This document shows positions 1 through 64,000 of a stretch of 64,000 nt of DNA, piece by piece (position 1 is the stretch's first letter; each line of letters opens with the position of its first letter). Under the pieces are notes generated by a model. It ran no database searches. It was not told the origin of the DNA and saw only the letters and a program-made list of their open reading frames with translations. The translations under genes and the position numbers were made by a program. The DNA comes from Chrysophaeum taylorii (Eukaryota; Sar; Pelagophyceae; Pelagomonadales; Pelagomonadaceae). The stretch lies in NCBI GenBank assembly GCA_029834535.1, contig JAQMWT010000317.1, forward strand, positions 310,001 through 374,000. The letters are read 5' to 3'.

Positions 1-1353
1 GACGAGGGCCTGGAGGCGTTCGACGACGCCGTCGGCGCCTCGGGCGTCGAACTGTTCGTGCGAACGACGATGGGTCTTCCCAAGCACCCAACCGTCGTGT
101 TTCTGCAGCTCGACGCCGACGGCGAGTCCCGGCGGACCAAGGACTTAATCCGAGCCTTCGAAGGCCCGCTCGCGGCGTACGGCGATGCCGGAGGCGGCGT
201 CGTCGTCGCGTCAGCGTTTGGCGCTGCCTTCGACGGCCTCCGTGCCGCGGCCCCCAAAGTCCGCCAGTCCCGCACCGGCCACACCCAGTGCTCGGGCCGA
301 AACCTCGGGGATTGTCCGTTGGCCCTTCCCGACGGTTACCACGCGCGCGCGAAATGGGACGGCCTCGACCTCGGAAGCAAGCCAAGCCTCGCTGGTTTCG
401 TGCGGCCCGCCAAGCTCTTCATCAACTGGCACCCCGGCGCCCTGGGCCACGAGGTCGTCGGCAACCAGCTTGCGTACTTTCTCTTGACCGCCCTGGTCCG
501 GGGACTCCGCCGGCGGCGCGACGAGGCCGACGACCCCGAGATCCTACTCCCGGCGGCTTCCCGATGCGGCGCGCCGCTCTGTCGCCGCGCGCCGCGCTGC
601 GCGATCTCGACGCTCCCGGCGGCGGTCGCGCCCTCGATCGGTGACCTGGTCGACAACACGACCATGACTCGCTGGACAGACTCGCCCACCGACGCGGCGG
701 CGGATCGCCAAAACGTTTGCGCGATAAAGAAACGCGCCGACTGCGGCGGAAAAGCAGACGTCGACGCCCCCCGAGCGCGTCTCGCTGCCTGCTTCGACTG
801 GCTGCGCCGCTGCTCCTACCGCGACCAAAAGCGCGGCTTCAAGGGCTCTCGGAACTCGGGACCCCTTACCCTCCGCGTCCCCTTCGACGCGAGCGACGCC
901 TGCGTCGCCTACCTCGTCGAGCCCGGCCAAGAGTGGTCCAAACCCCTCTCGGTCGCCAACTGGCACCACGAGCTCCACGTCTCCGTCGACGGCACGCCCT
1001 GTTCGAGGGAAGCCTGCAGGGTTATCCAAGCTCCCGGCGCCTACGTCCAGGCCCTCCGCGTCGACGTCAAGCGCCACCGCGCTGACCCCTCCGCCGCCTG
1101 CGCTCCGGCCGCGATCGGCCTCGCCGTCCACCCCCTCGACGACCTCGCTTCCTTCGAGGCCAAAACCAACATCTCCATCTGCGCCGTTGCCAGGAACGGC
1201 CGCTGCGAGCCTTCCCGCGACTGGCGCCGCTACAACCTCAAGTGCGACCCGGGTCGACGACATGGTAATACGCAGTGCAATGTCAACGCCCGCGCGAGAC
1301 ACCGCTCCCGGGCCGACGTTTCCGCCTTTGTCGAGGCTATCATCTACTTCTAG
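1..1353 (+). CDS. SGNH-hydrolase-like secreted protein, C-terminal part (5' end outside window)
   Basis: The frame is open from base 1 and stops with TAG at 1351-1353, so only the last 450 residues are present and the start lies to the left. A segment reading INWHPGALGHEVVGNQLAYF (about residues 140-160 of this fragment) resembles block V of SGNH/GDSL-type hydrolases, where a conserved His follows a short acidic/Pro turn and a Leu-Gly-His. Upstream, PKHPTVVFLQLD resembles the inner strand that precedes it. Many cysteines downstream (for example CAIKKRADC, CFDWLRRC, CSREAC) suggest disulfides and an exported protein. The nucleophile Ser block would be in the missing N-terminal half, so activity cannot be judged. 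Family assignment is an inference from one motif; a non-enzymatic carbohydrate-related protein of the same fold is an alternative. Confidence 0.5.
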   Translation, partial: DEGLEAFDDAVGASGVELFVRTTMGLPKHPTVVFLQLDADGESRRTKDLIRAFEGPLAAYGDAGGGVVVASAFGAAFDGLRAAAPKVRQSRTGHTQCSGRNLGDCPLALPDGYHARAKWDGLDLGSKPSLAGFVRPAKLFINWHPGALGHEVVGNQLAYFLLTALVRGLRRRRDEADDPEILLPAASRCGAPLCRRAPRCAISTLPAAVAPSIGDLVDNTTMTRWTDSPTDAAADRQNVCAIKKRADCGGKADVDAPRARLAACFDWLRRCSYRDQKRGFKGSRNSGPLTLRVPFDASDACVAYLVEPGQEWSKPLSVANWHHELHVSVDGTPCSREACRVIQAPGAYVQALRVDVKRHRADPSAACAPAAIGLAVHPLDDLASFEAKTNISICAVARNGRCEPSRDWRRYNLKCDPGRRHGNTQCNVNARARHRSRADVSAFVEAIIYF

Positions 1354-1674
1354 GCTTATTACTCGTAGGGCGATGTTCTCCGTTGAGTCGCGCAGCAGAG
1401 GTGGATACTTACCTGCGACGCTAATGGCGCGCCCTTGAAATAATATTGTTGGGCGCCAGGAAGGAATCGCTTCAACAAGCAAGGTCATCATCATCGGCAC
1501 TAGCACTAATGTCTGTGCGATTGGTCTTTGCGGGCGGGCGGTCGGTCGGTCGTCCTAACTTGAATGCCATTCTATTCCATTGATTGACCGGTGCCCACGT
1601 CGCGGCGGGGATCTCCCTCCGGTGACGCGCGCTTCGACCTATCCCGGGTTGGCGTCGCCGGAAATGGCAGACTC

Positions 1675-1675
<1 letters not shown>

Positions 1676-1714
<39 letters not shown>

Positions 1715-1715
1715 C
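1676..1715 (+). repeat. (CAA)n microsatellite
   Basis: About 13 uninterrupted CAA units. It lies in a small frame that would encode poly-Gln, which is not enough to call a gene. Confidence 0.9.
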
Positions 1716-1825
1716 GAACGCGTGGTGCTTCGAGGTCTCAGGCGCCGGCGTTTTCTAGGCGCGCGGGCTCGGTCTCCTAGGTCGCAGTCGACGGCGCCCT
1801 TGCTTATTTTCTTTCAGTGTTGCAT

Positions 1826-2098
1826 ATTCACTGAATAACCACTTTGCTCACTTCACTAATTCACTTCACATTCACTTCACTTTGATGTTGTCAACTTCGT
1901 ATTCACTTCACATTCACTTCACCGAGGCATGAAATCTAACCGCCCAACGCTTGCCCTGTCCCAACAGTCTAAAATTAAATAAAGAAAAAAGTGTTCACTT
2001 CACTATAGATTCACTATCGCCGCCACACCTAGAAGTCGACGTGTTCACTTCACATCACTTCACTAGACTTGGAGGTAGCGGAGTGAGCCGTGTTCACT
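1826..2098. repeat. TTCACTTCAC-type short tandem/interspersed array
   Basis: Units of the form (A)TTCACTTCAC recur irregularly, for example around 1850-1920, 1994-2005 and 2044-2062, and the spacing bases vary. The array sits upstream of the GNAT gene at 2243 and is AT-richer than the neighbouring genes. Function unknown; it may be a degenerate minisatellite. Confidence 0.7.
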
Positions 2099-2242
2099 GG
2101 GAGGGTTTAGTGAATTCGCAACGCTGTTTTATTTTTAGAATCCCCACGACGGCTCCGTTTTCATTTTAGCACCACCCACCAGTACTTTTTCCGGGGACTG
2201 GGTGTAGCGTGTCGCGTCTTTTCTGACGTATCCTCGACGGCG

Positions 2243-3049
2243 ATGTTGTGTGCGCTTGTATTGGCGGCTCCAGCGCTGGGCTTCATTTCGAGCAGCAGCT
2301 GCAATCCCTCGACAGGCCGACGGGCCATATACGAGGAGCGCGCCGACTTCGCCGGCGCCGCCACGCACTTCGTAGACGCGTTCTGGGCCGACAAGGCCGA
2401 GCTGCGGACGCTGACCCGCGAGCAGCGACGACGGTTGCAGCGCGACCAGGTAGACGAGTTCAACCGGCGTTACGGGCGAGTGTCGTCGCGGCGCAAGTCG
2501 TCGCTGTTCGTCGCGCTCGACGACGGCGACAGCATCCTGGGGTGCGCAGGCGTGGAGATCGAGGACCCGCTGGACGGGACGGCCGTCGAGCCACTCATGA
2601 GCAATCTCGCCGTCGCCGTCGCGGGACGCCGCCAAGGCCTCGCCCAGCAGCTCGTCCGGGCATGCGAGCTCAAGGCGAGGGACGACTGGGGTCACGCTAC
2701 CTTGGCCCTCGTTGTCGAGGAACGCAACCTCAAAGCCCGGAGCCTCTACTCCAAGCTCGGGTACAGGGTCGTCGCTAAGGACGCTACCGCGACCACGCTT
2801 CGCCCCCTCTCCGACGGCCGCATCGTCACCGAGACTACCACCACCCTCACCATGCGCCGCAACTTGATTGTTCCGCCCCTGGGCCTCGCCCGACCACTCG
2901 CCGCGGTCGCCCTCGTCTTTGCCCTCGTCTCGCGCTCACTCCCCGGCCTCATCCAGCAAAACCCCCTCACGGCACCCCTCCTCTCTTCGGCGACCTTTGT
3001 TGCTGACAACCTCCGCCGACTCGTCGACCAATTCCCGCCGCCCACATAA
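2243..3049 (+). CDS. GNAT-family N-acetyltransferase with plastid-type leader
   Basis: 268 residues from the ATG at 2243. The first 20 residues are hydrophobic and end in APALGF, which resembles the ASAFAP cleavage motif of heterokont plastid presequences, so plastid targeting is inferred. The acetyl-CoA binding motif A of GNAT enzymes is visible as AGRRQGLAQQLV (about residues 127-138; consensus Q/R-x-x-G-x-G/A), and the later ARSLYSKLGYRV (about 155-166) is the usual GNAT motif B. A hydrophobic stretch around 210-232 may be a membrane helix after the domain, which is unusual for GNATs. The acceptor substrate cannot be predicted. Read as one exon. Confident as a GNAT, less so for location. 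Confidence 0.82.
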   Translation: MLCALVLAAPALGFISSSSCNPSTGRRAIYEERADFAGAATHFVDAFWADKAELRTLTREQRRRLQRDQVDEFNRRYGRVSSRRKSSLFVALDDGDSILGCAGVEIEDPLDGTAVEPLMSNLAVAVAGRRQGLAQQLVRACELKARDDWGHATLALVVEERNLKARSLYSKLGYRVVAKDATATTLRPLSDGRIVTETTTTLTMRRNLIVPPLGLARPLAAVALVFALVSRSLPGLIQQNPLTAPLLSSATFVADNLRRLVDQFPPPT

Positions 3050-3132
3050 CAACAACTAGTAATGGCCCTCCTCTTTTGTTGTGTATTTTGCGTTTTCGCC
3101 CGCCCACACGACAACGAAGGGTAAGGGTGGGA

Positions 3133-3632
3133 ATGTTCCCATTCATTCCAGTTGTCGTCGCCTCGGGCTCGTCCTTGTTGGCTGGCCTCGGCGGCTGGGC
3201 CGTCTACAAGTACGAACAACTCGCCGCGGAAATGTCGCGGATAAGCGCGCAAGCGGTGCGGCAATCTTGCCTATCATAATTTTTCTTCCCAAAAATTCTC
3301 TCTCTCTAGGCGCAGCTCCAGCAGTCGGCCGACTCGGCAAAGCAGGGGAGCGTGTGGTCCGAGCTCCTCGAGCCTATCGCTCGACGATGGAGCGGCGCGC
3401 TCAAAACTATGGCCTTTGCCGTCGCCGCCGCCTCGTTTGCCCTCATCGTCGTCGGCCTCGGCACGTGGCTCGAGATCCGCTGCCTCCGATGCGAAAGCGA
3501 CCGGGTGAGCGACATCGTCTTCCCACTCTCATCATGATGGTGCAGGTACGGCGCCTCGAAGACGAAATCGACCGTCTCAAGCGCGAAAACGACAGCCTCT
3601 CGAGGCGTGACACCTCCTCGCGCGCGGACTGA
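3133..3632 (+). CDS. Small two-TM protein with C-terminal coiled coil (3 exons)
   Basis: Gene model join(3133..3255, 3310..3504, 3546..3632), 134 residues. Intron 1 is 54 nt (GTGCGG...CTAG) and intron 2 is 41 nt (GTGAGC...GCAG); both keep phase 0 and remove in-frame stops. The protein begins MFPFIPVVVASGSSLLAGL, a first membrane helix. A second helix, AFAVAAASFALIVVGLGTW, follows in exon 2, and exon 3 encodes a charged heptad-like tail (RRLEDEIDRLKREN) that should form a coiled coil. No family recognised. The start lies 83 bp after the GNAT stop on the same strand, so the intergenic space is very small. The exon structure is inferred but internally consistent. Confidence 0.65.
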
Positions 3633-3813
3633 TCACGTATCCATGCATGAGGATATATCACGTCAAGACGGCGCGATTTCGTTAGCGATATTAGACTCCA
3701 AGCTCGTGATTTTTCATAGCGAGCGAGCGAGCGACGTCGAGCGACGTTTCGGAAATTGGTGTTGGAGAGGGGGTGAGCGCGAGCAGCACGGGGTGATGCC
3801 GGTTTGATCTTCG

Positions 3814-5040
3814 TCAGATACAGAAGCTGCTTTTGCCGCAGCAGCCGTTGGCTCGAGCCCAGGTGGAGGATTCAGGGCAGCAGGCGTCCTTGCACGCGTC
3901 CTGGCAGTTCAGAGACAACTGGGCTGCCCGGGAATAGACCGCGGCGGTGGCGGTAAGATGCTTGGCTTGGCGGAGGGTGCGCAAGGCGTCTATAATGTCG
4001 TGAATGGGGGTCCAGTAGAAGTAATTTTTGAGGAATAGCTCATCGTCGGCATTTTTGACGAGAACGTTGTCCTTGCCCTTGTCCACGGCCTTGAGAACGG
4101 GGTGGTATTCAACCTGCCATTCATAAAAGTCGTCAAACGTGAGGAGGAGGGTGCGAAGATCGGGATCTTCCTTGAGAATGGCCGCCTCGTGCGCGGAGTC
4201 CACCGTCTCGTTAAGACGAACGCGGCGCGGCCTTCGATTTGCCGTCCTGCGCGCAACGTCGCAGATGCGGTGCCAGACTTCGGGAAACTCGGCAACCGAA
4301 AGAGACACGCCGACGAATCGCAGCGACGCAAGGAGATCGGCGGGCAGGATGATGCCACGAACGGCTTTCGGAGAGAGCTCAAAGCCGTGTCGGCGCTTCA
4401 CCCTCGCCACGAGAAAATCGAGTTGTTCTCTGCGTTTTTTGGCGACGTGCCTGGCCCAGCTCTCGTCATCTATTTCGAGGATATCACGCTGCGCCAAAGG
4501 ACTCATCCTCATCTCCCTCAGACGACTGCCGTGCCATTCGTGGTTCGAGGCCGCGGCGTGCTTGTCGGACGGCGAGACTCTCCCATCCTCCTGGTGCGCG
4601 AGGTCCGAGGTGAGCTTGTCGACCTGCGAGGCTTTGCCTACCTCTCGCTCTCGGTGTCCGAGTTCGCGGCCGCGGTGGGCGACCTCCTCGCCGCACCGCT
4701 GGATCCTAGTGAAGACGAGCGACAATTTTTCGGCGACGACCCCTCGCCGCTCGCCCTTGGAAGCCAAAGTTACGGTCATCAGCCGCGCAGGGTCTACGGT
4801 ATCCTTGTTCCAATTGGTGAGCGTCGGAGACTCCGCGGGAAACCTCTGATCTTCGGACCCAACGACCCAGGGATCGCTCGCCGACTTCCCGACAATGTTC
4901 GACAACGTCGTGTCGTGCGTGATCGACCCCCTCATGCGCGCGCGCTGGAAAGCGGTTTGCCCACGTACCAGCGATTGCGTGTCCGAGCTCTTGTTCATCC
5001 GCGTCCATCTCTGCTTCTTTTCCTTGAGATTCACCGCCAT
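3814..5040 (-). CDS. Unknown protein with Cys-rich C-terminus
   Basis: 408 residues if read from the ATG at 5040 (MAVNLKEKKQRW); the frame stays open upstream to about 5112 without another ATG. No family recognised. The N-terminal 170 residues are charged and low in hydrophobics. The central part (MRMSPLAQRDILEIDDESWARH onward, about residues 180-370) looks folded and helical, with WARHVAKKRREQLDFLVARV. The last 30 residues hold eight cysteines in short spacing (CQDACKDACC, GCCGKSSFC), which could bind metal or form disulfides. No signal peptide. No intron needed. It is transcribed toward the small membrane-protein gene. Confidence 0.55.
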   Translation of the reverse strand: MAVNLKEKKQRWTRMNKSSDTQSLVRGQTAFQRARMRGSITHDTTLSNIVGKSASDPWVVGSEDQRFPAESPTLTNWNKDTVDPARLMTVTLASKGERRGVVAEKLSLVFTRIQRCGEEVAHRGRELGHREREVGKASQVDKLTSDLAHQEDGRVSPSDKHAAASNHEWHGSRLREMRMSPLAQRDILEIDDESWARHVAKKRREQLDFLVARVKRRHGFELSPKAVRGIILPADLLASLRFVGVSLSVAEFPEVWHRICDVARRTANRRPRRVRLNETVDSAHEAAILKEDPDLRTLLLTFDDFYEWQVEYHPVLKAVDKGKDNVLVKNADDELFLKNYFYWTPIHDIIDALRTLRQAKHLTATAAVYSRAAQLSLNCQDACKDACCPESSTWARANGCCGKSSFCI

Positions 5041-5670
5041 AGAGGGAGCTTTTTTTTCGAGTCCGCGTTGGAGCCCCTCTCGTGAACCGTGCGGTGGTAG
5101 GACAATTTTCAACTATCGTCACAGGGTTTGTTGTGAAGGTCGAATGCTCATAACAGGGGGGTGCACGCAGAGCGCATGGTTCTTAAAGGTCGACTGCTAC
5201 GACGCCACGCGGGCGCGGGCGTTGAGGGACTTTGCTGGGTGAGTGTGTGGGGTATGAGGGATGTGCCTGACGGGCGGAGATAAGCAGACTTTGCTGGGTG
5301 GGTGTGTGGCGACGTGAGGGATGCCGGAAAGGCGGGGGTATAGGAGAGCGTGCTTAAACGGTCGGATGGTCAGTCGCAGTATAGGGGTTTTAAGAGTGTT
5401 TATTTAAAGTCGTCGAGTACTAAGAGGGCGGAGGGGGTGTGCACGTGGGCACGCAGGGCGATCAGTGTTTTTGGAACGTGTGTGGCTCTGTGAGTGGTTT
5501 CTGAAAGGCGAGTATATCCTGTATTAGCCTGTAAAAGGCCTTCCTTTTAAAAGTCGAATGCTAAAGCGGGATGCGGTGGTGTGCGCCAGAGGTTTCGAAT
5601 AGCACACCGCGACATCGAATGAACAGCAAAACATTCGGAATATGCTCGGGACAAGTAGCAACATACGTCC
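5041..5670. other. Intergenic region with a weak direct repeat
   Basis: No gene is visible. Two imperfect 35-bp direct repeats beginning ACTTTGCTGGGTG lie at 5229-5263 and 5288-5323, followed by a T-rich tract before the kinesin 3' end at 5671. Confidence 0.5.
5229..5323 (+). repeat. Imperfect 59-bp-period direct repeat (2 copies)
   Basis: Copy 1 starts at 5229 and copy 2 at 5288; both begin ACTTTGCTGGGTG and end near GTGAGGGATG or a close variant. Confidence 0.6.
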
Positions 5671-7544
5671 TCAAATGCCGAGGATGCCTTCTCGGTGGCG
5701 CCGCACGACGTCGCCGCTGCTTTGCCTGTGTACCGCGCAAAGGTGGTCGTCTGAGGGAGAGGCAAGCCTCCGATGTTGCTGTCCCTGGGCCGACTCCTCG
5801 CGTTTTTCGTGGTGTTGCGCGAGGTACGGGGTGTCGTGGCTTACCAGCGGTGGCATCCCGTAGGAGGCCGAGTAGAAATCCTGCTGCGGAATGGCCGTCC
5901 CGCCGACCAACGCGGCATGCATATGCGCCTGTTGTTGTTGTTGTTGCTGCTGCTGCTTGTGATGATGATGGAACAGCATTGCATGCTCTTGCTGCTGCTG
6001 AGTGGCAAGCGCCGCGTTCCATTGGGCTTGGTGCCACTGCTGCTGCTGCTGCTGCTGCTGCTCCTGGTTGTGGCGGAGCGAATCGACTTCAGCCTTGGTC
6101 GTATTAGCGGCGTCGAGTTTTGCTTCTAGGGAAGAAAAGTGCTCTTGGAGGCGATCAATCTTGCTGTCGAGGTAGTCCACGCGCTGCTGATCTGTCGCTG
6201 CGCGAGCCGCAGGAGTCTCGCTGCTGCGCGATGATCCCGAAACACGCGAGCGCGCCGAATGGCGCGTCTCGTAAGCGCCTCTTTCTCTGGATTCTTGGCG
6301 GTACATGGACCAGGTGTTGTCGTCTCGTGTGGATGGCGGCTCAGACGCGGTGCCTTGCATGGCGCGAAGGCGTCGGTTTTCCTCGCGCAGGCGGGCGTTT
6401 TCACGGCGCAAAGCCAACATCTCATCAGACTCGTGCGACCGGGTGGTGGTGGCCGTGTCGCCCTCAGACGAAAGCGGCGATGCGGAGACGAGCTGGACAG
6501 TCGGCGCATTGTGGATACCCTTGGCGCGGAACGCGTACTGGAGCGTGCACAGCGTTTCGTCGAGGTGCGCCGGTGCTGGCGAGACACACGCGATCATGAG
6601 CGTGAAGACGTCGCCTCCGAGCGAGTCCATGAGGAGTTTCGTCAGCGTCGAGTCACGATAGGGAACGTGCGAGGCGTCGTCGACCTGACTGGTCGAAGGA
6701 TGGGTGCGAGCAAGGGCCGAGATCACCTTGCCCAGCGCGAAGAGCGAGCGATTGATCGACCCAGTTTCCGTCGCGTTCTCCGTCTGACTGCGGCCCAGTC
6801 GCTCGTTACCGGCGAGATCGACAAAGGTAACCTTGCCAAGTTGATGGCCGCTGGAGGTGACGAGCTTGCACGACAACAGCGCGTGTCCACGGCTCGAATC
6901 GCGATTGAGCTTGTGCGCGGCCCGGCGACGCGCCCGCCTCCCCTCCGCGACGATCGCCGCGACGTCGCAGGCGTCGTGACATTCGAGCTCGACGAGCCCG
7001 GGCACGAAGAACGCGTTCGCTGTCGTGTTGTGCCTCACGGGCAGCGGCGTCTTGCTCGCGTTTAGGAGGTCGTACACGTTTTCGCTGTAGACTTCGTAGC
7101 ACGACGCCACAAGCCGCAGCCCACTTCGCTTGGTCTCAAAGAGATATTTCGCCGAGCGCTCGATGAGACCGATATCCCCGCCGTCTTCGCCAATGATCGT
7201 GTGCCTACGACGCGAGTTGGCTGTGCCTCCGAGGCAACGACTCACGTCTTGCCAGAACCCGTCGCACCGTAAGCCAAGATAGTCACTTTCATACCCTCGA
7301 CGGCCGCGTCTAGCAAGCTCGATGCGCCGCAGTGTCGAAACACGTCGCTCTGCTGAAAGTCATCGTGCGCACACATGTCGAAACTGAATGACCGAATTTG
7401 GTTAACTCCACCCGCCGACGGACACCTCAATTCGATCGTCTTCGGGTCCGCGCAACTCACTACCGCTGGTCCCTCCTCCCTTTCGTTGAGCGGCCTCACA
7501 CGCACCGCTACGCGCACCCTTCCAGAGTCGCCGGTCTCGCTCAT
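5671..7544 (-). CDS. KIF12-like kinesin motor protein
   Basis: complement(join(5671..7204, 7246..7544)), 610 residues. A 41-nt intron (GTGAGT...GTAG) splits the P-loop: exon 1 ends in GATGSGK plus two bases of Thr, and exon 2 continues with H-T-I, restoring the kinesin GxTGSGKTxT signature. Motor domain about residues 8-345: RVAVRVRPL start, P-loop 93-100, switch I NRDSSRGHA (200-208), switch II VDLAGNER (228-235), then HVPYRDSTLTKLL. The block LPVRHNTTANAFFVPGL is typical of KIF12-class kinesins. Non-consensus points: GAT for GQT in the P-loop, Gly for Ser in SSRSH, Asn for Ser in LAGSE. After the neck come a coiled coil and poly-Gln/His runs encoded by CAG/CTG tracts near 5930-6065. Microtubule motor; subfamily assignment is moderate. 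Confidence 0.88.
5933..6063 (-). repeat. CAG/CTG-rich tracts encoding poly-Gln and poly-His in the kinesin tail
   Basis: Three runs of CAG/CAA codons and one CAT run on the minus strand, inside the kinesin reading frame. They stay in frame and probably vary in length between strains. Confidence 0.8.
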
Positions 7545-7675
7545 CTTGCTTGGATCCGGTGCGCGCCGTCCCTATGCAACGTCAGCATATACGGAGGGCA
7601 TAATGTATCCCTGTACTACTATTTTACGTCATACCAGAGTTTAACATCATCGATGCCGACGAGGTGACCGCCAGA
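7545..7675. promoter_or_regulatory. Short divergent promoter region (kinesin / JHY-like gene)
   Basis: Only 131 bp separate the ATG of the minus-strand kinesin (7544) from the ATG of the plus-strand gene (7676). Both promoters must lie here or inside the 5' exons, so shared regulation is plausible. No TATA box was recognised. Confidence 0.4.
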
Positions 7676-8728
7676 ATGACGGCGCCGGGGTTGATGGCTC
7701 GCTTCGCGGGGCGAATCATGCGGACCGGCGAAGACGGGAGGTCAACAGCCGTGCCGAGCGACCCACGCGCCACACCAACGAGGTGTCTTCCCGCCGACGA
7801 AGGCGGCTCCTACGCCCGCCGCATGCAGCACCAGTCAACGCACCGAACGGACGTGCAAATGACGCCTCGCGATAGATACTTGGCACAGGCACTTCGCCCC
7901 CCGCGCGGCGGCCAGAACGCGCGCGGCGCCGTAGCCTCTGTCAACACGCCCGACTCGCTCGACGACCATTTGACGGACCTGGGTGCATGCACGCCGCCGG
8001 CCCCGCCGGAATCGGAAATAGAAGGCACGAGAGACCTCGCGCGGCCTCCGCCCCACCTCGAGGCTTTTGGTTCGGTTGCCTCTAGCGCGAGGAGCGGACT
8101 GCCGCCGAGAGCGTCGCGACGTTCGACCAGCGAGCGTCCGCAGCGGCGACGACGAGAAGACGAGCTCGGAGACGCGATGAACGAGAAGCTTGTCAAGCAA
8201 CCGCGCGATCAGCTGTTCTTTAGCAGGAAGGCACGCCCAGTCGCCAACTTCGAACCATACACCCTCGACCAGTACCGCCTTGTCAAACCCGAAAAGTACT
8301 ACGAGCTCGGCAAGCTCCAACCCGACCTCAATCGCGAGGATCTGATTGCCAAGCGCAAGAACGCCGATCGCGTCAGAGAATTTTCGAGAAATCTGCGCGC
8401 CGTCAACGCGCAGCAGAAGACTGGTGTTGATAAGCCTGTGAAAAAAGACACACCGTCGGAGCCTTCAAAGCGCGAGAAAGCCCTCGAGTTCGCGAGGAAA
8501 ATCCCAAAGCCGAAAGTCCATCCCAAGCCGCCAGACGAAGCGGACATCCTCTCGCATCACGCCAAAGCTGCGAGGCACCGGAGCGACGATGACGAGGGTG
8601 CGGAAGAGGGTGGCGGCCTCGAGCTCACTCGCCTCGAGCAGCTCGAGGCCAAGCACGACCACATGCGCGCCCTCGCCGACAACATTCGGCGCCAGTTTTA
8701 CTACGCCGCGAGTGGTCATAATTATTGA
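7676..8728 (+). CDS. JHY-like (putative ciliary) protein
   Basis: 350 residues from the first ATG in frame (7676). The N-terminal half is polar, basic and probably disordered. The conserved-looking part is the block ANFEPYTLDQYRLVKPEKY, then ELGKLQPDL and KRKNADRVREFSRNLRAVN (about residues 190-260). This resembles the C-terminal signature of the JHY (C11orf63) family, whose vertebrate member is needed for normal cilia. The tail (LTRLEQLEAKHDHMRALADNIRR) is helical. Divergent pairing with a KIF12-like kinesin fits a cilium/flagellum role but does not prove it. The family call is from memory of the motif. No intron needed. Confidence 0.55.
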   Translation: MTAPGLMARFAGRIMRTGEDGRSTAVPSDPRATPTRCLPADEGGSYARRMQHQSTHRTDVQMTPRDRYLAQALRPPRGGQNARGAVASVNTPDSLDDHLTDLGACTPPAPPESEIEGTRDLARPPPHLEAFGSVASSARSGLPPRASRRSTSERPQRRRREDELGDAMNEKLVKQPRDQLFFSRKARPVANFEPYTLDQYRLVKPEKYYELGKLQPDLNREDLIAKRKNADRVREFSRNLRAVNAQQKTGVDKPVKKDTPSEPSKREKALEFARKIPKPKVHPKPPDEADILSHHAKAARHRSDDDEGAEEGGGLELTRLEQLEAKHDHMRALADNIRRQFYYAASGHNY

Positions 8729-8800
8729 TGAAAGTTTTTCAAATCAATCCGGCGCCGCCGCCCGGGCCGGCAACTAATAATTTCCCCCCCGAAGAAAGAA

Positions 8801-11800
8801 ATGGTGTCTTGCTGTAACGTTGCAGTTCAAGAGTGCAGCAACAGTAACTCAGGCTCTGCGATGGCCGCGGTGCGCTGGTTCTCACAGCCGGCACGATGCT
8901 GCAGGATGGCTCGGGTCGCGGTGCGCGGTTTTTCGCAGCAGCAGGCGGTTCGAAAGAGGTTGCTCATCATTTACGGAAGCCAGACGGGCACGGCGGAATC
9001 GTTAGCCCGAATGTTGGGCCCCCAAGCGCTCGGCCACAACTTCGAGCCGATCATCGAGCCGATGAACGACGCCATTGCGACTCTCAAGGCTAGCGAGCCG
9101 CCGGCAGCCATTGCGTGCGTGTGCTCGACCTACGGCGTGGGTGAATTCCCGAGCAACGCGGAACGTTTTTTCGGCGAAGTGAATCGCGCAGCATTGCCCG
9201 GACTTCGGGGAGTACCGTACTCGATCTTGGGGCTGGGCGACAGTAGAAATGAGCACTACAACGCGGCGGCCAAAGCTCTCGATGGGGCGTTGCGCAAAGC
9301 CGGCGCTGTTTCGGCGCAGAAGCTCGCGCTGAGCTGCGAGACCAAGGGCCACGATAGTGCGTACCGCGAGTGGAAACGCGGCTTGTGGAAGGCGCTCGGG
9401 TCGACTGTTCTTCATGGAGGCGTACCGAGCGTAGTCTACGAATGCCGCCCGGTGCCGACGGCGAAACCCGAGCCGCTCGAATCGCCGTATGGCTTCGAGC
9501 ACGCGACGGTCGCGAGCAACGAGGTCGTGTCGGCACCGGGCTACGCGCCCGTCTTTCGCAAGCTGCGTTTCGAGCCAATGGATCGTCGCCGTCCCCGAAA
9601 ATTGAACGAGCACGTGATGGTGCTGCCCCAAAACGGGGTGGAGCTCGTCGAACGTGCCGCCCGCCGTCTCGACGCCGACCTCGACTCGATAGTCCGCGTC
9701 GTGGCTCTGAGCGGCGCGCCCAAGTCTCACATCGACGGCAAAAACGTCGACGTGCGCACGCTGCTCTCCGAAGTTATTGATTTGTCGGGTATTCCACCAC
9801 GGTCGTTTCTAGAGAGCCTCGCCGCGCTCGCGACGGACTCGTCGGAGCGCGCGGCGCTCGACGATCTCGCGAACGACCTTTCGGCTTCGAGCGAGTACGA
9901 GGCTCTAACGATGTTCGGGATCTTCTCTGTGGTGGACGCCCTGGAACGCTTCTCGAAGCTGCCGGTGACCCTCGAATACCTCCTGAGCTACGCCCCGCGC
10001 ATCACGCCGCGGACTTACTCGCTCGCGAGCGACTCGAGCTACGAGCTCGTTTTCAACGAACGCGCGATGGCCGTCGGCGACAGGATCCACCACGGCCTCG
10101 CGACGCACATGATGGGCCAGCTCGAGAAGGGTCACAAACTTACCATATCATTCGCGCCGAGCGGGCTCGCGACGATGCCGGATCCCGAAAAACCGCTGGC
10201 GATCGTAGCTCTCGGAACTGGCATCGCGTCCGCGCGAATGCTCCTCCAACACCGCCACCACTATTTCCAGATGCAGCAGGAGCGCGGGAAGGTCGGGAAC
10301 GTCGTCATGTATTACGGATTCCGTCACGCCGGAAAAGACGAGCTCTTCACCGACGAGATCGAAGCGTACGTAAAGGAAGGGTGGCTCGACGTCCGGAAAA
10401 CGGCGAGCCGCGACCAGGCTCCGTTCCTCTCGCCGATCGACGTCATGGACGCCTCTCTCGCAGACTTCGTGGGCCGCGACGGCCACATCTCCTATTGCGG
10501 GCTCGGGGGTGAAGTGCCGCTCCTCGTCGAAAACAAGCTCGGGCAGGTCGGCGTGGACGTCGCGGCGTTGCGCGTCGCGGGTCGTTACCACGAGGAAGCT
10601 TATTCGAGGGACCCCGACGTCGAAAACTTGTTCCTCGAGCGTCGCGGCGACGCGCTCGCCCCCACGCTCGCGGGCCGCATGGGTCGGACGGACATGTTTT
10701 GCTTTCAATGCGAGCAAACGCACAAAGGCCGCGGGTGCCACAAAATTGGCGTCTGCGGCAAGACGCCCAGGGTGGCCGCGCTCCAGGATTTGGTCGTCCA
10801 CGGCGTCAAGGTCATGGGCTTTTATGCGCACGAGCTCCACCAACTCGGTGGCCTCCTCCTCGATGATGATGATGCCAATCGTCTCATGCTCGAGGCACTC
10901 TTTGCGACGCTGACAAACGTCAACTTCGACGAGGCGCGCTTCGTGGACCTCGCGTCGCGCGTCGCCGGCACGACCGAGAAACTCAAGACCGAGTACTTGG
11001 CTCGGTGTGCGCAGGTGGGTGCCGTGGCCAAAACGCCGTCGAGGGGGGCCTTCATCTCGGTGCCGAAAGAAACATCTTCTGCAGACGTGCTCGTCGAGCT
11101 CGGCAAGGGCGTGGGCATTCTTCAGCGGTTTGGCGACCCCAATTCCCAATCGAGCGAGGGCGTGCGCGAAATGCTCACGTACGCCATCAAGGGAATCGCA
11201 GCATACGCTGACCATTCGCTCGTCAACAACAGGGAAGACCCCGAGATCTACGCGTTCCTCCGCAAGGCTCTCGCCTACCTCGCTACCGAGGGTGTCGGCG
11301 ACGATCTGGCGGCGGGTCTCGCGCTGTGCCTCGAGGCGGGCAAGGCCAACGTCGCGGCCATGTCGTTGCTCTACGACAGCCACGCGACGTCGCTGGGGGT
11401 GCCGTCGCCGCACGCTGTTCCGCTCAAACCCAAGCCGGGAAAGGCCATCCTCGTCTCGGGCCACGACCTCGTCTTATTAAAGGCGCTTCTCGAGGCGACG
11501 GAGCCCCTCGGCATCAACGTCTACACGCACGGCGAGATGCTCCCGGCCCATGGGTACCCCGGCCTGCGCAAATACTCGAATCTCGCGGGCCACTACGGCG
11601 GTGCCTGGATGCGACAGTAAGACTCGCGTATCTTCTCTTCGCGACGCGGCCCGCAGATCGGTCGAGTTCCCGCACTTCAAGGGGGCTATTCTCGTCACCA
11701 CGAATTGTCTGACCGAGCCGCACGACACCTACGATTCGCGGCTCTTCACGGCAGGTGCCGTCGGGTGGCCCGGCGTCGCGCACATCGGCAACGACCTATC

Positions 11801-12476
11801 CGACGTTGATTTTTCGCCGCTCGTCCGCGCCGCGATCGACGCGCCCGGCTTCGACCAGTCGGACGTCGATTTCGGCCACCCCGACCCCGTCGGTCAAAAA
11901 CGTCGTCCCGAGTCGCTGACCGTGGGATTCGGCCACGAAGCTCTCCTCGGGGCCGCCGGGACGATCGTGGACGAAATCAAGAATGGAAACGTTACGCGTT
12001 TCTACGTCGTAGGCGGCTGCGACGGCTTTGAGGGCCAACGATCCTACTACACCGACCTCGTCGCCAACCTCGAGCCCACGGCCGTCGTCCTCACGCTTGG
12101 ATGTGGTAAGTACCGCGTCAACCACCTCGACCTCGGCACCATCGGCGACACCGGCATCCCGCGCCTCCTCGACGTGGGCCAGTGCAACGACGCCTTCTCT
12201 GCCGTCCAAGTCGCGCTCGCCCTGGCACAGGCGCTCGACTGCGAGGTCAAAGACCTTCCTTTGTCCATCGTCCTCTCCTGGTTCGAGCAAAAGGCCATCG
12301 CCGTCTTGTTGTCCTGCCTCCATCTCGGGCTCAAGCCTATCCACCTCGGCCCTGCGCTGCCCGCCTTCGTCACCCCGGAGGTCCTCCACAAGCTCGTCAC
12401 GGACTTCGGCATCGTTCCCATCGGGGACGCCGCCGTCGACGCCAAGGCCATGGCCGCCGCACCGGGGGCTTCTTGA
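8801..12476 (+). CDS. NADPH diflavin reductase - hybrid cluster protein fusion
   Basis: join(8801..11616, 11657..12476), 1211 residues; the 40-nt intron (GTAAGA...GCAG) lies between AGHYGGAWMRQ and VEFPHFKG, a continuous motif in hybrid-cluster proteins. Residues 1-50 are Arg/Ser-rich without acidic clusters (RVAVRGFSQQ), suggesting a mitochondrial presequence. Flavodoxin domain about 53-195 (IIYGSQTGTAESLA; STYGVGEFP; LGLGDSRNEHY). FAD/NADPH reductase domain about 240-610 (RTYSLAS, GLATHMM, GTGIASARMLLQ, YYGFR, SYCGLGGEVP). Hybrid-cluster domain from residue 632: MFCFQCEQT with the C-x2-C-x7-C-x5-C iron-sulfur ligand set, then GGCDG (persulfide Cys), LGCGKYR, GQCNDAF and SWFEQKA. HCPs reduce hydroxylamine and/or NO, and bacterial Hcp takes electrons from a separate reductase. 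Here both are in one chain, implying a self-contained NADPH-driven enzyme. Confidence 0.9.
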
Positions 12477-12746
12477 TATTTGATTTGACTTGACTTGAAA
12501 CTTGATTTGATGACGTGACGTTTTTATTGTGGTGGTTTTTGTTTTGTTGATGTCACACCCAAAAAATTTGCGCCCCCCCCCCCCCTTTTTGAATTTGAAG
12601 TACAAATAATAAAAGTAGGGTTTGGCGGCGGCGAGGTACTTTTTTAGCCACTCACTCATCAACGCGAAGAACAACGCGAAGAACAACGCGAAGAAGAACA
12701 ACGCGAAGAAGAAGAATAAGAAAGAAGAAGAATAAGAAAGAAGAAG
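12477..12746. other. Intergenic region with low-complexity tracts
   Basis: Contains TTGACTTGA-like steps, a poly-C run at about 12573-12585, an AT-rich stretch, and an ACGCGAAGA minisatellite directly before the next ATG. No gene seen. Confidence 0.6.
12659..12746 (+). repeat. AACGCGAAGA minisatellite upstream of start codon
   Basis: About five units of (AA)CAACGCGAAGA, degrading into AAGAAGAATAAG steps, abut the ATG at 12747. The tract is purine-rich and would form the 5' UTR of the next gene. Confidence 0.75.
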
Positions 12747-14850
12747 ATGAACAACATGTTGTCGTCGATACTGTCGAACATGCGCGGGCGGAGCGTCGAG
12801 AGACAAGAGGAGATTGTGTTCGACGAGGAGGCGCTGGGTACGGCAGTGTCCGCGGCCGCCGTCAAGGTCGCCGACTTGGACGTGGCGCCGGAGGTGGCGC
12901 TGCGCGAGGCAGAGATGAGCGCGCGGGCTTTGTCGAGCATCGAGGCGTACGCGCGCGAGCGACAGTACGTACGAGAAGGAAAGGTTGTGGAGATGACCGT
13001 ATGGCAGGGTGGCGTTGTCTCGTCGCGCGAACGACGCGGTCGTCGTTCGAGGCGCGCTGCGCGAGGCCGCGGCGGCGGCGTGCGTCGACGAGAATTCGAG
13101 TCCGTCGTCGCTGGCGCTCGGGCTGCTCGCTTCGCGGAGCGCGTTCTCCCGCGTTCGGAGCGACGAGCCGGCGTGGCAGTCGGCGGGCGATCAGGCGTGG
13201 CGCGCGCTGCGAGCGCTCGAGGCGGTCGAGACGATCGACGAGCTTCACTGCGTGAGGCTGTGCGCGTCGTACGAGGCGCTCCGGTCGGTGTCGCGGTCCG
13301 AGGCGCACGAGGCGTCGAGCGGAGTCTCGGAATGTTGCGAGCGCGTGGGCAAGGCGGTCGGCGCGTGCAAGCGGGCCGAGGCGAGCGTGCGCAAGTGCCG
13401 AGCGGCGGTCGGAAGAGCGGGCGAGGCGGCGAGGGTCGCAGACGCGGAGCGCGTCGCGGCGGCGCGGGCCTCGGCGCGCGCTCGGAGCGATTTCGAGGCC
13501 CTGTCTTCTCCGTCGTCGTCGTCGTCCAAGCAGCCGGGGAACGGCGAGGCGGCGCGCAAGGCGGCCGCGGCGCGGGAGAAGGCGCAGCTCTCTGAACGGA
13601 GGTGCGACGAGCGGTCGAGAGACGCGAGAGCGCGCGTCGCGCGCGAAACATTCGAGCTCCGAACCGCGGCCGACGCGGCCATCCGCGCCGTGCGCGAGAA
13701 GGAGGCGACCGAGTGTGCGGCGACCGAGGCCGCTTTGCGGCTGAGACGGGACTTCGCGACGCCGCGGGCCCTCGAGGCGCTCCGAGAAATCGCGCGATAC
13801 GAGAGAGGACATCTCGAGGCCAAGCTCAAGCTCGTGTCGGACCTCGACCGCATCCTCGACGAGACCCCCGCTCGTCCCGAGGAGCACCGCCGGCGAGAGC
13901 CGTTGGCGGGGCGCGCCCTCGAGCTCCTCCAGGAGTGCGTCGCCAAGGACTACTACGCGCACCGCGACGAGTCGCCGTCCGACGCGGCCGTCGACGCGCA
14001 CGTCCAGGCGCTCTTCGCCGGCGGCTCGACCCAGGACCTCCCGCCGCTCGCGGCACCCGGCAACCACGAGTCCAAACGCCGCGATGTCTTGCGCGACGCC
14101 GCGGCGGCCGCGGGCTTCGACGAGGATTCGACTCGACGCCTCGCGGCGGGCGTCTTGAGGGACGAAGACCGCCCGCCCGAACGCGACGCGACGGCCGAGG
14201 CGCTCATCCGGTACGTGGACCGGTCGCGGGAGCGCGCGGCGACGGTGGCCAAGGCGTTGAACCGGCAACGGTCGAAAAGCACGGCCGTCGGCTCGATTCG
14301 AGCTCTCGAGGCGCTCGCGGCTCTCGCGACGCACGTCGTCCGCGCGTGTCGCGCCGCGGGCGACGGCCACACGCCCGGCGTCATCCTCATGCTGACGCAG
14401 ACATTCTACTTTGTCGAGGGCCGCACGGGCCACGACGAGGACGTCCGGCACCGCGCGGACCGCGTCTATCTCAAGGACAAGCTCTCGGACGACTTTTTGC
14501 TCCGGAGCAACGACGACGCCTTCTGGCGCCACTGTCTCGCCGAGGCCGCGCTCTCGGCCGTCGCGAGCACCACCGTCGGCTACAAGCCCTACTGGGACCT
14601 TCTCTTCACCGAGGTCCAGGCCGACGTGGCCAACGACGTTCACCGCGCCGTCCACGCCCAGCTGGCCGCCTTTCTCTTCGCGATGCGCGACCTCGGCGCC
14701 GCCAAGAAGGACGTCCGCGCCTTTGCGCTCGCCATGTGCGCCGAGTACCAGCTCCCGTGGCGCGACCGCGCAACTCTCCTCGCGCCCTACGACGACGACG
14801 AGGAGGAGGAGGACACCACCACCACCACCACCACCCAAGCAAACCTCTGA
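12747..14850 (+). CDS. Coiled, Ala-rich protein with SBF2-like segment
   Basis: Proposed join(12747..12964, 13008..14850), 686 residues. The 43-nt intron (GTACGT...GCAG) joins the N-terminal frame (MNNMLSSILSNMRGRSVERQ) to the long second frame. Residues 60-300 are Ala/Arg/Glu-rich and predicted helical or coiled coil. Around residues 530-600, GVILMLTQTFYF, YLKDKLSDD and FWRHCLAEAAL match the order of the SBF2-type helical region of DENN/MTMR5-13-like proteins (SQTFY...YL...FW). A role in membrane traffic is possible but is only an inference. The C-terminus ends in an acidic run and a poly-Thr tract. There is no DENN or GRAM motif that I can see. It could also be an unrelated coiled protein. 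Confidence 0.6.
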
Positions 14851-15143
14851 GATATAGATGATGATCCGTTGATTGGTGAGTTCAACGGAACTCATTTTCG
14901 GTCGCGGAACGAAAAAATCAATTTTAACTCAAAAACCAAAACCGGGGGTCAGTCGACTGCCTGCCTAGCTCCTCGCCCCGAATCGATCAATTCAATCAAT
15001 CCAAACTCCACCAAGACGTGGTGGTGGAGTGGAAAAGGCACCCACTTGGTGGTGACCCGGTGGTCTGTCTGTAGCTGTAGGATGATGATGTCGTCTCGAG
15101 GAGGATCCTAGTTGGGCGGGGGTTGAGAAGAAAGAGTCTGTCG
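14851..15143. other. Intergenic region
   Basis: About 290 bp without a gene; includes short direct repeats of ATCAATTCAATC type near 14986-15000. Nothing else is recognised. Confidence 0.5.
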
Positions 15144-16662
15144 ATGCAGGGCGTCGAGAAGCAACTGAAGATGGTGCGCGTGACGAGCGTCGAGGACGCT
15201 CTGACGATTCTGAAACGTGCCGTCGCCCGGGGCGAGTACGTGCCGAAGGAGGTGATCGCCCGGCTCGGCGCCACGACGACTTTGGATCTCGGGTGCGGTG
15301 GTTGGAGACAAAGGTGACCCCTCTCGCAGGCACGGGGACCTCGGCGCGAAGCGCGCGAAGATGCTCGCGAGCGCGATCGCGTCGATGCCGGCGTTGACGT
15401 CGTTGATTCTCGCGAACAATCCCCTCGAAGCGGCGGGCGTCGAGATCCTCGCGCGCGCCTTCCCAAAGCTACCGTCGCTCACGACGATCGACCTGTCGTA
15501 CAACGAGCTCCGGAACGAGGGCGCGGCGATTCTCGGGTCGCGGCTCCCGTCGCTCCCGGCTCTCAGTCACCTCTTGTTGACGTGCAACGCGATCCGCGAC
15601 GACGGCGCCAAGGCCCTCGCCAGAGGCATCGCGAGCCTCGTATTCCTCGAGGCCTTCGCGACCCTCGAGCTCACGGGAAACAGGATCGGCTCGGCGGGCG
15701 CCGGAGCGCTCGCGGAGGTCGTCCCCGACTTAGTCGGCCTTAGGTCGCTCGGGCTCGGCGGCGGTTTCATCGGACCTGCGGGGTCGGCGGTTCTCGTCGA
15801 CGCGCTCCCCCGCGCGATAGCCCTCGAGTCCCTCAACCTCCAGGGTAACCGGAGCGGGCCCGATTCGGCGCGACGCGCCGTCGAGCTCTCGTCGCCGCGC
15901 CTCGCCGCGCTCGACCTCGGCGGGAACAAGCTGTGCGACGAGGGCCAGCAGGACGACGCCTTCCGAAAACGCGCGCGGCGGACGCGCCACGTGTATCGCG
16001 AGCCCGAGAACGACCTCATCGGCCTCGCCGGTGCCCTCTCCCTCAAGACCTCGCTCACCGAGCTCTCGCTCGCGAACAACGCGCTTCGCGACGACTTTAT
16101 CGCGGCCGTCTCCCATTTCGGTACCCTCCGCGCCCTCAATCTTTCCCTCAACCTCCTCGCGCGCTTCGACCCGATGCTCCTCGACCTCCCCCACCTCACG
16201 GCCCTCGACGTCTCCTTCAACGGAATCTCCGAGCTCCCCGAATCCATAGGAAGGTCGGCGCTCGCCCGCGGTCTCCGAAAGCTCGACCTCCGACGCAATA
16301 ATCTCGCTGCCCTCCCGCGCTCCGTCGCGCTCCTTCCCCGCGACTGCACGCTCTGCGTCGTCGCGAACCCGCTCCGCGACCCCCCCCTCGCCGTTTCCGT
16401 CCACGGCGTCGACGCCATCTCCAGCTACTTTCGCTCTCAGCCCGAATCCAAGGAGGACGTCCACCGCCCTCCGCCGCCCCCCGTCCACTTCTTCTCGCCA
16501 CCCCCCGGCCTCTCCCACCACTACAGGCCCTCCTCCATCGATGCCGCCGACCTCGCCGTCCCGCCACTCTCGGCCTTTGGGACCAACAGCGCCAGACGCG
16601 CGGCCGACGCTCGCCAAGATTCGCACTCTGTCGACACCCTCGACTCCGAGTCCCCCTCCTGA
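15144..16662 (+). CDS. Leucine-rich-repeat protein
   Basis: join(15144..15292, 15330..16662), 493 residues. The 37-nt intron (GTGCGG...GCAG) interrupts a repeat so that TTLDLG is followed by HGDLGAKRAKMLASAI, restoring an RI-type repeat. At least six ribonuclease-inhibitor-like LRRs (L-x-x-L-x-L-x-x-N) follow in residues 40-240, for example LTSLILANNPLEAAG, LTTIDLSYNEL and LESLNLQGN. They are followed by shorter typical LRRs (LRALNLSLNLL, LTALDVSFNGISELP, LRKLDLRRNNLAALP) to about residue 415. The C-terminus is Pro/His-rich and disordered. No signal peptide, kinase or NB-ARC domain. Likely a cytosolic protein-interaction scaffold. The start was chosen because it is the first ATG in the frame that opens the first repeat. 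Confidence 0.78.
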
Positions 16663-16709
16663 ACGAAACACCTCGGGGGACGCCTGCCTGCCTGCCTGCT
16701 CTCTCTCTC

Positions 16710-16731
16710 TCAAACAAACAAACAAACAAAC
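16710..16731 (+). repeat. (CAAA)n microsatellite
   Basis: Five CAAA units after a CTCTCTCT run, in the 3' flank of the LRR gene. Confidence 0.85.
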
Positions 16732-16846
16732 CGCGAGAGCCAGAGGCCGGAGGAGAAGGCCCCCGCCCTCCTCTCTTTCGTCCGTTCGATTTTCGGTTCG
16801 GCGGTGGAAAATGAAAAATCACACACACGCTTCTTGCTACCACTGT

Positions 16847-16847
<1 letters not shown>

Positions 16848-16877
<30 letters not shown>
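16848..16877 (+). repeat. (ATC)n microsatellite
   Basis: About ten ATC units in non-coding sequence. Confidence 0.9.
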
Positions 16878-17148
16878 CCTTTTTGCTTTTTGGTGCTCTT
16901 CACCGACGATACGAGACGATGCGCGGCGCGGTGCTCTTCACGTCGCCATCTTCTCGTCTTCTCCTTCTCCGCCCCTGGTTCTTTTCTAAAGGATGGAGGG
17001 GGAGGGAGGGAGGGAGAGACTGCCCACCCGCCGACCAGTTAGTTTCTTTCTGTCACCATCATCCCGCCGCATTTTTTTGTGTCGAAACCAAATTTCGATC
17101 TCCTTGATGACAGAGCAAGCGCGGGGGATGATATGGAGGAGAGAGACA

Positions 17149-17598
17149 TCATTGGACAAGAACGGCGACGGGGACATCGTCGGCCCCGTCTTGGGGGGGA
17201 GCGGGGGCCGCGTGGACGACCTCGGGGCTGGAAACCGGCACGGCGGCGACGGCGCCGGCTCGCGCGCCGGCCGGATCGCGATCGGCGACGACGGGAATCG
17301 ACGAGGCCGTCTCGTCGGCGCCGTCTAACCTCGCGAAGATGCGGGCGCGGATAGTGGGGTCAGCGAACTGGTCCTTGATCCAGGTCACCGAGGAGGGGAG
17401 GCCGTGCTTTCGCCAGACGATCCAGACGCCGTCGCGGCGCTGGAGGAAAAGAACGCACGAGTAGAGAAGAAGCGACGGCGACATCCAGACGTCCTCGGCC
17501 TCGCCCAAGGTCTCGTATTCGCGAGCCTTGAGCTCGTTTCGCCAGCGCCACGCGATCACGGCCGGCTCGGACCGCGCGGCCACAGAGAAGAGGGGCAT
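17149..17598 (-). CDS. Small protein of unknown function
   Basis: 149 residues from the ATG at 17598 (MPLFSVAARSEPAVIAW). No family recognised. The first 100 residues look like a compact domain rich in Trp and aromatic residues (AWRWRNELKAREYETL; SPSLLLYSCVLFLQ; GVWIVWRKHGLP; WIKDQFADP), and the tail is Ala/Pro-rich and disordered. It is divergent from the de-epoxidase gene with only 36 bp between the two ATGs, so one promoter must overlap a transcribed region. The composition is unlike a chance frame opposite nothing, but it could still be spurious. Confidence 0.45.
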   Translation of the reverse strand: MPLFSVAARSEPAVIAWRWRNELKAREYETLGEAEDVWMSPSLLLYSCVLFLQRRDGVWIVWRKHGLPSSVTWIKDQFADPTIRARIFARLDGADETASSIPVVADRDPAGARAGAVAAVPVSSPEVVHAAPAPPQDGADDVPVAVLVQ

Positions 17599-17634
17599 CC
17601 GACTTGAAGTTGTAACGCCAGCCAGCAAGCCCCG

Positions 17635-18885
17635 ATGACGAGTGGTTGTTTTCTCTTCTTCCTCAAGTTATGTTTTCTGTGTCGGAGCGCGCCTGCCCTC
17701 AGCGTCCCGCCCAAGAGGTGCGCGAAGGTACGACGACATCGCGCCGCGGCGTTGGCATTGGGTCTCGTCGCGCTGACGCCCTCGGTCGTCCGTGGCGTCG
17801 AGGACGTCGCCGCTGTCGGCACCTGCGTGATCACAAAGTGCCAGCTGCCGCTGGCCAAGTGCATCGGGAATCCTAAATGCCTGGCCAATCTCGTCTGCCT
17901 CCAGACGTGCACGAACCGCGCCGACGAAACGGAATGTCAGATCCGGTGCGGCGACCTCTTCGAAAACGAACGGGTCGGAGAGTTCAACGAGTGCGCCGTC
18001 AGCCAGCAGAAATGCGTGCCGCAGCGCCCCGACGACGGCGCCTACCCCGTCCCGCCCGCCTCCGCGCTCGTCTCGCGCTTCGACACGGCCACCTTTGAGG
18101 GGCGCTGGTATATCAGCGCGGGCCTCAACCCCGTCTTCGACGCGTTTCCCTGCCAGGTCCACTTCTTCACCGCGCCCTCGCCGGGACGCGTCTATGGCAA
18201 ACTCAACTGGCGCATCGAGGAGCCCGACGGCGAGTTTTTCACCAAGGACACGGTGCAACGCTTCGTCCAGGACACCTCCTCCCCGGGAATCCTCTACAAC
18301 CACGACAACGAGTACCTCCACTACGAGGACGACTGGTACGTCCTCGACGCGCAGTCGGGCGAGGGCGACGACGCCTTCGTCCTCGTCTACTACCGCGGCC
18401 GCAACGACGCCTGGGACGGCTACGGGGGTGCGGTTCTCTACACCCGCACGCCCTACGCCTCGCCCGCGGTCAACGCGCGCGCCGAAGCAGCCTGCCGCCG
18501 CGCGCGACTCGACTTTGCCGACTTCAAGGTTCCCGACAACTCGTGTCCTGCCGAGCTCCGCCAGACAAAAAAGCTCCTCCTCCGCGAAAAGTACGCGACC
18601 AAGGTATTCCTCACCACCGAGAAACTCCTACAGGAGGAAGCGACAAACCTCCGCCAAAACGCGGTTAGTACCTTCACCGCCGACGTTCGAGAGGTCGTCC
18701 AAGCCACCGCTAAACTCGAGCGCGCCGTCGCCGACTACGAGAAGCAGACCCTCGCCAAGGCCGAGCAGACCCTCGAGACAGCCGAGAGGGCCATCGTCGC
18801 CGACGTCGTACAGGCCGAGAAGGCCATCGTCGCCGACGTTGAGCAGGCGGAGCGGGCCATCGTCGGTACTAAGAGGCCCTTCTGA
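17635..18885 (+). CDS. VDE: Violaxanthin/diadinoxanthin de-epoxidase
   Basis: 416 residues. The N-terminus has a hydrophobic segment, then a basic stretch (PPKRCAKVRRHR) and a second hydrophobic segment (AAALALGLVALTP), consistent with import into the plastid and thylakoid lumen. A Cys-rich domain follows (about residues 60-125: GTCVITKCQLPLAKC, CLANLVCLQTC, CQIRCGDLF). Next is the lipocalin barrel (about 135-310: FDTATFEGRWYISAGLNP, FPCQVHFF, LNWRI, EYLHYEDDWYVLD, VLVYYRGRNDAWDGYGGA). The tail is a Glu-rich coil with three near-repeats of AEKAIVADV type. This is the domain order of VDE, which removes epoxide groups from violaxanthin (diadinoxanthin in many heterokonts) in high light using ascorbate. 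No intron required. Confidence 0.92.
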   Translation: MTSGCFLFFLKLCFLCRSAPALSVPPKRCAKVRRHRAAALALGLVALTPSVVRGVEDVAAVGTCVITKCQLPLAKCIGNPKCLANLVCLQTCTNRADETECQIRCGDLFENERVGEFNECAVSQQKCVPQRPDDGAYPVPPASALVSRFDTATFEGRWYISAGLNPVFDAFPCQVHFFTAPSPGRVYGKLNWRIEEPDGEFFTKDTVQRFVQDTSSPGILYNHDNEYLHYEDDWYVLDAQSGEGDDAFVLVYYRGRNDAWDGYGGAVLYTRTPYASPAVNARAEAACRRARLDFADFKVPDNSCPAELRQTKKLLLREKYATKVFLTTEKLLQEEATNLRQNAVSTFTADVREVVQATAKLERAVADYEKQTLAKAEQTLETAERAIVADVVQAEKAIVADVEQAERAIVGTKRPF

Positions 18886-19631
18886 CTCCGTTTTTGTTTT
18901 CTTATCGGTCGATGAGATGAGATGAGATGAAACGAAATGGATGGCGTCGCCACCGTCGCATCTCTTGCGACGACGAACTATATTACTTTAAACGAAAACC
19001 GACAATGGCACGAATCACCGCCACGAGTGCGCTTTCGCTCCCTTGGGCGGCGGGCCCGCCCGCCCGCCCGTCCGCCCGCCCACCCACCCACAAGGCGGCT
19101 GTTGCTGCTGCCTTGACATACTGACGACGACATGTACGGCGGGTTTATCCTAACTACTAATCGACAGATGTTTGTCTGTTTGTTCGAGGCGTCGGAGTTC
19201 TTTTCGGCTGACTAGGCTGGGTCGGAAGACGACGCCTCGCTCTTTACAGTAGAGTTTTCAACTCCCTGACAACCAACGGCATGCTGACTTTGATCGCGAG
19301 CTTAATGTCTTCGCAACCTCGACCCGTCGCACGGCCACTGCAACGGTACCAGATACATGATACATGATCGTGTCGTTGTCACCGAGGCTCCTCCAACCTG
19401 TATCCCTTAAGGCCCGCCGACGCCAAACGATCACCAAGAGCCAGGGCCAGACGCCCCGCGAGGTCGGCGTCCTCTTGGCGAAGCCCGTCTTCTGCCACGT
19501 CCAGCTCTACGTGGCTCTCTGTCGATCGGCAACCTCGAGGATATCCTCTTCTTGGTCGACGACTCCACCCTACTCCACACGTGCTGCGCAATACCGATAA
19601 GCCCCCTCCCGGCGTCTACACGCGGACTATA

Positions 19632-19965
19632 GGTTAACTTACTGGGACCAGGTGAACTTACTGGGACCACGTGAACTTACTGGGGTTTGAGATTGGGACT
19701 AGGTGAATATAGTGACCAGGTGAACTAACTGGGACCAGGTGAACATACTGGGGTTTTTAGAGTAAAGGGTTTTCAGAGTAAACTAAAAGGTTGGCGGCGC
19801 GTGCGGATCAAAGCAGCTTAGATTGGCGGAGGCGAGAGCGACGAGCTCAAAGGAGTTGGTGTGAGCTAGGTGAACTTCCTGACCAGGTGAACTTATATGA
19901 AACTTACTGGGACCAGGTGAACTTGCTGGGGTTAGAGATTGGGACTAGGTGAACTTACTGGCCTG
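19632..19965 (+). repeat. ACTGGGACCAGGTGAACTT minisatellite (two blocks)
   Basis: Units of about 19-20 bp with ACTGGGACCAGGTGAACTT as consensus occur at 19632-19775 and again at 19868-19965, separated by about 90 bp of different sequence. A longer unit including GGGGTTTGAGATTGGGACTAG is shared by both blocks. Confidence 0.8.
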
Positions 19966-19969
19966 CACT

Positions 19970-20001
19970 TGTATTTATTTATTTATTTATTTATTTATTT
20001 T
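19970..20001 (+). repeat. (TTTA)n microsatellite
   Basis: About seven TATT/TTTA units. Confidence 0.85.
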
Positions 20002-20042
20002 CGGGAGCAGAGTCCCGCGTGCATACGTGATGTGAGCACACT

Positions 20043-20078
20043 CCGATCGATCGATATCGATATCGATATCGATCGATC
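20043..20078. repeat. GATCGATATCGATATC palindromic tract
   Basis: Alternating GATCGATC and ATATCG steps make an almost perfect palindrome of about 36 bp that could extrude a hairpin. Confidence 0.7.
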
Positions 20079-20358
20079 GTGTGACACGACGATCTGTGTG
20101 CGCGCGCGCGAGTCGAGTTGTTGCGCAGTGGGGGGTGTGGCAATGAATGTCGAGGGGTGCACCAGTGGTGGAGAGGAAGAAACCTGCTGCTGCTGCTGTT
20201 TTCAGGCAGGCGAGGTCGACGAGCGTCGTTGGTGGAAGGATAGAGAGTAAGGAACATCGGAGAAGACAAAAAGGGGACGGACGCGTCTCTGGCTGGCGTG
20301 GCGTGGCGCGGCGGTGATGTTGTTGTTCGTGCCTACCGAATATCTCGCGGAACGAACA

Positions 20359-22182
20359 CTAGGCGGAATTGTTCATCCGGAGCCAGCTGGAGGCGTTGGC
20401 TTTCCACTTGGAGACGGTCCTGGTGGCGTTCGGGCCGCTGCGGTTGCCCGTGAGTCGCATGCAGAGCGCGGTGTCGCCGAGGTCGACGTCGGCGAGGCCT
20501 TCGATGGTGACGATGCCCGCTTGGGCGAGGCGCTGGCGCTTGTTCTCCCCGATAGTGGGGAGCTGGCGTCCGAGTCGCGTGCCAAAGGCGGACCGGGACG
20601 CTCGCTGCTGCTGCTGCTGCTGAAGGGGCGGCGGCGTCACCGGGGACTTGGGTTTTTCTCCGTTGGGGACTCCGGGGTCCTCGGCGGCCGCTCGCATGGG
20701 TTGGTCGTCGTCGCGGTGGTCTCTGGTCGTAGTGGCGGCCGTCGGCACTACCACGGTCGGGGCCTCGGCGGGCGGCGGGGGGTCTTGTCTCTTGGGCGGG
20801 TCGGGGACGTGGAGCTGGTACGAGACGAGGGGCGACAAGGAGGGGGGCGGCGGGGGCGCGACCGGCGGGGGCGTTCCCGGGGCAGCCGACGGAGGGGCGT
20901 CCTCGTCGTGCGGCGGGGTCACGACGAAGGGCTCCTCTTCCGGAGGATCCTGGTTGCGCGACGGGATACCGTCGGTCTCGGGGGCGGTCTCGTAGGAAAA
21001 CGTGGTTCGGCGGTCGACGGTGTGGGATCGCTTGGCGGCGGGCTGCGACATAGAAATCTCGCCGATGGCGATCGCCTTGGTCCACAAGTGTGCGAAGCGC
21101 GCGTCGTTGCCGCGCGAAGCGGGCGGGTCGAAGCTCTGGTCGTCGTCGTCGTCGTCGGCGCCGTAAAAGTCCATCAAATAGACAATTTCTTGCTCCTCCG
21201 ACATGCTCTCGGCCGTCGAGAGATCGCGCTTCACGCCGCGGTCGGTCGCGGCGACGTCGTTGTCGGGGGAAGGCGCTTCGAAAAATGGCCCGTCGAGCGC
21301 CGGCGCGCACGTGCCTTCGCCAATTTCCAACGGACGGTCGTCGAGCTCGACTTTGACCGAGGCTCGCCTCGCGTCCACGGGTTCGAGGTCGTCCTCTTCG
21401 TCGGGATTCTTCAAAACAAGGGTCGCGAGGCGCTTCTTCTTGTCGACGGCGAGCGCCTGGCGGCGGAGCGAGGCCTCGGCCGCGTCGCGCGCCTCGGCGT
21501 ACTCGGCGCCCGCGGCGACCGCCGCGTAGAAGGCCGCCGCGAAGACGACCGCACCCTCCTCGAGGCAGGCCGAGCGCCAGCCAAAGGCGTGCGTCGCCGG
21601 CACGGCCTTGGAGACTTCGGCGGTATGGGAGGCGTTGCAAAAGATGAGGTCGACCTCCGCCGAATCAAACGCGCCGACGAACTCCTCGAACGACGCGCCG
21701 ACCTCCACCGTCTCGCGCCGCAGCACCACGCGCGAGGCCGTCGTCGCGCACGAGACGACCTCTTCCTTCAAAGTTCTCCGCGACCGCCGCCCGCTCATCA
21801 CGTGCCCCGGCGTCGTCGAGCACGCGTGTCCGACCACGTGCACCGCGATTCTCGCTCGCTTCGTCTTCCGCTTCTTCGCCAGCACCGCCTCGAGCTCGCC
21901 GACGCTCCCGCACACCTCCACGACCGCCACACCCCTCAACACGCCCTCGATCGCCGCCGTCTCCGCCGCGAGCCGCGACTCCGACGCCGTCGCCCCCCGC
22001 AACACGATCACCACCAGCTCCTCGGACTGTCCGCCGCCCAACACCATTGACTTGAACGACTCCGTCATCTTACCCACGAGGCCCCTGGGACGCGCCCGCG
22101 TAGTGTTACGCGTCTTCGAGGAGCCGCGCTTTTGCTCGTTTGCCGCCGCACGTCTCGAGGAGAAGGACTGCGAACCCGCCAT
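20359..22182 (-). CDS. Caspase/CHAT-fold-like protein with C-terminal helix-hairpin-helix
   Basis: 607 residues from the ATG at 22182. Residues 55-255 look like a caspase-like (CHAT/metacaspase-type) fold: a strand plus VHVVGHA (114-120) in the place of the catalytic His, then VDLIFCNASHTAEV (177-190) where active members have N-A-C-H/Q-S. It continues FGWRSACLEEGAVVFAAAFY, typical of the CHAT helix after the active site. The nucleophile position appears to be Ser, with a Cys two residues before, so it is either inactive or altered. A long disordered acidic, Pro- and Gln-rich linker follows. Residues about 545-605 (LPTIGENKRQRLAQAGIVTI, EGLADVDL) match helix-hairpin-helix domains that bind DNA or partner proteins. 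The assignment is by pattern only; no repeats or NB-ARC are present. Confidence 0.55.
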   Translation of the reverse strand: MAGSQSFSSRRAAANEQKRGSSKTRNTTRARPRGLVGKMTESFKSMVLGGGQSEELVVIVLRGATASESRLAAETAAIEGVLRGVAVVEVCGSVGELEAVLAKKRKTKRARIAVHVVGHACSTTPGHVMSGRRSRRTLKEEVVSCATTASRVVLRRETVEVGASFEEFVGAFDSAEVDLIFCNASHTAEVSKAVPATHAFGWRSACLEEGAVVFAAAFYAAVAAGAEYAEARDAAEASLRRQALAVDKKKRLATLVLKNPDEEDDLEPVDARRASVKVELDDRPLEIGEGTCAPALDGPFFEAPSPDNDVAATDRGVKRDLSTAESMSEEQEIVYLMDFYGADDDDDDQSFDPPASRGNDARFAHLWTKAIAIGEISMSQPAAKRSHTVDRRTTFSYETAPETDGIPSRNQDPPEEEPFVVTPPHDEDAPPSAAPGTPPPVAPPPPPSLSPLVSYQLHVPDPPKRQDPPPPAEAPTVVVPTAATTTRDHRDDDQPMRAAAEDPGVPNGEKPKSPVTPPPLQQQQQQRASRSAFGTRLGRQLPTIGENKRQRLAQAGIVTIEGLADVDLGDTALCMRLTGNRSGPNATRTVSKWKANASSWLRMNNSA

Positions 22183-22853
22183 CTTCGCTCGCTACCCCCG
22201 ACAATTTAAAGGGTAAGAGGATCTTCCAATAATTCGGGGTTCTCGCCACATATTCTACAATTCAGATAGATCTCGAATTGAATACCGTTCAACTTCGAAT
22301 AAAAGTCCGTTGCGAAAACATACGTTTCGCCGACCATCACCTACCCACGTGGGGTTCGGACTTGACCACAAACTTTGTCACATTGTCATTCGGCACGACG
22401 TCAACTTGCATGCGACTCAGACTGCACACACACCGGCGTACAAACAACCTTCAACGGTCATTTTTTGCGGAGTTTCGGCAATACTATATTCATTACATTA
22501 CATTGCTTTTTTAAATATAGGTGTTCCTACAAAACGGTAATTAATAAATACGGTGTTGTTTGTTGTTGTAGACTTGCCGCTCCAAGCGCCCACCGGTTGG
22601 CGGCTGGGCCGAGCGCGCCGGTGGCGGCCGACTGGCCCAAGGCGCGTCGTAAGTGCGGCCGACGCCTCAACAAGGCACTCCGCAAATCCCACATACTGAC
22701 GGCGGAGACAAGGTAATCCCGAGGTCGCTCGCTCGGTCGGTCGGTCGGTCGGTCGCTCGCTCGCTCGCTCGGTCGCTCGGTCGGTCGCTCGACTCGAATC
22801 GCGAGAGGTTGTATTTAATAGGAAATAAAGGTCGTCGTCGTCGTCGTCGTCGT
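22183..22853. other. Intergenic region with tetranucleotide repeats
   Basis: No gene supported. AT-rich 22200-22560, then GC-rich, ending in (GGTC/GCTC)n and (GTC)n repeats. Confidence 0.55.
22726..22853 (+). repeat. (GGTC/GCTC)n and (GTC)n repeats
   Basis: A 65-bp run of alternating GCTC and GGTC units (about 22728-22794) and a (GTC)n run at about 22832-22853, next to the 3' end of the glycosyltransferase-like gene. Confidence 0.85.
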
Positions 22854-24042
22854 CTACCGGGTGTGAGGAGAGAAAATGTAGCGCAGGAGGGTGGCCCAGC
22901 GACCACTCGTCGGACTTCGTCGTCCGGGGATCGTAGCCTCAGAGGCGATCCCCGGCGAGGTATTCGCGGCGCGGGCTCGATGCAGAGGGCGTCGCGCTTG
23001 TTGGAGTTCCTCGAGGAGAGGGTCAAGCTGCGCTTGGACGTTGGCAATTTTTCGATCCAAGGAGGGGGCTGGGAGGTCGGCGGGTGCGAGAGCGGTCTTC
23101 TCGGTCTGAAATTTTTCGAGGCGGAGCCGCAGCGCGTTGATCCGCTTTTCGAGGGCGGCGATGTTGCCCTGCGGCGGGTGCGGAACGGAGTCGCAGGGGA
23201 GCGCGGCGCACAAGAGGTCGTTTGGCCGGGCGAATTTTTTTAAGAGAAGACCGTCGCGAGTCTTCTCCTCGATAAGAGGAAGATCGGATCGTTGTTTGAG
23301 CTCCCCCGCGAATCCGTAGTGCGCGAAGTCGGCAAGCTTGTCGATCGCGGGCGCCGGGTCGACCGTGTGCGCGTCTTTGAAGAAAGTTCGTCGACCGCCG
23401 TACGTCGCCGGTACGAGGAGCCACTTGTGTCTGTTGGCGACGACGGCCAGAATGTGGCAGCGGCGCGGATACTGGAGCGATATAGAAGAATGCGCGTCGA
23501 GGGGCCGGACCGCGAAGTCGCTCGCGACGCGGTCGACCATTCTTCCGCGAACGAAAGACTCGCTCGCGTCGCGCGGCGACAGACGGAAGTACTCGTCGCC
23601 GTCGGGGAACATCAGAAGACTGTCGTTCGGCAGGCTTCCGAGAAATTCGTTCGCTGTCGCAACCTTGAGCTGCGTCGAATAGGTCCGCGCTTCGAGAACG
23701 TTTTCGGGCACCAGGAATTCTCGGAGGATCGACCGCGTCTCGTTCGTGGCGCCTTCGACGATCACCAGCGCGCGACCAGGTTGCCGGAAATTGAACCCCG
23801 TCGCGGCGTACCACGACAGAAAGTGGCATACGTGGACCGCGGACCGCCCGTTCAAAAAGGAAAAGAAGTACGTCCGCTCGAACCTCCTCTCCTGCGTTTT
23901 TTTTGGATCATCAGTGTGCCGCCCGAGAAAAAAGAAGACGCCGCACCGGCCACCGTCTTCCGTTCAGAGGCCCACCGCAGTCGCCCTTCCCGCCGCCGCC
24001 GCCGCCGCCGGGGGAGGCTTTGTACACGAAGCAGGACGGCAT
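22854..24042 (-). CDS. Glycosyltransferase-like protein (DxD motif)
   Basis: Proposed complement(join(22854..23891, 23947..24042)), 377 residues. The 55-nt intron (GTGCGG...GCAG) keeps phase 0. The short exon 1 (MPSCFVYKASP then poly-Gly) leads into exon 2, ERRFERTYFFSFLNGRSAVH. The body has CHFLSWYAATGF, ALVIVEGATNET and LLMFPDGDEYFRL. The last contains an acidic D-x-D-like pair at the end of a strand, as in GT-A folds (GT2/GT92-like), where it holds metal and the nucleotide sugar. Later GDAHT-like and FAHYGFAGE segments fit the same class. The C-terminal 110 residues are a coiled coil (ALEKRINALRLRLEKFQ) plus a basic tail. Donor and acceptor are unknown. It starts 74 bp downstream of the Lon stop on the same strand. 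Confidence 0.55.
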
Positions 24043-24116
24043 ATATAATCGAGGAACTACTACTATTGTTATTATTATTTGTGGCAACAACAACAACAAC
24101 AACGTACTACTTACTA

Positions 24117-26981
24117 CTACTGAGGCGGCGGCGGCGGCGGCGGCGGCGGCGCGCTGCGGTCGAAAGCGGCTCCAAGGACGTCGTCGAAGGTGGAGGCGAA
24201 GTGGGGCGTGAGACCCTCCTTCAAGTAGTCGGCGAGCTCGTCGTAGTCTCGCTGGTTATCGACGGGCATGAGGACCTGGGTGACGCCGGCGCGCCTCGCC
24301 GCGATGACCTTCTCCTTGACGCCGCCGATCGGAAGGACGCGACCAGTGAGGGAGAGCTCCCCCGTCATCGCGAGGTCGGACCGGACGGGCGTGTTGGTCG
24401 CGAGGCTGACGAGGGCCGTCGCGATCGTGACGCCGGCAGATGGTCCGTCCTTGGGCGTCGCGCCCTCGGGCACGTGGACGTGCATCTCGAGGCCCTCGAG
24501 GTCCGAGGCGTAGCGCGTGCGGACGTGGGCGAGCGCGACCCTCGAGGACTCTTCCATGACGCTCCCGAGCTGGCCCGTCGTCGACAGCTTGGGCGGGCCC
24601 TCCTTCTTGCTGACGCTCGCGGCCTCGACGTATATGGTCGAGCCGCCCATCGAATTCCAGGCGAGACCCATCACGACGCCGACCGGCGGGGCGTCGGGGT
24701 AGAGGCGGTCCTTGGGGAACTTTGGCTTGCCGACAAAGTCCTCGAGGTTGTTTTCGTCGACGACCCGCACGGGGTCGCCCTTGACGCTCGCGAGCGCGAG
24801 CTTGCGCGCGATTTTTTCGATGAGCTTCTGGAGCGACCTCACGCCCGCCTCGCGCGAGTGGCCCTTGACGAGCGCGCGAAGCGCGTCGTCGACGATGCGC
24901 GGCGCGTCTTCTTCGACGTCGAGGCCGGCTTCCTTGAAGGCCGCGGGCATGAGGTGCTGCGTCGCGATGGCGAGCTTTTCCTCGAGATCGTAGCCGGCGA
25001 GCCGGACGACCTCCATCCGGTCGAGGAGGGGCGTCGGGATCGTGTGCTCGACGTTGGCCGTGCAAACGAAGAGACATCGCGACAGGTCGACCGGAACGTC
25101 GAGGTAGTGGTCGAGGAACCCGTTGTTTTGCGCGGGGTCGAGGAGTTCGAGGAGTGCCGAGGCGGGGTCTCCGCCGTGGCCCGAGCCGAGCTTGTCGATC
25201 TCGTCGAGCAACACCAACGGGTTGCACGACTTGGCGGCCTTGAGGGCCTGGAGCGGTTTCCCGGGCATCGCCCCGACGTAGGTGCGTCGATGCCCTTTGA
25301 TTTCGGCGACGTCGTGGAGCCCGCCGACCGAGAAACGCTGGAACTCGCGACCGAGCGCCTTGGCGATGCTCGAGCCGATGCTCGTCTTGCCGACGCCCGG
25401 AGGACCGACGAGACACAGAATCTTTCCTTTGACGGCGCCGACGAGCTTCCCGACGGCGACGAGCTCGAGAATTCGCTCCTTGACGTCGTCCATTCCGTAG
25501 TGATCCTCGTCGAGCACGCGCCTCGCTTCGCCAACATCGAACACCTCGGGAGTGTGGCGCCCCCACGGGATCGCCGTCAGCCAATCGAGATAGTTTCGCG
25601 TCACGTTGAACTCCGCCGAGTTCTTCTCGAGGGTCGCGAGCTTCACGAGCTCCTCGTCGATCGCCTCCTTCGCCAGTCTCGGGATGACCGAGGTCCACTC
25701 CTCGCTCTCGTCCTGGTGGTGGTGGTGGTGGTCCGACGGGTGCACGCCCTGCTCGAGCTGCTCGAGCCGCCGTTTGTACTTGGCGATGATCGCTTCCTTG
25801 TCGTCCTGCTCCATCCCGAGTTCCTTCTTGATCGCCTTCAACTGCTCGTTGAGCATGAACGTCCGTTGCTGCCCCGATATCTTCTTTTCCACCTCCTGCG
25901 AAATCTCCTGCTGAAGTTTGCTCAGCTCGCGCTCCTTAAGAACCAGCTCGAGCGCGATCCGGAGCCGCTCGGCCACGTCGCGCTCCTCGAGCGCGCGCTG
26001 CAGGTCGGCGCCCTCGGCGGTCGCGAGGGCGCACGCAAAGTCGGCGAGCTTGTAGGGATCAGCGATGTCAATGCGCTGAGCGAAGAAGTGCATGTGCTCG
26101 CGGTACAGCGGATTCAACTGCACGAGCTCGCGAATCATAGCGACGATCTCGTTCGACAGCGCGCGCACCACGTCTGCCTTGACGCGCGGCGCCTCGGCTT
26201 GCGGGGCTTCCGTGCCCTTCTTTGGACTGCGGCGGCGTCCCCGGAACGGCGGCTTTCCCCCCGCAGCAGCCTGGGGCTGCTGATGCTCGATGACGACGCC
26301 ATCCTCCGCCTCCCAGACCTCGCGCGGCCAGTGCGTTACTCCGAACCGCGGCGGAGGGCCCGCGTCCGCGACCGAGGCGAGGTCGATACGCCGGTGCACG
26401 AGCACCAGCGCCTGCGTCTGACCGTCGGGCGTGTCCTGGAGGTTGTGAATTTGCGCGAACGCGCCCGTCCCGTGGACGACCCCGAGCGCCGCGTCCAACG
26501 CGTCTTCGTCGTTCTCGATCCTCGACCGGATCTCCGACAGCAACTCCCCGCCCGGATCCTTGTTGCTTTCGCGCCGCAAGAACAGCCCCACGTACGGCCG
26601 ACCCGCCTTCATCTCCGCCTGCGCCGCGCTCGCCGCCTCCCGGCTCAAGCTCAGCGAATGCACCATGCCGGGAAACAACGGCCGCCGCCCCAACCCGAGC
26701 CCGAGCACGCGGTCGGGCCGAGGCGCCGCGTCACCGTACCCCATCATCGCGATTCCCCCGCCCCCGCCCCCGCCGCTTCCGCCCGTCTGCGGCGGCAGCG
26801 ATGACTCGCTGTTGTTGTTATGGTTGTTCGTGGTGCCACCATCGCCGCCGGAATCTTGCAAGCGCACACCGCCCACACTCGAACCCCACCGCCTCGACGG
26901 CCCTCGCCGACGAACCGCGGGGAAAAAACTCAACCGCAGCATATCCGACGCGGCCAACCTCGCGCCCCCCAAGCGCAGCAT
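24117..26981 (-). CDS. LON: ATP-dependent Lon protease, mitochondrial type
   Basis: 954 residues. The N-terminus (MLRLGGARLAASDMLRLSFF, then PAVRRRGPSRRW) is Arg-rich and hydrophobic with no acidic residues, a mitochondrial-type presequence. The Lon substrate-binding domain starts near residue 95 (PLFPGMVHSLSLSREAA). AAA+ module: Walker A GPPGVGKTS (about 524-532), Walker B VLLDEIDKLG (about 588-597). Protease domain: KDGPSAGVT with the catalytic Ser (about 845) and GGVKEKVIAARRAG with the catalytic Lys (about 888). An insert with a His/Asp run (HPSDHHHHHHQDE) lies before the AAA+ domain, and the C-terminus ends in poly-Pro from a CCG repeat. Lon degrades damaged matrix proteins and binds mtDNA. 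Length and motif order match the family, with no intron needed. Confidence 0.95.
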   Translation of the reverse strand: MLRLGGARLAASDMLRLSFFPAVRRRGPSRRWGSSVGGVRLQDSGGDGGTTNNHNNNSESSLPPQTGGSGGGGGGGIAMMGYGDAAPRPDRVLGLGLGRRPLFPGMVHSLSLSREAASAAQAEMKAGRPYVGLFLRRESNKDPGGELLSEIRSRIENDEDALDAALGVVHGTGAFAQIHNLQDTPDGQTQALVLVHRRIDLASVADAGPPPRFGVTHWPREVWEAEDGVVIEHQQPQAAAGGKPPFRGRRRSPKKGTEAPQAEAPRVKADVVRALSNEIVAMIRELVQLNPLYREHMHFFAQRIDIADPYKLADFACALATAEGADLQRALEERDVAERLRIALELVLKERELSKLQQEISQEVEKKISGQQRTFMLNEQLKAIKKELGMEQDDKEAIIAKYKRRLEQLEQGVHPSDHHHHHQDESEEWTSVIPRLAKEAIDEELVKLATLEKNSAEFNVTRNYLDWLTAIPWGRHTPEVFDVGEARRVLDEDHYGMDDVKERILELVAVGKLVGAVKGKILCLVGPPGVGKTSIGSSIAKALGREFQRFSVGGLHDVAEIKGHRRTYVGAMPGKPLQALKAAKSCNPLVLLDEIDKLGSGHGGDPASALLELLDPAQNNGFLDHYLDVPVDLSRCLFVCTANVEHTIPTPLLDRMEVVRLAGYDLEEKLAIATQHLMPAAFKEAGLDVEEDAPRIVDDALRALVKGHSREAGVRSLQKLIEKIARKLALASVKGDPVRVVDENNLEDFVGKPKFPKDRLYPDAPPVGVVMGLAWNSMGGSTIYVEAASVSKKEGPPKLSTTGQLGSVMEESSRVALAHVRTRYASDLEGLEMHVHVPEGATPKDGPSAGVTIATALVSLATNTPVRSDLAMTGELSLTGRVLPIGGVKEKVIAARRAGVTQVLMPVDNQRDYDELADYLKEGLTPHFASTFDDVLGAAFDRSAPPPPPPPPPQ

Positions 26982-29168
26982 ATCCTCGCTCTTCTTCTTC
27001 TTCTTCTTCGCGTCTCAGACCTTCCAAAACGGTGCGGAGAACAAGCTCCTACGCCGAGGTAAGGTTAAAGACAGACACACGGAGGTGACGTGTATCTACT
27101 ACTCCTCGAAGCGGCGTTTTTGTTCAAGTTTAGATGTGCGGATGTACTACCAGGACGCGCGCCTCACACTCCATCGACTTGTTGAAGATCGCGGAGGACA
27201 CGGTTGACGCGGTGGATGATATATCTATCTTCTTATACCATGGTTCCAGCAAACTCAGCGTTGGTTTGTTGGACGCTTGTGTAGTGCCTCCGTTCACTAT
27301 GCCCAGACGTAAAAAGATTGGTAACAATAGTAAAGTGATATCCGATACGTGCCTCACATGCTGAGGTTTTCCCCTTCCTGAGAGCGACCTCAATGATGAT
27401 GCGGCAGAGTCGTGAGCTGAGCGTCTCTGCCCCGAAGGGTCAATTGGCCAGAGCTTCGATCCGTTGCCGGTGGCAAAATATCTATCGCGGACCGTAGCCT
27501 TTGAATCTCCACACAGGCGGCCAATGTCGCGCAGTAGTAACGAATAGGAAATGGGTAAGACATGGCGAGCAGATTGGCATACTCGTCAAATTTATCTCGC
27601 CAACGGAGCTTATTAAACTGATCTGGTTGGTGTTGGCGTCGCGCTTCGTATGGTTTCCAAACCGCAGTGGATGCAAAACAACATACACGTGTACATTGAC
27701 TCATAAGGAACCGCAAGAAATCGTCGAGGGTCGTGGTCATTGATTGATTTTGCGGAGAATGCCGTCTGAATTACCAATTCCCGAGTAATCAATGGTGTCG
27801 TCGACTGAAATCTCAAGACTTTCTTTTTGTCGTCATTGTTGGCGGCAAAAATGTGTGTTCGACATTGAAGCTTCGAGGGATTTGGCGTGAAAGCATTGGT
27901 CTCATTTTGATCTTAAGTTTAAAGATGACGCGGACAATGTTGGTCGCTCAGTATGCTGGACTCATTTCGCGAGCTCGTAGTCCGAATCCCACTCTCTCGC
28001 GCTAGACGTTTCAATCCTGCAACTTTAGCTCAAGGATTGGCTTGGCGACCCAGATGATGCAAACAGCTGTAATGTGGTCGATCCACTTCGAGTCTACTTT
28101 ATCTCCTTGTTGAATCTGGTGGTGTTGCAGTTGCAGGCGCCACTGGTGGTTTGACCTTGTCGACGCGAATGAGAAGTTTTCACGCGCTCGAACTTAACAA
28201 TAGCACGATCGGTGTTGAATATGCTCCTCGAATCGATATCGAGGCCGGGGGGGATCGAGGTTGATGGCCTGGGGTAGAAATGTTCGTGATTTTGGTGGGT
28301 GTTTTTTTAATAAGTTGTTTGGCGACGGTGTTGGAGGAGTTATTGTTGAGTTTGTTAAGTGAGCGGTATGTCGCAAAGACCGAAATGTCACTCGAGCGAA
28401 CTTTCTTTAGCTTTAGCAAGCGGACTGCGACACTGGCCACTCTCATGGTGATAGTTGACGATCCCCCCGCATCTCAACCATGCACTCGGAGCATAGTAAT
28501 ACATGAGATCCGTGGATTGTCAGATTTCGCTCCTTTGACGAGACTTTGTTGTCACGAAAGCGAGCTGCGCCATACTTTTCGTTGACTTGGTATCCTTGGA
28601 CGAATTGCGACATTTATTCTAAAGTGGTGTGGTGGGTAGGTGACTCGCGCGCAATCCGCATCAAGTTGAGAGATTAAAAACTAAAGCCAAAAGACACGAA
28701 CTTCTTCGGAACTGTCTTTCGCATCACATCTGAATCATGTCGCGTACCCGAGCAAACGACGGGTCCCTCCAAAGCGCGATAAAGCATGGAATGAGAGTCG
28801 AGGCTGCCTCAACCCTTCAACAGCGCCGCGAGCGTCGTGAAGTTAGAAGAGTATGCTTGCAACCCTGATCTGAATCTTCGCGCCTGTCGGTTCTGACAAC
28901 AAACACGAAAGCGATTTTCGAACGAACTCCGAGATAGATTCCCTCAATCGCCACGGCACGATGATAGACGCGTTCAAATTTCTTTCTAAAGACTTTCCGT
29001 GATTGCACTGCCGCTGCCTCCAAATTGGAAAGTGCTTCATCCAACAGTACCGAGGCTCGGAGCCTCTGCCCGAGCCCCGTCGCTCACTCCGCACATTGGA
29101 TCACGACAGCGCTCGATTCAGGTCAAGTCTTGACACCCGTATTGATTACAACCAGAGATCTCGCAGAC
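26982..29168. other. Long AT-richer intergenic region
   Basis: About 2.2 kb with lower GC than the flanking genes. Several short frames exist (for example 27390-27740 minus and 28280-28585 plus) but none shows a motif, a good start context or codon bias like the neighbours. A TTC/CTT-rich tract sits near 26993-27010. It may hold an unrecognised RNA gene or decayed sequence; I see nothing definite. Confidence 0.5.
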
Positions 29169-30723
29169 ATGGCGCGTGGGCGATGGCAATCGTCACCTCC
29201 CAGCGTTTTGGATCAGATTATTACCTTTTTGAGGGTAAACATAAGTGTCGTTGCCACAGAAGAGACGATGTGGGAGGTCGAAGTGCTCCGACGCGGGTCG
29301 CTCGTCGCGCTCAGTGTCGATGTAAATGGAAGCGATGATTTATTGCGCAGGAAAAACTACAGCGCCAACGACAGAGCCACTTCTTTGGAGGCAAAAAGCC
29401 AAAATGGCAGCGACGTGACTTTGTGCGGTACCTCGACCTCGAACCTTGACATTTCTCCAGGTTCTTGCGCGCACCGGGGACAAGCGCAGTCTCACCTACT
29501 ACTCCAAGGGTACCCTGCGTGGCGCGCTCGACGTAACCGAGGCATCGATTACGTCGTTCGGGAACGATTCACGCGAGTTTGTTTTCGAGTTAAATGCCAT
29601 CGACGAGACTGGACCCTGTGATCTGCATCTCGCGGCCGCAAGTCACGCCGACATGGACCAGTGGATCCAAGCGCTAACCCCGCACGAGACTTTCCCACCG
29701 CCCCCGCCCCTCGAACCGCCGTCCGCTGCCCAGCGGGAGGAGAAGGTGCCAATTTCCCCAGAGCCTGAAACCCAGCCGGACGAGCCTCCCGCCGATTCCG
29801 CCACCGCCGCCGCGGAGCCCCAGACCGACCAGCCTCCCGCTGATGATGCCTCTGCCATCGCTGTGGAAACAGAGCCTGACGAGCCTCCCGCTGATGCACC
29901 CGCCGAGGAACCCGACGACCCCCTCCCTGTTGCCGCTGCCGCCGCAGATCCCCAGCCCGACGAAGCCCCCCGCGTTGCAGCCGCTACGGTCGCGGAACCA
30001 GAGCCCGACGAACCCCTCTTTGTTACCGCCGCCGCCGCAGACCCCCAGCCCGACGAAGGCGCTCCCGTTGCAGCCGCTACGGCCGCGGAACCAGAGCCCA
30101 ACGATCACCCCCCTGATGCCGCCGACGCGGAGGAACCAGCGCCTGAAGCCGATGCCGCCGCCACCAAGGCGGAACCAGAGCCTGATGCAACTACCGCTGA
30201 TATCAGCGCCGGCGCTGCGGAGAAACTAGAGCCTGAGGCACCTACAGCTGATATCGCAGCAACCGCTGCGGAGGAACCAGAGCCTGAGGCACCTTCCGCT
30301 GATGCCGCGGCTACCGCTGCGGAGGAACCAGAGCCTGAGGCACCTACAGCTGATACCGCAGCAACCGCTGTGGAGCCCCAGCTCAACAACGCCCCCGCTG
30401 TTCCTGCCACTACCGCCGCAGAACCAGAGCCTGACGAACCCCCCGCTGTTGTCGCTGCCGCACATTCCGACCTCGACGATCTTCCCGCCACCGCTACGGT
30501 ACCAGAGCAGCCCCGAGTTCGGGACACTATCCGGTGCAAGAAATCTTTCCTCGAACAGCTCGGCCTTCCAACTAGTGCGATGGCCGAAGCCCCCTCGACT
30601 TTGGAGGAGCACGAGGAGGAAGACGACGACGACGGGAGCATCGACGGTGATGACTGTCGTGAGACCTCTGCTTGTCGCGACGAGTTTTTGGCAAAACTCG
30701 GCATCGACCCTTCTCTGCTCTAG
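29169..30723 (+). CDS. PH-domain protein with acidic Pro/Ala/Glu repeat tail
   Basis: Proposed join(29169..29315, 29351..29422, 29461..30723), about 492 residues. The second intron (38 nt, GTGCGG...CCAG) is well supported, because it joins PKWQRRDF to VLARTGDKRSLTYYSKG, the first two strands of a pleckstrin-homology domain. That domain ends with DMDQWIQALTP, the usual C-terminal Trp helix. The first intron (35 nt, GTCGAT donor) and exon 1 are tentative. After the PH domain come about 250 residues built from degenerate repeats of EPEPDEPPADAAATAA type, which are acidic and disordered. The end has two related short motifs, CKKSFLEQLGLPTS and CRDEFLAKLGIDPS, the latter closing the protein. Probably a membrane phosphoinositide-binding adaptor. 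Confidence 0.65.
29760..30520 (+). repeat. Degenerate in-frame repeat encoding EPEPDEPPAD-type units
   Basis: About a dozen imperfect units of 45-75 bp, most containing GAACCAGAGCCTGA, lie within the PH-protein frame and keep it open. Confidence 0.75.
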
Positions 30724-31711
30724 AAACCCATCGGTGACGAGAGGGTGAAGCGCGTGGGCGGGAGCCAGTGACTGTTTCGTAGTAGTGATACGTAGGCGAG
30801 AATCTCCCGCGGGCTTCTCACTTGAAGTTGATCTTGATAACGAAACGGGCGCAAGTGGAAAATGCTGGGAGGGAGACTATGTATCGGAAGACGAACTTAT
30901 GACGAGTGTTGCCGCCATGATTCCGCAACGTGGAAGAGGAAAGTGGCGAGGATGAGATCGACGTAGGCAGTTCGCTTGGCTCGAGCAGAGACGTACCTCG
31001 AGGCAAATACGCAATATCGTAGTGCCAAACCGAGGTTGTCTACTATCTATCGCCTAGAGACTGCTTTCACGCACAGTGCGCACGCGCGATGTGCCGCGTT
31101 ACACGTCGCCAGACCTGGATATATTACATCAAAATGCCAACAACCCCCCTCCAACGCCTTGGCTTGGATACTTTCGACACCTTCGTTTCTCGCGGACAAC
31201 TCCGCTGGGTAGGCATGTCCTTGCCCGCATGCCATGGAGCCGACTCCTTCAGATTCAAGGTACTCTCCTTCTGGTGCGCATCCATCCAAACGCCCCCGCG
31301 GGCCCCCAAAGTTCACGTACGGCCAGGGTCTCAATAAGGCACTCCGCAAATTCGACATATCAACGAAGATATGAATGATACTCGCTCGCTCAAAAGACCA
31401 TGACAACTGGCGATAAACCATCTACTCGTCCTCAATCATCCTTTCTACCCCCTTCGTCTGACCGATCTCTGACTCTGATCCCACTCGCTGAGATTTATTT
31501 GCCTACGCCCCATGCACATTTGGGTGGCCCCTAGCTGGCTCGGACAGTTAGATCTAGATCTACCAGGCATGCCGTGCGAAAAGGGCACAAGGAATAGTGG
31601 TATTGCTTTTTAGAGAACAAATGACACCGAGACCATGTTGCGGGGGTGAAACATCATACCCTTCCGTTGGAGCGACATCCCCTTCCGTTGGACCGACCTT
31701 GGTGACAGAAG
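30724..31711. other. Intergenic region
   Basis: About 990 bp with no supported gene. A short direct repeat (CCCTTCCGTTGGA) occurs at about 31669 and 31680, just before the next gene. Confidence 0.5.
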
Positions 31712-32263
31712 ATGGTGAGGTTTGTTGCTATCGCGCTTTGCCTTGCGCCGCGCGCGGCGCTGAGAATCGTGCCGATGCGTCTTCGTGCGCTGCGTTCGAC
31801 GGAAAAGGAAATCGACACGAAGGAGAGTGTCGAGGAGGCGCCGGTGGGGTTGCCTGTAGACTTGACATTCGAGACGCTTTCCGCGGAGCCGAGCGATGAA
31901 GCCGGCGATGAACCCGGCGAGGCGGCCGCGAAAGGTGAATTTGATATGCGAACGCTGTCCGCGCGGAAGCGCGTGGCGAACATGCAATCACCTCCGCCGG
32001 AGCTATTGAGCGAGCAGTGGCGGGAAAGCGACGACGAGGCGACTCCGTTCGATTTTTCTGACGGGGGGCCCATCTTCGCCGCAGCGACCTTGGTCTTCGT
32101 GCTCGCCTTTCTCTTGCTTGCTCAGATTCCGGTCGGAAACGATGTTGCCTCCTTCAACTACGATCGGCAGGAGCGCGTCTTGACACCCGCGGAGATCGGG
32201 GCCAAATACAAGGACGTGTCATTCGCGCCCCAGGGAGAAGAAGACACTTCTGCGCGCCCATAG
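31712..32263 (+). CDS. Single-TM protein with leader peptide, unknown function
   Basis: 183 residues from the ATG at 31712. The N-terminus (MVRFVAIALCLAPRAALRIV) is a hydrophobic leader followed by basic residues, so import into the secretory route or plastid is plausible. The middle is acidic and disordered (SAEPSDEAGDEPGEAAAKGE). A single strong membrane helix, PIFAAATLVFVLAFLLLAQI, lies at about 126-145, followed by a short conserved-looking tail (NYDRQERVLTPAEIGAKYKD). No family recognised. It converges with the WD40 gene, with 101 bp between the stops. Confidence 0.6.
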   Translation: MVRFVAIALCLAPRAALRIVPMRLRALRSTEKEIDTKESVEEAPVGLPVDLTFETLSAEPSDEAGDEPGEAAAKGEFDMRTLSARKRVANMQSPPPELLSEQWRESDDEATPFDFSDGGPIFAAATLVFVLAFLLLAQIPVGNDVASFNYDRQERVLTPAEIGAKYKDVSFAPQGEEDTSARP

Positions 32264-32364
32264 TAGAATAAGATGCCATGCGGTCGTGAAAGGTGCATGC
32301 CAGGCTTTTATTATTATAGAGGCGCACGTTTTTCATTTTTTTTCGATCGATCACGCGTAATAAT

Positions 32365-34737
32365 TTAGAGGCGCGTATAATATAGTTCGGGTCTAGAGGT
32401 GGCGAGCGAATCTCTCGCCGCGAGGGTCGCGAGGTGGTCGGAGAGCGATGTGTTGGTCTTCTGCCACTTGTTATAAAAGTTCTTCCACGTGAGCAGGCTG
32501 ACTCGGCCGTTTCGGTTCTTCAACTTGGCAAAGAGCGCGCTCCGTTCGTTGCCTCCAATCTCGTCCAAGTCGACATCGTCGAAGCAATTCTCAAAAGCCA
32601 TCACGAACTCTGCGTCGAGCTCGAGCTCGGCCGCGTCTTCGCAGTCGAGTTCGCGCTGGAGAGCCGCGAACGTAACTTCGGCGGCATCGGACGCCGCCCC
32701 GAGCCGCCGAAGTGGACTCGGGGCTATTTTGAGGGGCTGGTCGCTGCAAACGAGGATCGTCTTGACAAAAGCCGCAGCTTTGATCTGCGTGATCGCGATG
32801 TCGCGATCTTCGATCGCGTTGTGCAACGACGCGTCGACCACAAATTCAAAATTTTCGTTCGACGCGAGAAGCTCGAATTCGGTGGGACAAGAACAACCCG
32901 GAGTCGCAGCAGCAGCAGCAGCTCGAGAAGACATTTGCTCGAGGACATGACGCGCGTCGGAGAAGTCGACGACGCTGCCGAATATCCCGCAGACGCGGTC
33001 GCTGGCGGTGACGACGCCCGCGTCGAACCCCCATTTCATTGCGCCGACGACGCTCGAGATGAGGTTCACCGCCGTTCTCCGCTGGAGATTTCGAAAGAAG
33101 TGTTCCCTCAATCTCAACAGTTGGGCGTCGACGTGCTGTGCGTATTCGAGGGCTGCTGCCATTTTCATTTCGGGAGTCGGCCCAGCACGCGTCGACGTCC
33201 GGGGCTGTTCTTGGAGCCTGTCGTCGTCGTCTTGGAAGATGGCGGGGCGGGTCGCGCAATCAGGGGCGGTACGACATTCGTCGTCGCCTGCTGGCAAAGA
33301 AGCCCCTCGATGATGATGATGATGATGATGATGATCGTCGCCAAGGTTCGACGCGTCGTCGTCGTCGTCGTCGCTCGACAAGATGTTCTCGAGGACCTTC
33401 GCGTAGAGCGACAGGCTGGCCGTATGATCCGCGAGCCGCTCGACGCGGAGATCGAGACTGGACAGTAGTTCGACAAAAGTTAGGAAGTGCGCCGCATCGT
33501 CGTCGGATCGGTCGAGGATGACGGCGCGGAGACGAATTGCCTCTCGGCAGTCGACAATTCCGTCCTCGGCGGCCTTTCGCACCGCGAGCACGAACGCCTC
33601 CTCGACGCGACCCTCGCGATCTTTGCGGAAGGTCGTCGCGGCCCTATTGAGAAGCGTGGCGATCATTTGGTGCCTCTCGTCCAAGGTTATTTCCCCCCGT
33701 TTTTGCGCGGCGCTCGCCGCCGAGTAGAAGAGCGCGAGTTGGGTCGCGTCGGAAACAGTCGGAGCGAGACGTTCGAGCGCCTTCTCGCTCGACCACGACT
33801 CGCGCTCGGCCTCCCGAAAGACGTGGAAAAACACCGGCAGGAGCTCCCAAAACCGGGCCGTCTTGTCCTGGGAGCCCGTCGCGACGAGGTTCCCCCCGGG
33901 CGAGAACGCGACCGACGTCACTGCGTTGGAATGACCCGAGAATTTCCTGACGCGCGCGCGCGATCGGAGGTCCCAGATTTGTGCAGCGTCGGCGGAGGCA
34001 ATCGCCAGGAGGTGGTCGTCGCGGGGGGAGAATGCGACGGCCAGGACGTAGTTCGGGAGACCGTTTAGGGCGTGGACGAGAGCGAGCGCTCGAACGCTCC
34101 AAACCCTGACCGAGTTGTCCCAGGAGCCCGTGGCCAGGAGATCGGTCGTCCTCGTCGAGAAGGCGACGGAGGAGACCGCATCCCGATGCCCCTCGAACGT
34201 GTGGACGCGGCGCCGCGTTCCCAGGTCCCAGAGCTTTGCCGTCGCGTCGTTCGACCCCGTCGCGAGAAAACGGTTTCCTTCCGAAAAGGCGACGGCGTAG
34301 ACCCCGCTCGAATGGGCCTCGAAGGCATGGACGAGTCGCCCGACTCGAACGTCCCAGAGCCTGGCCGTCCGATCCCACGACGCGGTCGCGAGGAGCAATA
34401 AAGTGCTGTTCGGAGAACCGTTCGAGAACGCGACGGACGTGATGCCGCTCGAGTGCCCTCGAAACGACCGCGCCATCGTCCGCGACCGCACGTCCCAGAG
34501 TGCCGCGAGGCTGTCCATGGACCCCGACGCCACGAGGTCGCCAGAGGGCGAGAACGCCACCGATCGCACCTCGCACGAGTGACATCCCGCGAACGTGTGG
34601 ACGAGTCGCCAAGAGACCCCATCCCACAGCCTGACGGTCTTGTCGTAGGAGCCCGTGACCACCAGATCGCCCAAGGGCGAGAAGGCAACCGCGCTCACGT
34701 CTTTCGTGTGGCCGGTGGTCAAAGTCCTGCTCATCAT
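32365..34737 (-). CDS. WD40-repeat protein with large helical C-terminus
   Basis: 790 residues from the ATG pair at 34737/34734 (MMSRTLTTGHTKDVSAVAF). Seven WD40 repeats span residues 5-310, each ending in a form of LWD, for example GSYDKTVRLWD, TASWDRTARLWD, GSNDATAKLWD and GSQDKTARFWE, so a complete beta-propeller is expected. The remaining 480 residues are mostly helical with Asp and His runs (DDDDDD, HHHHHHHH, encoded by GTC and ATG-type microsatellites) and no known enzymatic motif. The last segment (RVSLLTWKNFYNKWQK) looks conserved. A similar propeller-plus-helical layout is common in protist scaffold proteins. The frame stays open above the chosen start, but those residues look like UTR (GATGAGAC repeats). 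Confidence 0.8.
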   Translation of the reverse strand: MMSRTLTTGHTKDVSAVAFSPLGDLVVTGSYDKTVRLWDGVSWRLVHTFAGCHSCEVRSVAFSPSGDLVASGSMDSLAALWDVRSRTMARSFRGHSSGITSVAFSNGSPNSTLLLLATASWDRTARLWDVRVGRLVHAFEAHSSGVYAVAFSEGNRFLATGSNDATAKLWDLGTRRRVHTFEGHRDAVSSVAFSTRTTDLLATGSWDNSVRVWSVRALALVHALNGLPNYVLAVAFSPRDDHLLAIASADAAQIWDLRSRARVRKFSGHSNAVTSVAFSPGGNLVATGSQDKTARFWELLPVFFHVFREAERESWSSEKALERLAPTVSDATQLALFYSAASAAQKRGEITLDERHQMIATLLNRAATTFRKDREGRVEEAFVLAVRKAAEDGIVDCREAIRLRAVILDRSDDDAAHFLTFVELLSSLDLRVERLADHTASLSLYAKVLENILSSDDDDDDASNLGDDHHHHHHHHRGASLPAGDDECRTAPDCATRPAIFQDDDDRLQEQPRTSTRAGPTPEMKMAAALEYAQHVDAQLLRLREHFFRNLQRRTAVNLISSVVGAMKWGFDAGVVTASDRVCGIFGSVVDFSDARHVLEQMSSRAAAAAATPGCSCPTEFELLASNENFEFVVDASLHNAIEDRDIAITQIKAAAFVKTILVCSDQPLKIAPSPLRRLGAASDAAEVTFAALQRELDCEDAAELELDAEFVMAFENCFDDVDLDEIGGNERSALFAKLKNRNGRVSLLTWKNFYNKWQKTNTSLSDHLATLAARDSLATSRPELYYTRL

Positions 34738-35006
34738 CGATCGAGAGATGAGATGAGACGAGACGAGACGAGACGAGAGCGGCAGCCCAGCCCAGCCCAG
34801 CCCGAAAGGAATGAAATATTGTTTTCCAACACAACCAGAAGATCTATCTCTTGAATTGCAGGTGAGGTGACGTCGACGAAAGAAAGATCCCACCATCAGG
34901 GGTGGGGGCTGCGTTGGTTGTTGAACTTCCTACCATATTCCTTACCCTCACGCAGCTTCAACTAGCGAACACACACACACGTCCGACAGCGACGCCGACG
35001 ACGACG

Positions 35007-36827
35007 ATGACGAGCCGCCGGGCGCAGTGGGTATTTGTTGCTGTGGGCTTTCTGATGTCCAAGACGATGGCGTTTCAGCAGCCGGCACCCACAGCAGCAC
35101 CAAGAATGCGGCGGCGGCAGCGCCCCCCATATCGGCCGGCCCCGCAGTTCGTCCTAGCTCCCAAAGACATGCTCTACGAGCTCGGCTTCGACCTCGCGAA
35201 GACCGTCATCAGCTGGGGCGTGCCGCTCGTGGGCATTGCCCTGTTGTCGGCCGAGTTGTTCGGGAACAACAAGGATGAGTTCGAGCCCAAGATGGACGCG
35301 GCGTACGAGTTTGGTCTCGACGACGACGACGCCGCGACGCGGAGCAGGGGTGCGGGCTTGATGCAGCTGTTCGAGCGGCGAAAGCGCCGCAATCGATCGG
35401 CCGCGCCCTCGTACTTGAAGATCGAAAGGCTCAACGCGCGGCTCGAGAGCTTCGCGTACGATTTGGCCGAGGCGACGGTAGGGCGGAACCGCGCGCGCCG
35501 CGCGCGGCGACGCGAGCGCCTCAAGCAGGCCTTTCGCGACGAGCTCAAGCTCGACGACGGCCAGCTCGACAAAATCGCCAAGGCTGAGCGCGAGTTTGTG
35601 GAGAAAGTGGCGGAGGCCAAGGAGGCCTACGCCAGGGCGCAGGCCGGCCTGCGGGCCGCGGCCCTGGCCAAGGGAGGCGCGAAGAACGAGGAGACGGACG
35701 ACGACGAGGACGAAAGCGACCCCCCCCCCAAGCCGCCCAGTGCGAAACAGCTCGAGAGCGACCTGGGGCAGGCGACGCGCGACAAGGCCCGCGCCGAAGG
35801 CGCATTCCTGACCAAGCTGGCCGAGGTCGTGCCTGATCCGCGGGTCCGCGGCCGGGTCGAGCGCGTCGTGCGCGCCGCCCACGACGACGATCCCGTCGAC
35901 GCGCTCCTCGAAGTCGTCAACGCGAGTCGCGCGGAAGCACCGCAGGTCTTCGCCGTCGAGTTCGTAGGGGACGTCGAGGCGAACCAAGTCGCCCAGCTGC
36001 GCGAGGAAGTGACGGCGATCTTGGGGTGCGCGACGGCCGGCCGCGACGAGGTCGTCGTCAAGCTCCAGACGGGCGGCGGGACCGTGACGGGATACGGACT
36101 CGCGGCCGCCCAGCTCGTCCGCGTCAAGGACGCGGGCGTGCGACTGACGGTGGTCTGCGAGCAAGTCGCGGCCTCGGGCGGCTACATGATGGCCTGCTGC
36201 GCCGACCACGTCGTCGCCTCGCCCTTTGCCGTCCTCGGCTCGATCGGCGTCATTTCCGACGTACCGAATGTCTTCGAACGCCTCCAGCGCGAGGGCGTCC
36301 AATTCCAGACGGTCACGGCCGGCAAGTACAAGCGGACCCTTACCCCCTTCAAAAAGGTCACGAGAGAGGACGTCCTCAAGCAGCAGGAAGACCTCGAGGA
36401 CGTCCTCAAGCTCTTCAAGTCCTTCGTCCGCCACAACCGCCCGTCGCTCGACGTCGACGCCGTCGCCACTGGCGAAACCTGGTTCGGCCAGGATGCCCTC
36501 GACCGCGGCTTGTGCGACGAGCTCAAGACCTTCGACGACGTCATTTTGGACAAGTTCCACGCGGGCGCGCAAGTCTACAGCGTCAAGTACCGCGAACCCA
36601 AACAGCAGCCGGACCTCGTCGGCCTCATACCTGCCGGCGGTCTTATGACTGCCTTCGCCGACGCTCTCCTCCACGTCGCGCTCCCAAGGTTCCTAGCCGA
36701 CCGCCCGGTCTTGCTCGACGAAATTATTTCCCGACGATCCCAACGAGGCCGCCACTCCTCTGACCTCTACGCGATCGACGCGACCCCGCGCCCTCGCATC
36801 GAGTACGACGCGGCGGACTTGTTGTAA
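35007..36827 (+). CDS. Plastid-targeted SohB/SppA-like S49 peptidase
   Basis: 606 residues from the ATG at 35007. The leader MTSRRAQWVFVAVGFLMSKT is followed by MAFQQPAP, a clear ASAFAP-like site typical of heterokont plastid precursors. A membrane segment follows (TVISWGVPLVGIALLSAELF, about 70-90), then a charged coiled region. The S49 peptidase core is in residues 300-560: QTGGGTVTGYGLAAAQL, the Ser nucleophile in VCEQVAASGGYMMACCADHV (about 389), LGSIGVI, and the general-base Lys in AGKYKRTLTPFKKV (about 438). This Ser-Lys layout with one catalytic domain matches SohB-type enzymes. The likely role is cleavage of leftover signal peptides or thylakoid membrane proteins. No intron. Divergent from the WD40 gene, with 269 bp between starts. 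Confidence 0.88.
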   Translation: MTSRRAQWVFVAVGFLMSKTMAFQQPAPTAAPRMRRRQRPPYRPAPQFVLAPKDMLYELGFDLAKTVISWGVPLVGIALLSAELFGNNKDEFEPKMDAAYEFGLDDDDAATRSRGAGLMQLFERRKRRNRSAAPSYLKIERLNARLESFAYDLAEATVGRNRARRARRRERLKQAFRDELKLDDGQLDKIAKAEREFVEKVAEAKEAYARAQAGLRAAALAKGGAKNEETDDDEDESDPPPKPPSAKQLESDLGQATRDKARAEGAFLTKLAEVVPDPRVRGRVERVVRAAHDDDPVDALLEVVNASRAEAPQVFAVEFVGDVEANQVAQLREEVTAILGCATAGRDEVVVKLQTGGGTVTGYGLAAAQLVRVKDAGVRLTVVCEQVAASGGYMMACCADHVVASPFAVLGSIGVISDVPNVFERLQREGVQFQTVTAGKYKRTLTPFKKVTREDVLKQQEDLEDVLKLFKSFVRHNRPSLDVDAVATGETWFGQDALDRGLCDELKTFDDVILDKFHAGAQVYSVKYREPKQQPDLVGLIPAGGLMTAFADALLHVALPRFLADRPVLLDEIISRRSQRGRHSSDLYAIDATPRPRIEYDAADLL

Positions 36828-37180
36828 GGGAAGAGACGTCGGCCGGATTTAGCCTTCGAGAGAGACATTCTTCTCGGCCTTCGAGACGTTGTCGGCCGTC
36901 GTCGACCACCATCTCATTTTATTATCTTGCACGACGGCTCGCGCTGTGCCTCCTCCTTAACGACAGACAGACAGACAGTCAGACAGACTGACAGACCCGC
37001 GTACTTTTTGCGCTGAAATTAATTATCAGCGGTCGGTCGATACATGATCACCACTATGGTGCGCGCCTCTGCGTGCGGCGCCCTTCTTAAAGATTAATTA
37101 TCTTGACCGCCAAACCAAAATGAAGTAAAACAAACGAACACCGCGCTCCTCTCGTCGAAACGAAGAGGAGGCGAGCTCCG
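36828..37180. other. Intergenic region
   Basis: About 350 bp between convergent genes, with a (CAGA)n microsatellite at about 36962-36996. No gene seen. Confidence 0.6.
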
Positions 37181-38260
37181 TCATCGCCACGCACGAGGGT
37201 TCGCGCGTGCAGCGTCGGCGGTTCCAGGGGCTGGTGTCCGCCAGACTTTGCTGCCGAGGTGCCTGTGGTCGGCGTCGGGGCCGTCGTCGATGAAGCCTCT
37301 ACCCGAACTCGACGCGGACGCCTGGCGCCGGAGGCCACCGTTGTTGTGGTGGCGAGCATTCGTAGTAGTAGTAGTAGTCCGAGTGGCCGTGCTATTGTTG
37401 TCGTCGTCGTCCAAGGGGCGCCCAGAGCGGGTTCGGAGGTGGTTGGCGAACGCGTTGCGGAAGCTGTGCTGCTCGGAAACGGCCGTCCGGTGGTAGTTGT
37501 TGTTCGTATATTGGTGTCGGCGTCGCGTGCGATGGTGAACGTCGTCGCGAGGCGGCGGCGGGTCCTCGTAGCGACTCGGTGGTGGCGGCTCGTCGTGATA
37601 GTGGTGGTGGTCGTCGTCCAAGGTTGGAGTGCTTTTGGCGCCCGAGGACGCCATAGCGGTCGCGAGACTCGTGGCGAAATCGACGGCGCAGGCGGCAAAA
37701 GCTCGTAGGTGCTCCTCGGCAGCCGCAAAGGCCTCGGGCGCCTGCTGGGCATCGGCTGCGAGGGCAGCGGCGAGGAGCGCGGCGCCCCGCGCGGCGTCGA
37801 GACGCCGCAAACAGCTGTCCATGCGGTCCTTGACGACGGCGTTCGCCTTCCACGAGCAGTCGTTGTTGAACGAGCGAGGCGGATCGGCCCGCAAAGAACG
37901 GCGCGACTCCGCGAGGCGTTCCATAAGCGCGTCGCGCTCGGCGCGCGCGGCCTCGGCCTCGCGCCTCGCAGCTGCGGCCTCGGCCTCGCGCGCCTCGAGC
38001 GCGGCGCGAAGCTCTAGGAGAGCGACGCGGCTCTCCTTGGCGTTCTTGACGGCCACGTGCTGCGCCGAAGCGTGCTGCGAGCGCGCCGACGCGAGATCGG
38101 CGTGCGGCAGCCGGGCGAGCGGCGTCGCGCCGTCGAGCGACGACCCCTCCGTCTTGGGCGTCGTCGCTTCGCCAGACAGCGACTCGTCCTCGACGGCAAA
38201 CTCTTCGCCGCCCGGCGTCGCGCGCGTCACAACCCTCCTCGGTACCTCGGGCCGCCGCAT
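37181..38260 (-). CDS. Coiled-coil protein, unknown function
   Basis: 359 residues from the ATG at 38260 (MRRPEVPRRVVTRATPG). Residues 75-135 form an Ala/Glu/Arg coiled coil (LLELRAALEAREAEAAAARR). This is followed by an Ala-rich helical stretch with DRMDSCLRRLDAARGAA, LAADAQQAPEAF and AACAVDFATSLATAM (about 150-205). The C-terminal 150 residues are low complexity, His/Asn/Thr/Asp-rich and disordered. No membrane segment, enzyme motif or recognised family. Many simple-repeat codons (CAC, GAC, ACC) suggest fast change in the tail. Confidence 0.5.
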   Translation of the reverse strand: MRRPEVPRRVVTRATPGGEEFAVEDESLSGEATTPKTEGSSLDGATPLARLPHADLASARSQHASAQHVAVKNAKESRVALLELRAALEAREAEAAAARREAEAARAERDALMERLAESRRSLRADPPRSFNNDCSWKANAVVKDRMDSCLRRLDAARGAALLAAALAADAQQAPEAFAAAEEHLRAFAACAVDFATSLATAMASSGAKSTPTLDDDHHHYHDEPPPPSRYEDPPPPRDDVHHRTRRRHQYTNNNYHRTAVSEQHSFRNAFANHLRTRSGRPLDDDDNNSTATRTTTTTTNARHHNNGGLRRQASASSSGRGFIDDGPDADHRHLGSKVWRTPAPGTADAARANPRAWR

Positions 38261-38585
38261 CCGCCGCCTGCGACCGAACACGTTATCCTGACTTGGAGGA
38301 TGCTACCTCACGCTTCGCGTGCGAGCTCAAGCCAGACCTCCCACCGCGAGGGCCCTATCCGGTCGCGCATCGCGCGCAGCTCGCCCAGCTCGCCCGCCTG
38401 TGGAACCGACTACTCAAGACGCCACGGACCGCCTCACGGAAAGGGGCTCGGCCTCCCGCGACACATTTCTGATGAGCAATTGCATCTCCTCGGCACTCGG
38501 CTGGGACATCGTTGCTAGAAAGCAAACAGCCCTACCCGCAATCCACAGGGTTTAGGAGTTACAACAAAGCAATCCACAGGGTTTA

Positions 38586-39075
38586 GGAGTGTAACTAACT
38601 AACTTCAGACCTCTCCCAAGCATGGGAGCCAGGCCGGACCGACAGGAGCCAGTCCGAAATCTTTAGGAGTGTAATCAACTACAATATTAACGATCGCTAT
38701 AACCGTTGGTTGCGATGTGTTAGACGGCGCCTAACACGCTTGCTCCCTGCGGCGGCCCCGGCCGTCCCGGAGTGAGACGGTGCCTGCTCGCCTCCCGGGC
38801 TGGCCGGCTAGCATCCGGAAAGTCCGCGCTTGGATGGGGTTCGCTCGGTTGGGCAGAACGCGACGGACAGGTCGATTGTTCGTGGACCAACACGTCCGCG
38901 GCCTGCGACGCTTTTGGACGACCTCGCACAAGACCGCTCGCAGTGGCGGTCCACCATCAACAAGTCCATCCTCGTCCCTCGCCTCTGCCCCAACTGCGTG
39001 ATTTTCCTCTGTGATTCCGTACCGGCTCCTGCCGGTCCGGCCTGGCTCCCATGCTCGGGAGAGGTCTAAAGTTAG
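38586..39075. mobile_element. TIR-flanked non-autonomous DNA element
   Basis: The left end (38592-38656) begins CTAACTTCAGACCTCTCCC, and the right end (39010-39070) is its imperfect inverted copy, ending GGGAGAGGTCTAAAGTTAG. The two arms match in most of about 60 positions, including the core CATGGGAGCCAGGCC and the CGGACCG/CGGTCCG step. The interior from about 38690 is GC-rich, and its 370 bp are about 95 percent identical by eye to a copy at 59688-60066. An 80-residue frame inside (LLASRAGRLASG) is shared by the copies, but I do not claim it is coding. No transposase is seen, so movement would need one elsewhere. Confidence 0.65.
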
Positions 39076-39419
39076 TTCGTTATATCAACGCCGCCGCCGC
39101 CGCCTCCGCCGCCTCTCAGGCAAAACAACAAAACATTAATAGCATAGCACGAGCTTCTTCTTCTTCGTCCGCGCGGAGAAGAAGGGCGACGGCAGAGTGT
39201 GCGTGCCCGCGGGCTGGAGATAAGCTGCTCGCGATAAATACGCCAGTGAATAATAAAAGGAGCACGTCGCGCGCCAGGCTGGCGAACGGAGAAGAAAAGT
39301 GCTGACGCCTGATCATGGACATCAAAGCAAGCGCAGTGGCAAGCGGCGACGAAATTGCCTTCGTCCTCGCAAGGTGCGAGGGGTCCAAGATCGTCTAAGG
39401 GGTCGGTCGTCTCTCGTGC

Positions 39420-40204
39420 TCAGAGCTCGGTCAATCCGCCGTCGACCTTGTACTCGCTCCCCGTGACGTACGCAGCATCGTCGGAGAGCAGAAAACAGGC
39501 AACGGCGGCGACGTCCTCGTTGGTACCGAAGCGACCGAGTGGGACTTGGGATAGGATCTGCTTGGCCATGCCCTCGATGCTAGCTTGATCCATGCCGGTG
39601 CGCGAAAGGAAGGCACTGTCGATGGGTCCGGGGGAAACCGCGTTGACGCGGACCTTTTTTCCGGCATACTCGCGGGCCATCACGCGCACCATCGTCCGGA
39701 GAGCGCCTTTGGTTGCAGCGTAGATGCTTGAACCCGGCATTCCCAACTCGCGAGCGACGGACGTGTTGAGCAGAATGCTTCCGCCCTCGACAATGAAAGG
39801 GCCGAGGGCTTTCGCCTCCAGCAGTGGCCCTCGGACATTCACATGGAATTGCTCATCAAACTCTTCCGCAGTCACTTGCTCGATGGGAATGAAGCGGCCA
39901 AACCCAGCATTCAGGAAACACGCGTCCACCGAGCCAAGCTTCTCCGAGACGGCTTCCGCGAGCGTCGTAGTATCTTCAACCTTTCCGGCGTCATTCTTCA
40001 ACGTGAGGAGCCCGGCTTCCTCGGCGGCCTTGAGGCGTTCGGGGTTTGTTCCCGTGACGAGCACCGTGGCGCCCTCCGCTAGCAGCCGCTTGGCCGTGGC
40101 GAGACCTGATGCGCTGAAATGCAATAAGTACCTCGTCGCTCCAACTTACCAATGCCCGACGAGCCGCCAGTGACCACCGCTTTCTTGCCGTTGAATCTCG
40201 ACAT
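39420..40204 (-). CDS. Short-chain dehydrogenase/reductase, tandem copy 1
   Basis: complement(join(39420..40105, 40106 to 40149 intron, 40150..40204)): two exons with a 44-nt intron (GTAAGT...TCAG), 246 residues. Splicing joins MSRFNGKKAVVTGGSSGIG to LATAKRLLAEGATVLVTG, giving the intact TGxxxGIG cofactor motif. Classical SDR features follow: NAGFG (catalytic Asn region), LLNTSVA (Ser), YAATK (Tyr/Lys pair) and VNAVSPGPIDSAF, ending with YVTGSEYKVDGG. The bacterial-type sequence suggests old transfer followed by intron gain. Substrate unknown. It differs from copy 2 at only about four of 234 exon-2 residues (for example FGRFIP against FGRFFP, and GGLTEL against GGMTEL). Confidence 0.9.
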
Positions 40205-40643
40205 ATTGCCTGCATGCATCGTTCGGCTTGGAGGCCAGAAATGCATTCAGTGCGCTTGTCCGTCTTGCGCCAGCGCGAACAACACAAAAACACCACCAGT
40301 GTGCCACAAGCGTCGACGACGTCGGTTAACAACTGGACACAGCGAACTCACTTGTTCGTGATTTGTTGCCGGTGTGGTCTCGTCGAAGTTTCTCTTCGAA
40401 GTTTAGAATCTTCTTGCCGAGATCACGAGTTTAGGTGCTACTGCAACATTCCACACACGTGTGCAGGATTTCGTTCTCGTTTCCGTGTCAATAGAATCGC
40501 GCAAAGTTCTTGCGAACCAGCGCAGCATGTTCTTGCGCAAACTACCACACGACTCATGAGAGAGTCGGGGGATGTTGTTCGACACAGGCTTGCTGCACCG
40601 CCCAAAGCGTCACGCGAACGGCACACCACCTCCAAATGCCCAA

Positions 40644-41217
40644 GCTCGAACCAGGCCCGCGACTGTCCCCGCGCAAAAGGGGTCAGTCAGGCAGGCAGCT
40701 ACCTAACTAACTCGCTAACTTCAGACCTCTCCCGAGCATGGGAGCCAGGCTGTTAGTCAGTCAGTATGCTCCTGTCGTGTGTCAGTATGCTCCTGTCGTC
40801 GGGCACGTAGGTAAATATTTGTAAGGTTTATTGGAACTACGCTCGAACCAGGCCCGCGACTGTCCCCGCGCATAAGGGGTCAGTCAGGCAGGCAGTTAGC
40901 TAACTAACTCGCCAACTTCAGACCGCTCCCGAGCATGGGAGCCAGGCTGTTAGTCAGTCAGTATGCTCATGTCGTGTGTCAGTATGCTCGTGTCGTCGGG
41001 CACGTAGGTAATATTTGTCAGGTTTATTTCAACTACGCTCGAACCAGGCCCGCGACTGTCCCCGCGCATAAGGGGTCAGTCAGGCAGGCAGTTAACTAAC
41101 TAACTCGCTAACTTCAGACCTCTCCCGAGCATGGGAGCCAGGCTGTTAGTCAGTCAGTATGCTTGTGTCGTCGGGCACGTAGGTAGTATTTGTCAGGTTT
41201 ATTGGAACTACGTACCG
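40644..41217 (+). repeat. 197-bp tandem repeat, three copies
   Basis: Units start GCTCGAACCAGGCCCGCGAC at 40644, 40841 and 41037 (periods 197 and 196 bp). Each contains the block CTTCAGACCTCTCCCGAGCA, which is the TIR end of the element at 38586-39075, and GTCAGTATGCTC/TGTCGT steps. The array lies in the 5' flank of SDR copy 1 and the 3' flank of copy 2. Confidence 0.88.
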
Positions 41218-41325
41218 GAGAAAGATGAACGACGTCATGAACAATGTTGGGTGTTGACGTTAATTGTAGCGCCTGGGCGCGTCGTTGACGTTAATTGTAG
41301 CGCCTCGGCGCGTCGTCTCTCGTGC

Positions 41326-42110
41326 TCAGAGCTCGGTCATTCCGCCGTCGACCTTGTACTCGCTCCCCGTGACGTACGCAGCATCGTCGGAGAGCAGAAA
41401 ACAGGCAACGGCGGCGACGTCCTCGTTGGTGCCGAAGCGACCGAGCGGGACTTGGGATAGGATCTGCTTGGCCATGCCCTCGATGCTAGCTTGATCCATG
41501 CCGGTGCGCGAAAAGAAGGCACTGTCGATGGGTCCGGGGGAAACCGCGTTGACGCGGACCTTTTTTCCGGCAAACTCGCGGGCCATCACGCGCACCATCG
41601 TCCGGAGAGCGCCTTTGGTTGCAGCGTAGATGCTTGAACCCGGCATTCCCAACTCGCGAGCGACGGACGTGTTGAGCAGAATGCTTCCGCCCTCGACAAT
41701 GAAAGGGCCGAGGGCTTTCGCCTCCAGCAGTGGCCCTCGGACATTCACATGGAATTGCTCATCAAACTCTTCCGCAGTCACTTGCTCGATGGGAAAGAAG
41801 CGGCCAAACCCAGCATTCAGGAAACACGCGTCCACCGAGCCAAGCTTCTCCGAGACGGCTTCCGCGAGCGTCGTAGTATCTTCAACCTTTCCGGCGTCAT
41901 TCTTCAACGTGAGGAGCCCGGCTTCCTCGGCGGCCTTGAGGCGTTCGGGGTTTGTTCCCGTGACGAGCACCGTGGCGCCCTCCGCTAGCAGCCGCTTGGC
42001 CGTGGCGAGACCTGATGCGCTGAAATGCAATAAGTACCTCGTCGCTCCAACTTACCAATGCCCGACGAGCCGCCAGTGACCACCGCTTTCTTGCCGTTGA
42101 ATCTCGACAT
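41326..42110 (-). CDS. Short-chain dehydrogenase/reductase, tandem copy 2
   Basis: complement(join(41326..42011, 42056..42110)), 246 residues, with a 44-nt intron at the same position and of nearly the same sequence as in copy 1. Motifs are identical: TGGSSGIG across the junction, NAGFGRF, NTSVAREL, YAATK, SPGPIDSAF. At several of the few sites where it differs from copy 1 it agrees with copy 3 (Phe in AREF and AFF, Met in GGMTEL), as expected from stepwise duplication or gene conversion. It is likely a recent functional duplicate because the frame and splice sites are intact. Confidence 0.9.
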
Positions 42111-42532
42111 ATTGCCTGCATGCATCGTTCGGCTTGAAGAAATGCACTCAGTGCGCTTGTCCGTCTTGCGCCAGCGCGAACAACACAAAAACACCACGAG
42201 TGTGCCACGAGCGTCGACGACGTCGGTTAACAACTGGACACAGCGAACTCACTTGTTCGTGATTTGTTGCCGGTGTGGTCTCGTCGAAGTTTAAAATGTT
42301 CTTGCCTAGATCACGAGTTTGGGTGCTACTGCAACATTCCACACGCACGCGTGCAGGATTTGTTCTCGTTTCCGTGTCAATAGAATCGCGCAAAGTTCTT
42401 GCGAACCAGCGCAGCATGTTCTTGCGCAAACTACCACACGACTCATGAGAGAGTGTGGGGATGTTGTTCGACACAGGCTTGCTGCACCGCCCAAAGCGTC
42501 ACGCGAACGGCGCACCACCTCCAAATGTCCAA

Positions 42533-42732
42533 GCTCGAACCAGGCCCGAGACTGTCCCCACGCAAAATAGGTCAGTCAGGCAGGCCGTAACTAACTAACT
42601 CGCTAACTTCAGACCTCTCCCGAGCATATGGGAGCCAGGCTGTTAGTCAGTCAGTATGCTCGTGTCGTATGTCAGTATGCTCGTGTCGTCGGGCACGTAG
42701 GTAGTATTTGTCGGGTTTATTGGAACTACGTA
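42533..42732 (+). repeat. Single diverged copy of the 197-bp repeat
   Basis: Starts GCTCGAACCAGGCCCGAGAC, runs through the CTTCAGACCTCTCCCGAGCA block, and ends near GGTTTATTGGAACTACGTA, as in the array at 40644-41217. A further degraded match is present at about 43928-44015. Confidence 0.8.
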
Positions 42733-42812
42733 TGGGAGGAAGATGAACGACGTCATGAACAATGTTGGGTGTTGACGTTAATTGTAGCGCTTGGGCGCGT
42801 CGTCTCTCGTGC

Positions 42813-43597
42813 TCAGAGCTCGGTCATTCCGCCGTCGACCTTGTACTCGCTCCCCGTGACGTACGCGGCATCGTCGGAGAGCAGAAAGCAGGCAACGGCA
42901 GCGACTTCCTCGTTGGTGCCGAAGCGACCGAGCGGGACTTGGGATAAGACCTGCTTGGCAAAGCCCTCCATGCTAGCTGGATCCATGCCGGTGCGCGAAA
43001 AGAAGGAACTGTCGATGGGTCCGGGGGCAACCGCGTTGACGCGGACCTTTTTTCCGGAAAACTCGCGGGCCATCACGCGCACCATGGTCCGGAGCGCGCC
43101 TTTGGTTGAAGCGTAAACGCTCGAGCCCGGCAATCCCAAATCACGAGCGACGGACGTGTTCACCAGAATGCTTCCGCCCTCGGCGATGAGAGGGCCCAGG
43201 GCTTTGGCCTCAAGAAGCGGGCCTCGGACATTCACGTTGAATAGCTCATCAAACTCTTCCGCGGTCACTTGCTCGATTGGAACGAAGCGGCCAAAACCAG
43301 CATTCAGGAAACATACGTCCAGCGAGCCAAGCTTCTCGGTGACGGCTTCCGCGAGCGCGGTAGCATCTTCAACCTTTCCGGCGTCATTCTTTAACGTGAG
43401 GAGCCCGGCATCCTCGGCGGCCTTGAGGCGTTCGGGGTTTGTTCCCGTGACGAGCACCGCGGCGCCCTCCGCTAGCAGCCGCTTGGCCGTGGCGAGACCT
43501 GATGCGCTGAAATGCAATAAGTCCCTCGTCGTTCCAACCTACCAATGCCCGACGAGCCGCCAGTGACCACCGCTTTCTTGCCGTTGAATCTCGACAT
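42813..43597 (-). CDS. Short-chain dehydrogenase/reductase, tandem copy 3
   Basis: complement(join(42813..43498, 43543..43597)), 246 residues. The 44-nt intron is in the same place with a changed donor (GTAGGT instead of GTAAGT). The protein keeps all SDR motifs (TGGSSGIG over the junction, NAGFGRF, NTSVARDL, the Tyr/Lys pair in YASTK, PGPIDSSFFSR) but differs from copies 1 and 2 at roughly one residue in ten (for example KLGSLDVCF, NVNVRGPLLEAKALGPLIAE, GLPGSSVYAST). It is the oldest branch of the three-gene cluster. Its 5' flank diverges after about 43740. Confidence 0.9.
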
Positions 43598-44352
43598 ATA
43601 CTACGGTTTGGAGGTGAAGAAATGCACGCAATGCGCTTGTCCGTCTTGCGCCCACGCGAACAACAAACAAACAAACACCACGAATGTGCGACGAGCGTCG
43701 ACAACGTCGGTCAACAAGTTACTGGACGCGGCGAATGCACTTGATTGTGATTTTGTTGCAGTTGATGTGTGTCAGCTTTTCTGGCTCGAGGCTACTGCAA
43801 CATCTCACATACGTAAGCGTCCTTTTGGAAGTGAATTGATTTGAATTGATCGTTTGCTTGCCACACTCTCAACGACTCATGAAAAGACCGTCGCCCGGCC
43901 CAAATCGTCACCACTACCCCCGAAAATTGCAAGCCCCACCAGGCCTGCGATCGATCGTCCCCGCACGAGAGGGGTCGGCCAGAGAACCAGTGTATGCTCG
44001 CGTCGTCCCCGGGGATGAAAAAGTAAAGGAATGTGCGGCGGCGGATGCGACGGGGCTTGTTGTTGTTGTTGTTGGTACTACTTCATATAGAGATATGAGC
44101 GGCCTCTCGTTACATCGCACACTTGGGAACCAGGGGGGCGTGCGTTCGAGAGAGAGGAGGTGCCGTGCGGAGTGTCGAGTAATAAGAGTAGAATACGCGA
44201 GTTGACTGACTGACTGACTGACTGACTGACTGACTGACTGACTGACTGACCGACTGACTGACTGACTGAGTGACCATAATATAACCACATATATCAAGGA
44301 AGGGTCGTGTCGACACGTACTGCTGATAAAAGAAAGAAGACCGCCAGGATTT
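43598..44352. other. Intergenic region with microsatellite
   Basis: About 750 bp: a remnant of the SDR 5' flank, a degraded 197-bp unit (43928-44015) and an (ACTG)n run. No gene seen. Confidence 0.55.
44202..44270 (+). repeat. (GACT)n microsatellite
   Basis: About 16 GACT units with one GACC interruption. Confidence 0.92.
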
Positions 44353-45873
44353 TTAACCAAAGGGGGAAATGGCGTACTGGATTTTGAGAATGTCGGCGAC
44401 CTCCTTGATCTTCGCGGCGGCATCTTGGAGGTCTTGGAGGGTGTGTCCCGCGGAGACGCAGAAGCGGGCTCTTCCTTTGACAAGGGGTGTGGCGGGGAAG
44501 CCGACGACGACGACGGCGAGGCCGCGCGCGAGGCACTCGCGGGAAAACGCGGGTATTTTCGCGGGGTTGTAGAGGAGCACGGGAATGACGGGCGAGTCGT
44601 AGTCGCCGTAGACGTGAAGGCCGATCTTGATGAGCTCTGATCGGAAGAAGTTAGAGTTGTCCTTGAGCGTACGGAGCTTGCGCGCGCCGAGGTCAGATTT
44701 TTCGACAATCGTCAAAGCCGTCGAGATCTGCTCGCAGAGAACGCAGGACATGGCGTCGTGCGAGACAAAGCCGGCGCAGGTCGCGCGGAGGTGGTCGATG
44801 ATTTGCGCGCTCGCGGCGATGTAGCCGCCCATTCCCCCGAAGGACTTGGTGAAGGTGCCCATCAAGACGTGGACGTCGTCGGGCGAGACGCCGCAGTGCT
44901 CGCAGGCGCCGCGGCCCGTGGGCCCGAGGGCACCGATCGAGTGGGCCTCGTCGAGGTAGAGATAGGCCTTGTACTTTTTACAGACGGCCGAGATTGCCTT
45001 GAGGTCGCATATCTCGCCCTCCATCGAATATAAACCCTCGACCATGACCAAAATCTTCTTCCACGGGCGGCGCGTGCGCGGCACGCCGAGGGCGATCGCC
45101 TCGCGGAGCGCGGCCTCGAGGCCCCCCGCGTCGTTGTGCGGGAAGGAACGGATGAAAGCCCCGGACGCGCGACAACCGTTAACGATCGACGCGTGGTTGA
45201 GCGCGTCGGAGAGGATGAGGTCGCCTTTGCCGACGAGGGCGGGGATTGTCGTCGAGTTCGTGCCGTAGCCCATGTTGAACACGATCGCGTCCTCCTTTCC
45301 CACGAAGGCCGCCATCTGTTGCTCGAGCCTGCGATGGAGGGTCGTCGTCCCGAGCTCGGACCTCGACGAACCGCAAGAGATAGGCCACTCCTCGACAGCT
45401 CGCAACACCGTATCGCCGCACGTTGATTCCCAGTCGTCCGCAAACCCGAGGTAGTTGTAGGACCCCAAGTTCACCAACTCCCTCGTCTCCCCGGTCGTTA
45501 CGAGGTCCGTTCCGCGCCGCTCCCGCATCACCACCTCGAGACGCGCGCCCGGCGACGAGCACACCGGCCGGTCAAACACGTCCCCGATTCGGTGGAAAAT
45601 CCGCCGGTAGTAGAAGTTCTCCCACGACTTGAACAGAGGCGCGACCTTTTTGTTTCGCTGGGGTTTGAGGGTCGTCCAGACGCTCCGCCCCGTCAGGCGC
45701 GCGTACAGGTCGCGGAGGTGACCTGCGACGATCAGCACGGCGAATCCGAGGTAAGTCGTCAGCTCCGTGAACTGCGACACTTCCAAAGCCTCCTCGCTCA
45801 TCACGGGGGCGTACGTATGCCCATTTGTGTGGACGCCGTTCTTCGCCGTCTTCTTCTTCTTCGAGGAGTCCAT
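44353..45873 (-). CDS. LCB2: Serine palmitoyltransferase large subunit (LCB2/SPTLC2 type)
   Basis: 506 residues from the ATG at 45873 (MDSSKKKKTAKNG); the frame upstream has no ATG. A membrane helix near residues 42-62 (LTTYLGFAVLIVAGHL) fits anchoring in the ER. The alpha-oxoamine synthase body has NLGSYNYLGFA, GTTTLHRRLE, FNMGYGTNSTTI, DALNHASIVNG, LDEAHSIGALGPTGRG and the PLP-binding Lys in GTFTKSFGGMGG (about 342). That last motif is the LCB2-type form. The enzyme condenses serine with palmitoyl-CoA, the first step of sphingolipid synthesis, together with an LCB1 subunit not in this window. Length is normal. It begins 47 bp after the stop of the GT90 gene on the same strand. Confidence 0.95.
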   Translation of the reverse strand: MDSSKKKKTAKNGVHTNGHTYAPVMSEEALEVSQFTELTTYLGFAVLIVAGHLRDLYARLTGRSVWTTLKPQRNKKVAPLFKSWENFYYRRIFHRIGDVFDRPVCSSPGARLEVVMRERRGTDLVTTGETRELVNLGSYNYLGFADDWESTCGDTVLRAVEEWPISCGSSRSELGTTTLHRRLEQQMAAFVGKEDAIVFNMGYGTNSTTIPALVGKGDLILSDALNHASIVNGCRASGAFIRSFPHNDAGGLEAALREAIALGVPRTRRPWKKILVMVEGLYSMEGEICDLKAISAVCKKYKAYLYLDEAHSIGALGPTGRGACEHCGVSPDDVHVLMGTFTKSFGGMGGYIAASAQIIDHLRATCAGFVSHDAMSCVLCEQISTALTIVEKSDLGARKLRTLKDNSNFFRSELIKIGLHVYGDYDSPVIPVLLYNPAKIPAFSRECLARGLAVVVVGFPATPLVKGRARFCVSAGHTLQDLQDAAAKIKEVADILKIQYAISPFG

Positions 45874-45920
45874 ATGAACGAACGAGAGGGCTACGGTGTC
45901 GGGAGAATCGTCACCCAAAA

Positions 45921-47207
45921 TTACCGCACGATTGATGAGATTTCCGAAGAGGTCACATCATCGAGCTGGGCCGCTCGGCAGAGTGCGTAGAGGGGATCGG
46001 TGTCGTCGAGGCGCGAATAGACGCAGGGATGCCCCGTGTGGGGGGTCGCGTGGGTGTCGTCGTAGAAGCTCGACCAGTTCCCGAGGTCGATGCTCCGGAG
46101 GTCGTCGCAATCCAAGCCGACGAGGAGGTTTTTGAGCTGGGCGTCGTCGTCGAGGACGAGATCGAAGCGAAAGTGGGCGCGGAGGGCCTCGACGAGGTCG
46201 CTCCAGTACCTTTCGAGGCATTTGCCGCACAGAAACGAGCCGAAGACGCGCGTCGCCCGCGCGCGAAGGTTTTGCAAAATCGTCGCATCGCGGACCAGGG
46301 TCGCGGCGGCCGCCGCGAGAGACCCCCGATCGACGCCGAGGTGGGTCTCGCCGTTCCGGAGGGCGGGGTAGTACCACTCGACCGCCTTTGAGTTCCACAG
46401 CAAGATCGCCGCGCCCTGGGGCCAGAGGTAGTTGAGATTTCGCGAGTAGCTCCCGCCCATCGTCCCGGGGAGGTTGAGCAAGGCGGCGTAGCGCGAGAAG
46501 TTGCTGACCGCCACGAAGGCCCCTTGAGCGCTTTTTAAATCGGCGACGACGTCGATCTCGTTGCACCGCGGCGGGTCGAACGCCGTCCACTTAACGTCGA
46601 AAAGCTTCGGGTGGCGCGACGCGATCTCGAGCGCGGCGAGGCGCGCCGCGTTCCCCGAAGAGCAGTGCGGGTTGACGGCGCCGCGCCAAAATACTCTCGG
46701 GTCTCTACGCTCGAACGGCGTCGCGCCCCACGTCCGCGCGCGCGCGTCCCACTCGTCGATGTGCGCAAAGTAGGGGTTTGGCACCAGGACACCCGACTGC
46801 TGGTACCCGTCGACCTTGGCGATCACCAAGCACGGTGCCCTGGTCCCTACTGTCTTGGCACATTCGGTGCCGCGCGCCCCGACGTCCCACGTAGCCATAA
46901 AGTTCGGCAAAGCACGCATCGATAGCAACATCGAGAAAAAGTAGTGCACTTTGTGCTTGGCCATGCTCGCGTGCCCGGCACTCGCGTACAACCGCTTCTT
47001 GTAGTTGAGCACGAACATCGACCTGAATTCGTGCAGCATTTGCCATGCGTAACCCCGGGCCTCCTCGCGCCCGACGGCCGCCGGGTACCCCTCACGAATC
47101 GACCGCCGCAGTTCCTCGCGCACGCTCGCCCACCCCTCCGAACCGCTTGCGGCCTGCGTCGTCCTTTGCCCAACAGCTATCACCACCAACGCCGACACAC
47201 ATTTCAT
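45921..47207 (-). CDS. GT90-family (CAP10/POGLUT-like) glycosyltransferase
   Basis: 428 residues from the ATG at 47207. The short hydrophobic start (MKCVSALVVIAVG) may be a signal peptide. The domain shows the GT90/CAP10 pattern: RDPRVFWRGAVNPHC, HPKLFDVKWTAFD, SNFSRYAALLNLPGTMGGSY, SRNLNYLWPQGAAILLWNS, VEWYYPALRNGETHLGVD, then RATRVFGSFL and YWSDLVEAL. In animals such enzymes add glucose or xylose to Ser in the ER; in fungi CAP10 works on capsule glycan. The acceptor here is unknown. The protein is complete at both ends. It lies head-to-tail with LCB2, only 47 bp away. Confidence 0.85.
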   Translation of the reverse strand: MKCVSALVVIAVGQRTTQAASGSEGWASVREELRRSIREGYPAAVGREEARGYAWQMLHEFRSMFVLNYKKRLYASAGHASMAKHKVHYFFSMLLSMRALPNFMATWDVGARGTECAKTVGTRAPCLVIAKVDGYQQSGVLVPNPYFAHIDEWDARARTWGATPFERRDPRVFWRGAVNPHCSSGNAARLAALEIASRHPKLFDVKWTAFDPPRCNEIDVVADLKSAQGAFVAVSNFSRYAALLNLPGTMGGSYSRNLNYLWPQGAAILLWNSKAVEWYYPALRNGETHLGVDRGSLAAAAATLVRDATILQNLRARATRVFGSFLCGKCLERYWSDLVEALRAHFRFDLVLDDDAQLKNLLVGLDCDDLRSIDLGNWSSFYDDTHATPHTGHPCVYSRLDDTDPLYALCRAAQLDDVTSSEISSIVR

Positions 47208-48413
47208 GACCCTTTTCGCAACCTTTACTTTCTTTCTTTCTAGATAATAGTCTGTGGTGGGGAAGGGAAAGAAAAGAAGAAAAGAGGGGTTTGTTGCCTG
47301 CGGGAATTATTGTACTAAATAAAGCACACGACGTGGACGACAACCAGGGGGAAGAAACACAGACAGACAGAGAGACAGACAAGGCGCCTCTAGACTTCTT
47401 AGAGGGTATGTTCGCCGGCAGCGGGCAGAGCCCTCCGGACATGGTCTGTTTTTATCATAGGCGCACGAACGAACAACCAAGCGACACGTATGGTCCATCA
47501 TCCAAATGCCTCGATGTCTTCAAAATTCGAACACGCCGAGTGAATGGAAATGGCGAGTCTTCAGTCTCGTCATCTAAATTTGTAATCATTTGGACACCAA
47601 CACATTACAGACGGGGACGGTCCATCATGCAAATGCCTCAAATGTAATCACGAGTTCGAGCACGCTGTATGAATGGATGAGCGAGTCGTCAGATCGTCAT
47701 CTAAGTGTGTAATCCTCTGGACCGCCCGTCGACAAGGACACGGGTGCAACCTGCGCTTGCGGTCCAAAAATAGTACAAGACAAATCAACAAAAACAACAA
47801 CAACGACGCGTTTTTTTTTGCCTCGGCATTAGCATGGAAACGAGTGCGTTCACCGCGCCACGCGCTCAAACAAGAGGTGTCAGAAGAGAATGTTTGTCGT
47901 CAAGGGCTGTTCTCGAGATCGAACGGACGCCGGTGGCCAACCTCGTCCAAATCACGCGACCTCGTCGCCTGCGGGTCGTGTCGGGGCCGCGCGTGCGGAC
48001 CGAGAGCCAGAGAGGCCGGCGACCGCGTTGAACGGCACCTTCCGCTCTTCCACGGTAGTTGGAATGCACGTCGCACGGGATGACGACGCACACTCTTGGT
48101 CGTGGGTCGTCGCCTCACCTGTCGGACGCTTGTTTACGGTCATAGCGGTCGAATACCCAGCTAGCTCCCGCCTTATTCGTGCCCTCCCACTCTTGCACTC
48201 ATTCTGCCGGATCCGCCAACACCACGACGGCCCGGGAGCTTGACTAAAGAGCGCGCGACAACAACCACCCCGCAACAAACAGGGACGCGCACCTGATGAT
48301 GACAGTCGAGCGATGCTCTGATCGCCGAGCTCGGTGGTTAGTGAGCTTCGTCACGTTGTGAGGCGCCAAAAAAGGCTAGCAATCATCCTATAACCATGTA
48401 AGGAATTTACACT
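47208..48413. other. Intergenic region with a tandem duplication
   Basis: About 1.2 kb with no supported gene. Contains a two-copy 127-bp repeat, a (CAGA)-type run near 47359-47380 and a poly-T run near 47811-47819. Confidence 0.55.
47492..47722 (+). repeat. 127-bp tandem repeat, two copies
   Basis: Copies start GGTCCATCAT at 47492 and 47619. Both contain AAATGCCTC, TCGAXCACGC, GCGAGTC and TCGTCATCTAA-type blocks and end with TGTAATC...TGGACC or TGGACA. They are diverged to roughly 80 percent by eye. Confidence 0.75.
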
Positions 48414-49631
48414 ATGTGGTGGTGGTTGCTGCCCGTCCAGACAGTGATGGGCGCGTCGTTTTACGTCTACTATCTGGGCGGACTCCAGGCGCAGGACACG
48501 CAGCAAAGGCAGTACGCTCTCTCGTTCGTGACGCTCGAGCGACTGCTCGCCGATCCGCGGCGAGTCACGTCACGGGCTGAGGCGACGCTCAAGTTCGTAC
48601 CACTCGACCTCGCGCGGTATCATCTCGAGGCGCAAACAGAACCCGAGCCGCCAATGTACGTGTGCCATCGGGTCGAGGAGGTGCGAGGCATCGTCGGAAA
48701 CGCGTCGATGGACCACGTCGTTCTCGTCGCGCACGTGGCCACGTCCGTCTACTTTATGTTTGGGAGGCATTGTCGCGACCAGTTCGGATGGTTGCTCGGA
48801 ATGCAATGGCTCACGATCGAGGCACCCTGGGTCGTGGACGCAAAGCGGATGGAGGCACATCTGGACAACGATCCGTCGAGGCCCTCGCATAGATTTTTTG
48901 GTGTACCGAGCATCCACACCGCGCCGTACACCGCGAGCTTTCGCGCTCGGAGACCGCGCGACATCGAGCTGCTGCGCGAGTACCAAGCATCTCGCAACCG
49001 CTCGGCACTCGTGACACAAATTACTGGAGGCCATAGTCGCACCAAGTCCCCGCTCAGGAGGCTCCTCCGCGAAGAGTGCGCGCGGCGCGGGCCCGCGGTT
49101 TGCTTCTCTGACTGGCAAGCCGCGCGACGGGCCGTGCCCAGCCTGAAGGAAGCCAAGGGCGAGATGCGCCAGTTCGAGGCGAGGCTCGCGAGAGAAGTGG
49201 CATGGTTGCCCGCGTACGCCGCAGCGACCTTCTGCATCCAGCCGTTTGGCACGACGCCATCGAGAGCGGCTTTATTCCAGTGCCTTCACGCGGGCGGCAT
49301 CCCTGTTATCTTCGAGCCCTACCTTCTCGAGGCCTTTCACACTCTGTTTTCGGAGCAAGATTGGGCTGTCTACATTCCCGTCGCCGACGCGATCAACGAC
49401 GTTTCAACGGCCGTCTACGGCACGCTCCTCGCGATGCCCGAAACCCGAATCGCGAGCTTGCGACGCGTCATCGCCCGAGTCGCCCCGCGACTTCAGTACT
49501 CCTACCCCGGCGCCAACATCTCCGACGATGCCTACGAGTATGCGGTCCAGTGTTGCGTCGACTACTTTGGCCAATACTCCTCCCCCCGAAGAAGGAAATC
49601 CAAGAATCAAACAACGCGAAAAAAGATGTGA
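48414..49631 (+). CDS. Exostosin-like (GT47) glycosyltransferase
   Basis: 405 residues from the ATG at 48414 (MWWWLLPVQTVMGASFYVYY), a short hydrophobic start that can act as a signal peptide or anchor. The exostosin signature is near residues 262-302: AATFCIQPFGTTPSRAALFQ then CLHAGGIPVIFEPYLLEAF. In GT47 proteins this is the C-terminal nucleotide-sugar binding half (FCLxPxG...R...GCIPV). Upstream MDHVVLVAHVATSVYFMFGR and FGVPSIHTAPY fit the N-terminal half. Such Golgi enzymes build heparan-like or cell-wall glycans; the product here is unknown. The tail is basic. No intron needed. Confidence 0.85.
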   Translation: MWWWLLPVQTVMGASFYVYYLGGLQAQDTQQRQYALSFVTLERLLADPRRVTSRAEATLKFVPLDLARYHLEAQTEPEPPMYVCHRVEEVRGIVGNASMDHVVLVAHVATSVYFMFGRHCRDQFGWLLGMQWLTIEAPWVVDAKRMEAHLDNDPSRPSHRFFGVPSIHTAPYTASFRARRPRDIELLREYQASRNRSALVTQITGGHSRTKSPLRRLLREECARRGPAVCFSDWQAARRAVPSLKEAKGEMRQFEARLAREVAWLPAYAAATFCIQPFGTTPSRAALFQCLHAGGIPVIFEPYLLEAFHTLFSEQDWAVYIPVADAINDVSTAVYGTLLAMPETRIASLRRVIARVAPRLQYSYPGANISDDAYEYAVQCCVDYFGQYSSPRRRKSKNQTTRKKM

Positions 49632-49639
49632 CCGCGATG

Positions 49640-50600
49640 ATGATCTTGAATAAGAATCTGCCAACGGCGCGGTACAAACGGTTCGGGAACTTTCACTCCA
49701 AGAACGTGGACACGTTGGTGCGGCAGGCGGCCGTGGCGTACGAGGCGCCGGCGGTATCCGAGAGCTTGCGGCGCGCAGTCGCAGGCGCGGGGCCGACGAG
49801 ACGATGCTTTGCAGTGGACCTCGAGTTTTTTGAATCACGGGGCGTTTGGGGTGCCGTGCGTCTTTCGGTTCGCCGATGCGTGGCGAGCCCGCGTCGAGCG
49901 CCAGCTAGACGCGTTCGTCGACAATGAGCTGTTCGCGCACGTCGCCGGGTCGACGCCCGCCGTCGTCGATTTTTGAAGTCGTGCTGACGCACGACGCGAC
50001 CTACGCGCTCAACGCGCGTCGTCGTCGAAGGCGAAGTGTCGGTGCCCTACGCGACCTGCGGGGGCGTGCCGAAGATGCTGGCGCGTCACCGGATACCCGC
50101 CGTCGCGGCCCGACTAATTCCTGAGCGATGACGAGATTGCGGCTCGCATCGATGGGGCGCTCACCGACAAGACGCGATTGACGATTTTGACGACGACGTC
50201 TCGTCAAACCCCCTTGGTTAGCGTTGTTGGCCAAGGTGTGTGCGCCGTGAAAGAGGCGTGGCGACCCCCCTCGACGCTGCGCACACAGTCGGATCGACCC
50301 CCACGTGTACTTTGCCGCCGCCGGAAACCTCCCCCCTTCTCAATTTGTCGTCGTGCGGCGTTTCGTCGGAATCTTGTACTCGCGACGAGGGCGCCCCGTC
50401 GAGCCGCCGGTCGTGTAGCACGGCTACGAGGGCTCGCTCGCTTCATCGCTGGGCGAGGCAAGTTGCCGACCACTTCTGGACGCCGGCGGCGCTCGACGAC
50501 CAGCGCCAGCTCCTCGAACGGGCATCTACCGCCTTGGCCGCACTCGAGGACGGACAGACAGACTCTCGCGCGCCGCCTGATTAAAAGGTGCCAACGTCAT
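49640..50600 (+). pseudogene. Probable decayed coding tract
   Basis: The region keeps the GC content and codon rhythm of neighbouring genes, but every frame is broken. Fragments that look coding are MILNKNLPTARYKRFGNFHS (from about 49644), then in another frame NHGAFGVPCVFRFADAWRAR and VERQLDAFVDNELFAHVAGS, and around 50125 DDEIAARIDGALTDKTRL. Together they suggest one former protein of 250-300 residues, perhaps related to the sugar-transfer genes beside it, although no family motif is certain. A multi-exon gene with unusual introns cannot be ruled out. Confidence 0.4.
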
Positions 50601-50987
50601 TTTCCGCTCCCACTTGACGCGACCAAGTGTGGTCCTTAACCGTCAATTTTTTTTTTTTTTTTTGACACATCCTCTTTTCCACGTTTTGGCGTTGAGGTGT
50701 CGGTCAAACAGGTAAAAACGACCATCTCTACGTTCGAATTTCGGCGGCGCCCTGCGATACGCTCTCGGCGACTACGACCACACTTTTCTGATGACGCCAA
50801 GTTCGTCGCCGGACGAGCGAAGAACTACGACGACCGAAAGATTATTATAGGAAGATACTTTATGCGATCGATGATATGATGGCGCCTTCGTGCTGCTGCA
50901 TCGCATCGCATCGCATCGTCTCGCCTCGCATCGCCACCCCTCGCCGTAGGCCAGTGGAAGTCGGTTCGATCATTCTCGATGTGGTTG
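50601..50987. other. Intergenic region
   Basis: Holds a poly-T run (about 50647-50663) and a GCATC/GCCTC pentamer repeat (50898-50942). No gene seen. Confidence 0.6.
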
Positions 50988-52763
50988 CTAGACAGAGGCG
51001 ACGCAGCCGGGGGGACAATCCGAAGTGGAATAACCGAATTTGAGGGATCGGCGGCGCTCGAAGGGGCCGACGACGGTGAAGTCTTGCTCGGTGCAGCCGT
51101 CGGGACAGGAATAAGGCTCGCAGATGTCCTGGGCGGGCGTGGGAATGACGCGGTAGATATGCAAGGAGCCAGAGAAGGCGCCGACCGTGATGAGGATGTC
51201 GTAGCCGAAGACAGAGTCGTCGGCCGGGACGAACTGGATGGCCTCGGGGTCTCGGGCGTAGCTAAGACCGGAGGTGCAGTTGTAGACAAGATTGATGGAC
51301 AAAAATATGGCGTTAAACGGATCGGTAATATCGTATATATAGATTTCGTTGGCTCGCTCCGTCCCCACAAATGCGATCTTGCGGCCGTCGACGTCGGCGA
51401 GCTCGACGGCTTCCGGTTCGGACGCCTTATCGTCGCTGCGTCCGTCCATCGCGTTAAAGTTTGCGGGGAATTCTGCGCTCGAAATGAAGGCAAACTGGCT
51501 GCCCGAGTCCCACGCGAGCTCGCCGGTCTCGGCGTTCCAAATCGAAAAACTGCGGCCGCCGAAACCGACGATTTCCGAATACGTAGCGTTTCCCTCCAAA
51601 GGCGAGCCGCTCTCGATACCCTCGGTCGTGGTAACCTTGAAGCGGCCGAGGTTTTCCTCGAGCTGCAGCGTCGCCGCATCCGGAAACACGCTCGACGACA
51701 GCGCGAGGTCCTCGGCGCGCTCCTCCTCGCTAAAAACGTCGTAGTCCTTGGCGTCTCCCTCGTTAGCGCTCGCGAAATACGTAGTTCCGTCGTACGTAAA
51801 CGCTTCGATGACGTCGGGTTGATACATTCCAAAAACGTTGGCGTACGAGACGATGTTGATGATGCCGTCTTCGTCGCTCGCGTCAATAGGATAGGTTTCG
51901 AAGGACTTCCAGCCCAGCCCGTAGAGCTTCGTGAAGCTCTTGGACGCTAAATCCAGAATAGCGAACGCGTTGTTCTCTTGGCACGCGACGATCGCGTACG
52001 TCGAGTCTTCGGCGTACGTAATGAATTCCGGCTCGAGGTCGCGCGAAACGGTGGTATTTGGGGAGTTTAGCGCGACTCCGGGGAGATGGATGCCGACGAG
52101 GTCGTCGTTCGCGTCTAGATCTCGAAAGGTCGCGAACGTCGACTCGTACGCGTCTTCTGACTTCCAGTCCGAAGACGTGAAGACCGCGACCCCCCCCAGC
52201 GCATCCTCGCCCGTCGACGCAGCGTCGGGCTCGGCCTCGATGGCAACGCACAAATACGCGCTATCCGGCGAGAAGCTCGCGTGGTCGGGGAGGTACCCCA
52301 GAGCCGAGAGACTAAAATCCGCCGCGCTCGCCGTCGCGATCGTGTCGAGGTCCAAGATCGCGATCTGACCCACGTCGCCGTCAGTATCCACGGCCACCGC
52401 AGCAACGCCTGCGATCGTTGAAGCCGCGACGGACTGCGGCGCGCCGCCCACCAAGCCGACTTGGTTCATCAGGACCAATTCGGGAACGGCCGTGTCGATT
52501 TCGTACACGTCGAGCGTGCCCCCCGCGTCGTTCACCACGAGCAATAGGTTCAAGCTCGGCAGGTACTGGAGATTTTCGGCGACAGCGCTGTCGCCACCCA
52601 CGGGGGGAAGCTTCTGGGCGAGCACGGGCACCAACGAATACGGCGTCACGCCCGCCTCCTCGTAGGTCGCATTCGAAAAACTTTCGAAGTGTTTCTCCTG
52701 CGGCGTCGACACCTCGATCGCACCAAGAGCGACACCCTGCAATAACAAAAACACAAGGTTCAT
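50988..52763 (-). CDS. Secreted choice-of-anchor-I-like beta-propeller protein
   Basis: 591 residues from the ATG at 52763; MNLVFLLLQGVALGAIEV is a signal peptide. The body consists of propeller-like blades: AVAENLQYLPSLNLLLVVND, LDVYEID, GVAAVAVDTDGDVGQIAILD, LEPEFITYAEDSTYAIVACQ, ENNAFAILDL. The C-terminal part has the signature SDDKASEPEAVELADVDGRK, then AFVGTERANEIYIYDITDP and DPEAIQFVPADDSVFGYD, which matches the choice-of-anchor-I family (bacterial cell-surface proteins, animal mesenchyme-specific glycoprotein). Cysteines in the last 50 residues (CEPYSCPDGC, CPPGC) form an extra tail. Probably extracellular or surface-bound; some relatives sit beside phosphatases, but no catalytic motif is seen. 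Confidence 0.8.
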   Translation of the reverse strand: MNLVFLLLQGVALGAIEVSTPQEKHFESFSNATYEEAGVTPYSLVPVLAQKLPPVGGDSAVAENLQYLPSLNLLLVVNDAGGTLDVYEIDTAVPELVLMNQVGLVGGAPQSVAASTIAGVAAVAVDTDGDVGQIAILDLDTIATASAADFSLSALGYLPDHASFSPDSAYLCVAIEAEPDAASTGEDALGGVAVFTSSDWKSEDAYESTFATFRDLDANDDLVGIHLPGVALNSPNTTVSRDLEPEFITYAEDSTYAIVACQENNAFAILDLASKSFTKLYGLGWKSFETYPIDASDEDGIINIVSYANVFGMYQPDVIEAFTYDGTTYFASANEGDAKDYDVFSEEERAEDLALSSSVFPDAATLQLEENLGRFKVTTTEGIESGSPLEGNATYSEIVGFGGRSFSIWNAETGELAWDSGSQFAFISSAEFPANFNAMDGRSDDKASEPEAVELADVDGRKIAFVGTERANEIYIYDITDPFNAIFLSINLVYNCTSGLSYARDPEAIQFVPADDSVFGYDILITVGAFSGSLHIYRVIPTPAQDICEPYSCPDGCTEQDFTVVGPFERRRSLKFGYSTSDCPPGCVASV

Positions 52764-53145
52764 CTTTCCACGCACCCGAATCTTCACCTTTAACTACAGC
52801 CACTTATTTCATTCATTCATCCGGTGGGGGAATCCTCGGAAAAAAAGTACGCCGACGTATTATTATTACCCTCACTCCTCCTGTACAGGACTGCTTCCCG
52901 AAAAATAATGGTCCGACCGACGCGTCCTGGCTGGAAGTAAGGAGTCAGCTTCAGACACCCGCAGCCTGAGGTCACACGATTGACGTGGTCACCACGCCCT
53001 ATTCGTTCGCACTCTTCTGGAAAAGATCTCACGTGATGTCTGTCCTCAGCAGAGGACTGTCCGATGCCGCCGCAGGCTCTACGCCAGCGGTATCCCTCCT
53101 CCTCCTCCTCCTCCTCCTCCGCGTAATGTACTTTACGTCCTCGCG
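52764..53145. other. Intergenic region with (CCT)n
   Basis: No gene. A (CTC)n microsatellite runs from about 53094 to 53119. Confidence 0.6.
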
Positions 53146-53155
53146 TATATAAATA
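53146..53155 (+). promoter_or_regulatory. TATA-like box, probable retroelement promoter
   Basis: TATATAAATA lies in a GC-poor region about 870 bp ahead of the gag ATG. This position fits a 5' LTR (U3/R) promoter, but LTR borders were not found. Confidence 0.4.
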
Positions 53156-54026
53156 AGTACGCGAGTCTAATAATTTTGAGCGTCGAAAGAATCTCCAGAG
53201 AAATCTGCTGCCTCTTACCCTTATCCGTCCGTTGAGAACGTGACCTCTTCCTTACCCTTCTTATTCCTTTCTACACAATCAAAAAGTCCTCTGATTTGTG
53301 CCTACGCTCATCATCATGGTCTAGCGCGTCCCGAGGTATGTAGCACTATACACTTAACCTTTCTCGTGTAGTGCTAGATGCCGCCTGTCGTGTTCTGAGG
53401 ATATAGGGAACATAACCTTTCATTCCCCGAATTAACCTTCCAGACGTTCACGATGAGACGGGATGGTTTCCCAGGTGACTTACCACTGCTTGCTAAATGC
53501 TCTGCAGGTTATGGGCCCAGGCGGGTCCCTGAGAAACCATGTGTCAACATGCACGTAACCTATGGGTATTGGGCTGTTACCGCGCCAGCCCAGCCTCGCC
53601 ATGTGACACGCTTGTCAATATATCGCCATTACCATTGGGCTGTATATAATATCTTTTTGCACACGTGATCGTGTAACCTTGTGTGCACCTGTTCATAGCA
53701 TCGTATTGTCATGTCAATGTTGATGTGTGTGTAATTGGCTAACCTGTACTCTTGCACACATGTTATGGAATATTTTGGGTACGTCCACTCGTACATTCCA
53801 TGGCAATGCTTAACAAGCTCCTTGAGAGCACCAAAACTAACCAGCTGCCTGAGTGACTACGCTTAGCGACACTACTCTGGACTCACAGCTTGCACAGTCG
53901 TCATATAGACACATTTTCCATCGAAAAAATCGATGAGTGTACATAGACACCGATAGACAGACCCCCTTAGAATGTCTAGACAGTGTCAACTGCGTGACTG
54001 AACCCACAGGTTCCCCGTCAACTGCT

Positions 54027-55484
54027 ATGGCAGAACACGCAGCACGAGCCGCACCTAAGGCGATCACAGGTGCGGATATATTGAAGCTCGAAGCTCCTGT
54101 AGTTGAGTTTCTTAATGACGGGAACCGCTTTCAGCTTCAGAACCGCAAGGTATCCTTGCAAATCAAGCATATCAAGCAATTACTACGGTCCAGTCATGCC
54201 GATGCTTTCCTCGAGTACGACTCGTATGAAGCATATACTCGGTCATGCAAGGACTACGAAATCCTCCGGAATCAAATTCTCGATCGCGTTTTCCTGGAAT
54301 GGAAGACCGATAGGGCTGCTGATCTCCGTTTAGCTGTTGATGAATTACCCCCTGAGTATCAGGAATGGCATTTCACCAACGAAGCTTTCCCCCACCTACC
54401 TGATGCAGAAGTAGCTCAGCTAACTACTGTCTGTTACGACTATGAAGTCAAGGCATTACGTCCTGAAATCAATGCTCGTTTCTTAGAAGAGGAACGAATC
54501 TTAAATCGCGCGCACCCGAAGGCACTAGCTTTCGACACTCGTGTTCGTGCCCCGGTTACCATGTTTTCGTTAACTGCAGCTGACTGGCACACTTACCAGA
54601 ACACGTACGCTACATTCTTGCATACTTACTTCAATCTTGAAAGTGTTGGAAAACCGGCACTTGCGGCCTGGCCCGCCATCAATGAGATATACAACAAAAG
54701 CTATTTACCCAACAAGGCTCGAGCTATTATGCTCATCGCCTTTAGTCACTACGAGTCTGTTACGACTACTGATGTGTCTTATTTGAAACAGCAATTTAAC
54801 TCTGTTGTTTATAATCCTAACTGGTATGTCCATGTATTTATCGAAGCTGTCCTAGCATTTAGGCAAATCTCTTACCAACTTAACCAGGAAGAGACTGACC
54901 TTCAATTCGACTTTGGCACTCTTTGCAGAAAAATCTATGAAGAGATACATCGGCATTATGCCGATAATACCAGCAACAACCGTTACGATCGTGGTTGGGT
55001 AGATTGGTGTTATATGTACGAAACCCGATCTTCATCTCGACCTGTACCAGAAGCTGAACGATTGTGTCACCCTACCAACCCTAGCTACATTTTAGAATAC
55101 GCATTAGACCTTTACAATGTCGTATCAAATGGGTCGAACAAAAGACGCTTAGAACGCCCTGTTTCTTGGCAACCCTATGTCGAAGGTTTATCATCTCAAC
55201 CAAAGCCAAAGTTACTACTTACACATACTTTGGACTCATCGGACAAAAGTTCGACTCAAACTGCTAACACACTCGCCTTCATCACTTCGTCCCAACCTGG
55301 TACATCTTCCACGTTTAATGCTAGACGCTTGCGCAACTCTAATGATGCTCGCCAGCCTTTCTCTCGCAGCGATTTATCGTATTATCGTCCCGGTGACTCT
55401 TACGTCACCAAGGAAACTGCCGGACAGTCCCATGACCGTCCAATTTACCCCCGCACTTTGACAGGTCCTCTCGGTCTAACATGA
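54027..55484 (+). CDS. Retroelement gag-like protein
   Basis: 485 residues from the ATG at 54027 (MAEHAARAAPKAITGADIL). The sequence is mostly helical, as in Copia capsid proteins, with FLNDGNRFQLQNRKVSLQ, YLKQQFNSVVYNPNWYVHVF and LCRKIYEEIHRHYADN. There is no CCHC zinc knuckle. The frame is intact for its whole length, unlike the rest of the element. Its stop codon overlaps the ATG of the next frame (ATGA at 55481-55484), an arrangement that allows termination-reinitiation instead of a fused polyprotein. Assignment rests on position and helical character. Confidence 0.65.
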   Translation: MAEHAARAAPKAITGADILKLEAPVVEFLNDGNRFQLQNRKVSLQIKHIKQLLRSSHADAFLEYDSYEAYTRSCKDYEILRNQILDRVFLEWKTDRAADLRLAVDELPPEYQEWHFTNEAFPHLPDAEVAQLTTVCYDYEVKALRPEINARFLEEERILNRAHPKALAFDTRVRAPVTMFSLTAADWHTYQNTYATFLHTYFNLESVGKPALAAWPAINEIYNKSYLPNKARAIMLIAFSHYESVTTTDVSYLKQQFNSVVYNPNWYVHVFIEAVLAFRQISYQLNQEETDLQFDFGTLCRKIYEEIHRHYADNTSNNRYDRGWVDWCYMYETRSSSRPVPEAERLCHPTNPSYILEYALDLYNVVSNGSNKRRLERPVSWQPYVEGLSSQPKPKLLLTHTLDSSDKSSTQTANTLAFITSSQPGTSSTFNARRLRNSNDARQPFSRSDLSYYRPGDSYVTKETAGQSHDRPIYPRTLTGPLGLT

Positions 55485-56800
55485 AATTATTAGATCGAAC
55501 AAACCACACCTTAAACACCCTGCGAGAACAGTGTAGCGAACTCACGAAGCATGTGACAGATAATGATACCACGGCTCAGCTACAACAGAATATCAACAAG
55601 TTATTTGAGACTTTGCTACAATCAGCCGATATCCTGTCAACGACATCTACTGAGGACAACAGTAGTTTACTTCGTCTAAACGAACAGCTCATGTTTGCAG
55701 AAGACATCATTTATGATGTAGACGTTCATCTATCCTCGACCAAAAAGTCGTTAAACTACGTGGAGCCACAACACCATACTGTCGTTACTGCTCCCACCCC
55801 AACAACAACTCCTCCTACTACAAACACACAGGGTAATCCTTCCAATACTGTGTCTAACCTCTTTACCGCTTCCGCCATCTCGGCTTTACCACCAGCATTA
55901 TTGTCCTCGCTATCTTCACAGGTCCAATCTGCCCTCAACCTACCATCACAAGCCGAAACCAAAAGGGATGCCGATCATACCTCACTATCGTCATTTGACG
56001 AAAAGCACGGCATGGCTGATGAGGCTGACGAGCCATCACCACCTGTTCAACCGATCATTATTCCAACGAATCTGTTATTGCTGAAGAACTTCTTTACAGC
56101 CAGCCTCTCCACTACTTGCCCACATTCGGAAAACGCCTTCCTCACCAACTACATGAAGGTAAACAGTGTCCCTCCACATTGCTCTTTTCTATATTTTGAC
56201 TCTTGTGCTACCATCTCATTGATGTCCACCTACGATTTCGCCATACCCAATCATATAATACCATTGGATTCTACGTACGCTCCGATTGTTATTCAGACGG
56301 CAACAGGACAACAACGGGCATCACACATGATGTTAACACGCAACATCGTTATTCCCCTACCAGATCATCCACAAATTGGCTACGTTAAGATCGACTTCGC
56401 TTTATGTCTTCAACCAGTGCATGACCGACATCTCGCTATCCTGAGCATGCTCGAATGGAACCAGACGAATCTTACCACCGTGTTCAACGATCGAGCTGAG
56501 CCAAAGCTCAGCGCTGTCACGAGCCGCATAGACAAAGATGTACGTATACCCATACACTATGTAGCAGCTAATTTACCCGCTCTCCCTTGTATCACTTACA
56601 ACATCGCGCGCGACAAGCGGCTGGAACTTCGCTCCCTTGCATTTCCCCTCAAGCGATACCATGAAAACAGGGAGCTACTGGCATACTACAATTACCTACT
56701 CCAACGAGTTTTACCAGATCGGCCGTGGATTCGCCCTTTGGTTCTCAATCTTCGGAAACAGAACAAATTTGTTCAGCAAAATACGCAGCCATTAAATTGA
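55481..56800 (+). CDS. Retroelement protease-containing ORF
   Basis: 439 residues starting in the ATGA overlap with gag. The N-terminal 100 residues are coiled coil (LNTLREQCSELTKHV; LQQNINKLFETLLQ), then a Thr/Pro-rich linker. The aspartyl protease core is at about 230-310: SFLYFDSCATISLMSTYDF (D-S-C-A in place of D-S/T-G-A) and later MMLTRNIVIPLPDHP and HLAILSMLEW, where retroelement proteases have ...LIG.D/..L. The Gly-to-Cys change next to the catalytic Asp is unusual. It ends with a TGA followed by CTA. The same frame then continues without another stop into the methyltransferase-like domain. Confidence 0.7.
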   Translation: MKLLDRTNHTLNTLREQCSELTKHVTDNDTTAQLQQNINKLFETLLQSADILSTTSTEDNSSLLRLNEQLMFAEDIIYDVDVHLSSTKKSLNYVEPQHHTVVTAPTPTTTPPTTNTQGNPSNTVSNLFTASAISALPPALLSSLSSQVQSALNLPSQAETKRDADHTSLSSFDEKHGMADEADEPSPPVQPIIIPTNLLLLKNFFTASLSTTCPHSENAFLTNYMKVNSVPPHCSFLYFDSCATISLMSTYDFAIPNHIIPLDSTYAPIVIQTATGQQRASHMMLTRNIVIPLPDHPQIGYVKIDFALCLQPVHDRHLAILSMLEWNQTNLTTVFNDRAEPKLSAVTSRIDKDVRIPIHYVAANLPALPCITYNIARDKRLELRSLAFPLKRYHENRELLAYYNYLLQRVLPDRPWIRPLVLNLRKQNKFVQQNTQPLN

Positions 56801-58570
56801 CTACTCTCACGGCCAGTGTTTCTCTCACAAGAGTCCAATCTCCGCAAACCCTCTGTCATGTTACTTTGTTCTGGTTTGTCAACTCCGGCGTTCCTGTCTC
56901 AAGCCACTAATGACTTAGGCTTAAATATCAATGTAAAAGTTGTTGTTGAGTCTGATGATACGCTTGTTCGTATGTTACGCCACCGTTTTCCTACTGTACT
57001 ATTATTTGAATCTCCCCCCGCCTTTATTAACCATCTTCACCTAATCTCACCAGAGGAAAGGCGCACATTCTATTGTGATATAATTGAGATCACTCCTCCC
57101 TGCACAAACAGGAATTTACTAAAACAACAAAAGTCAGAAGACTTACACAGCCTGCTGGACGATTCTCTCTTTTCGACAGCATGCTGTCTGTCATCAAGCT
57201 ACTCCAGCCCTTGGTACTACTGGCTGAGATGACGCCTCCGCATAAGTACTGTCATCAAGACCACATCACAGTGGCCAACCTTATCTATACTACCCTTGAT
57301 TACTGTGTCGATGTTGTTGATAGGTTCCCGACCTACCTATGTGGCGACTACCAATCTAGAGAAAGGTGGATATGCGTCGCACGCAGATATTCTACTGGAC
57401 CAATTAAACTATCATCGTGGCCCATCCTCCATCCACGCCCCTTCCTAAAGATCGTGGATGATCTACAAGCTATTCCCAAGCGCCTTTGGCTACCTAACCA
57501 CATATCCAAAGACTGGATCCGGGTGTTCCCCGATCCTCCATATATATCCGTTCCTAAAAGGTTGGACCTTACTCTCGCACAGGTTCTGCTCAGCTTACTA
57601 TGGCTGACCTTGAATCCCTCAATATGTTACTGCTTCGCCTTCACTCACAACAGGCTCACGAGCAACGTACGCACTCTGTTCAATCCGAGTGTACTTACCA
57701 TCAGTTGTGCTTTAAGCGCTCCTCTATGGAGCCATTACCCAATGCAACACATCCTATACACGTCAAGATTTTTACAATCCTCTATAACGTGTTCGCAAGC
57801 TTACATACTAACTCACCCACTCCTGTGTCCTATTACATAACCATTTTCGAAACTAACCAACCGTCACACAGGTTATTACTTACAACCTCATCAACATCAC
57901 ACAACTCCTACTTCTTAACTGGTGGCCACCATTCCGACGGCAACCTCACCATAGAGAACGCCACCACCAACCAAAAGACCCCCATCAACGCCTTTGGGAG
58001 CACGTATACGTTCACTGCTTCCGACATTCCCCGCGACCGGGACAGGTCCATATATCTGGAGCCGTTTATGGGTTACTTGTGGATAGTCAAGCCCTTCCCC
58101 AAGTTGGCTCCGCTACCACCTATGGCACCGCCATACAAAACCTCGTGTCCAGATGCGCTCTCGTGATGCCTGGCTGCCTTACCTACAAGGCCACCGACAA
58201 CTTTCGATTACAAGGATTCTCTTTTTGCTCTGGAAGATCATCACCTATCTCATAGTCGCTATATAGGGTACCTTCGTGGAAGTGACCGCAAACTCGGCTC
58301 TAAAATCCACTCAATGCTTGCTCCATTGCCAACCGTCCGAGGGTATGCCAATATTATTTTACTCGACCCTCGCAACGGGAAATTACGCTACCCCACTCGA
58401 CCGGAGTTGATTCGTGCTAACAACCACACCAAACAACAGGAATCTTTCCTCTTGTCTCTACGCCATGACCTTTGCTGTGACATGCTCAGCAATGCTCTGC
58501 CTGCCGGTACGTACAGCACTCTGTACAAGCACCTTTCGCTCATCGTCGCCGATATTAAATCCCTTATGTT
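56801..58570 (+). pseudogene. DNA cytosine-5 methyltransferase-like domain of the retroelement (frame-broken)
   Basis: Read in order over three frames. Frame of the protease ORF (56801-57165): motif I VMLLCSGLSTPAFL (56855), an acidic residue in VVVESDDTLVRMLRHRFP (motif II-like), and motif IV with the Cys nucleophile in DIIEITPPCTNRN (Cys codon 57101). Next frame (57166-57600): motif VI QPLVLLAEM (Glu codon 57226) and motif VIII CGDYQSRERWICVARR (QxRxR, 57352). Third frame (57600-58570): motif IX LRYPTRPEL (about 58384) and motif X LSNALPAGTYSTLY (58485). A target-recognition-like region lies between VIII and IX. These enzymes methylate cytosine C5 in DNA using S-adenosylmethionine. The key Cys, Glu and Arg residues are kept. 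Frame breaks at about 57160 and 57600 and a TGA at 58164 suggest recent decay of this copy. Confidence 0.75.
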
Positions 58571-59325
58571 GGACCCTACCTTCCAACATACTGCTGCCGT
58601 GACGAAGAAATCCTATGTATCCGTTTTTATGACCATTAATCAAGCTTCCACCACGTGCAGCACAGATACCTTGTCTTTAGCACAAGCTTTTATGATGTCT
58701 ATTTCCAGCAACTGCTTGACCGAAATGTCGTTAAACTATATATCTTCGTCCTACGAAGATACTCTCGTTACTCGTGATGATGAGGATGCACCTCCAAGTG
58801 ACCCTGCTGCGCACCAGGATGACGATACACCGCCTTCCCTTGCCTTAGACACCGAACTCAAGTTCGATGTTCGGCGCAAACGGCACATTCCTGCTCATCC
58901 AATTCCTCGCAAGTCCCTCGCACACGGACCCACCGAATATCTCAATGCCAAAGAACGTGCCAATCGCTTTCACCGGGTGCATCACTGCCCCGACAACGTC
59001 GCAGCCAAGGCCCCCAACGTATTTGCTCGCCCTGGATTCTCTGCTTCTGACATACCATATCGCGACTTATGCACCGACTGCATCGCACACAACTAGCGCC
59101 ACCCGCACAAGCATTTCAATGCGACCAAGCCTTCTTTTGAGCAAACCCACAAAGCCGGCGAAGTCTGGGCGTGCGACGGCGGCTATGTGACCATCCCATC
59201 CGAATGGGGAGGCTTCACACATATCATCGTCTTCAAGGAACTCATTTCGAAATTTCTCTTGGTGTACTTTACACGCACCACCAACGCCACGGAGTTCACT
59301 CAAGCTCTGGATTTTGTGTATGACT

Positions 59326-59683
59326 TCTGATCGCCGACCGCATGGTTGCGATGGAGGACGGTGCCTCATGAATCCTGAGCCTTGCGAGGGCATCCGCCCT
59401 CCCGGCGTAGGTTGGCACCTATTCGCCTCTCGGGCGGGCCGGTTGGCAGCCGGAACGTTCGCAGTGGGACGGGGTATGGCCGGGGGGCGCAGACGGAAGG
59501 TTATCGACGAGTTGGTTGTCAGTCACATCGCGGTCTCCTCGTCGCATGGCGACAAGCTTGATGATCACTCTCCGCCGACCCACCTTTCGGCGCCCCTCGT
59601 CTACAGGCCCGTGATTCCGGACTGGCTCCTGTCGGTCCGGCCTGGCTCCCATGCTCGGGAGAGGTCTGAAGTTAGTTAGTTAC
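59326..59683 (+). repeat. Inserted repeat copy A in integrase (relative of the 38.6-kb element)
   Basis: Starts near CGCATGGTTGCGATGGAGGA and ends CTCGGGAGAGGTCTGAAGTT. It is homologous to copy B but strongly diverged in the middle (shared LLASRAGRLA-type block). ACTTCTG occurs just before it (about 59323) and just after it (about 59682), as expected of a short target-site duplication. Confidence 0.65.
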
Positions 59684-60072
59684 TTCTGCACCGTTGGTTG
59701 CGATGGAGGACGGCGCCTAACACGCTTGCTCCCTGCGGCGGCCCCGGCCGTCCCGGAGTGAGACGGTGCCTGCTCGCCTCCCGGGCTGGCCGGTTAGCAC
59801 CCGGAAAGTCCGCGCTGGGATGGGGTTCGCTCGGTTGGGCAGAACGCGACGGACAGGTCGATTGTTCGTGGACCAACACGTCCGCGGCCTGCGACGCTTT
59901 TGCACGACCTCGCATAAGACCGCGCGCAGTGGCGGTACACCATCAACAAGTCCGTCCTCGTCCCTCGCCTCTGCCCCAACTGCGTGATTTTCCTCTGTGA
60001 TTCCGTACCGGCTCCTGCCGGTCCGGCCTGGCTCCCATGCTCGGGAGAGGTCTGAAGTTAGTTAATTAGTTC
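59684..60072 (+). repeat. Inserted repeat copy B in integrase (near-identical to 38.69-39.07 kb)
   Basis: Starts CACCGTTGGTTGCGATGGAG and ends GAGAGGTCTGAAGTTAGTTA. About 370 bp match the interior and right end of the element at 38586-39075 with few differences by eye. It lies directly after copy A and is followed by AGTTCTG, a near repeat of ACTTCTG. Confidence 0.75.
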
Positions 60073-60458
60073 TGTCGTACACAACTCAATGTGCACATGC
60101 GCACCCTCTACTCCGATGCATTCAAGACTTACTTTAGCCAGCACATTACCTCCCCGTACCGCGTCGATAAGGGCATTCAACTCATTGCCTCCCGCCGTAC
60201 ATGCACCACTTTAACTTTGAAGTTGAGTCTGCCATCGGTTTCATCGCCTCCGCCTCCTCAACTCGCCTTCGTTCTCTCCTTAATGCTCACTATCGTGGCG
60301 CCAAGATCGTGGAACCCGCTATCATGTTCCCATGGGCGGTGATACACACCGTTCAAAGCTAATACCTTCTCCCGAACGCCACGCTCGAGCGCATTCATCA
60401 TGCTATTCTGAGTCCGCAACAGCTACTCTACAAAAAACTCAACACTCCCCAACACGAT

Positions 60459-61523
60459 ATGCTCAAGATTTTTGGCGCTGAATGTTACCTCCTATTGGAG
60501 CCCCATGAACACCACAAGTGGGAACCGTGCCGCCGCAAATATCTGTATCTCTGTTGCGCCAGCGCACAAAACCCACTCGTCTCCCCACGCGTCGACCATC
60601 TCGCTGACGTCGTCCTCAACCCTGAAAACGGACAAATTCGTGTTTCGTCCAAGCTGCAATTCCTCTACATGTTGCAGCATCCTACTCCTGATCCTGAACT
60701 AGCTCCTCCGCCACACGCTCCTTCCGCGCCTTTCTCGCTCACACCCCACACCACTATGCAAGACCATGTCATTCAGAGGGGGACAAGGACTCCTCATCCT
60801 CAGAGGGGGCACTCCCCACCTCCTTCAGCTCCTTCTTCGTCCCCTACTCCGGCCTCTTCTCCCTCTTCTGACGCTACCGCCGACGAATCTGGCTCTATGT
60901 CACCGCCGCCCTTGCTTCCTTCTTACAAAGACCTTTTTGCACAAGATGACCTCATTCTTGTCCCAGGTTCAAACCCTAACACTCGCAAGGCCACTTCTAT
61001 GAAAACTATCCGAGCCCGGTTACAAGCGTCTACTATTGGTGCTTACAAAGCCGCTGGTGGCAAGCTCGCCGATTTCCGCTGGGATCTTCGCCACCACTTT
61101 CTTACGTTCAAGTCTCCCGCCCTCTCCGCCCTTCATCTCCGTGGTGGTATCCTCTGGTCTGCTATCTGCTCAGAGGGGGAACATGCGTTGTTAGCTCGTC
61201 TTCTTCTCCCGTTGCGCACTGACTTCTACCCGCACGTCGATGGTTACTTCGCCCACGCCAAGTGCGCATCCAGCATCCCAGCTGCAACCTTTTTAACTGC
61301 TGATGGTTCACCTACGTGCCCTATTCCTCAGCCCCTTTTATCTGCGTTCACTGAACACGCTGCTGCCTTCGGCACTTCTTCCTTACAATATGCACTTACG
61401 TACCTGGCGCCGACCAGCTTTATTGATCACAACTCATCCGAGTTTGGCGCTACTTCTGCATCTCTGGCTGACTTGGAGGAATACCTTCTGGTCTCTACAG
61501 AGTCTAACGTCGCTAAACTATAA
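60459..61523 (+). CDS. Retroelement integrase C-terminal/linker ORF
   Basis: 354 residues. It begins MLKIFGAECYLLLEPHEHHK, the Copia 'LR-x-FG-C' segment (integrase C-terminal GKGY-like region), then RRKYLYLCCASAQNPLVSPR, VDHLADVVLNPENGQIRVSS. It continues as a Pro/Ser/Thr-rich linker (60690-60910) and a 200-residue domain I do not recognise (ASTIGAYKAAGGKLADFRWD; LRGGILWSAICSEGEHALLA). It runs in the frame before the RT domain, and a shift near 61515 separates them. The extra domain before RT is longer than in typical Copia elements. Confidence 0.6.
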   Translation: MLKIFGAECYLLLEPHEHHKWEPCRRKYLYLCCASAQNPLVSPRVDHLADVVLNPENGQIRVSSKLQFLYMLQHPTPDPELAPPPHAPSAPFSLTPHTTMQDHVIQRGTRTPHPQRGHSPPPSAPSSSPTPASSPSSDATADESGSMSPPPLLPSYKDLFAQDDLILVPGSNPNTRKATSMKTIRARLQASTIGAYKAAGGKLADFRWDLRHHFLTFKSPALSALHLRGGILWSAICSEGEHALLARLLLPLRTDFYPHVDGYFAHAKCASSIPAATFLTADGSPTCPIPQPLLSAFTEHAAAFGTSSLQYALTYLAPTSFIDHNSSEFGATSASLADLEEYLLVSTESNVAKL

Positions 61524-62781
61524 TTCACCAGCCACTGTTGGTCCTGACGAATATAAGGTCCAAGAAGCGGACGTTCCCATTGACGAATATAAACTTAAGT
61601 GCCTCCACGGTTTGTCGCCTGAAAACAGGCACGCCATCGCCAAGGAACTCAACGACATTATCCGCTTTGGCTGCTTCAAACTTTCCTTACCCGACGGTGT
61701 CTCTCGTCCTATTGACAGCAAGATGGTGCTGAAGATTAAAACAGACTCTGCAGGCAAATACGTTAAGCACAAGGCTCGCCTCGTACTACGTGGCTTCCTA
61801 GCATCTCTTGGCGCCGATTTCTTTGGTACCTTCAGCCCCATGGCCACTATGACCGCAATCCGGGTACTACTAGCTATTGCAGCATACAAGCAATTGCCTG
61901 TTTACCATGCAGACGTCCCAAACGCCTTCGTTCAGTCTGACATCGATGCCAATGTCTATGTTCAATTACCAGACGGCATCAAGCTTATCGACCCCGATGA
62001 CGCTAAGTACAAGGGCCGACGTCTACCGAAACTGCTGAAGTCACTTTATGGACTTAGGCAATCACCATCCCTTTGGAACAAAGAGATAGACAGCTTCTTC
62101 CGTAGCCTTGGTTACAAACGCCTGCATTCGGACTCTTGCCTATATGCTCGAGTATCCGCACATGCTAAGTTCTTCGTAAGCAGTCTGTCTGTAGACGACA
62201 TTGTTATTGTGTCCAATGACGACCCTCTTCGTACTGAATTACAGGATGCCCTCCACAAGCGGTATGCTGTAGAGCAGTTTGAACCTGTCCATACCCTCCT
62301 AGGCAGGCGTGTGTGTCGCACATCTGACGGCTCCATTTCTCTGGATGTGCAAGCCAAGCTGGATGAACTCTTCGCTGATCACCCAGTCTTGCAGCAACTG
62401 ACCCCGCTTAAATATCCTATGTCATCATCCTTCAAGTATAAAGATGGCACTCCTAACACTGAAACAGAGTTGTACATCAATTCGCACTTTGCCACCCTCC
62501 TTGGCAAGCTGGTGTTCATGCAAGTTGCCTGCAGACCCGACTTCTCGCAAGCCTTGGGCAGATGTTCGCGTGGTATGCATGCACCCACATATGTTCACGT
62601 CCAAATGCTAGAGCATTTGCTTCGCTACCTCAAGAAGCCGGAAAACCGCTCACTTCGCCTCTGGTTTCACCCTAAAGGTAATGCCATTGAAGCTCACCTT
62701 CGCACTGTCTCCGCTAATCGAATTGATCTATCCACTGTGGTTGACCACAGGATGTATCTACTGGACAGTTTGACCCCTTAG
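61521..62781 (+). CDS. Reverse transcriptase domain of the Copia-type element
   Basis: The RT_2-type domain is intact within one frame: DEYKLKCLHGLSPENRHAIA, WKxK-equivalent region SKMVLKIKTDSAGKYVKHKA, RLVLRGFLASLGADFFGTFS (Copia 'KARLVAKGF...TFSP'), MTAIRVLLAIAAYKQLPVYH, the catalytic Asp in ADVPNAFVQSDI, LKSLYGLRQSPSLWNKEID (YGLKQ) and SVDDIVIVS (the YVDD box, here Ser-Val-Asp-Asp). It ends with FMQVACRPDFSQALGRCSR and HLLRYLKKPENRSLRL. The open frame extends upstream to about 61303, but that part overlaps the previous frame and is probably not used. Its stop at 62779 is a frame break before RNase H. Confidence 0.88.
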
Positions 62782-62786
62782 TTGCC

Positions 62787-63371
62787 ATGGTTGACGCTGA
62801 CAATGCCCCTTCCTTAGCACAGGAAGATAGGAAATCTACCACCGGGTTTGTCTTCTATCTTTTCAACTGCCTTATTGGTTGGAAAAGCAAACTTCAACCG
62901 ATTGTCTCCTGCTCAACTCACGAAGCTGAGTTGATTGCCCTCAGTATTTGTGCTGATGAAGCTGTTTGGCTACGCAAGCTGCTGTTGGAACTCTCCTTTG
63001 TCGTCAACCCCACCTTCTACGTCAACAATGCTAATGGTGAGAACACCGCTGACCCTGTTGACTTCGATGACAATGACAACCCAATTGCTGAAGATAAGCG
63101 CTTCATCAGAAGCCTACCTCTTTTGTCTGACAATGCTGCCGCTGTTCACACCTCTAATAACCCAGATGAGTCCTCTCGATCCAAGGCACTGTCGACTAGA
63201 TGGTTCAAAATCCGTGAGTATATCTCGCTACAGAAAATACGAGTCCATCACGTTCCCGGCAAGCTGGACGTGGCGGATGGTTTTACAAAGCCACTTGCTG
63301 CTGAGTTCTCCACCTTTCGCTCTCTACTCGGTATGCATCATGCCTCTGACGACATTCCTTTACAGGATTGA
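62787..63371 (+). CDS. RNase H domain of the Copia-type element
   Basis: 194 residues in a frame shifted from RT. Starts MVDADNAPSLAQEDRKSTTG (Copia 'SDADWAG...RSTSGY'), then FVFYLFNCLIGWKSKLQPIV, SCSTHEAELIALSICADEAV with the catalytic Glu, LLSDNAAAVHTSNNPDESSR (catalytic Asp), and ends STRWFKIREYISLQKIRVHH, VPGKLDVADGFTKPLA, the classic C-terminal block with K-x-L. The catalytic set is preserved. The true start lies in RT before the frame break, so the ATG used here is only the first in frame. Confidence 0.85.
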   Translation: MVDADNAPSLAQEDRKSTTGFVFYLFNCLIGWKSKLQPIVSCSTHEAELIALSICADEAVWLRKLLLELSFVVNPTFYVNNANGENTADPVDFDDNDNPIAEDKRFIRSLPLLSDNAAAVHTSNNPDESSRSKALSTRWFKIREYISLQKIRVHHVPGKLDVADGFTKPLAAEFSTFRSLLGMHHASDDIPLQD

Positions 63372-63491
63372 AGATGTCTAACCCTAGTGACCGCAACGTC
63401 GTTAAACTAGCAAACTAGCCCTGGCCCTACCTTCTTTTGCCACATTTTTTTTTGTACGTGTCGTGTGAGTGTCTCTAAATGTCGACTGCTA

Positions 63492-63501
63492 CGAGGGGGG
63501 G
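63492..63501 (+). promoter_or_regulatory. Possible polypurine tract
   Basis: A GAGGGGGGGGG run 120 bp after the RNase H stop, where LTR elements prime plus-strand DNA. The sequence after it does not match anything in 52.8-54 kb, so the 3' LTR was not confirmed. Confidence 0.25.
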
Positions 63502-63546
63502 GGTGTGTGTGGGGAGCATGAAGGATGTGGGTGGGTTGTGTCACTC

Positions 63547-64000
63547 ATGTCTTTTTCTTGGCACTCCCGTGGCCATGGCCGTGGCATCTCTCCAGTCGTT
63601 CGAAGGACAATTCCACTCTCGCTCTCCACGGCCGAGCCTTCTCCCAAGTTGGTTCACAAGCGACAACCCATAACCACTGTCACTCCTACTACCTCCCAGG
63701 CTGCTACTGTCTCACCGACACCAGCTGAGCCTGTTTTACTACAATCCCTAACACTCCAGGATGGCCTCAACATGGATTTTACCCTGATTGAACGAGGATT
63801 CTCTCTTTTTGAGAGCTTCCGTACTCCTGCTACGCCCTTTCTCTCTTCTGTTATGCGAGCGGAAATCTCTACGGCACTCAACTCGATATATGAATCTGCT
63901 GACTCTTTACTGTTTGTGGAACTTACGACCTTCATATCTATGCGCCTACCCATTACTACATTTTGGGAAGCTGCTCCTGCTATTACTTCTATTGGCTGCT
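63547..64000 (+). CDS. Partial unknown ORF, retroelement-like, open at window edge
   Basis: From the ATG at 63547 the frame is open without a stop for 151 codons to the last base, so the gene continues to the right. It starts MSFSWHSRGHGRGISPVVRR, with a basic Arg/Gly start, then a Pro/Thr/Ser-rich stretch (TVTPTTSQAATVSPTPAEP) and a helical region (LNMDFTLIERGFSLFESFRT; LSSVMRAEISTALNSIYESA). The AT-richer codon use matches the retroelement, not the host genes. It is not similar to the gag at 54027. It may be the gag of a second element or an extra ORF of the same one. Confidence 0.45.
   Translation, partial: MSFSWHSRGHGRGISPVVRRTIPLSLSTAEPSPKLVHKRQPITTVTPTTSQAATVSPTPAEPVLLQSLTLQDGLNMDFTLIERGFSLFESFRTPATPFLSSVMRAEISTALNSIYESADSLLFVELTTFISMRLPITTFWEAAPAITSIGC

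Follow-up and report, generated by a model that had tools for sequence, protein, structure and literature searches.

The window analysed here, 64,000 nucleotides from the genome of Chrysophaeum taylorii, contains on its forward strand a degraded Copia-type retrotransposon. Between the protease and the integrase of this copy lies a probable, divergent C5-cytosine methyltransferase (MTase), at approximately positions 56801–57800. A sequence-only reading of the window had proposed such an element in a probable stramenopile alga, and this holds in substance: C. taylorii is a pelagophyte stramenopile, and the order protease, MTase, unassigned region, integrase and reverse transcriptase can be read in two diverged families, referred to below as family A, to which the window copy belongs, and family B. 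Because it carries a cytosine-methylating enzyme, such an element could place marks on its own DNA and not just receive those of the host. Retroelements with the type of enzyme that usually silences them have so far comprised a few dinoflagellate and charophyte elements, and a stramenopile Copia element with an MTase adds both a host lineage and an element superfamily.

Layout of the window copy

The retroelement copy occupies positions 53415–64000 (+ strand, as are all features below) and shares, in pieces, approximately 95–97% DNA identity with an uninterrupted relative, L035. This identity reaches both ends of the compared stretches; the true element ends, with their long terminal repeats (LTRs), lie at or beyond 53415 and 64000, and no LTRs were found within the window or L035, stretches that stop short of the element ends. 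The most upstream part assigned is a gag-like open reading frame (ORF; 53937–55484), which matches no Pfam family and has 96.5% identity to the first L035 ORF. The following ORF (55436–56797) contains an FDSCAT segment that by eye resembles an aspartic-protease active site, although a Pfam search at E 10 gave no match to any protease family. An in-frame TGA (56798–56800), followed by CTAC, separates the protease from the putative MTase and is a possible site of programmed readthrough.

The MTase itself is split into pieces that are colinear with L035. The first (56801–57178) holds motifs I, II and IV and is 91% identical to L035 residues 1–126, and the second (57166–57558) holds motif VI, the motif VIII sequence QSRERW and the start of the target-recognition region, with 94% identity to residues 122–252. 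The C-terminal end (57564–57804; L035 residues 255–335) contains motif IX-like and X-like sequences identified by eye and aligns with family B in a low-probability profile alignment. With this end included the domain spans approximately 1.0 kb (56801 to ~57800), not the 1.75 kb first ascribed to it. The region that follows (57805–58163) has no assigned fold and matched no Pfam family at E 10, nor did any Pfam family match from ~57800 to 58570; an AlphaFold model of 57558–58163, made from the single sequence, was uninformative (mean pLDDT 37). HxD-like patterns seen by eye after the MTase had raised the idea of a 2-oxoglutarate dioxygenase, which was dropped when Pfam matched nothing.

Further downstream, a linker and the first part of the integrase (58167–59327) are colinear with a portion of L035 that has an rve match below the Pfam cut-off (E 0.001). 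The remainder of the integrase and an SH3-like part of pol (60046–61502) are likewise colinear with L035, and ORF 60363–61523 gives a below-cut-off match to SH3_retrovirus (4.6e-5). The Copia-type reverse transcriptase (RVT_2, 1.4e-41) lies at 61684–62352 (contig positions 371684–372352) within ORF 61297–62781, and an end of pol that looks RNase H-like by eye, with no Pfam match, lies at 62745–63371. The copy is broken by the TGA at 56798–56800 and by frame breaks near 55450, 57170, 57560, 58090–58200 and 61505, and its integrase part is interrupted by an inserted repeat (59611–60074) with 78-base direct terminal repeats, recognized by comparing the window with itself. This repeat has a relative at 38591–39082 in the window.

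Copia architecture and copy number

RVT_2 was also matched in L035 (1.8e-42) and in the family B copy L011 (1.6e-38). In both, a weak rve match, that of L011 having an E of 0.0061 and also falling below the Pfam cut-off, precedes RVT_2; this integrase-first order supports the Copia assignment made earlier from the window. Family A has at least 150 matches in the genome, and among the 150 listed, 51 have a same-strand RVT_2 match listed 3–7 kb downstream (median 4.5 kb), and none has one upstream. Besides DNMT2-like and DNMT5-like proteins, at least 55 places in the genome match PF00145 above the cut-off (123 of 474 candidates scored), and each of the 20 of these 55 that were tested for family belongs to family B. 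In the search for LTRs, 3 of 19 family B loci (L010, L020, L023) showed direct repeats of approximately 105–118 bases, 8.3–8.9 kb apart. No unrelated domain occupies the place of the MTase in the five family A copies read or in the family B copies, all of which were found through the MTase domain itself.

When the two polyproteins served as protein queries and one region was scored, none of the 7704 and 8000 candidates reached E 1e-3. This says little on other algae, because annotations may, we guess, omit repeats and shorter transcript ORFs fall outside the length limits. Scans of IMG/VR found no relative.

Family B encodes a C5-methyltransferase under purifying selection

All four family B copies scanned (L010, L011, L012, L014) match PF00145 at 29.9–34 bits against a curated cut-off of 22. 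L011 carries PF00145, a weak rve match and RVT_2 in one open frame of 1952 residues, and L012 carries PF00145 and RVT_2 in a frame of 1868 residues. Family B also matches a Type II MTase model (5.6e-9), phrog_363 (7.9e-9) and TIGR00675 dcm (2.5e-8; its 33.9 bits fall short of the 100.65 that this model requires), and by tblastn a phage DNA methyltransferase, vir335_00075 (BK063680.1, annotated phrog_116; 25% identity, E 1e-6). In the PDB, a single family B sequence matches no MTase and the family profile matches one at E 0.052. Judged on the PF00145, TIGR00675, PHROG and Type II MTase matches, the family B domain is beyond reasonable doubt a C5-MTase.

The catalytic Cys (PC), the Glu-Asn pair (EN) and the motif VIII Arg are kept in 16 of the 16 family B copies used, copies that were found by their PF00145 score. 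Across these 16 copies (66–120 pairs), median dN/dS is 0.161 for the MTase, 0.164 for the reverse transcriptase, 0.127 for the integrase and 0.162 for the protease, values that indicate purifying selection on the MTase at the level of the sequence. That this selection is as strong as on the reverse transcriptase, together with the presence of the domain in many Pol copies, suggests that the element itself makes use of it in its cycle.

Family A probably encodes a related domain

In the window copy the motifs follow one another in order and stay in register with those of known enzymes: LLCSGL (I-like), VVESDD (II-like) and TPPC (IV; Cys codon 57101–57103), followed by AEM (VI; Glu at ~57226), QSRERW (VIII; ~57352–57369) and the IX-like SAQLTMADLE. 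The assignments of motifs IX and X were made by eye. All five family A copies keep PPC, and four of the five keep SRER, which is unaligned in L031; where motif VI aligned in frame (3 of 5 copies) it is EMT rather than ENV, L031 being out of frame and L032 having a gap. Only three copies were usable for dN/dS (0.22–0.33).

Against a wider C5-MTase profile that includes family B, L035 scores 18.9 bits (E 5.6e-5). Two window ORFs take neighbouring, colinear parts of this profile, namely 56801–57229 (profile positions 12–86; 10.7 bits, E 0.017) and 57088–57837 (positions 85–198; 7.6 bits, E 0.14, with the match starting in an out-of-frame stretch), and in a set of 1892 sequences both outrank every unrelated ORF (at most 5.6 bits) and all 500 shuffles (at most 3.2). 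With family B left out of the profile, L035 scores 8.0 bits (E 0.047) and the window pieces 6.4 and 4.3, the best of 500 shuffles reaching 3.4; with a DNMT2-only profile, family A reaches 3.7 bits and the best shuffle 3.0. At E 1 family A has a single listed PHROG match, to a DNA methyltransferase (E 0.026), over the same profile stretch as that of family B.

PF00145, which had been suggested as the deciding search, matched neither the window pieces, searched without frame correction, nor the uninterrupted L035, and family A has no NCBIfam, PADLOC or relevant PDB match; tblastn against phages gave a single chance match (E 5). Probabilities from hhalign are low (A–B 0.9%, A–DNMT2 8%, B–DNMT2 40%). 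The A–B score of 23.3 is reached by 0 of 200 column shuffles, but this comparison alone proves little because reversed family A scores nearly the same (22.6), and the A–DNMT2 score is reached by 1 of 200 shuffles. Because PF00145 does not match, the assignment of family A rests on family B and the wider profiles, being well supported with family B in the profile and weaker without it; we regard a C5-MTase as probable. Taken literally, the refuting condition set in the sequence-only reading, absence of a PF00145 hit, goes against family A. The two MTase families, barely alignable yet at the same place, may go back to one ancient capture that later diverged or to two separate ones.

A UGA-CUA stop ahead of the probable family A methyltransferase

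UGA-CUA precedes the MTase in 5 of the 5 family A copies read (the window copy L029 together with L030, L031, L032 and L035). The frame carries on past UGA CUA, and some copies have further stops or breaks ahead of the UGA. In humans, UGA CUA is the consensus context for high readthrough (PMC4359377). No stable hairpin beyond chance was found in the 100 bases after the window TGA (z 0.14). The sequence context and its shared occurrence suggest programmed UGA readthrough in family A, the product itself being a prediction; the shared TGA could also have been inherited from one dead source copy.

Host methyltransferases and the CG footprint

The two best PF00145 places in the genome are a DNMT2-like protein (L001) and a DNMT5-like protein with SNF2 (L009). 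A CG-deamination footprint on the elements is weak or absent: C>T changes per C are 0.060 at CG, 0.052 at CHH and 0.065 at CT in family B, and 0.044 at CG and 0.026 at CHH in the five family A copies. The CpG ratio is lower in the elements than in host DNA, and likewise in the RVT_2 loci L033 and L034, which may or may not carry an MTase.

Proposed role and alternatives

We propose, giving it an even chance, that the Copia Pol carries a C5-MTase which methylates the element's own cDNA or fresh insertion, such that copies arrive marked. The MTase would be synthesized within Pol and released by the protease of the element. It would remain in the particle alongside reverse transcriptase and integrase and could methylate cytosines of new double-stranded cDNA, or do so on the fresh insertion. 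A plausible gain is that the element would resemble host DNA to the cell, and the host DNMT5-type enzyme could maintain the mark when the DNA is replicated. In family A, the UGA-CUA shared between protease and MTase suggests that stop-codon readthrough would lower the dose of the MTase-integrase-reverse transcriptase part.

The substrate may instead be RNA, either that of the element or its primer tRNA, as for DNMT2, although we think this unlikely. DNMT2-type proteins share the core and align with both families, RNA methylation was raised for SymbioLINE in a passage of the 2018 paper discussed below (PMC5890265), and the weak CG footprint fits the absence of a lasting DNA mark. Against this, the best family models for family B are DNA methylases, and in pairwise scoring, with a set without DNMT1 and DNMT3, it does best against phage DNA methyltransferases (28.2 bits vs 10.3 for DNMT2); three phage enzymes, chosen for matching family B, outscore 120 DNMT2-type proteins, and family A scores too low to tell.

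We consider it similarly unlikely that catalysis has been lost and that the domain persists in Pol for a structural role or for binding nucleic acid. Family B has a degenerate motif I, Pfam matches within the retroelements mostly start at profile positions 20–60, family A has EMT for ENV, and the C-terminal motifs are hard to see, but the Cys, Glu and Arg kept in all 16 family B copies used, the dN/dS of that family equal to that of the reverse transcriptase, and the PPC of all five family A copies read speak against such a loss.

Our proposal of self-marking extends to a broader and rather improbable reading, in which Copia elements supply the de novo C5-MTases of C. taylorii, writing 5mC on their own cDNA and perhaps elsewhere, with the host DNMT5-type enzyme copying it at replication and family A dosed by UGA readthrough. 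It draws on the 20 non-host PF00145 places tested, all retroelement, out of 55, with 35 others left and 123 of 474 candidates scored. If it is true that the host has no other de novo enzyme, parasites would write the host methylome.

That the marks serve the host, helping to silence or mark this class of element with no gain to it, is very unlikely in our estimation: a DNMT5-like host protein exists, and diatom DNMT5a mutants are reported to overexpress mostly Copia-like elements (PMC9998398), but the MTase sits inside Pol in many copies (at least 150 family A matches and every family B place tested). A chance likeness of the family A segment to an MTase, to which its missing database matches and near-shuffle DNMT2-only score would point, is equally improbable given its mixed-profile score above all shuffles and unrelated ORFs, its PHROG match, and its position at the same polyprotein place as the MTase of family B. 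Self-marking should be testable in C. taylorii, a sequenced, laboratory-grown alga with a genome of 71 Mb.

Comparison with known systems

Among C5-MTases in C. taylorii and in phages, the host L001 and L009 share the core found in the elements, but both sit outside retroelements and neither is among the twelve best pairwise scores of family B. Within the collections searched, no sequence from outside matches family B better than phage vir335_00075, but this is a free-standing enzyme of a prokaryotic virus. In another stramenopile, Ectocarpus, the transposon Sola1-1_Ec32 also bears a DNA methyltransferase (PMC12477816); it is described there as a DNA transposon with ParB and a predicted N4-cytosine or N6-adenine methylase, not a C5 enzyme.

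The closest parallels come from a 2018 paper (de Mendoza, PMC5890265), which agrees with the background given in the sequence-only reading, that retroelement MTases occur in dinoflagellates and charophytes: it describes MTase-bearing LINE and DIRS elements of dinoflagellates and a Gypsy element of a charophyte. SymbioDIRS-Dnmt3 and SymbioLINE-Dnmt of Symbiodinium resemble our elements as hundreds of retroelement-borne C5-MTases in an alga, and SymbioDIRS-Dnmt3 was shown to methylate CG de novo in yeast; these are DIRS and LINE elements, however, and Symbiodinium Copia elements are described in that account as without any DNMT domain (PMC5890265). A sentence in Sarre 2025 (PMC12344493) speaks of 'LTR Copia and DIRS' retrotransposon DNMT3s, wording that places DNMT3 in Copia, but it cites the 2018 paper for streptophytes and dinoflagellates, where the LTR element is Gypsy, and itself names no stramenopile. 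The main text of the C. taylorii genome paper does not contain 'transpos', 'retro' or 'repeat', and literature searches, judged by the titles and abstract openings listed, gave no Copia C5-MTase named in a stramenopile. KnitGypsy-Dnmt3 of Klebsormidium nitens shares with the C. taylorii elements a C5-MTase within an LTR-type Pol ORF, intronless copies and purifying selection (PMC5890265). It is nonetheless a Gypsy element with a Dnmt3-related enzyme in a charophyte, whereas the C. taylorii elements, whose enzyme may or may not be related to Dnmt3, are Copia (RVT_2, integrase before reverse transcriptase) in a pelagophyte. With published cases being dinoflagellate LINE and DIRS and charophyte Gypsy elements, the new host lineage suspected at the outset holds as far as searched, and within the same scope a pelagophyte Copia element with a C5-MTase is new.

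Organisation of the element and of an uninterrupted relative

On the forward strand of the window, which spans C317:310001-374000, ORF reading places a gag-like ORF (53937-55484), a protease-bearing ORF (55436-56800) and the pieces of a putative C5-cytosine methyltransferase (MTase) region (56801-58163), followed 3' by a linker and part of the integrase and then by a Copia-type reverse transcriptase (RVT_2, 1.4e-41). This copy was used as it stands, with its frame breaks (near 55450, 57170, 57560, 58090-58200 and 61505) unmended. Elsewhere in the assembly (697 contigs, 70.8 Mb), a relative on contig C42, L035, matches window positions 53415-64000 in pieces at a DNA identity of about 95-97%, and contains an open frame of 1691 aa that starts just past the protease part and runs through RVT_2. 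In L035, rve lies upstream of RVT_2 (E 0.001, below the Pfam cut-off), which is the Copia order; with RVT_2 in the window, this weak match bears out the sequence-only reading of a Copia-type element.

Self-comparison of the window showed that the integrase part is interrupted by a repeat (59611-60074), some 464 bases long and bounded by direct terminal repeats of 78 bases. Its inner part has a 96.5% relative at 38702-39077 (within 38591-39082), with inverted end pieces on its flanks. Direct-order long repeats of about 1-1.4 kb, 89-96% identical, were also found at 39400-43760.

Two families of elements with probable MTases

Scanning the genome for PF00145 identified at least 57 places, a lower bound as 123 of 474 candidates were scored, comprising one DNMT2-like host protein (L001, a 360-aa ORF on contig C634), one DNMT5-like host protein (L009, G000:C621; PF00145 then SNF2 in one 2086-aa open frame) and 55 others. 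From these 55, 19 loci were fetched at 10 kb and one, L008, at 3.4 kb, and ORFs in 20/20 match a single Copia-type family, family B, sister to the window's own family A. In a domain scan of retroelement frames from four family B loci, PF00145 (32.1 bits), weak rve and RVT_2 share one 1952-aa frame in L011, PF00145 and RVT_2 share one 1868-aa frame in L012, L010 has PF00145 and weak rve, and L014 has PF00145 only.

At least 150 places in the genome (150 of 932 candidates scored) are 81-100% identical to the first MTase piece of the window, and among the matches listed no overlap was found between these family A places and the 57 PF00145 places. At least 51 of the 150 are followed on their own strand by RVT_2 at a distance of 3-7 kb (median 4.5 kb), a lower bound because RVT_2 partners were drawn from the best 150 of 1670 candidates; among the matches listed, none has RVT_2 upstream. 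In 12 of the 150 listed matches, the MTase piece lies within an open frame 344 or 345 aa long, approximately the length of the MTase alone. A diverged relative of family A (38% identity, 243 residues) on contig C3 (L027:64-1380, minus strand), close to a family B element, indicates that further A-like subfamilies exist.

Identity of the MTase domains

We judge the family B domain to be almost certainly a C5-MTase on the basis of its sequence similarities. It matches TIGR00675 (2.5e-8, 33.9 bits, under the model's own cut-off of 100.65), phrog_363 (7.9e-9), the PADLOC Type II MTase model (5.6e-9) and, by tblastn, a phage DNA methyltransferase (1e-6). For a family B profile a single PDB chain was listed, a cytosine methyltransferase with E 0.052; a PDB search with a single family B sequence found no MTase. 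Phage enzymes, which were chosen for matching family B, outscore DNMT2 against it.

Family A, which we consider very likely to encode a C5-MTase as well, gave no match in Pfam, NCBIfam or PADLOC and no relevant match in the PDB. The motif order proposed by the sequence-only reading stands in part: motifs I, IV, VI and VIII align in register with known MTases, and the Pfam search of family A gave no PF00145 match. In an alignment with phage, DNMT2 and DNMT5 proteins, motifs I, II, IV, VI and VIII of both families fall in register. Against PHROG, the sole match listed for family A at E 1 was phrog_116, 'DNA methyltransferase' (E 0.026, residues 42-205), over the same stretch of the profile that family B matches. 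A wider profile, built from 12 DNMT2, one DNMT5, three phage and two family B sequences, was run on a set of 1892 sequences that combined ORFs from the window and from the loci with segments of L035 and 500 shuffles; residues 1-340 of L035 scored 18.9 bits (E 5.6e-5) and the window pieces 10.7 and 7.6 bits, compared with 3.2 for the best shuffle and 5.6 for the best unrelated ORF. With family B removed from the profile, L035 scored 8.0 bits (E 0.047) against 3.4 for the best shuffle; without family B and DNMT5, family A scored 7.2 against 4.0 for the best shuffle, and with DNMT2 only, 3.7 against 3.0. Probabilities from hhalign were low (A-B 0.9%, A-DNMT2 8%, B-DNMT2 40%); column shuffles reached the real score in 1/200 cases for A-DNMT2 and 0/200 for both B-DNMT2 and A-B, and the reversed family A profile scored 22.6 against family B, almost equal to family A itself (23.3).

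Selection and catalytic residues

Median dN/dS (NG86, pairs with dS 0.02-2, region limits set by us) was calculated for 16 of the 19 family B loci fetched at 10 kb; L024, L025 and L028, whose MTase is split over several ORFs, were omitted, and split MTase ORFs are also present in some of the 16 kept. Medians were 0.161 for the MTase (120 pairs), 0.164 for the reverse transcriptase (66 pairs), 0.127 for the integrase (120 pairs), 0.162 for the protease (118 pairs) and 0.234 for the region downstream of the MTase (120 pairs). All 16 copies have the PC and EN residues as well as the Arg of motif VIII, and a motif IX-like segment aligns in 15/16, in a sample biased towards intact domains because copies were found through their PF00145 score. 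In family A, dN/dS was 0.22-0.33 among three usable copies, and 0.47-0.57 for pairs with L031 and L032, which include out-of-frame stretches.

Junctions between reading frames

Between the protease and MTase of family A lies an in-frame TGA-CTA-C (window 56798-56806), common to 5/5 copies read (the window, L030, L031, L032 and L035), in all of which the protease-side and MTase reading frames join in one frame at the TGA. UGA CUA is given in PMC4359377 as the human high-readthrough consensus, and the site has a context of readthrough type; no hairpin stands out in the 100 bases past the TGA in the window (z 0.14). The shared TGA could also be a dead stop inherited among these copies, a reading that is tenable because they are related. 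Upstream of it, L030 and L035 have an extra stop and L032 a frame break. In family B, gag overlaps pol, which is in the -1 frame relative to gag (L011:3687-3739 and the same place elsewhere), and gag ends directly past a conserved CTTTTTC, a possible frameshift site, kept in 24/25 rows (four places counted twice; the exception is L017).

Possible mode of action and methylation footprint

For DIRS elements, the authors of PMC5890265 inferred that a Pol-borne MTase is favourably placed for cDNA methylation; by analogy, that of the Copia element may methylate cDNA, and the host DNMT5-like protein L009 could maintain the marks. That Copia retroelements supply the de novo C5-cytosine methyltransferases of C. 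taylorii seems to us unlikely, given that 20 of the 55 further PF00145 places were covered. For C>T changes, CG in family B (0.060) hardly exceeds CHH (0.052) and is below CT (0.065), and in family A CG is 0.044 versus 0.026 for CHH (1.7-fold, five copies); these values count against a strong, lasting CG mark. The CpG ratio is 0.93-1.07 in the elements versus 1.21-1.45 in the 50 kb at the start of the window, and is also low in L033 and L034, RVT_2 loci not classed by MTase content. The deposited PacBio run of C. taylorii may hold kinetics, a type of data in which 5mC gives a weak signal.

Comparison with known systems

Within the excerpts consulted, neither the open-licence literature searched names a C5-MTase in a stramenopile Copia element, in keeping with the proposed new host lineage, nor does the main text of the C. 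taylorii genome paper (PMC10366177) contain 'transpos', 'retro' or 'repeat'; the paper gives SRR22085545 as the deposited PacBio run. The dinoflagellate and charophyte cases mentioned by the sequence-only reading are in the 2018 paper PMC5890265. It reports that in Symbiodinium the MTase is carried by LINE and DIRS elements, Copia elements there lacking any DNMT domain, and that in Klebsormidium it is found in a Gypsy element. An excerpt of a 2025 paper (PMC12344493) names 'LTR Copia and DIRS', citing the 2018 work. Retroelement-borne MTases as such are already known from LINE, DIRS and Gypsy elements; the element of C. taylorii, a pelagophyte (class Pelagophyceae, stramenopiles), is Copia-type, and a C5-MTase in a stramenopile Copia element is, as far as the open-licence literature was searched, new.
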